NCBI GenBank assembly: GCA_022821775.1
Contig: JAJECY010000140.1
Location: forward strand, 1 to 37,052
Direction of reading: 5' to 3'
Length of the DNA: 37,052 bases
From: Acidobacteriota bacterium
GTDB taxonomy: Bacteria; Acidobacteriota; Terriglobia; Versatilivoradales; Versatilivoraceae
Positions 1 through 37,052 of the stretch are shown piece by piece. The notes beneath the pieces were generated by a model. That model was not told where the DNA came from. It saw only the letters and a program-made list of their open reading frames with translations, and did not search any database. The position numbers and the translations under genes are program-made. Position 1 is the stretch's first letter; the number at the start of each line of letters is the position of its first letter.

Positions 1-259
1 ATCCTGCGTCTCGTTTCGCGCGAGTCGGCTATCCCTGCGCCAGCGCCTCGTCCTGTTAATCCTGTGCATCCTGTGCATCGATGTTCAATAGGTAGATTAC
101 CGGATCAACGGGACCGGGTCCTTGGTGCCGATAGGCCACCAAGAAAAACGGAAAGAAATCCATTCGTATTCGTGTCCATTCGTGTTCATTCGTGGTTCGT
201 CGTTCTTAACGCCTCCCTGTTTCACCCTCGAATGATCCGCCCGTCGTGGGGGCGGGGGG
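1..259 (+). repeat. Composite intergenic element, locus 1 (partial A, then B and F)
   Basis: The window opens inside module A: 1-93 holds the GCGCGAGTCGGCT interior and ends in the direct units CCTGTTAAT, CCTGTGCAT, CCTGTGCAT and then CGATGTT. Module B is at 162-201 (10-mers of the type ATTCGTGTCC / ATTCGTGTTC). Module F is at 216-259 (CCTGTTTCA, then CTCGAATGATCCGCCCG and a G-rich tail). The same order occurs at 16611-16863 and 32362-32608. The left part of module A lies outside the window. The ATG at 232, used as the start of the next gene, is part of module F. Confidence 0.8.
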
Positions 260-1047
260 CCGGCTGTCTTCCGCTGCCGGCGCTTCTGGTCGGCTTGAGT
301 CTCGGCGCAACCCTTCCTGTTCCTCCGCCAGCCCTCTCAGCCAAGGACGGCGACAAGAGGGCGCCGGCAGTCAGCCCGGGCCAGGCTTTGGTCGAAAGAT
401 CCCTGCGGGCCTACGGTGGTGAGGCCAGGATTCTCTCACTCAACTCCTTCGTTTTCGCCTATCGCGTACAGTCCCTCTCCAGGCCGGACTCCAAACCCCT
501 GTCCGCCAAAGTCTATTTCAACGATTCCGACCAGTTCCGATCCGAGGTCCAGGACGGCGACCTGAAGGTGGTCTCGGTCCTCAGCGGGAACCGCGGCTGG
601 GTCGAAGTGGCCGGAACCACGCTGTCCCGCCCCGTCAAGCAGTTGTCGCCTCTCAGGAACGAGACCCTCTCCCTGCTGCGCCCCGATTTGCTGCTGCTGA
701 TCTTCTCGAGATACCGCTACAGCAGCCGCATTACCGAGGAGGGACAATCGCTGGAACAACTGGAAGTCACCGGATTGGTGGACGGTGAATACATTCGGGG
801 CAGACTCTCCATCAACCTTGATACCGGGCTGATCGAAAAGTACCAGTACGAGACAGAGCGGGCAACCAGCAGCGGCACCGGGATCTTCCGGGGAGAGGTG
901 CGCTACCTGGAATACGCCGAGATCCATGGACTCCAGTCCCCCAGGAAGGTCCTTTCCCGAAAGACGGGAGCCACCTCGCGAATCACTGTTACGGGCGCCA
1001 GCCTGGGGAAGCCCATTGACCCGGACCTCTTCCGAGAAAGAGAGTGA
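232..1047 (+). CDS. Secreted protein of unknown function, possibly LolA/LolB-like
   Basis: This is a 271-residue protein from the ATG at 232. Residues about 12-38 form a hydrophobic stretch ending in ALSA and look like a Sec signal peptide, so export is inferred. The mature part starts with a helix containing LVERSLRAYGGEARI, followed by alternating short strands. That pattern resembles the half-barrel outer-membrane lipoprotein-sorting fold seen in many acidobacterial hypotheticals, but I see no diagnostic motif. The start codon and first residues (MIRPSWGRG) are encoded by the interspersed repeat's F module, so either the repeat supplied the signal-peptide N-region or the true start is a rarer codon downstream. 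The stop codon TGA at 1045-1047 lies in a GAGTGAA heptamer array. Upstream in-frame codons back to 64 are repeat sequence and are not included. Confidence 0.6.
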   Translation: MIRPSWGRGAGCLPLPALLVGLSLGATLPVPPPALSAKDGDKRAPAVSPGQALVERSLRAYGGEARILSLNSFVFAYRVQSLSRPDSKPLSAKVYFNDSDQFRSEVQDGDLKVVSVLSGNRGWVEVAGTTLSRPVKQLSPLRNETLSLLRPDLLLLIFSRYRYSSRITEEGQSLEQLEVTGLVDGEYIRGRLSINLDTGLIEKYQYETERATSSGTGIFRGEVRYLEYAEIHGLQSPRKVLSRKTGATSRITVTGASLGKPIDPDLFRERE

Positions 1048-1211
1048 AGAGTGGAGAGTGAAGAGTGGAGAGTTTTCAGTGGAGGTTTCCAGGAGCAGAC
1101 AAGTGTCTTGTAACCTGGTTGCACTCTTTAAACAGCTACGCCGAGACCGACAAATCGCTTAACCTGTCGATTCAATAACTCTTCACTCTCCACTCTCCAC
1201 TCTTCACTTTT
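1040..1211. repeat. Inverted pair of degenerate heptamer arrays (GAGTGGA/GAGTGAA)
   Basis: The left arm at about 1040-1074 is a run of alternating GAGTGAA and GAGTGGA units. The right arm at about 1177-1211 is the same motif inverted (CTCTTCACTCTCCACTC). About 100 bp separate them, so an RNA across the region could fold into a long hairpin. A third, single array of this type (inverted orientation) is at 19187-19220. This pair fills most of the gap between the two neighbouring genes. Confidence 0.75.
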
Positions 1212-1268
1212 TACCTAGCTGCACAACCTTCCAGTACGGGGGGGCGGCTCATACAAGGCGAGACAGAA

Positions 1269-2042
1269 GTGTTCCAGACAAGGCGATTCCAATCGGCTCC
1301 GGCCGAGGTAGGCGTTGGCCTGGTATTTCTGTGGGTCTTGACGGTCTCGGCCTGGCTGGCTCCCCGGGAGCCTTCCGAAGCTGCCAGAGCCCAGTCCGTG
1401 GCCTTGCAGATCCTGATCGTGGCCGGGACGCCGCTGCTGTTTGCGAAGCTGGCCGGTTTCCGCCTGGATGCCCTCTTCAAGCTGAGGCCGGTATCCGCTT
1501 ACCAGGCAGGGCTCGCCATCCTGCTGGGACTGTGCCTGGTGCCGTGGCTGGAAGCGGTTCACTATTTCCAGGGGCAGTTGGGCGGCGAGATGGCACAACT
1601 CCAGCAGAGGGCTCAAGGCTGGCTACAGGGCTCGCACCCGGCCTGGATACTGCTGACGATGGCCCTGGTTCCAGCCGTTTGCGAGGAACTGCTCTTTCGC
1701 GGTTTCGTTCTCAATCGACTCCTCGGACCTGGAACCCGCGCAAGGGCCGTTCTGGTCTCGGCGGTGTTGTTCGGCGTCTTTCACCGGCATCTGCTCCTGA
1801 TCCTGCCGGCCGGCCTGGCGGGCATCCTGTTCGCGGTCATGGTCCAGCGCAGCCGCAGCCTGGCGCCGGCCATGCTGGCTCATTTCACCGTCAACGCCTG
1901 CGCCGTGGCTCTGTCCCATTGGCAAGCCGCCGCCTCGGTGCCCTGGCTGGTCGGAAAGGGACCCGTTCCGGCGGCGGTGTTGGCCGCTTCGGGGATTGGA
2001 TTGCTTGTCTTTGGAAAAGTGCTGAGGAAACGGCAGGACTGA
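1269..2042 (+). CDS. CPBP-family intramembrane metalloprotease
   Basis: This is a 257-residue multi-pass membrane protein. It carries the three conserved CPBP (Abi/CAAX-protease-like, PF02517) motifs. These are CEELLFRG (EExxxR) near residue 141, FGVFH (FxxxH) near residue 168, and AHFTVN (HxxxN) near residue 209. In this family those residues form a metal-dependent intramembrane glutamyl protease site; here substrate and role are unknown. The start is a GTG with AAGGCGAGA just upstream; no nearby ATG fits. The gene ends 5 bp from the convergent TonB-family gene. Bacterial homologues have been linked to bacteriocin immunity or protein maturation, but nothing here points to either. Confidence 0.85.
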   Translation: MFQTRRFQSAPAEVGVGLVFLWVLTVSAWLAPREPSEAARAQSVALQILIVAGTPLLFAKLAGFRLDALFKLRPVSAYQAGLAILLGLCLVPWLEAVHYFQGQLGGEMAQLQQRAQGWLQGSHPAWILLTMALVPAVCEELLFRGFVLNRLLGPGTRARAVLVSAVLFGVFHRHLLLILPAGLAGILFAVMVQRSRSLAPAMLAHFTVNACAVALSHWQAAASVPWLVGKGPVPAAVLAASGIGLLVFGKVLRKRQD

Positions 2043-2047
2043 CCCGA

Positions 2048-3394
2048 TCAGCGCAGAGAGAAATTGACCTCGATATTCAAGGCCACGTCGACCGGCTTTC
2101 CGCCTTTCATCCCGGGGCGGAATCTCCACGACTTGAGAGCCCGGATGGCATTCTCGTCCAAGCCCAGTCCCAGACTGCGGATCACCTTCAGGATCTCGAT
2201 GCTTCCATCCTTGCGAACGATGGCAGACAGAACCACCACGCCCTGGTACTTGGCCTTTCTGGCCTCTTCAGAGTAGACGGGCTCGATTCGGCTCAGCACG
2301 GTGGGAGGAGTGACACCGCCACCCACCCGGTAGACGCCACCGCCGATACCCCCGCCCTTGCCCGGTCCCACACCGGCGCCCTCTCCCGGTCCGACACCCG
2401 TCCCGGTGCCGGTGCCGATGCCGCCGCCACTCCCCGGTCCCGGCGAAGGCGGACCCGGAATGCCCAGGGGATCTCCGTAGTCGGGCAGGTTGATGGCCGG
2501 CAACTGGGCCAGTTGAGGAACGATAACGGTCGGTTCCACCGGCAGCAGGGGCCTCGGATTACGGACCTTGGGCGTCGGCGGAGTCAACTGCTTGTCGGAC
2601 GGCTTGGGAAGCCGTCCCTTGGAAGGAGGCTTGGGGGCCTTCAACCCGCCTCCACCCCCACCGCCGGAGGGCCCCAGCCTGGGGGCAATCAGCCTGGTGT
2701 TGGACATGAAGTAAAGCTCGGTCTCGTTGGCCGTCAACGGGGCGTCCTTGATCAGCAGGAGCGGCACGAAGAGAATGGCCGTCACGAAGAGACACTGCAC
2801 CCCGACCGAAAGCACAAACGAGGTGGAGCGGATCTTGTAGTCCTGAAAGAGTTCCTGAACCTCGACCGGCTGGGCGGTCACCTCGATTTCCGGCCGCTCT
2901 TCCCTGACGAATATTCCCTTGATTCCCGAAAAAATGGCGCGGTACCAGGGAACTTCCTCCACCAGAAGGTGGGTGGCCACCGGCTGCGCCGTGATGCTGT
3001 AGTCCTTGTCTTCCTTGCCGAAATAGGCCTTGAGGTTGGACCAGAATCCGGAAAGCAGGGCCCGGTCTTCGACCATCAGGTTGGCTTCCACCGGCCGGGC
3101 GGTGATGTCGTATTGTTTTTCCTCACGCACAAACAGGGAAGCCAGGTTGCTGAAAAAGATCCGGTACCCGGGCTGCAAGGTTGTCGCCACCCTGAAGGGA
3201 GCCGCCGCAACCGGCGTCCGCCTCTCCGAACCTTCACTCGACGACGACAGCTGCGACAAATCGCTCCGGGCCTGGGCCAGCTCAGCTTCCAGGCGCTGGA
3301 CCTGCTGTCGGTCAACGGGCGATTGTCCCCTGGCCTCGTCCAAGGCGGCTTCCAGAAACTCGACCAGGCCCTTCCGTTCCTCGAGTGGATTCAT
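2048..3394 (-). CDS. TonB-family protein with a triplicated cytoplasmic motif
   Basis: This is a 448-residue protein from the ATG at 3394; an in-frame TTG at 3481 is possible but less likely. Order of parts: a coiled-coil-prone segment (residues 1-50); three similar 33-35-residue units (about 77-110, 115-147, 151-184), each of the form FSNL..F..E....ITAQPV....VE; one transmembrane helix (about 190-213); a Pro/Gly-rich periplasmic linker (about 230-350) with long GGG and GTG runs; and a TonB C-terminal domain (about 355-448) with SRIEPVYSEEARKAKYQG and the WRFRPGM signature. TonB domains couple the Tol/Exb proton motor to outer-membrane transport. The N-terminus is much longer than in classical TonB, where the TM helix is near residue 20. 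A leader of about 140 nt may start at a weak minus-strand promoter near 3550-3580 (TACTAT). No exbB/exbD genes are adjacent; the Tol motor genes are 31 kb away. Confidence 0.85.
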   Translation of the reverse strand: MNPLEERKGLVEFLEAALDEARGQSPVDRQQVQRLEAELAQARSDLSQLSSSSEGSERRTPVAAAPFRVATTLQPGYRIFFSNLASLFVREEKQYDITARPVEANLMVEDRALLSGFWSNLKAYFGKEDKDYSITAQPVATHLLVEEVPWYRAIFSGIKGIFVREERPEIEVTAQPVEVQELFQDYKIRSTSFVLSVGVQCLFVTAILFVPLLLIKDAPLTANETELYFMSNTRLIAPRLGPSGGGGGGGLKAPKPPSKGRLPKPSDKQLTPPTPKVRNPRPLLPVEPTVIVPQLAQLPAINLPDYGDPLGIPGPPSPGPGSGGGIGTGTGTGVGPGEGAGVGPGKGGGIGGGVYRVGGGVTPPTVLSRIEPVYSEEARKAKYQGVVVLSAIVRKDGSIEILKVIRSLGLGLDENAIRALKSWRFRPGMKGGKPVDVALNIEVNFSLR

Positions 3395-3640
3395 GGTTGC
3401 TCTTTCATTCCTGGCGAACGGATCTTTCTCACCCCGTTTCCGACGACGGAAAGGAATGAGATCCGCATTCGGCGGACCCAACGCGCTTGCGATGACCCAA
3501 TCCCGGGTTCCGGGGCCGTCTCCGGCGGCAAGCTCTCAGAAAAATAGTACCATAAACCCTGTTCCAGTCACGCCAAATTTGACCGCGGGCCGATGGCCGG
3601 GGCCGTTTCTCCCCTCCCGTGCGGACCCAGTCCGCATCCA

Positions 3641-3669
3641 TGGACAAGGGCGGGAGTTTTGTCTATAAT
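3641..3669 (+). promoter_or_regulatory. Predicted sigma70-type promoter for ileS
   Basis: TGGACA at 3641-3646 and a perfect TATAAT at 3664-3669 are separated by 17 bp. The next gene on this strand is ileS at 3980, so the transcript would have a leader of about 300 nt containing the inverted-repeat segment 3690-3937. Confidence 0.7.
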
Positions 3670-3689
3670 TCCGCGTTTTTGTTGGCATT

Positions 3690-3937
3690 AGCCCGCACTT
3701 CTCACCAGGTCGCTGGTCGCATGACGAGAGGTAGTTTATCCTTCAGTACCTTGATTGGCTCCATGTAAAGGGCTTGCAGGTAACAGACGGCGCTGGGCAT
3801 GCCCTGGGTTGTCCTTTTCCCTTCAGCGCGCACATGCTCCCTCGACCGTAGTGACCGCTACGCTCTTCGGTCGCGAGCACGCGCTGAAGGGAAAATTCCT
3901 GCGCCATGATCATGCCCCCTGGTAAGAAATGCGGGCT
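3690..3937. repeat. 248-bp inverted-repeat-bounded segment in the ileS leader (MITE-like or structured leader)
   Basis: The outer 20-bp arms (3690-3709 and 3918-3937) are inverted repeats matching at 18 of 20 positions; the left arm reads AGCCCGCACTTCTCACCAGG. Inside is a second, perfect 15-bp inverted pair, TTTTCCCTTCAGCGC at 3815-3829 and its complement at 3881-3895. Smaller nested hairpins (CGACCG/CGGTCG, CGTAG/CTACG) lie within it. There is no ORF and I see no target duplication. No T-box signature (AGGGTGG-type antiterminator) was found. It could be a small non-autonomous transposable element or a folded 5' leader; the sequence alone does not decide. Confidence 0.6.
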
Positions 3938-3979
3938 GCCGAGCCCCGCCGCAGGAGTTCCCCCTCCGGATTCATCGCC

Positions 3980-6823
3980 ATGAAACTGAAGGACACCATC
4001 AATCTGCCCCGAACCGCCTTTCCGATGAAGGCCAGCCTCCCCAACCTGGAGCCCCGCATTCTGCAACGCTGGGACGAGCTGCAACTGTACCGGAAGATCC
4101 GCGACCTCAGGGCCGGGAGCCCGGTCTTCCTTCTGCACGATGGGCCTCCTTACGCCAATGGGAACATCCATATCGGACACGCCGAGAACAAGATTCTCAA
4201 GGACATCATCGTCAAGTCGAGAACCATGGCGGGTTTCAACGCGCCTTACATCCCCGGATGGGACTGCCACGGACTGCCGATCGAGATCAAGGTCGACCAG
4301 CTGCTCGGCAGAAAGAAGGCCGGTATGACTCGTGTCCAGGTTCGCCGGGAATGCCGGAAGTACGCCGGCAAGTTTGTGGAGCTGCAGAAAAAGGAGTTCA
4401 TCCGACTGGGCATCCTGGGGGATTGGAATGCACCCTATCTCACCATGAGCCACCGCTACGAGGCTGCCATCGCCCGCACCTTCGGCCATTTCGTGAGAGA
4501 GGGGTACGTCTATAAAGGACTGAAACCCGTCCACTGGTGTTGCTCCTGCCGGACGGCTCTGGCCGAAGCCGAGGTCGAATACGAGGACCACACCAGCCCC
4601 TCCATCTACGTCAAGTTTCCCTTGAAGTCGGATCCCTCCCTGCTGGACCCGGCTCTGAGAGGCAGGAGGGTGTCGGTGGTGATCTGGACGACCACCCCCT
4701 GGACTCTGCCCGCCAACCTGGCCATCGCCTTCAACCCCGGTCTGGAGTATTCGGCGGTAGAGGTCGGGGACGAGGTCTATCTGATCGCCTCCGAGCTGGT
4801 GGCGGCCACGGCCGAGGACTGCGGATTCAAGCCCGGAACGACCCTGGCCACCATGGAGGGCAGGAAGCTGGCCGGCCTCGAGACCCGACATCCCTTTCTG
4901 GACCGCCTCTCGCCGGGTCTGCCGGGCGAGCATGTCACCCTGGAGCAGGGAACCGGATGCGTGCACACGGCTCCCGGCCACGGCCATGAAGACTATGCCC
5001 TGGGCAATGCCCATGGTCTGGATGTCTACTGCCCGGTGGACGGTGCAGGGAGGTTCGTGGCCGGCACTCCCCACGTCGAGGGCATGCGCGTCTTCGATGC
5101 CAACCGAACGGTCCTGGAACTGCTCCGCGATCGCAAGTCCTTGCTGGCGGCCGAGACTGTTTCTCACTCCTACCCGCACTGCTGGCGCTGCCACAAGCCC
5201 GTCATCTTCCGCGCGACACCCCAGTGGTTCATCTCCATGGAACACCGAGACCTCAGGGGCAAATCCCTCGAGGCCATCCAGGGCGTCCGCTGGCTCCCGG
5301 AATGGGGGCGGGAGCGCATCTCCGGCATGATCGCCAACCGCCCCGACTGGTGCGTGTCTCGGCAACGGGTCTGGGGGGTTCCCATCACGGCCTTCTACTG
5401 CGACGTCTGCCAGGATCCGCTGCTGGAGCCTGATGCCATTGACCGCGTGGTCGCCATCTTCGAGGAAGAAGGGGCCGATGCCTGGTTCAGCCGTCCCGTC
5501 GAGGACCTGTTGCCTCCCGGCACCCGCTGCCGGGGGTGCGGGGCGGACCGGTTTCGCAAGGAATCCGACATTCTGGACGTCTGGTTCGACTCCGGGGCCA
5601 GCCAGGCGGCAGTGTTGGGCCACCACCCCGATGTCCCCTGGCCGGCCGACATGTACCTGGAAGGAAGCGACCAGTACCGGGGCTGGTTCCACAGTTCCCT
5701 GTTGATCGGAGTGGCTACCAGCCAGGCAGCTCCCTACCGGCAGGTCCTCACCCACGGATGGACGCTGGATGCCGAGGGACACGCCATGTCCAAATCGCGG
5801 GGCAACGTGATCGAGCCGCAAAAGATCGTCAGGAAGGACGGCGCCGAGATCTTGCGGCTGTGGGTGGCGGCCAGCGACTGCAGGGAGGACATTCGCATCT
5901 CTCCCGACCAGATTCGCCGCCTTTCCGACGGTTACCGCAAGTTCCGCAACACGGCTCGTTACATGCTGGGCAACCTCTCGGATTTCTCTCCCGCGGAGCA
6001 TTCGGTGGCAATCCCCGACCTGGAGGAGCTGGACCAGTGGGCCCTGGTGCGCACCAGCCGGCTCCTGGAGAAGGTTTACGGTTGGTATGAAGCTTACGAA
6101 TTCCATCGGATTTACCATCGGGTCTACGATTTCCTGACGGTCGAGCTGAGCTCCTTCTACTTCGACGTCCTCAAGGATCGACTCTATACGGCGGCGCCCG
6201 ATTCGCGTCAGCGGCGATCGGCCCAGACCGTCCTCTACCGTGTCCTGGAAGCGTTGACCCAGGCACTGGCTCCCATCTACAGCTTTACCTGCGAGGAGAT
6301 CTGGGAGCACCTCTCATCCAAGGCCGACAGACCGGCAAGCGTGCACATGGCGCGCTTTGTGCCCGCCGACAGCCTGATCGAAGGACTGTCCTCGCAATCG
6401 CTGAAGCGCCTGGACAATTGGGATCTGCTCATCCGGGTTCGCTCCACCGTGCTGAAGGTGCTGGAGGAGGCTCGCCAGGCCAGGTTCATCGGGAATTCCC
6501 TGGAAGCCAAGGTGACCTTGGCCGGCGAAGATGGCTACGCTCCGATCCTGAAGAGCTACGAAGCGATGCTGCCGGCGCTGCTCATCGTGTCGCAGGTGGA
6601 GTTGGGCGTCCCATCCGGAGAGACACCCTTTGTCGGGGAAGCGGATGGACTGCGGGCTTCGGTGGGCCGTGCCGAGGGGAGAAAGTGCGAGCGCTGCTGG
6701 GCCTACTCCGCCGAAGTTGGAAGCGATCCCGATTTCCCGGCGCTCTGCCCCAGGTGTTCCTCCACACTCAGGGAACTCGGTGTGACGCCCGACCAGCTCG
6801 ACCCGAGCAGGGCGGCGCCCTGA
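3980..6823 (+). CDS. ileS: Isoleucyl-tRNA synthetase
   Basis: This 947-residue class I aminoacyl-tRNA synthetase charges tRNA-Ile in the cytoplasm. The start is the ATG beginning MKLKDTINLPRTAFPMKA, which matches the usual IleRS N-terminus; upstream in-frame codons lie in the inverted-repeat segment. The nucleotide-binding motif GNIHIGH lies near residues 60-66. The CP1 editing domain follows, with TTPWTLPAN near 237. The KMSKS loop appears as HAMSKSRGN near 600, with the first lysine replaced by alanine and the second kept. The anticodon-binding domain follows, and the C-terminus has a four-cysteine zinc site (CERCW, then CPRC). Length and layout fit the bacterial type with a C-terminal zinc finger. 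lspA follows 54 bp downstream, the common ileS-lspA order. Confidence 0.97.
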   Translation: MKLKDTINLPRTAFPMKASLPNLEPRILQRWDELQLYRKIRDLRAGSPVFLLHDGPPYANGNIHIGHAENKILKDIIVKSRTMAGFNAPYIPGWDCHGLPIEIKVDQLLGRKKAGMTRVQVRRECRKYAGKFVELQKKEFIRLGILGDWNAPYLTMSHRYEAAIARTFGHFVREGYVYKGLKPVHWCCSCRTALAEAEVEYEDHTSPSIYVKFPLKSDPSLLDPALRGRRVSVVIWTTTPWTLPANLAIAFNPGLEYSAVEVGDEVYLIASELVAATAEDCGFKPGTTLATMEGRKLAGLETRHPFLDRLSPGLPGEHVTLEQGTGCVHTAPGHGHEDYALGNAHGLDVYCPVDGAGRFVAGTPHVEGMRVFDANRTVLELLRDRKSLLAAETVSHSYPHCWRCHKPVIFRATPQWFISMEHRDLRGKSLEAIQGVRWLPEWGRERISGMIANRPDWCVSRQRVWGVPITAFYCDVCQDPLLEPDAIDRVVAIFEEEGADAWFSRPVEDLLPPGTRCRGCGADRFRKESDILDVWFDSGASQAAVLGHHPDVPWPADMYLEGSDQYRGWFHSSLLIGVATSQAAPYRQVLTHGWTLDAEGHAMSKSRGNVIEPQKIVRKDGAEILRLWVAASDCREDIRISPDQIRRLSDGYRKFRNTARYMLGNLSDFSPAEHSVAIPDLEELDQWALVRTSRLLEKVYGWYEAYEFHRIYHRVYDFLTVELSSFYFDVLKDRLYTAAPDSRQRRSAQTVLYRVLEALTQALAPIYSFTCEEIWEHLSSKADRPASVHMARFVPADSLIEGLSSQSLKRLDNWDLLIRVRSTVLKVLEEARQARFIGNSLEAKVTLAGEDGYAPILKSYEAMLPALLIVSQVELGVPSGETPFVGEADGLRASVGRAEGRKCERCWAYSAEVGSDPDFPALCPRCSSTLRELGVTPDQLDPSRAAP

Positions 6824-6877
6824 TCGACCAGCACCCGTAATTTCGGGTCAACTCGGCCCATTGGGCCACCCTGCCCC

Positions 6878-7384
6878 ATGAAACGGCTCGCCTACTTCCT
6901 GATTGCTGTCGCCGTGTTCGTGAGTGACCGTCTGACCAAGCGGCTGATTGAAGAGGATCTGGGGCTCTATGAGTTCAAGGCCGTCATCCCCGGGTTTCTC
7001 GAACTCACCCACACCCGAAACACGGGCATGGCCTTTGGCATCCTCAGCGGCTCGGCTTCGCCCTGGGTGCCCCTTGCATTGGCAGCCGTCTCCACTCTGG
7101 CCTTCCTCCTCATCCTGGGATTCGCCCTGCGCAACCCGGTCAGCCGCGGTCGGCTGCAGTGGGGGCTGATGCTGATTCTGGGAGGGGCGGCCGGCAACCT
7201 TCATGACCGTCTCACATACGGTTACGTGACCGACTTTATCGATGTGTTCTACGGGAGCTATCATTGGCCGACCTTCAACCTGGCCGATTCCGCCATCACC
7301 ATCGGGATCGGCCTGTTCCTGATTGAGATTCTGACCCAGGAATCCGACGCGGGGGGGACCAATGCTCCCGCAGCGGATTCCTGA
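6878..7384 (+). CDS. lspA: Lipoprotein signal peptidase (signal peptidase II)
   Basis: This is a 168-residue integral membrane aspartic protease that cuts the signal peptide of diacylglyceryl-modified prolipoproteins. Family motifs are present: TRNTGMAFG, then GGAAGNLHDR with TDFIDV (first catalytic Asp region) and FNLADSAI (second catalytic Asp). Four hydrophobic helices are visible. The ATG at 6878 gives the standard N-terminus. It sits between ileS and lgt, so the two membrane enzymes acting successively on prolipoproteins are adjacent and probably co-transcribed. Confidence 0.96.
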   Translation: MKRLAYFLIAVAVFVSDRLTKRLIEEDLGLYEFKAVIPGFLELTHTRNTGMAFGILSGSASPWVPLALAAVSTLAFLLILGFALRNPVSRGRLQWGLMLILGGAAGNLHDRLTYGYVTDFIDVFYGSYHWPTFNLADSAITIGIGLFLIEILTQESDAGGTNAPAADS

Positions 7385-7395
7385 GAGGACCTCCA

Positions 7396-8193
7396 TTGTT
7401 CCCCATACTGCTGGACTTCGGCCACTTTCCGCTCCACACCTATGGATTCCTGCTGGCATTGGCCTTTCTGACGGCGCTTTGGTTCACTGCCCGGGCCGCG
7501 GGACGGGAAGGCATCGACAAAGCGGTTGTCTACGATCTCGGAGTCTATATCGCCGTCTCTGCGCTGCTTGGAGCCAAGCTCCTCTTTCTGGTTACCGAGT
7601 ATCGCTACTACGGCGCCCATCCCGGCGAGATTCTGTCTCTGGCCACCCTTCGTTCCGGAGGGGTCTACTACGGGGGGTTCATCCTGGCGGCCATCGCGGG
7701 CATCTGGATGAGTTGGCGAAGGGGTCTGCCGGTTTGGAAGGTGGCCGACCTCTGCGCTCCCGGCATCGCCTTGGGCCAGGCCATCGGAAGACTCGGATGT
7801 TTCTCGGCGGGGTGCTGCTACGGCAAGCCCGCCTCCCAGCCCTGGGGTATCGTCTTCGGCGATCCCTACAGCCACCAGGTGGTTGGAGTCCCCCTGGAAA
7901 TTCCGTTGCATCCGGCCCAGCTCTACCAGGCCGCCGCCAACCTGGCTCTGTTCGGACTCTTGTGGTTCAGCCTGAGCAGAAAACGATTCGACGGCCAGGT
8001 GTTCATTCTGTACCTGGTGGGATATGCGGCTTCCCGCTTCGTGATCGAGTTCTTTAGAGGTGACGCCGGCCGAGGATTTGTCTTCGGCGGATTGCTGTCC
8101 ACCTCTCAGTTCATCGGGTTGCTTCTGTTCCCCGCGGCAGCGGTACTCTTCCTGGTGCTGAGACAGCGCCATCGTGCAGCCTCGGCTGGTTGA
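7396..8193 (+). CDS. lgt: Prolipoprotein diacylglyceryl transferase
   Basis: This 265-residue polytopic membrane enzyme transfers diacylglycerol from phosphatidylglycerol to the lipobox cysteine of prolipoproteins, the step before LspA. The signature region reads GQAIGRLGCFSAGCCYG, an Lgt GRxGCFxxGCCYG-type motif, and is followed by PLHPAQLYQ. The N-terminus FGHFPLHTYGFLLALAF is typical. The start is TTG at 7396, with GAGAGG at 7383-7388 as ribosome binding site. It is 11 bp from lspA, and its stop overlaps an alternative start of the next gene. The DUF1080 lipoprotein at 26555 is a likely client. Confidence 0.94.
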   Translation: MFPILLDFGHFPLHTYGFLLALAFLTALWFTARAAGREGIDKAVVYDLGVYIAVSALLGAKLLFLVTEYRYYGAHPGEILSLATLRSGGVYYGGFILAAIAGIWMSWRRGLPVWKVADLCAPGIALGQAIGRLGCFSAGCCYGKPASQPWGIVFGDPYSHQVVGVPLEIPLHPAQLYQAAANLALFGLLWFSLSRKRFDGQVFILYLVGYAASRFVIEFFRGDAGRGFVFGGLLSTSQFIGLLLFPAAAVLFLVLRQRHRAASAG

Positions 8194-8234
8194 TCGGCTG
8201 CAGCGAACACCTCCAGCCGGTGAGGGCGAACCGC

Positions 8235-9197
8235 ATGAGCCGCCCACCCTATTCCACTCCTGAGCTGAAGATTCTCCCTGGGGCCGGCGACCATGGAATC
8301 CGCCTGGATCGATTCCTGCAGCACCATCTTCCCGAACGGAGCCGGGCGCAGATTCAGGGACTGATTCGAGCCGGCCACGTGCTGATCGGCGGGAGCGCCT
8401 GCAAGGCCGGCTACCGAATCAAGGGTGGAGAGGAGATTCGCGTTCGCCCGGTTTCCCCCGGTCCCACCGGATTGCAGGCGGAGCCCATTCCGCTGGAGAT
8501 CGTCTACGAGGACGACGACCTGGCCGTGGTCGACAAGCGGGCCGGAATGGTCGTCCACCAGGGAGCCGGGGTGCGGACCGGCACGCTGGTGAACGCCCTG
8601 CTCCACCGGTTTCGAACTCTTTCCGAGACGGGCGGCGGCGAGCGGCCCGGCATCGTGCACCGCCTCGACAAGCTGACTTCGGGGCTGATAGTGATCGCCA
8701 GGAATGATTTCAGCCATCACCGGCTGGCCCGGCAGTTCCAGAACCGGCAGGTGACCAAGAAATACGTCGCCCTGGTGCACGGTGCGGTTCAAAGGGAAAC
8801 GGGCGAGATTCGAAGCGCCATCGGCCGGGACCGGATCCGCCGCACCAGGATGACTACCCGGACCAGGCAGGCCCGGCCGGCCCACACCGTCTATCGAGTC
8901 CTGGAAAGGCTTCCCGGGTTCACGCTGCTGGAGTTGAACCTCAAGACCGGCCGCACCCACCAGATCCGGGTCCATCTCAGCTCGGAAAAGCACCCCGTGG
9001 TTGGGGACACTCTCTATGGAGCCCCTGCCCGCGTTCTTGCCGGTGAACCGGATCGCCGCCTGCCCCGGCTGGGACGCAACTTCCTGCACGCCGCCTTCCT
9101 GAAATTCCACCACCCCCGCCACCTGACCCCCCTGGAGTGTTCCTCCCCTCTGCCCGAAGAACTGCGAAGCCTCCTGGAGCAACTGCGGGCCGGTTGA
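8235..9197 (+). CDS. RluD-family 23S rRNA pseudouridine synthase
   Basis: This 320-residue enzyme converts specific uridines in 23S rRNA to pseudouridine. An N-terminal S4 RNA-binding domain (about residues 20-80, RLDRFLQHHLPERSRAQIQ) precedes the RluA/RluD catalytic domain. The catalytic Asp lies in the HRLDKLTSG motif, and the GRTHQIRVHL block follows. I chose the ATG at 8235; an in-frame TTG at 8190 overlapping the lgt stop would add 15 unconvincing residues. An RluD-type gene after lspA or lgt is a common arrangement. The exact target positions cannot be told from sequence alone. Confidence 0.92.
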   Translation: MSRPPYSTPELKILPGAGDHGIRLDRFLQHHLPERSRAQIQGLIRAGHVLIGGSACKAGYRIKGGEEIRVRPVSPGPTGLQAEPIPLEIVYEDDDLAVVDKRAGMVVHQGAGVRTGTLVNALLHRFRTLSETGGGERPGIVHRLDKLTSGLIVIARNDFSHHRLARQFQNRQVTKKYVALVHGAVQRETGEIRSAIGRDRIRRTRMTTRTRQARPAHTVYRVLERLPGFTLLELNLKTGRTHQIRVHLSSEKHPVVGDTLYGAPARVLAGEPDRRLPRLGRNFLHAAFLKFHHPRHLTPLECSSPLPEELRSLLEQLRAG

Positions 9198-9222
9198 CGG
9201 TCGCCAACCTCCCCTCTATACT
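9194..9222 (+). promoter_or_regulatory. Predicted sigma70-type promoter giving a leaderless mRNA
   Basis: TTGACG (9194-9199) and TATACT (9217-9222) have an exact 17-bp spacer. The ATG of the downstream VWA gene starts 7 bp after the -10 box, where transcription would be expected to begin. No Shine-Dalgarno sequence is visible. The -35 box overlaps the stop of the pseudouridine synthase gene. Confidence 0.65.
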
Positions 9223-9228
9223 TTTCCC

Positions 9229-10212
9229 ATGAACGGTTTGCGCAATGGACGCCCGAGATTCCGTTGGAGGGCAGTCCTGGCCGGCTTGATCCTGGCGGGC
9301 GGGCTGGCATTCCTCGGCACCCAGGTCCTGGCCCAAGGCGAGAGCAGTGGCGGCGCGGGAGGCTCCAAGAGTTCCCAGGAACGGATTCAGGTCGACGTCG
9401 ACCTCGTCAACGTCCTCTTCACCGCCCGGGACAAGAAGGGGAATCTGGTTCCGGACCTGACTCGAGATCGTGTCAGGGTCTTCGAAGACGGCCGGCTGCA
9501 AACCATCACCAACTTTTCCCGAGAGTCGAATCAGCCTCTGGCCATCGTCCTGCTGATGGATAGCAGCTCCAGCGCCAGGGCCAGCCTCAAGGTGCAGCAG
9601 GAGGCTGCCATCGACTTCCTCCACAACACCATTCAGCGCAAACGGGACAAGGGGTTGTTGATGACCTTTGACTCCACCATCGACGTGCTGCAGGACTTCG
9701 TCGACGATCCCGACAGATTGTCCAAGGCCGTCAAGTCAGTGAGAATCGGCGGCGGGACCAAGATGTTCGACGCCATTCAGGTCGCTTGTCAGGAAAAACT
9801 GGGGGGGCTGATCGGACCGAGACGCATCCTGGTCCTTATCGGCGACGGCGACGACAACATGAGCTATGAAACGCTGGACTCGGCCATAGCCGTCGCTCAA
9901 CGATCCGAAGTATCCATTTACAGCATCAGCACCAACAACAGCGGATTCTTCGGGATGTCACAGCCCAAGCAGGACAAGATCCTGAAGCGTCTGGCCGAGA
10001 CCACCGGGGGCAGAGCCTACTTCCCGCCCAAGATCGACGACCTGGCCATGAGCTTCTTTCGAGTTTCGGAGGAACTGCGCAGCCAGTACTCGGTGGCCTA
10101 CCGCTCCACCAACACCAGCCGCGATGGCGCCTTCCGTCGAATCAAGATCAACGTAAAGGGCAAGAAGGTCAAGCTGCAGTACCGGAAGGGATACTACGCG
10201 CCTACCAGTTAG
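9229..10212 (+). CDS. Secreted VWA-domain protein, acidobacterial VWFA-related type
   Basis: This is a 327-residue protein. Residues about 14-36 form a signal peptide or membrane anchor ending at VLAQG. A short beta domain follows (VDVDLVNVLFTARDKKG, then LTRDRVRVFEDG) and then a von Willebrand factor A domain. The metal-binding MIDAS is intact: DSSSS near residue 107, with further acidic positions including GDGDDN. The C-terminus ends with the SQYSVAYRS...RKGYY pattern typical of TIGR03436. VWA domains mediate protein contacts through a bound divalent metal; partner and process are unknown. A paralogous gene follows 75 bp downstream. Expression probably starts from a leaderless promoter. Confidence 0.88.
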   Translation: MNGLRNGRPRFRWRAVLAGLILAGGLAFLGTQVLAQGESSGGAGGSKSSQERIQVDVDLVNVLFTARDKKGNLVPDLTRDRVRVFEDGRLQTITNFSRESNQPLAIVLLMDSSSSARASLKVQQEAAIDFLHNTIQRKRDKGLLMTFDSTIDVLQDFVDDPDRLSKAVKSVRIGGGTKMFDAIQVACQEKLGGLIGPRRILVLIGDGDDNMSYETLDSAIAVAQRSEVSIYSISTNNSGFFGMSQPKQDKILKRLAETTGGRAYFPPKIDDLAMSFFRVSEELRSQYSVAYRSTNTSRDGAFRRIKINVKGKKVKLQYRKGYYAPTS

Positions 10213-10287
10213 CCGGCCCCCTGTCCCGAACGACACAAGGGTTGAAAGGGGCGAATCAGGGGCGTTGTCAACAAGGGCAGTTGCTGC

Positions 10288-11337
10288 ATGTCGAAACCGC
10301 AAACCAGGTCGCCGGGACTCGTCATCTTCGCTTGCCTGATCGCCCTCTGCCTGTCAACGGGTCCGCAACTGCCGGCCCAGTCCCCGGCGGGCGGCGGCAC
10401 CGAGCAGGACGCCTTTACTCTGAAAATCCCGGTCAACCTGGTGCTGGTGCCGGTTTCCGTCCGGGACAGCAACGATCAACCACTCTACGGCTTGGAGAGG
10501 GAGGACTTCAGAGTCTTTGAGGAGGACGTGCTGCAGAGACTCACCTATTTCTCTTCGGACCCGCTTCCACTGTCGGCCGTGCTGCTGATCGACCGAACTC
10601 TCAATTCCCAGGCCCAGTCACGGCTGGAGGCCACGCTGCTGGCCCTGATCGAGTCCTTCAGCGCCTTTGACGAAATAGCCGTTATCAAGTTCGACCACAC
10701 CCCGAACCAGCTCCTGGACTTCACCCTGGACAAGAGAAAGGTTCTGGAAGCCTTGAGAAGCAGGATCAACTGGGAGCCCCATTCACCGGCAATGACCAGC
10801 GGCCCCTTCTCCCGCAAAACCAGCGTGGGAGGCATCGAGCTGGAAAACGCTCGGGGCACGGTGCAACCGCCCAAGACCTGGAACACCCATATTCACGACG
10901 GAGTGTTCGCGGCGGTCCAGGCCCTGCGGCGCCGGCGGTCTCGTGAACGGCGAAAGATGATCCTGATCATCTCGGAGGGCCGAAATGCCCCCGGCAACCG
11001 CAACTCCTACGAGGACACCCTGGAGGCCCTGCTGCGGGCTGAAATCGTGGTCTACGGGATTACTCCGGTGAGATCGGTTCTCACGGGAGGCGCTGTCGCC
11101 AAGTATGCCAACGCCACCGGGGGAGAGATGCTGTTTCCGTTCAAGGCCGACCGCCTGGCCAGGACCTATCCGATCATCACCCGGTCCGCCCGGAACCAGT
11201 ACGTGTTGGGCTACATTCCCAACACCTTGCCCGATACGGTCTCGTTCCGCAGGATCCGGGTGTACGTGGAGAGCAATCGCATCAAGAACCTCACGGTGAA
11301 GAGCCGCAAGGGCTACTACGCCGTCCCCGCCTTCTAA
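10288..11337 (+). CDS. Secreted VWA-domain protein with a degenerate MIDAS (paralogue of the previous gene)
   Basis: This is a 349-residue protein. A signal peptide spans about residues 8-32, ending LPAQS. It has the same layout as the upstream paralogue: a beta domain (IPVNLVLVPVSVRDSN, REDFRVFEED), a VWA domain, and a terminal YVLGYIP...SRKGYYA segment. The position of the metal motif reads DRTLNS, so the second serine of DxSxS is missing and metal binding may be altered or lost. A roughly 40-residue insertion (about 160-200) separates the early VWA strands from HDGVFAAVQALRRRR. The gene ends tail to tail with queE and overlaps it by 4 bp. Function is unknown; a structural partner role for the intact paralogue is a guess. 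Confidence 0.85.
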   Translation: MSKPQTRSPGLVIFACLIALCLSTGPQLPAQSPAGGGTEQDAFTLKIPVNLVLVPVSVRDSNDQPLYGLEREDFRVFEEDVLQRLTYFSSDPLPLSAVLLIDRTLNSQAQSRLEATLLALIESFSAFDEIAVIKFDHTPNQLLDFTLDKRKVLEALRSRINWEPHSPAMTSGPFSRKTSVGGIELENARGTVQPPKTWNTHIHDGVFAAVQALRRRRSRERRKMILIISEGRNAPGNRNSYEDTLEALLRAEIVVYGITPVRSVLTGGAVAKYANATGGEMLFPFKADRLARTYPIITRSARNQYVLGYIPNTLPDTVSFRRIRVYVESNRIKNLTVKSRKGYYAVPAF

Positions 11338-11969
11338 ACCCCTCTGACCTCCGGGCTCCAGATGTACTTGTGCATCTGCAGTTGCAGGCGCACTTTCAGG
11401 TTGTCCTCCAGGAGCCATTCCGCCAGTTGTCGGGGGGGCAGCTTCTCGAACACGGTCGAGAAGAGGACTGAACAGCGGTCGGTGAGCTTGTGCTCCTGCA
11501 GGGCCCTTCTGGCCCAAAGGTAGTCGGCTCGATCGCCGATCACGAACTTCACTTCGTCCCTGCATTGAAGCTTGGCCAGGTTGGCGTAAAGATTGCGCCG
11601 TGATTCTCCGCTCCCGGGGCACTTCAAATCGAGAATCTTGATGACCCCGGAATTGACCCGGCCGACATCCAGGCTGCCGCCGGTCTCCAGCAGGACCGTG
11701 TAGCCTCTGCCGACCAGCTCGTCCATGAGCGGAAAGACCTCCTCCTGCAAGAGGGGTTCTCCTCCGGTGAGCTCGACCAGAGTACAGTCATAAGACGCTA
11801 CCTCCCGCAAGACCTCCTCAACGGAGTAGTCCTTGCCCTCATAAAACGCGTACTCGGTGTCGCACCAGGAACACCGCAGATTGCAGTAGGTCAACCTCAC
11901 GAATACGCAGGGCAACCCCGCGTAGGAGGACTCTCCCTGGATGCTGCGATAGATCTCGTTGACTTTCAT
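11334..11969 (-). CDS. queE: 7-carboxy-7-deazaguanine synthase (radical SAM)
   Basis: This 211-residue radical SAM enzyme makes 7-carboxy-7-deazaguanine in the preQ0/queuosine pathway. The N-terminus NEIYRSIQGESSYAGLPCVFVRL is typical. The [4Fe-4S] cluster motif is CNLRCSWC (CX3CX2C), followed by DTEYAF. The SAM-binding ELTGGEPLLQ segment is clear, and the C-terminal QLQMHKYIW matches the family. The ATG at 11969 is preceded immediately by module F of the interspersed element, so transcription may enter from the repeat region. No queC, queD or queF lies in this window. Confidence 0.94.
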   Translation of the reverse strand: MKVNEIYRSIQGESSYAGLPCVFVRLTYCNLRCSWCDTEYAFYEGKDYSVEEVLREVASYDCTLVELTGGEPLLQEEVFPLMDELVGRGYTVLLETGGSLDVGRVNSGVIKILDLKCPGSGESRRNLYANLAKLQCRDEVKFVIGDRADYLWARRALQEHKLTDRCSVLFSTVFEKLPPRQLAEWLLEDNLKVRLQLQMHKYIWSPEVRGV

Positions 11970-11970
11970 T

Positions 11971-12385
11971 CCGGGCGGATCATGCGGGAGTGAAACAAGG
12001 GAGGTTCATGGCCTGTCGGGAACAAGATTATTTAACATCGATGCACAGGATATACAGGATTTACAGGACGAGAGCTTCCTGCACGAGAAGCCAGCTCAGA
12101 CGATGATCCGGTGCGGTCTTGCGGATTCCCGGTATGAAAAGCTAGCCGTTTCCTGAAAAGAATCCTGTATATCCTGTGCATCGATGTGAATCAAAAATTT
12201 GCCCATGCTCGACTTTGAACCGGTTTCCAGCCAACAGAAGTCATGGGATGAAGTCTACCCGAGGGCACGGGCCGGGTTGCCGGGCCACAGCCCTGTCGAT
12301 GCGGCTGAGCCGTCCCGCTTCGTGTCCCTTCGTGGTCCTTCGTGTGTCTTCGTGGATAACTCTTTTTCTTTTGTTTCAAATAAGC
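11971..12385 (-). repeat. Composite intergenic element, locus 2 (C-A-F, reversed)
   Basis: Read on the minus strand, module C comes first (12385-12316, with TTATCCACG at 12359-12351), then module A (12187-12034, 154 bp), then F (about 12001-11971). Module A is bounded by inverted ACATCGATG-CACAGGAT arms of about 26-35 bp. Its interior is recognisably homologous to the copy at 32362-32514 (shared GGAAACGGCT, then AATCCGCA, then GTGCAG.A). No module B is seen. The element fills the gap between queE and era, ending 14 bp from the era stop and touching the queE start. No ORF here is convincing. Confidence 0.8.
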
Positions 12386-12398
12386 AGGGGATTTGCCT

Positions 12399-13367
12399 CT
12401 AGCGAATCTCCAGTTCGCTGTCCAGAAACCGAGGATCGTCACGCCATTTGGATCTCACCTTGACGAACAGATCCAGATAGACCGGCTTCCCCAGCAGGCG
12501 TTCGATGTCTTTGCGGGCCGCGGTGCCGATGGCTTTCAGCTTCTGTCCCTGGCGTCCGATGACAATTTTCCTCTGGGACTCTCTCTCCACGCAGATGTCG
12601 CAATAGATCCGCGCCCTGGACGGCTCTTCCTCCTCTTCGAATCGCTTCAGAACAACGATGGTGGAATAGGGAAGTTCCTGCTCGGTTTGCCTGACCACCT
12701 TCTCCCGAACCATTTCGGCCGCCAGAAAGCGCTCCGGCGAATCGGTGAACTGGGAGTCGGGAAAGTAGGCCGGCCCGGCAGGCAGAACTTTCAGGATCTG
12801 CTTCAAAAGCAGGTCCAGGTTGTCTCCCTTCAGGGCGGACACGGGGATTATTTCGGCAAACTGGAACTGCCTGGAATAGAAATCCATAAGGGGGAGCAGC
12901 CTGGCCTTGGCCAGCAGGTCTATCTTGTTGAGCAGCAGCAGCGTCGGCAGGTTGCGCTGCTTGATCAACTCCAGCAGGTAGCGGTCGCCGGAACCGAAGG
13001 CGGCAGTGGCGTCCACCATGGCCAGCAGCAAGTCGATGCCCTCCAGGGCATCGTAAACCGCCCGCATCATTCGCCGGTTCAACTCGTATCCGGGCTTGTG
13101 AACTCCAGGGGTATCGGCAAAGACGATCTGTCCTTCCGCCTGGGTGTGGATGCCCAGAATCTTGTGCCGGGTGGTTTGAGGCTTGTCCGAGACGATGGAT
13201 ACCTTTTCCCCCAAGAGGTGGTTGAGCAAGGTGGATTTCCCGGAATTGGGGCGGCCGAGCAGGGTGACGAACCCCGATTTGAATGCGGGTCCCGCCGCTT
13301 CGGGGAGTGAGTCTCCAGCAGAAAGCACTTGAACCGGAAGTCCTTCCTTGGCATTCATGGGCGTCAT
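12399..13367 (-). CDS. era: GTPase Era, 30S ribosomal subunit assembly
   Basis: This 322-residue GTPase binds 16S rRNA near its 3' end and helps 30S maturation. The G motifs are G1 GRPNSGKST (serine where valine is usual), G3 DTPG, G4 NKID and G5 SAL. A C-terminal KH RNA-binding domain carries VIGRQGQKLKAIG. The N-terminus has about 30 extra residues before the G domain. Two in-frame ATGs (13367 and 13358) are possible; the first is used here. It lies 21 bp after the CBS-domain transporter gene and completes a phoH-ybeY-corC-era operon, a widespread arrangement joining rRNA processing factors. Confidence 0.96.
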   Translation of the reverse strand: MTPMNAKEGLPVQVLSAGDSLPEAAGPAFKSGFVTLLGRPNSGKSTLLNHLLGEKVSIVSDKPQTTRHKILGIHTQAEGQIVFADTPGVHKPGYELNRRMMRAVYDALEGIDLLLAMVDATAAFGSGDRYLLELIKQRNLPTLLLLNKIDLLAKARLLPLMDFYSRQFQFAEIIPVSALKGDNLDLLLKQILKVLPAGPAYFPDSQFTDSPERFLAAEMVREKVVRQTEQELPYSTIVVLKRFEEEEEPSRARIYCDICVERESQRKIVIGRQGQKLKAIGTAARKDIERLLGKPVYLDLFVKVRSKWRDDPRFLDSELEIR

Positions 13368-13388
13368 CCCTGTTCCGGAGAACGATCC

Positions 13389-14669
13389 TCACCGCCCGAG
13401 CTGCGGCGGAGCATTCTGCCGGGCAAGCAACTTGCTGATTCTGCGGTGGTCGGCCTCCTGCACCTCGAACAGCACTCCCTGGGTGTCGTACTTCTCTCCC
13501 TTGCGGGGAACCCTGCCGAACACCGTGGTGAGGAAACCGGCCACGGTGGTGGTCTCTTCGCTGTGCAGCCTGATGTGGAACAGGTCCTCGACCTCCTGGA
13601 TAGCCGTATTCCCCGGGATGAGCCAGGAGCCGTTGGCGTCCTTTTCCAGCGGTGGATTCTCGGCGACCTCGTCTTCGTCATGGATCTCGCCCGCGATCTC
13701 CTCCAGGATGTCCTCGATGGTCACCAATCCGGCCACTCCTCCATGTTCGTCAACCACGATGGCCATGTGGGAGGACTGGCGCTGCAATTCCGCCAGCAAC
13801 TCGGCAACCCGCTTGGTCTCTGGAACGAATTGGATGGGCCGTACCAGGCTCTCCAGGTTGTCGAGGGTCACCGGGGTATCCCAGATATCGATCAGGTCCT
13901 TCAGGTAGACAAACCCCTGGATGTTTTCCACGTGGTCGCGGTACACCGGAATCCGGGAGTGCTTGGTCGAGGTGATCAGTTGCTTGAGCATCCCGGGCGT
14001 GGCCTTGACGTTGATGGTCACCATATGGGTTCGGGGAACCATGATGTCCCCGGCCACGGTCTCGCCGAATTCGACCACCGACTGTATGAGGTCCTCTTCT
14101 CCCTTCTTCAGGATGCCCTCTTCCTGGCCCACGTCGATAAAGGCCTGAATTTCCTCTTCGATATGCTGCTCCGTTTTTTCCTCCTCGGCCTCGGGAGCGT
14201 TGAATCGCCGGAACAGCCGCAAGCTGGACGAAAGCGGAAAGGCGATACCCTTCAAGACCGGTCGCAGCAACCGATAGATGGGTAGCAGGGTAAGGACCAC
14301 CCGTTCGGGCTTGTGAAAGGTGCAGACCCTCGGGATCAACTGCCTGAAGAGGATCACCACCAGAAACATGAGCCCCAAGGCCGCCGGCAGGGTTGTCAGG
14401 TAATCGTCGAATTGCGAATGCAGGTATCCGGTCAGGAGGATGGCGATGGAAACGCTGCAGACCTGAATCCCCACGTAGACGTCCACCTGGCTCTCCAGGC
14501 GGCTGTCCATCAACTGCTTGATCTGCCCGGCAGCCTCCGGAGAAAGCTTTTCCACCATTCGCCGCATGGCCACCTTGTTGGTGCGGCCGAGGCTCATTTC
14601 AAAGATAGACAGCAGCGTCAAGACCAGCAGGAAGAGGAGGGCAGCCAGCAGCACCCCAACCGTGATCAT
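13389..14669 (-). CDS. CNNM/CorC-type membrane protein (DUF21-CBS-CBS-CorC_HlyC)
   Basis: This is a 426-residue protein. Residues 1-150 form a DUF21 (CNNM) transmembrane region with about three hydrophobic helices. A CBS pair follows at about 200-325, with VPRTHMV, HSRIPVYRDHVENIQGFVY and HMAIVVDEHGGVAGLVTIED. The C-terminal CorC_HlyC domain spans about 340-420 (GNTAIQEVEDLF, TVAGFLTTVFGRVPRKGE). Related proteins are implicated in Mg2+/Co2+ efflux; older annotation calls them hemolysins, which is not supported here. Its start overlaps the ybeY stop by 4 bp (ATGA), so the two are translationally coupled. Confidence 0.93.
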   Translation of the reverse strand: MITVGVLLAALLFLLVLTLLSIFEMSLGRTNKVAMRRMVEKLSPEAAGQIKQLMDSRLESQVDVYVGIQVCSVSIAILLTGYLHSQFDDYLTTLPAALGLMFLVVILFRQLIPRVCTFHKPERVVLTLLPIYRLLRPVLKGIAFPLSSSLRLFRRFNAPEAEEEKTEQHIEEEIQAFIDVGQEEGILKKGEEDLIQSVVEFGETVAGDIMVPRTHMVTINVKATPGMLKQLITSTKHSRIPVYRDHVENIQGFVYLKDLIDIWDTPVTLDNLESLVRPIQFVPETKRVAELLAELQRQSSHMAIVVDEHGGVAGLVTIEDILEEIAGEIHDEDEVAENPPLEKDANGSWLIPGNTAIQEVEDLFHIRLHSEETTTVAGFLTTVFGRVPRKGEKYDTQGVLFEVQEADHRRISKLLARQNAPPQLGR

Positions 14670-15094
14670 AGGAGTTCTCTCTGTAGCCGCAGCTCCTTGC
14701 GGCGCATCTGCCCCTGATCGAGCTCATGGTCGAAGCCCAGCAGGTGGAGCCAGCCATGAATCATGAGCGTGCAGATCTCCCGTTCCAGGGAGTGATTTCG
14801 CGTGAGGGCTTGTCGATGGGCGGTTTCAATGGAAATCATCATATCACCCAGGTAGGGATTGTCAACGCCGGCCGGGAGGGAATCCTGTCCCGGGAATGAG
14901 AGGACGTCGGTGGGTTCGTCCTTGCCCCGAAACAGGCGGTTGTAGCGACGAATGGTTCGGTCGGAGGTCAGAACAACGCTGAAGTCAATCGCGTCCGACC
15001 CGGCGCGGCCGGCAAGTCCGAGGGCAAACCGGCGAAGCCGTTTCAGCGGGACCGCATGCCGGCGCTGGCGGTTGAGAACTAGGACCTCGGGCAT
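14666..15094 (-). CDS. ybeY: Endoribonuclease YbeY, 16S rRNA 3'-end maturation
   Basis: This 142-residue metal-dependent RNase is involved in 16S rRNA 3' processing and ribosome quality control. The zinc motif HGWLHLLGFDH (H-x3-H-x5-H) is intact, and TDVLSFPGQ and YLGDMMIS precede it as in the family. The ATG at 15094 (MPEVLVLNRQ) gives the normal length; upstream in-frame sequence overlaps phoH and looks like out-of-frame coding. The gene lies 37 bp after phoH and overlaps the following CBS-protein gene by 4 bp. Confidence 0.95.
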   Translation of the reverse strand: MPEVLVLNRQRRHAVPLKRLRRFALGLAGRAGSDAIDFSVVLTSDRTIRRYNRLFRGKDEPTDVLSFPGQDSLPAGVDNPYLGDMMISIETAHRQALTRNHSLEREICTLMIHGWLHLLGFDHELDQGQMRRKELRLQRELL

Positions 15095-15131
15095 CAATGA
15101 CGACCTGGGGAAACCATCGGCGCGGCGCAGT

Positions 15132-16154
15132 CTATTCCTGCTTGGGATCAGTCTCCGGAGTCGGGTCGGAATCCGGCAGGAGGTCGGGCGCGCGTGAGGC
15201 GTCCGGCTTCTCCGACTGGTAGGCGTCGTAGGCGCGAACGATCCGTTGCACCAGGGGGTGGCGGACCACATCGCCTTCGTGAAAGTAGACGAATTCGATG
15301 CCCTTGACCTTGGAGACTATACGGGTGGCCTCCACCAGCCCGGAGACCTTGCCGGGCGGCAGATCGATCTGGGTGATGTCTCCCGTGATCACCGCCTTGG
15401 AATGAAAGCCGATGCGCGTCACAAACATCTTCATCTGTTCCGACGTGGTATTTTGCGCTTCGTCGAGAATCACAAAGGAATCGTTGAGTGTCCGGCCTCG
15501 CATGAAGGCGATCGGTGCGATCTCGATGGTGCCCCGTTCCAGGTAGCGATCCACCTTGTCGATGTCCAGCATCTCGTAGAGGGCATCGTAGAGCGGCCGC
15601 AGGTAGGGGTCCACCTTCTCCTGCAGGCTGCCCGGCAGGAAGCCCAAGCGCTCGCCGGCCTCCACGGCAGGTCGGGCCAGGATGATCCGGTTGACCTGCC
15701 GAGCCAGCAGGGCGGCCACGGCCATGGCTACGGCCAGGTAGGTCTTCCCGGTGCCGGCCGGGCCGATACCGAAAACCATGTCGAACTTTTCGATGGACTG
15801 AAGGTAGAGGTGCTGGTTGAGGCTTCGGGGAGTGATCTGTTTTCTGCCCGAAAGGCGCCTCCGAGGAGCGAGAACACAGTCTTTCAGGCGAACCTTGGGG
15901 TCTTCCGAAATGATCTTCAGGATGGACCGGAAGTCTCCGTTGTTGAATTGGAATCCCTGCTCCCGGACCTGATTGAAGTCCCGCACCGCCCGTTCCACGA
16001 CTTCAACATCCCCTGTCTTCCCTTCAATGACCAGGGTCTCGGACGCCAGGGAAAGTCTGACGTCGAATGCGTTTTCGAGAAAAGCCAGGTTCTCGTCGAG
16101 GGTGCCGAAGATCGCCTCCGCCCCATGGCCGAGGGCGACACTCTTCTTCATCAT
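15132..16154 (-). CDS. phoH: PhoH family ATPase
   Basis: This is a 340-residue protein. A short N-terminal domain (about 1-110) precedes a P-loop NTPase. Walker A reads GPAGTGKTY near residue 130 and Walker B reads FVILDEAQN, followed by TSEQMKMFVTRIG and VITGDITQIDLP, all characteristic of PhoH/PhoL proteins. The last 30 residues are a Pro/Asp-rich tail (LLPDSDPTPETDP). PhoH-like proteins are predicted RNA-acting ATPases, and the genetic link to ybeY and era supports a role in rRNA metabolism. MMKK offers two adjacent ATGs; the first is used. Confidence 0.95.
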   Translation of the reverse strand: MMKKSVALGHGAEAIFGTLDENLAFLENAFDVRLSLASETLVIEGKTGDVEVVERAVRDFNQVREQGFQFNNGDFRSILKIISEDPKVRLKDCVLAPRRRLSGRKQITPRSLNQHLYLQSIEKFDMVFGIGPAGTGKTYLAVAMAVAALLARQVNRIILARPAVEAGERLGFLPGSLQEKVDPYLRPLYDALYEMLDIDKVDRYLERGTIEIAPIAFMRGRTLNDSFVILDEAQNTTSEQMKMFVTRIGFHSKAVITGDITQIDLPPGKVSGLVEATRIVSKVKGIEFVYFHEGDVVRHPLVQRIVRAYDAYQSEKPDASRAPDLLPDSDPTPETDPKQE

Positions 16155-16248
16155 GCCGGGTGGTCTGGTCTCCTCCTCAGGTGATGGGATGCCGGAGAGT
16201 GTGACACAGCCGCAGGCCGGCGGTCAAGGCGGGGAGACTCGAGGGCAG

Positions 16249-16863
16249 GCTTGCCTGAAACAGCCCGGTTTCGCGCTGCATGCGACGGAGCAAAAAGAGT
16301 TATCCACGAAGACACACGAAGGACGACCAAGACACACGAAGTGAGACGCCGAGGGGAGCCAGCACCTTTCCGTGTTCCCGATACGCCATCCGGATCTCCT
16401 GTTTCTCTCTCGAATGATCCGCCCGTCGTGGGGGCGGGGGGGGCTGCTTGCCTGAAACAACAAAAAAAGAGTTATCCACGAAGACACACGAAGGACGACG
16501 AAGGGCCACGAAGAATACAGGAAGGGGAAAAAGAACTCCATCAAGGGCACGAAGTGACGCCCTTCACATTCCGGCGTCTGGTCTCGGCCCCGTGCGCCAC
16601 AAGATCGATTAACATCGATGCACAGGATTTACAGGATGATCGTCCTCAACCGCCTTGCCCCGATTGCAGGCATCCTGTGTCTCGTTTCGCGCGAGTCGGC
16701 TTTCCCTGCAGCAGCGTCCCGTCCTGGTAATCCTGTCTATCCTGTTCATCCATGTTCTTATGCTTTTTTGTTGGAGGAGGTCCGTCAGTCTTCGTGTCTA
16801 TTCGTGTTCATTCGTGGTTCGTCTTTCATCGACAACCCCCTGTTTCAATCTCGTATGATCCGC
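16249..16863 (+). repeat. Composite intergenic element, locus 3 (C-F-C-A-B-F, most complete)
   Basis: This block occupies most of the 744-bp gap between phoH and ligA. Module C with its long flank and F is at 16249-16443 (TTATCCACG at 16300-16308). A second, shorter C is at 16446-16513 (TTATCCACG at 16472-16480). Module A is at 16611-16756 (146 bp, inverted CATCGATGCACAGGAT-type arms, interior containing GCGCGAGTCGGCT). Module B is at 16790-16823 and F at 16839-16863. The 16249-16443 part aligns along its whole length with 27824-28018 and with the complement of 29273-29467. No ORF or RNA gene is evident. Confidence 0.85.
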
Positions 16864-16898
16864 ACACCAGAATCGGGGCAGCCCCCGCTCAAGCAACC

Positions 16899-19133
<2,235 letters not shown>

Positions 19134-19169
19134 TCCAAATTCAACTTTCCGGTCTAACGGAACCTGCCC

Positions 19170-20372
19170 CTACTCCCGTCCCCCCACCAACCACTCTTCA
19201 CTCTCCACTCTCAACTTGCTTGTGGCGGCGTCGATCTCCAATCCCTCACCAACAGCGCCAATCACCTGCCGGTAGTACTCCTCGTAGAGGGGAATGATCT
19301 TGGTGGAACAGAATTTCTCCATGGCGAAATCGCGGGCGTTCCGGCCCATGGTTCGGTGTCTATCGGGATCCATCAAGATCTCGACTGCCCTGGATGCCAT
19401 GGTGGTCACATCTCCGGGAGTCACCAGGTATCCGTCCCGCCCATCCCGGACCACTTCGGGAAGCCCCCCCACCCTGGAGGCGATCACCGGCACCTGGCAG
19501 GCCATGGCCTCCAGCGCCACCAGGCCGAAGGACTCGGTATCGCTGGGGAGCAGCAGAAGGTCGGCCACACCCAGCAACTCGGCGATGGAGTCCTGCTTGC
19601 CCAGAAAGACGACGCGGTCTTCCAGACCCTTGTTGTGAGCCAGCCATTCGGCGTTGGAGCGCTCCGGACCGTCGCCCACCATCAGGAGCCTGGCCGGGAC
19701 TTGGCGCTGAACCCGGTCGAAGATCTCGACCACGTGGTTGACTCTCTTGACCGGGCGGAAGTTGGAAATGTGGACCAGAATCTTTTCGCCCGGAAGGGCG
19801 TACTTCCCCCTGAGGATTTCGTCCTGGGATCGCTGGAAGACTTCGCAATTGACGAAATTGGGAATGACCGTGATGGGACTGTCCATTTCGAATTCCCGCC
19901 GGGTCAGTTCTCGCAGAAATTCGGATACCGCCGTCACCCCGTCGCTCTTTTCCATCGATAGGCGGGTAATGGGCAGATAGGATCGATCGTTGCCCACCAG
20001 GGTGATGTCGGTTCCGTGCAAGGTGGTGATTACGGGAAGCCGCTTTGGCTTGAGCATCTCCTTGGCCAGGAAGGCGCTTACCGAATGGGGAATGGCGTAA
20101 TGGACATGCAGCAGGTCCAGATCCTGGTGGATGGCGACATCGGCCATCTTTGTGGCCAAAGCCAGGGCATAGGGAGGATGCTCGAACAGGGGGTAATTCA
20201 TCATTTCCACTTCATGGAAATGAATCCGATCGCTGGTGGCATCCAGCTTGATCGGGATCGCATAGGTGATGAAATGGATCTCATGCCCCCGTTCGGCCAG
20301 TTCCTTGCCGATTTCGGTGGCCACCACGCCGCTTCCGCCGTAGCTGGGGTAGCAGGTGATTCCGATTCTCAT
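19170..20372 (-). CDS. bshA: N-acetyl-alpha-D-glucosaminyl L-malate synthase (bacillithiol biosynthesis)
   Basis: This 400-residue GT4 glycosyltransferase joins GlcNAc from UDP-GlcNAc to L-malate, the first step of bacillithiol synthesis. The family-typical N-terminus is GITCYPSYGGSGVVATEIGKELA. HVHYAIPHS, TTLHGTDITLVG and the donor-site SDTESFGLVALEAMACQVPVIAS motif are all present. The last residues (SKLRVESEEWLVGG) are encoded by a degenerate GAGTGGA heptamer array (19187-19220), giving a non-conserved tail beyond the usual length of roughly 375-380. The start overlaps the bshB1 stop by 4 bp, so the two pathway genes are coupled. Confidence 0.95.
   Translation of the reverse strand: MRIGITCYPSYGGSGVVATEIGKELAERGHEIHFITYAIPIKLDATSDRIHFHEVEMMNYPLFEHPPYALALATKMADVAIHQDLDLLHVHYAIPHSVSAFLAKEMLKPKRLPVITTLHGTDITLVGNDRSYLPITRLSMEKSDGVTAVSEFLRELTRREFEMDSPITVIPNFVNCEVFQRSQDEILRGKYALPGEKILVHISNFRPVKRVNHVVEIFDRVQRQVPARLLMVGDGPERSNAEWLAHNKGLEDRVVFLGKQDSIAELLGVADLLLLPSDTESFGLVALEAMACQVPVIASRVGGLPEVVRDGRDGYLVTPGDVTTMASRAVEILMDPDRHRTMGRNARDFAMEKFCSTKIIPLYEEYYRQVIGAVGEGLEIDAATSKLRVESEEWLVGGRE
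19187..19220 (-). repeat. Degenerate heptamer array (GAGTGGA/GAGTGAA) inside the bshA 3' end
   Basis: On the minus strand this reads GAGAGTGGAGAGTGAAGAGTG, the same motif as the arms at 1040-1074 and 1177-1211. It is in frame with bshA and encodes part of its C-terminal tail. No inverted partner was seen nearby. Confidence 0.7.
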
Positions 20373-21097
20373 GGCGACGCCGCCTTTCGGGACGAGGCGA
20401 AAAAGGCCACCGGATCCCCCACGGCCAGTGCCTCTCGGGTATGAAAGGCTTCCGCGTAGCTTGTCCGGATGAGAGAGCCGTAATGCCGGTTGAGCGCCCT
20501 GAGGGCCGGAAGAAACTCGGGGACGCTCAGATAGGTTCTCGGCTCATCCGATCCGGGGTCGTGCAACTGGGAAGCAAAACAACCGATGGCTCGCATTTTT
20601 TGCTCAAAGAAGCCGCTGATATCGACCAGGAACGAAGGAACCGGGAAACTCGCTTGCCGGAAGTAGACAATGCGGTCGGGCCGAAACCGCGGCTGAGCGG
20701 TGGTGATTTTCTCCAGGCCGGAAAGGTAGCAGGCAGAGGTCACGATCCGGCTGGCGGCCACGTGATCGGGATGGGGGTCGTCCCAGTGGTGAGCGAATAC
20801 CAGGCCCGGACGGAACTCCCGTAATCGCTCGATGACCTTGAGGCGCGCTGCCGAGGTGTCCTGAAGGTGGGCGTCCCGAAGCCCCAGGTTGACTCTTGTC
20901 TTCAATTCCAGGACCTCGGCCGCGGCCTGGGCTTCCCGGGAACGGATCCGGGAGGTCCCCCGAGTCCCCAGCTCGCCCCGAGTCAGGTCGGCGACGCCGG
21001 TCCGATGACCCAGATCGGCCAACTTGGCCAGAGTTCCGCCCACCGACAACTCGACGTCATCCGGATGGGCTCCGAAGGCCAGCACGTCCAGTTTCAT
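20369..21097 (-). CDS. bshB1: N-acetyl-alpha-D-glucosaminyl L-malate deacetylase (bacillithiol biosynthesis)
   Basis: This 242-residue LmbE/PIG-L-type zinc deacetylase removes the acetyl group from GlcNAc-malate, the second bacillithiol step. The metal-binding motif is AFGAHPDDVEL, followed by GTLAKLADLGHRTGVADLTRGE. The second metal motif is FAHHWDDPHPDH. The segment DISGFFEQKMRAIGCFASQ is typical of BshB1. The ATG at 21097 starts MKLDVLAFGAHPDD and is preferred over an upstream extension inside tsaE. It overlaps the tsaE 3' end by 41 bp and bshA by 4 bp. bshC, the cysteine-adding enzyme, is not in the window. Confidence 0.94.
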   Translation of the reverse strand: MKLDVLAFGAHPDDVELSVGGTLAKLADLGHRTGVADLTRGELGTRGTSRIRSREAQAAAEVLELKTRVNLGLRDAHLQDTSAARLKVIERLREFRPGLVFAHHWDDPHPDHVAASRIVTSACYLSGLEKITTAQPRFRPDRIVYFRQASFPVPSFLVDISGFFEQKMRAIGCFASQLHDPGSDEPRTYLSVPEFLPALRALNRHYGSLIRTSYAEAFHTREALAVGDPVAFFASSRKAASP

Positions 21098-21551
21098 GAA
21101 ACCATCCACTTCCCTGTCCGGAAGCCGCCGCCGTCCCCACTTCAATGCGCCGGCTCTCCCCGCCCAGATCCACGAAACCCACCCGCGTGGCTCCCTGGCG
21201 ATCCTGCTCTCTCAGCTTTTCCGGCCACTCCACCAGGATCACCGCCTCCCGGTCCAGGATTTCCTCCAGGCCCAGAGTCTCCAGATCCGGCCCCGGCTCG
21301 ACGCGATACAAGTCCAGGTGAAACACGGGCAGCCGCGCCCCGTACTCGTTGATCAGGGTGAAGGACGGACTGGTGACTTCGTCAGGATCCTCCAGGCCCA
21401 GTCCACAGACCATCCCCTTGCAAAACACGGTCTTGCCCACTCCCAGCGGGCCGTCCAGCAGGAACATGCAGGGCCGCTCCAGCGTCTGCCCCATGGCGAA
21501 CGCCGCCTGGAAGGTTTGTCGCGCGGAATGGCTGAAGATATTCAGGGTCAT
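21057..21551 (-). CDS. tsaE: tRNA t6A-modification ATPase TsaE
   Basis: This 164-residue P-loop ATPase supports the TsaB-TsaD complex in making N6-threonylcarbamoyladenosine (t6A) at position 37 of ANN-decoding tRNAs. Walker A is DGPLGVGKTVFCKG. The family blocks VTSPSFTLINEY, FHLDLYRVE and VLVEWPEKL are present. The ATG at 21551 (MTLNIFSHS) overlaps the nnr stop by 4 bp; a longer in-frame ORF upstream is out-of-frame nnr sequence. The C-terminal 40 residues overlap bshB1 and look poorly conserved. tsaB and tsaD are not in this window. Confidence 0.94.
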   Translation of the reverse strand: MTLNIFSHSARQTFQAAFAMGQTLERPCMFLLDGPLGVGKTVFCKGMVCGLGLEDPDEVTSPSFTLINEYGARLPVFHLDLYRVEPGPDLETLGLEEILDREAVILVEWPEKLREQDRQGATRVGFVDLGGESRRIEVGTAAASGQGSGWFHETGRAGLRSPSG

Positions 21552-23227
21552 CGGGTTCGGGCCGTCCGGGGAGGGCGGCTGCAGGCGGCGCGTCCGGTGC
21601 CGATCCCGGGGGCAGCCTCCCGGATTCTCCCCAGGGCGTCGGCCGTGAAGCCGGTCAGATCGGAGGCCATCACCGATTGGTCTCCGCGGATCTCCTGCGC
21701 CAGATCGCCGGCCAGACCATGAACGAAAACCGCCAGGGTGATGACCGACTCCAGGTCGTCGGTTCCCCGGCGGTCCCTGGTGGCCGGCATGGAAAACCAT
21801 TGGGCCATGAGTCCGGCCACGATTCCGGTCAGAACGTCTCCCGAACCACCCTTGGCCATGGCCGGGTTCCCGCTTGAATTCAGGTAGACCTGGCCGGAAG
21901 GCGAGGCCAGCAGGGTCTGGTGTCCCTTCAGGACCAGGTACAGCCCCCTCTCCATGGCAAAGCCCCGGGCCATCTCGATTCGATTCTCCTGCAGTTCCCG
22001 GGTCGAGATCCCCAGCAGCCGCGCGAATTCCCCCGGATGCGGGGTCAGCACCAAGACCTCCTCCTTGCGCCCCAACAGTTCCAAGGCGTCCCGGCAGGCG
22101 TTGATACCGTCGGCGTCCAGGACCACCGGCAGCCGGCAGTCCTCCAGGAAGCGCCTGACGAACTGGACCGTTTCGCCCTCGCGCCCCAAGCCCGGCCCCA
22201 AGGCCACCACCGTCTTGCCTTGCAGCAAGTCCTCGACTCTCGAGTAGTCGAACGCCTTGATGGAGAATCCCCCGCCGGGGGTGGCTGCCAGCGGCTCCGT
22301 CATGACCTCCAGGAGTTGACCGGCTACAACCGGCTGGCAAGGGGCGGGCACCGCCAGGGTCACCAGCCCGGCGCCACAGGCAAGAGCCGCCTGCGCCGCC
22401 ATGGCGGCGGCCCCGGTCTTACCGGTCGAACCGGCCACCGCCAGGACGTGGCCGAAGTGTCCCTTGTGGGCTTCCGGCTCTCTCGCGAAGGACTGCAGGG
22501 TGGATGCAGCCTCGGCCAGGGTGACCTGGTGGAGCCACGACCCCGACTCCCCCACCAGTTCGGGAGGGCTGCCGATGGGAACCACCACCCAATTCCTGGA
22601 GAAGCCGGCCGCCGGCGCGAAAACGTGGGCCGGCTTGGGCGCGGTGAAGGTTACGGTCAGCTCCGCCACAGGGGCTGACATATCGCCCGAGGGATTCCCC
22701 AGGCAATCGCAGTCCAGTCCGGAGGGAAGGTCGATGGCCACCACGCGGGGAAACCGCCTCAGGCGTTTGACGACCTCCGCCATGAAACCTGTCAGCGGGA
22801 GTCTGACTCCCGTGCCCAAGAGGGCGTCCACCAGGATGTCGGTCCGGTCAGGGTCGAGACGGGATTGCAGTCTGTCGGACCAATCGCCTTCCTCGACGAT
22901 CCACTCAATGGGAACTCCCATCTTTCGAGCCACTTCCAGATTGGTCCGGGCGTCACCCTTCAAGGACTCCGGACGAGCCGTCAGCACCACTTGGGTGGCC
23001 ACGCCACCCAGGTGGAGGTGTCGGGCCACCACCAGGCCGTCTCCTCCGTTGTTCCCCTTGCCGCAGACCACCAGCACCCTCGAGCATTGGAGCCCGCCAA
23101 AGTGCCGCTCCATCTCGCGCACGACCCCGCTGCCGGCATTCTCCATGAGCAGCAGGCTGGGGAGACCGTACCGGGAGGTAGTCTCCCGATCCACCCAGCT
23201 CATCTGGCCACTTGACAGGATCCTCAT
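21548..23227 (-). CDS. nnr: Bifunctional NAD(P)HX epimerase / ADP- or ATP-dependent NAD(P)HX dehydratase
   Basis: This 559-residue fusion repairs hydrated NADH and NADPH. The N-terminal YjeF_N epimerase domain (about 1-215) has SLLLMENAGSGVVREM, VVCGKGNNGGDGLVVARHL and AIDLPSGLDCD. The C-terminal carbohydrate-kinase-like dehydratase (about 225-540) has VAGSTGKTGAAAMAA, LTPHPGEFARLLG, VLKGHQTLLASPSG and the catalytic NPAMAKGGSGDVLTG motif. The ATG at 23227 (MRILSSGQMSWVD) is the family-typical start. nnr followed by tsaE is a frequent pairing. It heads a four-gene chain with overlapping ends (nnr-tsaE-bshB1-bshA). Confidence 0.95.
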   Translation of the reverse strand: MRILSSGQMSWVDRETTSRYGLPSLLLMENAGSGVVREMERHFGGLQCSRVLVVCGKGNNGGDGLVVARHLHLGGVATQVVLTARPESLKGDARTNLEVARKMGVPIEWIVEEGDWSDRLQSRLDPDRTDILVDALLGTGVRLPLTGFMAEVVKRLRRFPRVVAIDLPSGLDCDCLGNPSGDMSAPVAELTVTFTAPKPAHVFAPAAGFSRNWVVVPIGSPPELVGESGSWLHQVTLAEAASTLQSFAREPEAHKGHFGHVLAVAGSTGKTGAAAMAAQAALACGAGLVTLAVPAPCQPVVAGQLLEVMTEPLAATPGGGFSIKAFDYSRVEDLLQGKTVVALGPGLGREGETVQFVRRFLEDCRLPVVLDADGINACRDALELLGRKEEVLVLTPHPGEFARLLGISTRELQENRIEMARGFAMERGLYLVLKGHQTLLASPSGQVYLNSSGNPAMAKGGSGDVLTGIVAGLMAQWFSMPATRDRRGTDDLESVITLAVFVHGLAGDLAQEIRGDQSVMASDLTGFTADALGRIREAAPGIGTGRAACSRPPRTARTR

Positions 23228-23416
23228 TTCGCCTCTGGTTGCCGGGTTCGCCCCGTATCGACCCCAGCTCAATCTAAGCGGTTGAGAAAGTTCAAGTCAA
23301 GATCAAAACCGGAGGTCCCGGAGGGGTGGATTGGAAAGGGAGCCGACCCGTCCGAGGCTCTCCCGGAAGCGGAATCCACCGGCGAGCAGGGCGAATGACA
23401 ACAGGCAGAGGGCCGG

Positions 23417-23445
23417 TTGACAATCGCGGGGGCGCAACCTAAAGT
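23417..23445 (+). promoter_or_regulatory. Predicted sigma70-type promoter for the small ORF at 23527
   Basis: A perfect TTGACA at 23417-23422 is followed by a 17-bp spacer and TAAAGT at 23440-23445. It lies in the 299-bp gap upstream of the divergent nnr gene, which otherwise shows no ORF or recognisable RNA. The predicted leader to the ATG at 23527 is about 75 nt and contains a possible CCGAAGCCTTTCGG hairpin. Confidence 0.6.
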
Positions 23446-23526
23446 TGGGGGTTAAACCGCCGGTTTTCCCACTGCCTATCCCCTGGAAGGGTGGCTCTCC
23501 CGAAGCCTTTCGGCGGGTAACAGGTC

Positions 23527-23787
23527 ATGACCCACTTCTATCTCTACCTGTCAATCATCCTGTTAGCCAAAGCGCTCACTCTGGCCGTGGTGGCGTTGAT
23601 CCGACAGCGGCACCGGGAGGACCGCACGGATTGCGGCGTGCGCGACGCTCCCGCACATTCGGAGCGCTTCATCTGCCTTAAGGCCGACCTGAAAGAGGTC
23701 AACCAGGGGGTGTTCCTTTGCCGGATGCGCTTTGCCAATCAGGGAAGTTTGAAGGAGGAAGTTAGAAGTTTGAAGTTAGAAGTTTGA
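23527..23787 (+). CDS. Small predicted membrane protein, function unknown
   Basis: This is an 86-residue ORF. Residues 4-25 (FYLYLSIILLAKALTLAVVALI) form one hydrophobic helix, followed by a basic stretch RQRHREDR and a short soluble part with three cysteines. I do not recognise a family. Support for expression comes from the promoter-like sequence at 23417-23445 and a terminator hairpin at 23870-23889. The last residues (about SLKEEVRSLKLEV) and the TGA stop are encoded by a GAAGTTT heptamer array, so the ancestral 3' end may have been overwritten. The ribosome binding site is weak. It could be a short real gene or a decayed one. Confidence 0.45.
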   Translation: MTHFYLYLSIILLAKALTLAVVALIRQRHREDRTDCGVRDAPAHSERFICLKADLKEVNQGVFLCRMRFANQGSLKEEVRSLKLEV

Positions 23788-23836
23788 AGTTTGAAGTTTG
23801 AAGGAGGAATTTTGAAGTAAGACGTTTGAAAGGGGA
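23744..23836 (+). repeat. Degenerate heptamer array (GAAGTTT type), left arm
   Basis: Repeated GAAGTTT, GAAGTTA and GAAGGAG units run across the end of the small ORF. Together with the unique stretch 23824-23859 they form the left arm of an inverted repeat whose right arm is 24201-24277. The tRNA-Gly gene and its terminator lie between the arms. Confidence 0.8.
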
Positions 23837-23869
23837 AGGGCAGTGTGAGAGGGTTGGAGTCATTGTTGA

Positions 23870-23889
23870 GCCTTTTGCAAAAGGCTTTT
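23870..23889 (+). terminator. Rho-independent terminator for the small ORF
   Basis: The perfect 16-bp palindrome GCCTTTTGCAAAAGGC (23870-23885) is followed by TTTT on the plus strand, 83 bp after the small ORF stop. Confidence 0.6.
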
Positions 23890-23952
23890 AAAAAAAAGGC
23901 TATCGATCAAGGGGTGCGCAATGCGACCACTTGCTGATCGATAGCCCTTTTT
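23890..23952 (-). terminator. Strong terminator downstream of tRNA-Gly, probably bidirectional
   Basis: The 12-bp perfect stem GGCTATCGATCA (23898-23909) pairs with TGATCGATAGCC (23935-23946) around a 25-nt loop. On the minus strand it is followed by eight T (complement of 23890-23897) and lies 12 bp after the tRNA 3' end. On the plus strand it is followed by CTTTTTG, so it may stop transcription from both sides. Confidence 0.85.
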
Positions 23953-23957
23953 GAATC

Positions 23958-24032
<75 letters not shown>

Positions 24033-24043
24033 CAATGCTCCAA

Positions 24044-24072
24044 ACCTTAAGAGCCTTCTCCTCGAAAGTCAA
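24044..24072 (-). promoter_or_regulatory. Predicted promoter of tRNA-Gly
   Basis: On the minus strand TTGACT (complement of 24067-24072), a 17-bp spacer and TAAGGT (complement of 24044-24049) lie 11 bp before the tRNA 5' end, at the right distance for a short 5' leader. Confidence 0.65.
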
Positions 24073-24228
24073 ACCGTTTTTGGCTGCCGGAATCTCTCCG
24101 CCCAACCCGGCTGGCGCTTCTCACCCGGACGACCGAGCCCTCCCGCTTCGCTCGTGATTTGACCAGCATCATCAATAAAATGAAGAACAGACAACAGCAG
24201 CTCCAACCTTCTCACACCGCCCTTCCCC

Positions 24229-24277
24229 TTTCAAACTTCAAACTTCTTACTTCAAACTTCAAACTTCCTACTTCGCT
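24229..24277 (-). repeat. Degenerate heptamer array (GAAGTTT type), right arm, entering the hemDE 3' end
   Basis: On the minus strand this reads as GAAGTAG, GAAGTTT, GAAGTTT, GAAGTAA and GAAGTTT units. It encodes the last residues (RKFEV) and the TGA stop of the HemD-HemE fusion, and continues as the right arm of the inverted repeat around tRNA-Gly. Confidence 0.75.
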
Positions 24278-26222
24278 CGTGAACGGCGTCCACCAGTCTC
24301 AGCACGTGGTCCACCGGGGTCTGGGGCAGAACGCCGTGGCCCAGATTGAAAATGTGACCCGGCCGCCCTCCCACCCCATCCAGGATCTCCCCGGCCTTCT
24401 CCGCGATGCTTCCGGGTTCTCCCAGCAGCACCAGGGGATCCAGGTTGCCCTGTATCGCTTGACCGTGGCCGATCCCGGACCAGGCCTGGGCCAGATCGAC
24501 GCGCCAGTCCACCCCGATGACGTCGGCTCCGGTCGATTTGACCAAATCCAGGTATCCGCCGGTACCGGTCGAGAAGTAGATGACCGGAACCCGGGGCCTG
24601 ATGCTTTCGATCACCTGGATCGTATAGGGCAGCACCGAACGCCGGTAGTCCTCCGGGCCGAGGCAACCGGCCCAACTGTCGAAGAGTTGAACGGCTTGAG
24701 CCCCGGCGAGAATCTGACCATTGAGGTACTTGGCTACGCTTCGGGAAATCAACTGCATCATGCTGTCCCAGGCTCCGGGATGCCGGTACATCAGTTCCTT
24801 GGTGTGGACATAGTTCTTGGAACCTCCCCCCTCGGTGATGTAGGAGGCCAGCGTAAAAGGGGCCCCGGCAAACCCGATGAGCGGCAGGTCGGATCGCAGG
24901 CCGGCCCGAGCCTTGCGAATGGCGTCGAACACGAAGGAGAGGGATTCTTCCGGGTCGACCTCCGAGAGCCGGTCCACCTCCGCCTGTGAACGGATCACTC
25001 CCTGGATGTTTGGCCCTTCGCCTTCCTCGAAGGTGAGACCCAGGCCCATGGGTTCCACGATCAGAAGGATATCGGCAAAGATGATGGCGGCATCCACCCC
25101 GAGACGGTGGGCCGCGGTGACGGTGACTTCAGCCGCCAGGTCGGAGTTCTTGCACAAGCCGAGAAACGAAGTCCTGGAGCGTATTTCCCGGTATTCCGCC
25201 ATGTAGCGTCCGGCCTGGCGCATGAGCCAGATGGGCGTGTATTCGGTCGTCTGGCGGCGGCAGGCCCTCATGAAGACACTGCTGTCCAACCGGCTGTAGT
25301 TGGGCGGCGCCGGCCGTTCCAATTCCACTTCCACCGAAACGGCTTCCCGGGTAGAGGCCGACGGGCCTTGGCCTCGCGGCCTGCCGGCTGTTCTCCTGGA
25401 GGCCTCCTCCACCAGCCGGGCCATGTTGGGCTGACCGGCTTCCAGGTCTACCCGCACAAGCTCCCGGCGTAGCGCCTGGCTGCAATTGGGACCGATGGAA
25501 GCGGTCACCGCGGTGTTCAAGGCTCGGCGGAGGGCGTCGGCCTTTTGCTGCTGGCCGGCCAACTGGAAGAGGTGGGACACCTGCATGGAATTGGTGAACA
25601 GGGCAACCCGGCAGGTTCCGGCAATCAGGGCGTCGATGGCCCGGCAAAGGGGACCGGTGTCGGAGGGGAGGGTCCACCGATAGACCGGAACCTGCAGCAC
25701 CTCGGCTCCACGTTTCCTGAGTTCTGCCAGAAACGATCGATTGGGCGTCCCATACTCCTGAACGGCCACCGTCAACCCGGAGAGGTTGGGGCAACCTTCG
25801 CTGGTGTCCATGACTTCCAGAACTTCCCGCCAGGTATTGGGTTCGGGAACGGGAATGACCGTGGACAGGCCCAGGGCCCTCAGGGCTGCGATGGGCTTGG
25901 GGCCGCGCGCGATCAGCGTAATTCCGGCCAGGGCCCCCAGCAGGTCCTGCTGCCGGTATCGGGTCTGCAGCACCTCCATCAGGGTACGTGTCCCCACTCC
26001 GGTCATGAAGACGGCTACCGAAACCTCGCCCCGGAGGAGCCTCTCCCCGAATCGGATGGCGCCGAGGTTCTGTTCCAGCGGGGCCTCCGCCATGGCCGGT
26101 GCCAGTTGCACCACACCGTCATGTCTGCAGATCAACGAGGCCATTTCCTCCGCGGAACGGCTTTCGAAGGCAACCACACGCTGACCCTGAAACCCTGCTG
26201 GCATTGGATCGACAGCACCCAT
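24252..26222 (-). CDS. hemDE: Uroporphyrinogen-III synthase / uroporphyrinogen decarboxylase fusion (HemD-HemE)
   Basis: This is a 656-residue protein with two consecutive heme-pathway domains. Residues about 10-275 match HemD: QGQRVVAFESRSAEEMASLI, the FMTGVGTRTLMEVL block, VAVQEYGTPN and VALFTNSMQVSHLFQLA. A Pro/Ser/Arg-rich linker (about 275-310) leads to HemE (about 311-650), with WLMRQAGRYMAEYRE (URO-D signature), IIFADILLIVEPMGLG, GFAGAPFTLASYI and GNLDPLVLLG. HemD makes uroporphyrinogen III and HemE decarboxylates it to coproporphyrinogen III, so the fusion joins successive steps. The start is uncertain (ATG 26222 or 26204; a TTG at 26306 is possible). The C-terminal RKFEV comes from the adjacent heptamer array. 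No other heme gene is nearby. Confidence 0.93.
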   Translation of the reverse strand: MGAVDPMPAGFQGQRVVAFESRSAEEMASLICRHDGVVQLAPAMAEAPLEQNLGAIRFGERLLRGEVSVAVFMTGVGTRTLMEVLQTRYRQQDLLGALAGITLIARGPKPIAALRALGLSTVIPVPEPNTWREVLEVMDTSEGCPNLSGLTVAVQEYGTPNRSFLAELRKRGAEVLQVPVYRWTLPSDTGPLCRAIDALIAGTCRVALFTNSMQVSHLFQLAGQQQKADALRRALNTAVTASIGPNCSQALRRELVRVDLEAGQPNMARLVEEASRRTAGRPRGQGPSASTREAVSVEVELERPAPPNYSRLDSSVFMRACRRQTTEYTPIWLMRQAGRYMAEYREIRSRTSFLGLCKNSDLAAEVTVTAAHRLGVDAAIIFADILLIVEPMGLGLTFEEGEGPNIQGVIRSQAEVDRLSEVDPEESLSFVFDAIRKARAGLRSDLPLIGFAGAPFTLASYITEGGGSKNYVHTKELMYRHPGAWDSMMQLISRSVAKYLNGQILAGAQAVQLFDSWAGCLGPEDYRRSVLPYTIQVIESIRPRVPVIYFSTGTGGYLDLVKSTGADVIGVDWRVDLAQAWSGIGHGQAIQGNLDPLVLLGEPGSIAEKAGEILDGVGGRPGHIFNLGHGVLPQTPVDHVLRLVDAVHERSRKFEV

Positions 26223-26554
26223 GGACTGAATCGACCGGAGAGGAACCCGCCTGATGCCCTGCCACCGGACCCCAATTCCCATCGGGGCACCAAGCGGAAA
26301 GCACAACCGACGACTATGGTATCATGCACCCTTCCGTTCGACTCGGCGCCGCGTCAGCCAGCAACAACAAATCCCGTTGCGCCATTCAGGCATGGGCAAC
26401 GGCCAGGAACCCAAGAAGGCAGGGTTGGCGGGCACGCCGGGAGACCGGCGGTGGAACAGTGCCTTCAGAAGCGGGAAGGTCAGAGACCCGCACTCCCAAA
26501 CGGAACGGCCTCATTCATCATTCATCACTCATCATTCCCACCTGGAGGTCGATC
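26223..26554. other. Divergent intergenic region with a TCATTCA heptamer array
   Basis: This 332-bp gap separates the divergent hemDE and lipoprotein genes. It holds four exact-length heptads at 26511-26538 (TCATTCA, TCATTCA, TCACTCA, TCATTCC), immediately before the ribosome binding site of the lipoprotein gene. TATGGTATCAT at 26325-26335 resembles a -10 region but lacks a clear -35 box. I see no other signal or ORF. Confidence 0.6.
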
Positions 26555-27820
26555 TTGAACCAGCCGCTTGCAAACAGTCGACAGAAGGGCTCCCGGATGG
26601 GCGCCCTGGGCTTGATCTTCTGCATGCTGTTCCTGCTCTCTTGCGAGTCTCGGGAGACTCCCCCGCCCCCCTCCGACTCCGGAGCGGAAGCCGACGCTCC
26701 ACCCAACACGCTCTCCCCCGAGGAGGTTGGCCAGGGCTGGATTCTTCTTTGGGACGGAGAGACCACCTTCGGATGGGAGGCATTGGGAGAGGCTGAATGG
26801 CAGATTGGGAACGGGGTCCTCTCGGCTGCCTCCGGCAACTCCGGCTGGTTGGCCACCAATGCCCAGTTCGCCGACTATCTGTTGAAGCTGGAATATCGTA
26901 CTGCCGCCGACGGCAACAGCGGTGTCTTTCTGCGCTCCCTCAAGGAGGGAGAACCCCACCTGACCGGATACGAACTCCAGATTTGCGATTCACACGCCAG
27001 CTACACCACCGGCAGCCTGGTCAACCACATCAAGGCCAAACCGGTGACCACCGACCCCGACCGCTGGCAGAGTTATGAGATCTCGGTACAAGGCGACCAT
27101 TACATTGTGCGGCTCAATGGCGAACAGATCCTGGATGCCCGAACCGAGGTCCACCGGACCGGCCACATCGGGCTGCAATACAACCAGGGCAAAGGGATAG
27201 AATTTCGCAACATCAAGCTGAAGCCCCTGGGCCTGGAATCGCTATTCGACGGAGAGAGCCTGAAGGGCTGGCGGGAGGTGGACCGGCCCAAAAAGCCGAT
27301 GCCGCACGAATGGTCGGCCAGCCAGGGACTGATTCACGTGGAAAAGGGAGCCGGGCAACTCGAAACGGAAAAGACATTCAAGGATTTCGTCTTCCAGCTC
27401 GACATCCGGACCAATGCCCCTGACGCGGATACCCATCCCAACAGTGGCGTCTTCTTTCGGGGTGACCCGGAGGGGTTCTGGACCGGCTACGAATCCCAGA
27501 TTCGCAACCAGTTCGAAGAGGGCGATCGCACCAGGCCGGTGGACTTCGGCACGGGCGGGCTCTACTTCTACCACCCCGCCCGGCGGGTCATCCCAAGCGA
27601 CTGTGAATTCTTCACCAAGACGATCACGGCCAAGGGCCGCCACATCGCGGTCTGGGTGAACGGCTACCCGGTCACCGACTTCACGGACCAGCGTGCCGAA
27701 GGAAAGAACGCCAGGAAGGAAGCCCGACTGCAGGGAGGCACCTTCAGCCTGCAAGCCCACGATCCGACTACCAACCTGGACTTTCGAAACCTGAGAGCGG
27801 TGGAGCTGCCCGAAAGATAA
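26555..27820 (+). CDS. Lipoprotein with two DUF1080 (3-keto-disaccharide hydrolase-like) domains
   Basis: This is a 421-residue protein. The start is TTG at 26555, chosen because GGAGG lies 6 nt upstream (26544-26548) and gives a basic N-region (RQKGSR) before the hydrophobic MGALGLIFCMLFLLSC. The lipobox LLSC puts the lipidated cysteine at residue 30. Two tandem concanavalin-like DUF1080 domains (PF06439) follow. The first, about 58-224, has GWILLWDGETTFGW, RTAADGNSGVFLRS and GYELQICD. The second, about 226-421, has LESLFDGESLKGWREV, NSGVFFRGD, GYESQIRN and TTNLDFRNLRAVELP. The family is linked to carbohydrate processing, including 3-keto-glycosides; the substrate here is unknown. It would be processed by Lgt and LspA. 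Confidence 0.88.
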   Translation: MNQPLANSRQKGSRMGALGLIFCMLFLLSCESRETPPPPSDSGAEADAPPNTLSPEEVGQGWILLWDGETTFGWEALGEAEWQIGNGVLSAASGNSGWLATNAQFADYLLKLEYRTAADGNSGVFLRSLKEGEPHLTGYELQICDSHASYTTGSLVNHIKAKPVTTDPDRWQSYEISVQGDHYIVRLNGEQILDARTEVHRTGHIGLQYNQGKGIEFRNIKLKPLGLESLFDGESLKGWREVDRPKKPMPHEWSASQGLIHVEKGAGQLETEKTFKDFVFQLDIRTNAPDADTHPNSGVFFRGDPEGFWTGYESQIRNQFEEGDRTRPVDFGTGGLYFYHPARRVIPSDCEFFTKTITAKGRHIAVWVNGYPVTDFTDQRAEGKNARKEARLQGGTFSLQAHDPTTNLDFRNLRAVELPER

Positions 27821-27823
27821 TCT

Positions 27824-28018
27824 GCTTGCCTGATATAACCCGGTTTCGCGCGGCATGCGACGGGGTAAAAAGAGTTATCCACGAAGACACACGAAGGACG
27901 ACGAAGACACACGAAGCAAGACGCCGAGGGGAACCGGAACCATTCCGTGCGCCCGATACGCCATCCAGGTCCTCGGTTTCATCCTCGGATGAACCGCCCC
28001 GTCGCGGGGGGCGGGGGT
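27824..28018 (+). repeat. Composite intergenic element, locus 5 (long C plus F)
   Basis: This roughly 195-bp copy begins GCTTGCCTGA and holds TTATCCACG at 27875-27883. It continues through GACGCCGAGGGG and GATACGCCATCC to the F end with GGATGAACCGCCCC and a G-rich tail. It is highly similar to 16249-16443 and to the complement of 29273-29467. Its end is 6 bp from the stop of the next gene. Confidence 0.85.
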
Positions 28019-28023
28019 TGGGC

Positions 28024-29187
28024 TTATTTTTTCTTGAAGGTGATTCCCGGCTTGATCATCTCGGCCGCGGTCATCCCCACCAGCCCCGAGATGGGCTCAT
28101 CCACCATCACCCCGAACGACTGGGCGTGAACCGGATTCAGCCAGATGTTCCAGGGCGGATTGAGGGTGGGCGGGATGGATTCGTCCGAATCCCCACTCAG
28201 GTAGAACCAGGCCAACAGGGTGGCAACGCTGGTGGTGACCCTTTTCTCGGCCCCTTCGCCCCACAGTCCCTCCTCGCTTCGGACCCTCAGCAGCCAGCGG
28301 ATGGTCAGGTCCAGTTCCACCAGCATCCAGCCGGTCAGATCCTTGTCGTCCAATAGGTAGTAGGCGGCTTGAACCGCCTCGGCCCAATAGGGGATGACGC
28401 CCACGGAACCTTGCAAAGAGACCGTTCCATCGACGATGGAGGGAATCTGTCCATTGGGCCTCCGGCTCCGGACCAGCCAACGCACTCCATCCGCCGCCAG
28501 GCGCTGGTATTGCGGATTCTCGGTGAGCGCATAGAGCTGTGAAAAAAACAGGCTGCCGGCCGCGGTGGAAGCCGTGGAAGGTCCGACCGAAGCCTGGCCG
28601 CCGAGAACTCCCATGGCGATGGCGCCTGCGTCCTCGCCTTGGGGGATAACCCAGCCACTCGACCCTTCCCAACCCTTCCTCGACCCGTCCCCCTGGTAGC
28701 CCTCCACCAGGACCCGGGCGTATCGTTCCAATGCCCGGCGATAGGCGCGCTTGCGGGCTTTGTCCGCATAGACGTGGCTCCGGGCCAGTGCAGCCGCGGC
28801 CAGGCTGGAATCCGCCGAGTTCAAGGGAAGGCCGTCATTGCGGTCGACCCACAGCGCTCCCGGGTTGCCGGCGGCTGTCCGCACCGGGTGCTGCTGCGCA
28901 ATCAGCCGATCGCCCCACGCCAGGGCTGCGTGCAGGTAGTTTTTCCGCTTTCCCGCCAAATCGTAGCCTGCCAGCAGGGCGCGAATCGATGCTCCTGAAG
29001 TTCGGGCGGCGGACTCGGACTCCTCCCCGGCCTGGGCTTCGATCCAGTCGCAAACCTCCACCAGGTAGTGCTTCAACTGCTTCTTGGCGGCTTTTCGGAA
29101 GAGCTTCTTGGCCTGAAGCTGACCCGGCGCGACCAGGGCCAGCAACAGGACAAGGAGAAACATCCTCCCTGCAGAGGCACATTTCAT
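28024..29187 (-). CDS. Secreted protein of unknown function, probably all-helical
   Basis: This is a 387-residue protein. A signal peptide spans residues 1-26 (MFLLVLLLALVAPGQLQA core), then a Lys/Arg-rich segment (KKLFRKAAKKQLKH). The rest is rich in amphipathic helices with recurring helix-turn-helix pairs and loops such as RPNGQIPSIVDG and SEEGLWGEGAEK. That pattern suggests an alpha/alpha-toroid fold as in some glycoside hydrolases, lyases and cyclases, but no catalytic motif is recognised. It ends GMTAAEMIKPGITFKKK. The gene is flanked by inverted copies of the roughly 195-bp C+F repeat (27824-28018 and 29273-29467). Its base composition looks like its neighbours. Confidence 0.7.
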   Translation of the reverse strand: MKCASAGRMFLLVLLLALVAPGQLQAKKLFRKAAKKQLKHYLVEVCDWIEAQAGEESESAARTSGASIRALLAGYDLAGKRKNYLHAALAWGDRLIAQQHPVRTAAGNPGALWVDRNDGLPLNSADSSLAAAALARSHVYADKARKRAYRRALERYARVLVEGYQGDGSRKGWEGSSGWVIPQGEDAGAIAMGVLGGQASVGPSTASTAAGSLFFSQLYALTENPQYQRLAADGVRWLVRSRRPNGQIPSIVDGTVSLQGSVGVIPYWAEAVQAAYYLLDDKDLTGWMLVELDLTIRWLLRVRSEEGLWGEGAEKRVTTSVATLLAWFYLSGDSDESIPPTLNPPWNIWLNPVHAQSFGVMVDEPISGLVGMTAAEMIKPGITFKKK

Positions 29188-29272
29188 GGGTAGTTCGAAC
29201 CGGCCACCGTCATGTTGCTGCGGGAAGTCGCGGGGCAGCTCTCAGGGGTGAAAAAGAAGCTACAGGCAAGTT

Positions 29273-29467
29273 CCGCCCCCGCCCCCCACGACGGGCGGAT
29301 CATTCGAGAGAGAAACAGGGGACCCGGATGGCGTATCGGGAGCACGGAAAGGTTCCGGCTCCCCTCGGCGTCTCACTTCGTGTGTCTTGGTCGTCCTTCG
29401 TGTGTCTTCGTGGATAACTCTTTTTACCCCGTCGCATGCAGCGCGGAGTCGGGTTGTTTGAAGCAAG
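29273..29467 (-). repeat. Composite intergenic element, locus 6 (long C plus F, reversed)
   Basis: The complement of this segment aligns along its whole length with 16249-16443, sharing GCATGCGACGG, TTATCCACG (29409-29417 here), GTGAGACGCCGAGGGGAGCC and CTCGAATGATCCGCCCGTCG. It is inverted relative to 27824-28018, so the two copies bracket the secreted protein gene with their F ends facing inward. Confidence 0.85.
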
Positions 29468-29499
29468 AGCAACGGCAGCCGGCGATACTCACAGCCGGT

Positions 29500-30117
29500 T
29501 CACTTCTCCAGAACGAACTTGGTCATCAGGTACTTGAATCGAGCCTGCTCGTCCGGACCGATCTCCTTGTCGACCATCCGGGCCGTGGCCACGTCTCCCC
29601 GAACGACCACCTGCTCTGCGCGATAGACGTCCTTAGTGACGGGTTCGCCTTCCAGCACATATCCCAGGTCTCCAAAACCGCTCTTGGTGATGTGTTCGAC
29701 GGTGACCCCCGAGGGCGTCTTGGTATCGATGCCGATCTGGCGATTCCAGTAGTCCTTGTTGCCAAGGGACCAGTTGTAATAGGTAATGACCACGTCTACA
29801 TCCTGGCTGACCTGGTCGATCTCGAACCGGTCCTTGAAGCTGGCCGTCTCCAGCTTGGCTTCGTCCATCTTCTGGTAGACCTGAACGGTAAAGTCATTCT
29901 GAGGCGGCTTGGGCACTTTGGCCTGCTCCACCGCCGGCTCGGGCGCAACCTCTTCCACAGGCTGTCCCCTCTTCTTGTCCTTCTTCTTGGACTTCTTCTG
30001 GCTGGCGGAAAGCGGCGAGTGAGGCCCCTCCACCAGGCTGCCCACCAGCAGACATAGACCGGCCGCCAGAACAAGGCGGCCGCAGAACCGACAGAGGCCC
30101 GAGAGTGAACGTCTCAT
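29500..30117 (-). CDS. Secreted protein of unknown function with a Lys-rich segment
   Basis: This is a 205-residue protein. A signal peptide spans about residues 1-39 (LVLAAGLCLLVGSLV core). It is followed by SQKKSKKKDKKRG, a Pro/Glu/Val-rich linker, and a 130-residue mixed alpha/beta domain with no motif I recognise (DFTVQVYQKMDEAKLETASF, VVITYYNWSLGNKDYWNRQI). It has a good start: GAGGAGG 7 nt before the ATG and a TATAAT promoter about 70 bp upstream. It may belong to a lineage-specific family; no function is proposed. Confidence 0.7.
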   Translation of the reverse strand: MRRSLSGLCRFCGRLVLAAGLCLLVGSLVEGPHSPLSASQKKSKKKDKKRGQPVEEVAPEPAVEQAKVPKPPQNDFTVQVYQKMDEAKLETASFKDRFEIDQVSQDVDVVITYYNWSLGNKDYWNRQIGIDTKTPSGVTVEHITKSGFGDLGYVLEGEPVTKDVYRAEQVVVRGDVATARMVDKEIGPDEQARFKYLMTKFVLEK

Positions 30118-30136
30118 GGCTTCCTCCTCAATAACC

Positions 30137-30156
30137 CCGGCGCGGGTTGGCGCCGG
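30137..30156 (-). promoter_or_regulatory. GC-rich hairpin in the 5' leader of the gene at 29500-30117
   Basis: A 7-bp stem, CCGGCGC/GCGCCGG, with a 6-nt loop lies between the predicted promoter and the GAGGAGG ribosome binding site. No T-run follows, so it is not a simple terminator; it may influence mRNA stability or translation. Confidence 0.4.
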
Positions 30157-30188
30157 AACGGTCGGGATTCGTTTGGGAAACGCTCTCC

Positions 30189-30216
30189 ATTATAGTCCTG
30201 CCACCGGCCAGCGCAA
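30189..30216 (-). promoter_or_regulatory. Predicted promoter for the gene at 29500-30117
   Basis: On the minus strand a perfect TATAAT (complement of 30189-30194) is preceded at 16 bp by TTGCGC, a weak -35 box (complement of 30211-30216). The expected leader is about 65 nt. Confidence 0.55.
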
Positions 30217-30225
30217 GAAAAAGGG

Positions 30226-30711
30226 CTACATCTTGTACTTGCCCAGGTCCTCGTCATTCAGATTCTCCAGCCAGCGCTTCAGTTCCTCGTCGCCCGATTT
30301 TTCCTTGTCGGCCGAGGCTGCCTTGGAAGTCTTGATCACCTCTTCCTCAACGAAAATCGGAGAATCCGTACGCAGCGCCAGAGCCAGGGCGTCGCTGGGG
30401 CGGGAGTCGATCGAGATCAGGCGGCCTTCCCGTTCCAGCCAGATGACGGCGTAAAAGGTGTCGTCCTTGAGCTGGTTCACCACCACCTTCATCACCGAAC
30501 AGCTCAATCCGTTCAGGACGTTTCTCAGCAGATCGTGGGTCATGGGGCGCGGGCTGGAGATTTTCTCGATCTCAAGGGCGATGGCATTGGCCTCGTAAAC
30601 GCCAACCCAAATGGGCAGCAGGGCGTTGCCCTCGGCACCCTTCAGGATCACGATGGGCACGTTGGTGACGGGATCCATCATCAGGCCGCGAATCTTCATT
30701 TCAATCTGCAT
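30226..30711 (-). CDS. Bifunctional nuclease family protein (DUF151)
   Basis: This is a 161-residue cytoplasmic protein. The DUF151 core (PF02577) is clear: GLMMDPVTNVPIVILKG, LPIWVGVYEANAIALEIE, MTHDLLRNVLNGL and ISIDSRPSDALALALRT. A charged C-terminal tail follows (DKEKSGDEELKRWLENLNDED). Family members have been described as nucleases, but the biological role is poorly defined. The ATG at 30711 has GAGGAG about 8 nt upstream; a longer ORF start inside the miaB 3' end is not supported. It lies 49 bp after miaB and is probably co-transcribed; pairing with MiaB suggests an RNA-related role, by inference only. Confidence 0.92.
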   Translation of the reverse strand: MQIEMKIRGLMMDPVTNVPIVILKGAEGNALLPIWVGVYEANAIALEIEKISSPRPMTHDLLRNVLNGLSCSVMKVVVNQLKDDTFYAVIWLEREGRLISIDSRPSDALALALRTDSPIFVEEEVIKTSKAASADKEKSGDEELKRWLENLNDEDLGKYKM

Positions 30712-30760
30712 TCTCGAGCTCCTCGGTCCCCGGGGTCCCGCCGCACCCACCGGATTCAGT

Positions 30761-32086
30761 CTAGCACCCAACCAATTCTCCCCGCAAACTGTTGGGGGCA
30801 TAGTCGGTCACTTTCACCGGCACGAACCGGCCCAGCAATTCGGGAGGACCGCTGAAGTTGACGATCTTGTTTTGAGTCGTTCGCCCCGCCAGCACCCGGC
30901 TGTCCCTTCGGCTGCTGCCATCGACCAGCACTTCGAATTCCTTTCCCACCAGTCGGGCGTGTCTTTCGAGCTGTATCTTGCGTTGAAATTGCTGGAGAAC
31001 CTGGAGCCGGCGGCTCTTCTCCGCCTCGGGAATCACATCCTGGAATGCAAAGGCCTCGGTCCCCGGACGGGGAGAGAACTTGAAGGAAAACATGGAGTCG
31101 TATCCGACCGTCTCCACCATGGAGAGCGTCTCCTCGAACTGCTGCTGGGTCTCTCCAGGGAATCCCACGATGATGTCGGTGGAGAGGGCGATATCCCGCT
31201 TGGAGCGCTTCAGGAAGGCGACCTTTTCCAGGTATTGCTCGCGAGTGTAATCCCGCTTCATTCGCTGCAGGACGGCCGTGGAACCCGACTGCAAGGGCAG
31301 ATGAATCTGGTTGCAGACCTCGGGGACCGTCTCGATCACCTCGACGATGTCGGGCTGAAAATCGCTCGGATGGGGGGAGGTGAAACGAATACGTCGGATT
31401 CCTTCAATCCTCGCCACGCGACGCAGCAGGTCGGTGAAGCAGGAGATCTCTCCCAGAGGGTCCCGCCAGGAGTTGACTGTCTGCCCGAGCAGGGTGACTT
31501 CCCGAAAACCCCGGGAGGACAGGCTCTCCACTTCGGACAGAACATGCCGGCCGGGGCGGCTGCGCTCGGGTCCCCGGGTGTAGGGAACAACGCAGAAAGA
31601 GCAGAAGCGGTTGCACCCTTCCATAATGGTGACGAAGGCCTTGTAGGGACTCTCCCTGGCGCCGGCTTCGGTTTCGAACAGGCGGTCGCTGTCCTGGGAA
31701 ACGTCGATCACTTGCCGTTCTCCCTGCTCTAGCCTGGAAACCAGCTCGGGCAGGAAGGAGTAGCTGCTGGATCCAACCACCAGGTCTACCTTGGGAGCCT
31801 TTTTGAAGATCGAGGCCCCCTCCATCTGGGCCATGCAGCCCAGCAGGCCGATCTTGGCGGTGGGCTTGGCTCCATAGGTCTTGCGGACGGCTCCCAGACG
31901 AGAGAACACCTTCTGGTTGGCTTTTTCTCGAATATTGCAGGTATTGAGCAGCAGCAGGTCTGCCTCGGAGGCGTTGCCGGTAGGGACATACCCCATCTTC
32001 ACCAGCCTGCCGGACACCTTTTCGGAGTCGTGATGATTCATCTGACAACCGAACGTCTCAATGAAGAACTTCTTGCCTTGGTTCAT
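30761..32086 (-). CDS. miaB: tRNA-2-methylthio-N6-dimethylallyladenosine synthase
   Basis: This 441-residue radical SAM methylthiotransferase converts i6A37 to ms2i6A37 in tRNAs reading UNN codons. The N-terminal MTTase domain has its three cluster cysteines in ETFGCQMN (C14), LLNTCNIRE and LLGCMAQ. The radical SAM motif is CNRFCSFC (CX3CX2C), within MEGCNRFCSFCVVPYTRG. A C-terminal TRAM domain follows (VDGSSRRDSRVLAGRTTQN). The N-terminus FIETFGCQMNHHDSEKV is diagnostic of MiaB rather than RimO. The ATG at 32086 gives the standard length. Confidence 0.95.
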   Translation of the reverse strand: MNQGKKFFIETFGCQMNHHDSEKVSGRLVKMGYVPTGNASEADLLLLNTCNIREKANQKVFSRLGAVRKTYGAKPTAKIGLLGCMAQMEGASIFKKAPKVDLVVGSSSYSFLPELVSRLEQGERQVIDVSQDSDRLFETEAGARESPYKAFVTIMEGCNRFCSFCVVPYTRGPERSRPGRHVLSEVESLSSRGFREVTLLGQTVNSWRDPLGEISCFTDLLRRVARIEGIRRIRFTSPHPSDFQPDIVEVIETVPEVCNQIHLPLQSGSTAVLQRMKRDYTREQYLEKVAFLKRSKRDIALSTDIIVGFPGETQQQFEETLSMVETVGYDSMFSFKFSPRPGTEAFAFQDVIPEAEKSRRLQVLQQFQRKIQLERHARLVGKEFEVLVDGSSRRDSRVLAGRTTQNKIVNFSGPPELLGRFVPVKVTDYAPNSLRGELVGC

Positions 32087-32282
32087 GGTCGACAGTCTAA
32101 TGAAGGCCGTTCATGCCGGCCGCTGCAGGGAAGCTGATGGGAACAGGATCCATTGGCTCGCAGGAAGACCCCATGAAGCTTCAATAAAGAATGCAGGAAC
32201 CCGGGTCCAAAGTCGAGCCTTAACCCGCCTTTCTCGCCAACCGCAGGAAACACGGATTCCCACCATCGGCAGAAAAGGTCGG

Positions 32283-32608
32283 TTCTCAAAAAGAGTTATC
32301 CACGAAGGCACACGAAGAGCGACGAAGGGCCACCAAGGGGTTGGAGTTTGATTTTTGATTTACATCGATGCACAGGATGCACAGGATTTTTTCGGGAAAC
32401 GGCTGGCTTGTAATGCAGAGCATCAGCAAATCCGCACACGATCATTGCCCGAGCCGGCATCTGGTGCAGCAGCGTCACCTGCTGGTTATCCTGTGCATCC
32501 TGTGCATCGATGTTAATGATGAACCTTTTCTATTTGTGTTCATTGGTGTCCATTCGTGGTTCATCCTATATACACAATCGGCCGTTTTCCCTCGAATGTT
32601 CCGCCCGG
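32283..32608 (+). repeat. Composite intergenic element, locus 7 (C-A-B-F, complete order)
   Basis: Module C is at 32283-32340 (TTATCCACG at 32296-32304). Module A is at 32362-32514 (153 bp, inverted ACATCGATGCACAGGAT arms). Module B is at 32532-32564 and F at 32585-32608. It fills most of the 590-bp gap between miaB and recN. The remaining sequence (32087-32282) shows no ORF, promoter or RNA that I can support. Confidence 0.85.
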
Positions 32609-32676
32609 CAGGGTGACCAGGGGACGGAGAGGGAGTGCGGTGGCGGGGGTCGATTGGCGGGCCGATTGGGACCGCC

Positions 32677-34377
32677 TCACTTCGAGGCGCTGTTCAATAG
32701 TTCGGCAGCATGCTTGAGGACGTTGTCGGTCACCCGCTCCCCGCTGATCATGCGGGCGATTTCGCGAACGCGGCTCTCCCGGTCGAGCCGGGCAACCCGG
32801 GTTACGGTCCGGTTTTCCTCCACCCTCTTCTCGATATGAAAATGGTTGTCGGCATAGGAGGCGATCTGCGGGAGGTGTGTCACGCACAATACCTGGTTGG
32901 CCTTGGAAAGGAACTTGAGTTTCCGCCCGACCACGTCGGCCGCCCGCCCGCCGATGCCGCTGTCGACCTCGTCGAAGACCAGGGTTTTTCCTCGATTATC
33001 GATGGAACGGATGGTCTTCAGGGCCAGCATGATCCTCGAGACCTCTCCGCCGGAGGCAATCCTGGCCAGGATCTTCAGATCCTCACCCGGATTGGGACTG
33101 ATCAGGAAGTCGATCACGTCCGTCCCGCGCGCCGTGCCGGGCGCCCCGGAGCCGGATGCGGACTCCCCACCGCGGCCGGGAACGGAAGAGAAGGCCACCC
33201 GGAAACGGGTGTTTTCCATGGCCAGTTGACCCAGCTCTTTGCCCATGGAGCGCTCGAGTCGCTCGGCGGCCTTTTTCCGCTGGAGGCTGAGTGACTCGGC
33301 ACGTTTCAGATAGTCGCTATCGAGACTCTGTAGTTCCTTCTCGATCGCCTCGACCCTGCGGTCGGCTTCCCGGAGTTCCCTCAGTTCCCGTTCGATCCGT
33401 TGACCATAGGCCATCACGGCCTCGACCGATTCCCCGTACTTTCTCTTGAGACGGTCGATTTCAACCAGGCGCTCTTCGATCCGATCCAGCCGGGACGGGT
33501 TCACTTCGATCCTGGAGACATACTCCCGCAAGGCCAGCGAAACATCCTCGATGCTGATGCAGGCCGATTGAAACTGCTCCCGCAGTTCTCGGCAGCGGGC
33601 GTCCAGTGATCCCAACTCCTCCAGCAGACGGCCGGTCTGCCTGAGACGGGCGCCAATCGAGTCGTCCGATTCGTAGAGGTCGGCATAGGCCTGATGAGAG
33701 GCCTGGAAGAGGCGGTCCGCGTTGGAGAGAAGGCGGCGCTCCTCCAGGAGTTGAGACTCCTCGCCGGGGGAGGACAACCCCGCCTTGCGGATTTCATCGA
33801 TCTGAAACGACAGCAGATCGATGGCCCGTAACCTCTCCTGCTCGCTCAACTTCAGGCGCCGGACCTGCTCCCGGCGTTGTTCCCGCTTGGCGTAGAGGTC
33901 GCCGACCTCAGCCAGGGGGGCCTGGTGGCCGCCGTACAGATCGAGCCATTGCAACTGGGAATCGCGACTGAAAAGGGACTGTTGGTCGCTCTGACCGTGA
34001 ATGTCGACGCAATGGGACCCCAGTTTCCTCAGGAAGGATACCGGCACCATCTGGTTGTTGACGAAAGCCCTTCCCTTGCCATCCGAAACGACCTCCCTCC
34101 TGACGATTATCCCTTCCGGATCGAACTCGAGCCCACTCGCCTCCAGAAGGCCGCGCAACCGCTCCACGCCCTCGAAGCAGCCCGAAACGGTGGCCTTGCG
34201 GAACCCGGTGCGAACCATTTCGGCCCGCGCCTTGGCGCCCGCCAGCAACCCCAGGGCATCAACGATGATCGACTTGCCCGAACCTGTTTCGCCCGTCAAC
34301 AGGTTCAAGCCCTCCCGGAATTGCAGGGAAAGGTGGTCGACCAGGGCGAAATCGCGTATTTCGAGGAACTTCAGCAT
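32677..34377 (-). CDS. recN: DNA repair protein RecN
   Basis: This 566-residue SMC-like ATPase acts early in double-strand-break repair. The N-terminal lobe starts MLKFLEIRDFALVDHLSLQF and has Walker A GETGSGKS. A central coiled-coil region (about 150-390) follows. The C-terminal lobe has the ABC signature IASGGEVSRIMLALK, Walker B TLVFDEVDSGIGG and VLCVTHLPQIA. The ATG at 34377 matches the family start. In-frame upstream codons run through a heptamer array and are not included. No clear ribosome binding site is seen. recN is divergent from the Tol genes. Confidence 0.95.
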   Translation of the reverse strand: MLKFLEIRDFALVDHLSLQFREGLNLLTGETGSGKSIIVDALGLLAGAKARAEMVRTGFRKATVSGCFEGVERLRGLLEASGLEFDPEGIIVRREVVSDGKGRAFVNNQMVPVSFLRKLGSHCVDIHGQSDQQSLFSRDSQLQWLDLYGGHQAPLAEVGDLYAKREQRREQVRRLKLSEQERLRAIDLLSFQIDEIRKAGLSSPGEESQLLEERRLLSNADRLFQASHQAYADLYESDDSIGARLRQTGRLLEELGSLDARCRELREQFQSACISIEDVSLALREYVSRIEVNPSRLDRIEERLVEIDRLKRKYGESVEAVMAYGQRIERELRELREADRRVEAIEKELQSLDSDYLKRAESLSLQRKKAAERLERSMGKELGQLAMENTRFRVAFSSVPGRGGESASGSGAPGTARGTDVIDFLISPNPGEDLKILARIASGGEVSRIMLALKTIRSIDNRGKTLVFDEVDSGIGGRAADVVGRKLKFLSKANQVLCVTHLPQIASYADNHFHIEKRVEENRTVTRVARLDRESRVREIARMISGERVTDNVLKHAAELLNSASK

Positions 34378-34437
34378 AAGGCGGAGGTCGGTCTGAAATC
34401 GTGGAATCTGCTTCAGGAGGAGGGCTGAGTGTACCAT

Positions 34438-34553
34438 AGAAGAAGTTTGAAGTTTGAAAGAGGAAGGTTGAAGTTTGAAGGGGGAAGGTTGAAGTTTGAA
34501 GGGAGAAGTTTGAAGTTTGAAGGGAGAGGGTTGAAGGAGGAAAGGGGAAGGAG
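34438..34553 (+). repeat. Degenerate heptamer array (GAAGTTT type) in the recN-tolQ divergent region
   Basis: Runs of GAAGTTT alternate with GAAGGGGG, GAAGGGAG and GGAAAGGGGAAGG blocks, as in the array at 23744-23836. It starts about 60 bp upstream of the recN start. No inverted partner was seen within this gap. The remaining part (34554-34820) shows TTGACG at 34677-34682 but no well-spaced -10 box. Confidence 0.75.
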
Positions 34554-34820
34554 GGGGTGCCTCTTGGGAGCGCGGGCAGGCCGGTCGCCCCCCGGCCGAG
34601 GCAGGTTGAAATACTGGTCGCGACCTGGTGAGAAATCCAGGCTCGGCGGGGACCGAGCCGGTTATTCGGGGGCCGGTTGACGACCCCGAGAGGTCTATGG
34701 TAACTTCCGGCACAACACGGTTGTGACGGGGTTCATTCTGGCAGTCCAGGAAAACGCTGGGGGACGTGTTTGACCATAGAACCGGGCGGTTTGCTCCCTG
34801 TGCTCGCGCAGGGAGCCGAG

Positions 34821-35495
34821 ATGGACTTGTTGAAGTTGATCCTTCAGTCGGGTCCCCTGGCCAAGGGCGTCCTGCTGGTCCTTGTATTCTTCTCGATTTT
34901 TTCCTGGGCGATCACCTTCAAGAAATATTTTTATCTGAAAAAGCTGCGCGCCGACTCGGAAGCCTTTTTGCGCATCTTCCGGAAGAGCGCGCGCTTTTCG
35001 GAAATCAGCTCAGCTTGCGAAACCCTGAGGCAGACTCCCCTGGTGGAGGTCTTTCTGGCCGGCTACGAGGAACTGGAAGCCCAGTTGATGAGCCAACCCT
35101 CCGGTGACCGCCCCGCCCCCTCTCCAACACTCAAGACCATCAACGTCATTCAGAGGGCGCTTTCCCGCGCCTCCTCGGTGCAACTGACCAAGTTGGAGCG
35201 CAACATGAGCTGGTTGGCCACCACGGCCTCGGTAGCTCCCTTTATCGGGTTGTTCGGAACGGTCCTGGGCGTCATCGACGCCTTTGCCGGCCTGGGAATG
35301 GAGGGAGCAGCCACCATCCGGGCCGTGGCCCCCGGCATTTCGGAGGCTCTCATCGCCACCGCGGCCGGTCTTTTTGCAGCCATTCCGGCAGTGATCGCCT
35401 ACAACTATTTTGTCCACCACCTCAAGGAGTTCGCCTCCGCCATGGACGACTTCTCCCTGGAGTTCCTGAATCTGATGGAGCGGACGTTCCTGTAA
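34821..35495 (+). CDS. tolQ: TolQ/ExbB-family proton-channel protein
   Basis: This 224-residue inner-membrane protein forms the proton-driven motor with TolR. There are three transmembrane helices: near residue 17 (VLLVLVFFSIFSWAI), near 130 (LATTASVAPFIGLFGTVLGVI) and near 170 (EALIATAAGLFAAIPAVIAYN). The MotA/TolQ/ExbB signature lies in the last two. The ATG at 34821 has GGGAG 5 nt upstream. An in-frame TTG at 34770 would add 17 residues and cannot be excluded. It is followed by tolR, a TolA-like gene and tolB, so it belongs to a Tol system rather than a lone Exb pair. Confidence 0.92.
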   Translation: MDLLKLILQSGPLAKGVLLVLVFFSIFSWAITFKKYFYLKKLRADSEAFLRIFRKSARFSEISSACETLRQTPLVEVFLAGYEELEAQLMSQPSGDRPAPSPTLKTINVIQRALSRASSVQLTKLERNMSWLATTASVAPFIGLFGTVLGVIDAFAGLGMEGAATIRAVAPGISEALIATAAGLFAAIPAVIAYNYFVHHLKEFASAMDDFSLEFLNLMERTFL

Positions 35496-35558
35496 GCGGG
35501 CCGATCCGGCAACCCCGTCCCGAGGCCCGGCGTCCAAGAACGGCTGAAGGGTGAACCG

Positions 35559-35969
35559 ATGGCATTCACCAACGCGCAGGGGAGAACCCAAACGTCGCTT
35601 TCGGAAATCAACGTGGTTCCCCTGGTAGACGTGGTGCTGGTTCTGCTCATCATCTTCATGCTGACTGCTCCGATCATTCAGTCCGGAATCGAGGTCAGCG
35701 TCCCCAAGACCAAGACGGTCAGCGAGTTGACCAAGGAATTGCTGGTGGTCAGCATCAACCGGGAACAGCGGCTGTTCGTGGGCTCCGATCCCATCAACAT
35801 CAACGATTTGGGAGCCCACCTGCAGGCCAGGATCAAGGACCCGGAAACCGCCATGATCTATTTGCGCGCCGACGAGGAAGTGCCTTACGGCACCGTCGTG
35901 CGGGTCATGGACCGGGCCCGTCTGGCGGGCGTGAAGAACATCAACGTGGTCACCCAGCCGGAACAGTAG
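35559..35969 (+). CDS. tolR: TolR/ExbD-family protein
   Basis: This 136-residue protein has one N-terminal transmembrane helix with the proton-pathway aspartate in VVPLVDVVLVLLIIFMLTAP. A periplasmic domain follows with VSVPKTKT, VVSINREQRLFV, IYLRADEEVPYGTVVRVMD and AGVKNINVVTQPE. The ribosome binding site GAAGGGTG lies just before the ATG at 35559. It is 63 bp after tolQ. Confidence 0.95.
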   Translation: MAFTNAQGRTQTSLSEINVVPLVDVVLVLLIIFMLTAPIIQSGIEVSVPKTKTVSELTKELLVVSINREQRLFVGSDPININDLGAHLQARIKDPETAMIYLRADEEVPYGTVVRVMDRARLAGVKNINVVTQPEQ

Positions 35970-36038
35970 CCGGGACGCTTTCGGCCCCGCCACTCGGCGA
36001 GGGCTGGAATTCCCCGTTTCTCCCTGCCCTGGAATCCG

Positions 36039-36842
36039 ATGCCGGCCCAGCGACACTCCGTTTTTGAAATGCAGAAGGAAAAACTGGGGGGGTACCTCTA
36101 CCTTTCGGTCGTCAGCCACCTGCTGGTGGCGGTGAGTTTCTTCCTGCTGCCCTCCTACCTCAACCCAAGCGCCGACCCCTGGGGAGACAGTCAGGGCGGT
36201 GGCGGCTCCATTTCGGTCGGCCTGGTGCAGGGAGCAACCATTCGAGGCCTCAACCTGCCTCGTCCCACGCAGAGGACGGACAGCAACATCGCCACCGAAT
36301 CCAAGGGTCTGGGTCAGACCGAAGAGGCCAAGGCGGCTGAACCCGACGCGGAGGTCCCCGACCCCAAGGCCTTCGAGGTCAAGAAGAAGCGCAGGGCCAG
36401 GAAGCGGCCGCGCGCCCGGCGCCGAGCTCCCAAGCAGGTTGCCCAGGTTCCTCCTTCCGATAGAGTTCCCTTTGGCGAGGGGGGCGCTCCCGACCTCTCC
36501 TATTCCCAGTTTCAAACCGGCATGGGGTCGGGGGGGATCGGCTTGGGCGACGGGTTTTTCGGCAAGAAGTACGGCTGGTACGTGAGACAGATTCGCGACA
36601 TCGTCAGCAGCAACTGGCAGAAAAACCTGGTCAGCCCCAACGTCCGCACGGCGAAGCGGGTGGTGGTGCAGTTCACCATCCGCCGGAACGGGTCGATTGT
36701 TCGAGAAACCGTCAAGCAATCCAGCGGGGTCCCGTCACTGGACCGTTCCGGCCTGAGGGCCATCAAGGCCTCCAGATTCCCTCCCCTTCCCGGCGGAGAG
36801 ACCCGGTTGGTGGCTGAATTCTGGTTCGAGTATTCCAGGTAG
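36039..36842 (+). CDS. tolA: TolA-like protein with a TonB C-terminal domain
   Basis: This is a 267-residue protein. One transmembrane helix lies near residues 18-40 (GYLYLSVVSHLLVAVSFFLLP). A Gly-rich segment, an acidic stretch and a strongly basic block (KKKRRARKRPRARRRAPK) follow. The TonB/TolA-type C-terminal domain spans about 180-267 (YVRQIRDIVSSNWQKNL, VVQFTIRRNGSIVRETVKQSSGVPSLDRSGLRAIKAS). By position it is the trans-envelope arm of the Tol system that links TolQR to TolB/Pal. The linker is shorter than the long helical linker of enterobacterial TolA. Confidence 0.85.
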   Translation: MPAQRHSVFEMQKEKLGGYLYLSVVSHLLVAVSFFLLPSYLNPSADPWGDSQGGGGSISVGLVQGATIRGLNLPRPTQRTDSNIATESKGLGQTEEAKAAEPDAEVPDPKAFEVKKKRRARKRPRARRRAPKQVAQVPPSDRVPFGEGGAPDLSYSQFQTGMGSGGIGLGDGFFGKKYGWYVRQIRDIVSSNWQKNLVSPNVRTAKRVVVQFTIRRNGSIVRETVKQSSGVPSLDRSGLRAIKASRFPPLPGGETRLVAEFWFEYSR

Positions 36843-36874
36843 GCTCAGTGTTCCGTCTCAGAAACAGAAAACCC

Positions 36875-37052
36875 ATGACCAAATTTCTTACCGCAGTCTG
36901 CCTGTCGGCGGCGACATTCCTCAGTGGTCCATCGCCGGCAGTCGGCCAGGAAAACGACAGCCAGGTCCGAGTGGTGGTAACCGAGGGAGTCAGGGCCCGC
37001 CTGGCCGTGGCCGATGTTCAACAACGAGGTTCCGATCCGGAACTGGACCGGC
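36875..37052 (+). CDS. tolB: TolB-like periplasmic protein, 5' part only
   Basis: Only the first 59 codons are in the window. The ATG at 36875 opens a signal peptide (about residues 1-24, MTKFLTAVCLSAATFLSG core). It continues QVRVVVTEGVRARLAVADVQ, which fits the start of the TolB N-terminal domain (a strand followed by a LAVxDF-like segment). Its place after tolQ, tolR and the TolA-like gene supports the call; the beta-propeller is beyond the window end. Confidence 0.65.
   Translation, partial: MTKFLTAVCLSAATFLSGPSPAVGQENDSQVRVVVTEGVRARLAVADVQQRGSDPELDR

Follow-up and report, generated by a model that had tools for sequence, protein, structure and literature searches.

The analyzed stretch of DNA, hereafter the window, comprises 37,052 nucleotides from an Acidobacteriota bacterium of the class Terriglobia (GenBank assembly GCA_022821775.1, contig JAJECY010000140.1; genome G000, 4.4 Mb in 312 contigs). 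It encodes IleS, identified as isoleucine–tRNA ligase by TIGR00392 (932 bits versus a cut-off of 621), with lspA downstream and a divergent gene for a protein with a TonB C-terminal domain upstream. An earlier reading of this DNA, made from the sequence alone, had reported a TGGACA-17-TATAAT promoter upstream of ileS, and this promoter is indeed present: TGGACA at 3641–3646 and a TATAAT ending at 3669, separated by 17 bp, match 11 of 12 consensus positions, and a promoter scan found one such site versus 0.1 in shuffles. The same reading placed a 248-bp segment (3690–3937) downstream of the promoter, ending 42 bp before the ileS ATG at 3980, and both distances hold, as do the 20-bp outer inverted arms, which are complementary at 18 of 20 positions (3690–3709 and 3918–3937). 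The segment does lie right after the promoter, but 20 bp from TATAAT and not 21, and the inner inverted pair is perfect but 16 bp long and not 15. Delimited by homology, the element itself spans 3692–3935 (244 bp) between the 4-mers TTAG and CTGC; the lengths of 244 to 248 bp given below for complete copies include 2 bp of flank per end. The features are as follows.

3641–3669, plus strand: ileS promoter TGGACA-17-TATAAT (consensus scan; TATAAT in all seven ileS leaders of the genus)
3688–3691, no strand: left 4-bp flank TTAG, target-site copy, equal to the single 4-mer of the empty sites in G001, G003 and G006; the 4-bp duplication is shown statistically
3692–3935, plus strand: MITE of 244 bp with IS1380-type ends and no transposase gene (genome copies; ends as in IS1380-family elements)
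3692–3709, plus strand: left terminal inverted repeat CCCGCACTTCTCACCAGG (arm pairing, genome-wide end pattern)
3815–3830, plus strand: inner hairpin module, left arm (16 of 16 positions paired; both-side changes at 6 of 16 positions over 40 copies)
3880–3895, plus strand: inner hairpin module, right arm (16 of 16 positions paired with the left arm)
3918–3935, plus strand: right terminal inverted repeat CCTGGTAAGAAATGCGGG (arm pairing, genome-wide end pattern)
3936–3939, no strand: right 4-bp flank CTGC, unlike the left copy (4 extra bases when filled and empty sites are aligned)
3980–6823, plus strand: ileS, isoleucine–tRNA ligase (start assigned by conservation with congeners)

The right end of the element contains an ATG (3929–3931) in frame with ileS, 17 codons before the conserved start, through which automatic gene callers may annotate ileS too long. 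Inverted pairs of the kind formed by the outer arms (20 bases, at most two mismatches, within 300 bp) were absent from ten first-order Markov resamples of the window, while the real window holds 65 overlapping pairs by the same criterion. The plus-strand RNA of 3675–3970 has a predicted fold of −130.5 kcal/mol (z −5.5; none of 200 shuffles equally low), and both strands of the segment are predicted to form a long double stem.

The sequence-only reading had left two possibilities, a MITE in the leader of an essential gene or a dedicated riboregulator, and had taken several identical copies elsewhere to exclude the second. Several lines of evidence bear out the MITE: many copies elsewhere in the genome, empty sites in relatives, a 4-bp target duplication, and an autonomous IS family with matching ends. 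First, the window's own genome contains at least 44 matches to 3660–3945 (blastn), so a dedicated riboregulator is out by that reading's own standard. Complete copies of 244 to 248 bp are present at 13 of the 30 loci examined in this genome, and several further copies run into contig ends, as expected in short-read assemblies. A simple ORF heuristic that tolerates small edge overlaps placed none of the 13 complete copies within a called reading frame (it found no neighbors at one locus). The pattern of the ends, with at most two mismatches, occurs 85 times in G000 versus 0 times for the reversed control, and a looser pattern (three mismatches) occurs 162 times in the single-contig genome G001 versus 3 for the control. 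Altogether, the family is found in all seven genomes of the genus (G000 to G006). Many of the end matches in G001 are unpaired (96 reverse, 66 forward), perhaps more than decayed copies alone explain. Inspection by eye of 20 places with solo ends in G000 revealed no autonomous element; some of these could pass for the ends of copies that have decayed or that a contig boundary truncates. A distant end pair in locus L153, considered as an autonomous element, was dropped; the interval holds an unrelated ORF whose translation, read by eye, looks like a metallo-hydrolase.

The inner hairpin recurs in these copies. For the pairing analysis, we used 40 distinct complete copies, the set of 44 less four duplicates in reverse orientation. 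In these, 92.8% of cells pair according to the named structure, compared to 91.2 in shuffles and 39–52 when slid. Both-side changes affect 42 cells versus 13.6 in shuffles that keep relatedness, and they occur in 6 of the 16 inner-arm pairs. Because pairing is kept through both-side changes in many copies, the inner hairpin belongs to the element and not to ileS. This compensatory pattern supports, but does not prove, conservation of the hairpin; template switching during replication could give the same both-side pattern.

Second, the comparison of leaders in relatives, which the sequence-only reading had also suggested, revealed the same ileS site as filled in three of the seven genomes of the genus (G000, G004 and G005) and empty in four (G001, G002, G003 and G006). 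The filled site reads GGCATTAG, element, CTGCCGAGCCCC; the empty site reads GGCCTTAGCGAGCCCC in G001, G003 and G006 and GGCCTTGCCGATCCCC in G002. TATAAT is retained in all seven leaders, in G002 with an adjoining run of N, and TAGACA-17-TATAAT lies upstream of ileS in two other genera of the family (loci L064 and L065). Retention of the promoter in the empty leaders and in two further genera means that it predates the insertion. The order of filled and empty species is not given by the ileS gene tree (two changes needed; one of seven inner branches fully supported). At a second site (L025 at 1411–1655 and orthologs), a 245-bp element is present in G000 and G005, and a version of 126 to 129 bp, which has these ends but lacks the hairpin module, in G003, G004 and G006; the site is empty with one 4-mer in G001 and G002, while the filled genomes have two 4-mers. 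The presence of short and long forms at one site implies that the forms can replace each other in place. At a third site (L005), G000 and G005 carry the element; the other five genomes differ there beyond the element, giving no clean empty site.

Third, the element has a preferred target and duplicates 4 bp of it. Among 101 elements with both ends, drawn from genus loci and GTDB contig matches, the flank consensus is YTAR on either side, and the flanking 4-mers are identical in 38 elements; 100 shuffles that preserve this preference averaged 24.8 and never exceeded 31. In the remaining 63 the 4-mers differ, among them those of the ileS copy (TTAG versus CTGC), and the duplication at the L025 site likewise consists of two unequal 4-mers. 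One explanation, which we take from piggyBac chemistry as an assumption, is that the excised element carries four bases of the donor site and is pasted with mismatches. The idea of a zero-length target duplication, which came from the G002 leader, was abandoned; filled minus empty leaves four extra bases at two sites.

Fourth, the ends, CCCGCATTTCTCACC(A/G)GG with target YTAR and 4 bp duplicated, are those of a known family of autonomous elements. Profile searches of G000 and of the single-contig genome G001 detected no IS1380 transposase (PF13701). At first sight this absence in the window's own genome speaks against IS1380, but a class-wide search returned elements with the same ends: PF13701 is present in 102 of 200 genomes of the class, and MITE-type ends flank the transposase gene, 1681 to 1744 bp apart, at 8 of 30 IS1380 loci examined. 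These eight are the loci with both ends evident; left out of the measurement were L254 (weak right end), L261 and L262 (one end each), L257 (cut by the contig) and the remaining 18 loci, which have no convincing end pair. Five of the eight measured elements have identical 4-bp flanks (CTAG, CTAA or TTAA), and NCBIfam assigns each of the three proteins tested to the IS1380 transposases, with scores well beyond the cut-off. Within the genus, transposase fragments are found in five of the seven genomes, and IS1380 relics of 712 to 756 bp with both ends in G003, G005 and G006. Thus, the MITE resembles IS1380-family insertion sequences (NCBIfam NF033539, PF13701) in its terminal repeats, which in that family are such as CCCGCATTTCTCACCAG, and in the 4-bp YTAR duplication; it differs in lacking a transposase gene, in its length of 244 bp versus approximately 1.7 kb, and in an interior that is not clearly similar. 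In alignments with the eight IS1380 copies from other genomes of the class, only the ends aligned and the body was without clear similarity. Judging from these relatives, an IS1380-family transposase is the likely mobilizer, and in G000 the MITE family seems either stranded or separated from a transposase that is missing from the draft.

Altogether, we are highly confident in reading the segment as a non-autonomous MITE that was probably mobilized in trans by a transposase of the IS1380 family. We suggest that such a transposase, now undetected in G000 and G001, acted in an ancestor of the lineages that are filled today and inserted the element downstream of the ileS transcription start, at a TTAG-like site that precedes the ribosome-binding site. 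The ileS 5' leader would thereby have grown from about 56 to about 304 nt, and the element in it would fold on itself and disturb translation initiation little. The ileS copy is most likely tolerated and roughly neutral.

The best-surviving alternative, which we nevertheless regard as improbable, is that the MITE has been co-opted and that the stems of a transcribed 300-nt leader alter the stability, termination or translation of the ileS mRNA in the filled species. The position of the element, between a conserved promoter and the start codon in three of seven species, speaks for this idea, and MITEs elsewhere are reported (PMC4133298, PMC11578231) to be able to change transcripts when co-transcribed; four of the seven species have no element at ileS. 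Assuming a transcription start ~7 nt after TATAAT, the leader is 303 to 304 nt in filled species versus 56 to 57 nt in empty ones. The sequence-only reading expected nested stems to dominate the structure of the leader if transcribed, and as a prediction this is right: the element is predicted to fold largely as a closed unit, and the start-codon region folds within the range of the empty leaders. The predicted unpaired probability of the start codon is 0–0.28 in the three filled leaders versus 0.01–0.83 in the four empty ones; that of AGGAG in G000 and G004 is about as in the empty leaders, and in G005 it is lower. The predictions for filled leaders thus fall inside the empty-leader range or at its closed end, which fits a tolerated insertion and leaves room for a modest effect. 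Inside the element on the plus strand, a short GC stem with a T-rich stretch behind it (3793–3807) also favors co-option; this weak stem could cost some read-through.

Divergence between orthologous copies bears on the same question. We compared 76 copies from six genomes; to be included, a copy had to contain the inner hairpin and be flanked on either side by 250 bp or more, which left out short-type and contig-end copies. The ileS copies of G000 and G005 differ at 1 of 244 sites, and their 600-bp flanks at 59 of 599 and 72 of 600. This conservation, which would suit co-option, counts against a plain neutral-insertion expectation, though two copies not upstream of ileS are just as little diverged (1/241 and 3/240); over the three shared sites (L001, L005 and L025 versus L088, L305 and L293), the element differs at 5 of 725 positions and the flanks at 274 of 3599. 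Selection on the ileS copy, proposed from the 1/244 value, was not accepted, as two copies elsewhere share this near-identity and the G003–G006 pairs do not: at five sites shared by G003 and G006, the element diverges no less than its flanks (65/1213 versus 230/5833). The ileS copy of G004 differs from that of G000 at 16 of 243 sites (flanks 128/1199) and from that of G005 at 15 of 243 (flanks 129/1200). With this divergence in the G003–G006 pairs and in G004, a general constraint on the element is not supported. The near-identity of the G000 and G005 copies could stem from short-tract recombination between the two species or from repeat reads that were mixed when the metagenomes were assembled. 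The element in the ileS leader is probably without dedicated function, and an effect on ileS is possible but unsupported.

Another type of mobile element, either a REP/BIME system with a Y1 transposase or a Tc/mariner MITE, appears to us a shade less probable again. Palindromic, intergenic repeats at high copy number and the many single, unpaired ends in G000 and G001 would suit such an element, but complete copies have two ends at a nearly fixed distance, the duplication is 4 bp of YTAR, and the ends match those of IS1380-family elements almost exactly. The idea of a dedicated ileS riboregulator, whether T-box-like or new, draws on the strong fold (z −5.5) upstream of an aminoacyl-tRNA synthetase gene, but it is refuted by dispersed copies that carry the same fold away from ileS and by the empty sites of four of seven congeners, and an Rfam search of the leader gave no match at the gathering threshold (four sub-threshold matches are to unrelated families, none of them T-box). 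The likeness to T-box leaders ends with a folded leader upstream of ileS; the element differs from them as a dispersed repeat that has no Rfam match and is absent in sister species.

Searched over GTDB contigs, the end pattern CCYGGTRAGAAATGCGGGYT occurs in at least 118 stretches; those listed are in records titled Gamma-, Alpha- and Deltaproteobacteria, Acidobacteria, Nitrospira, Actinomycetota, Verrucomicrobia and Planctomycetota, in which metagenome bins may be contaminated. Among the matches listed are 75 paired-end elements, and six of these give good alignments with the window's copy along most of their own length or along its right part (L151, L152, L239, L139, L251 and L175). The short L215 aligns over the left half, a few gammaproteobacterial elements align weakly (~72%) over 84 to 99 bp of the right part, and the rest align mainly at the ends. 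With few matches to the body and many to the ends, the ends are therefore common far more widely than the body. Tentatively, and with more doubt than conviction, we propose that a single set of IS1380 ends (CCYGGTGAGAAATGCGGG, target YTAR) drives a super-group of MITEs that has gone undescribed, spans six or more bacterial phyla and has bodies of ~60 to 390 bp that are for the most part unrelated. In this genus, the body would be built from modules, namely a 130-bp core that occurs alone or together with a 115-bp hairpin maintained by compensatory change, and in three species one copy would have been established as the 5' leader of an essential gene.

The segment is a new MITE family of a known kind. 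Bacterial MITEs such as Correia elements, which PMC4133298 mentions, and the IS1182-type MITEPye1 (PMC11578231) resemble the present element in being short and mostly intergenic, with inverted ends, flanking direct repeats, long stem-loops and presumed mobilization in trans; they differ in that the ends of the present MITE belong to IS1380. In PMC10813416, IS1380 transposases form the outgroup of piggyBac trees. The MITE shares with piggyBac a TTAA-like 4-bp target, but here the target is mostly CTAG and the flanking 4-mers often differ. Among the open-licence papers examined that name both IS1380 and MITEs, none describes an IS1380 MITE; in the open-licence literature, the string GAGAAATGCGGG occurred only in an unrelated paper and the genus name Versatilivorator was not mentioned. 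Within that literature, the family appears undescribed. Its recognition replaces a candidate riboregulator of an essential gene with a traceable insertion event, and the filled and empty ileS leaders of sister species offer a natural comparison for a 244-bp structured insertion in a housekeeping mRNA. It also links widespread palindromic repeats that could easily pass for RNA genes to a single transposase family, which allows genome scans to mask or name them.

The window holds other repeats. Two copies of a 160-bp palindromic element (12032–12190 and 32358–32517), with 30-bp arms that contain ACATCGATGCACAGGAT and are 97% complementary, probably represent a second MITE family; locus L117 holds a similar stretch. 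The heptad GAAGTTT is tandemly repeated at 23744–23868, 24192–24274 and 34438–34536. Downstream of the last of these arrays, 34624–34643 is a lone decayed end of the family found at ileS (two mismatches), and the first two arrays are inverted around the only tRNA that Rfam found in the window.
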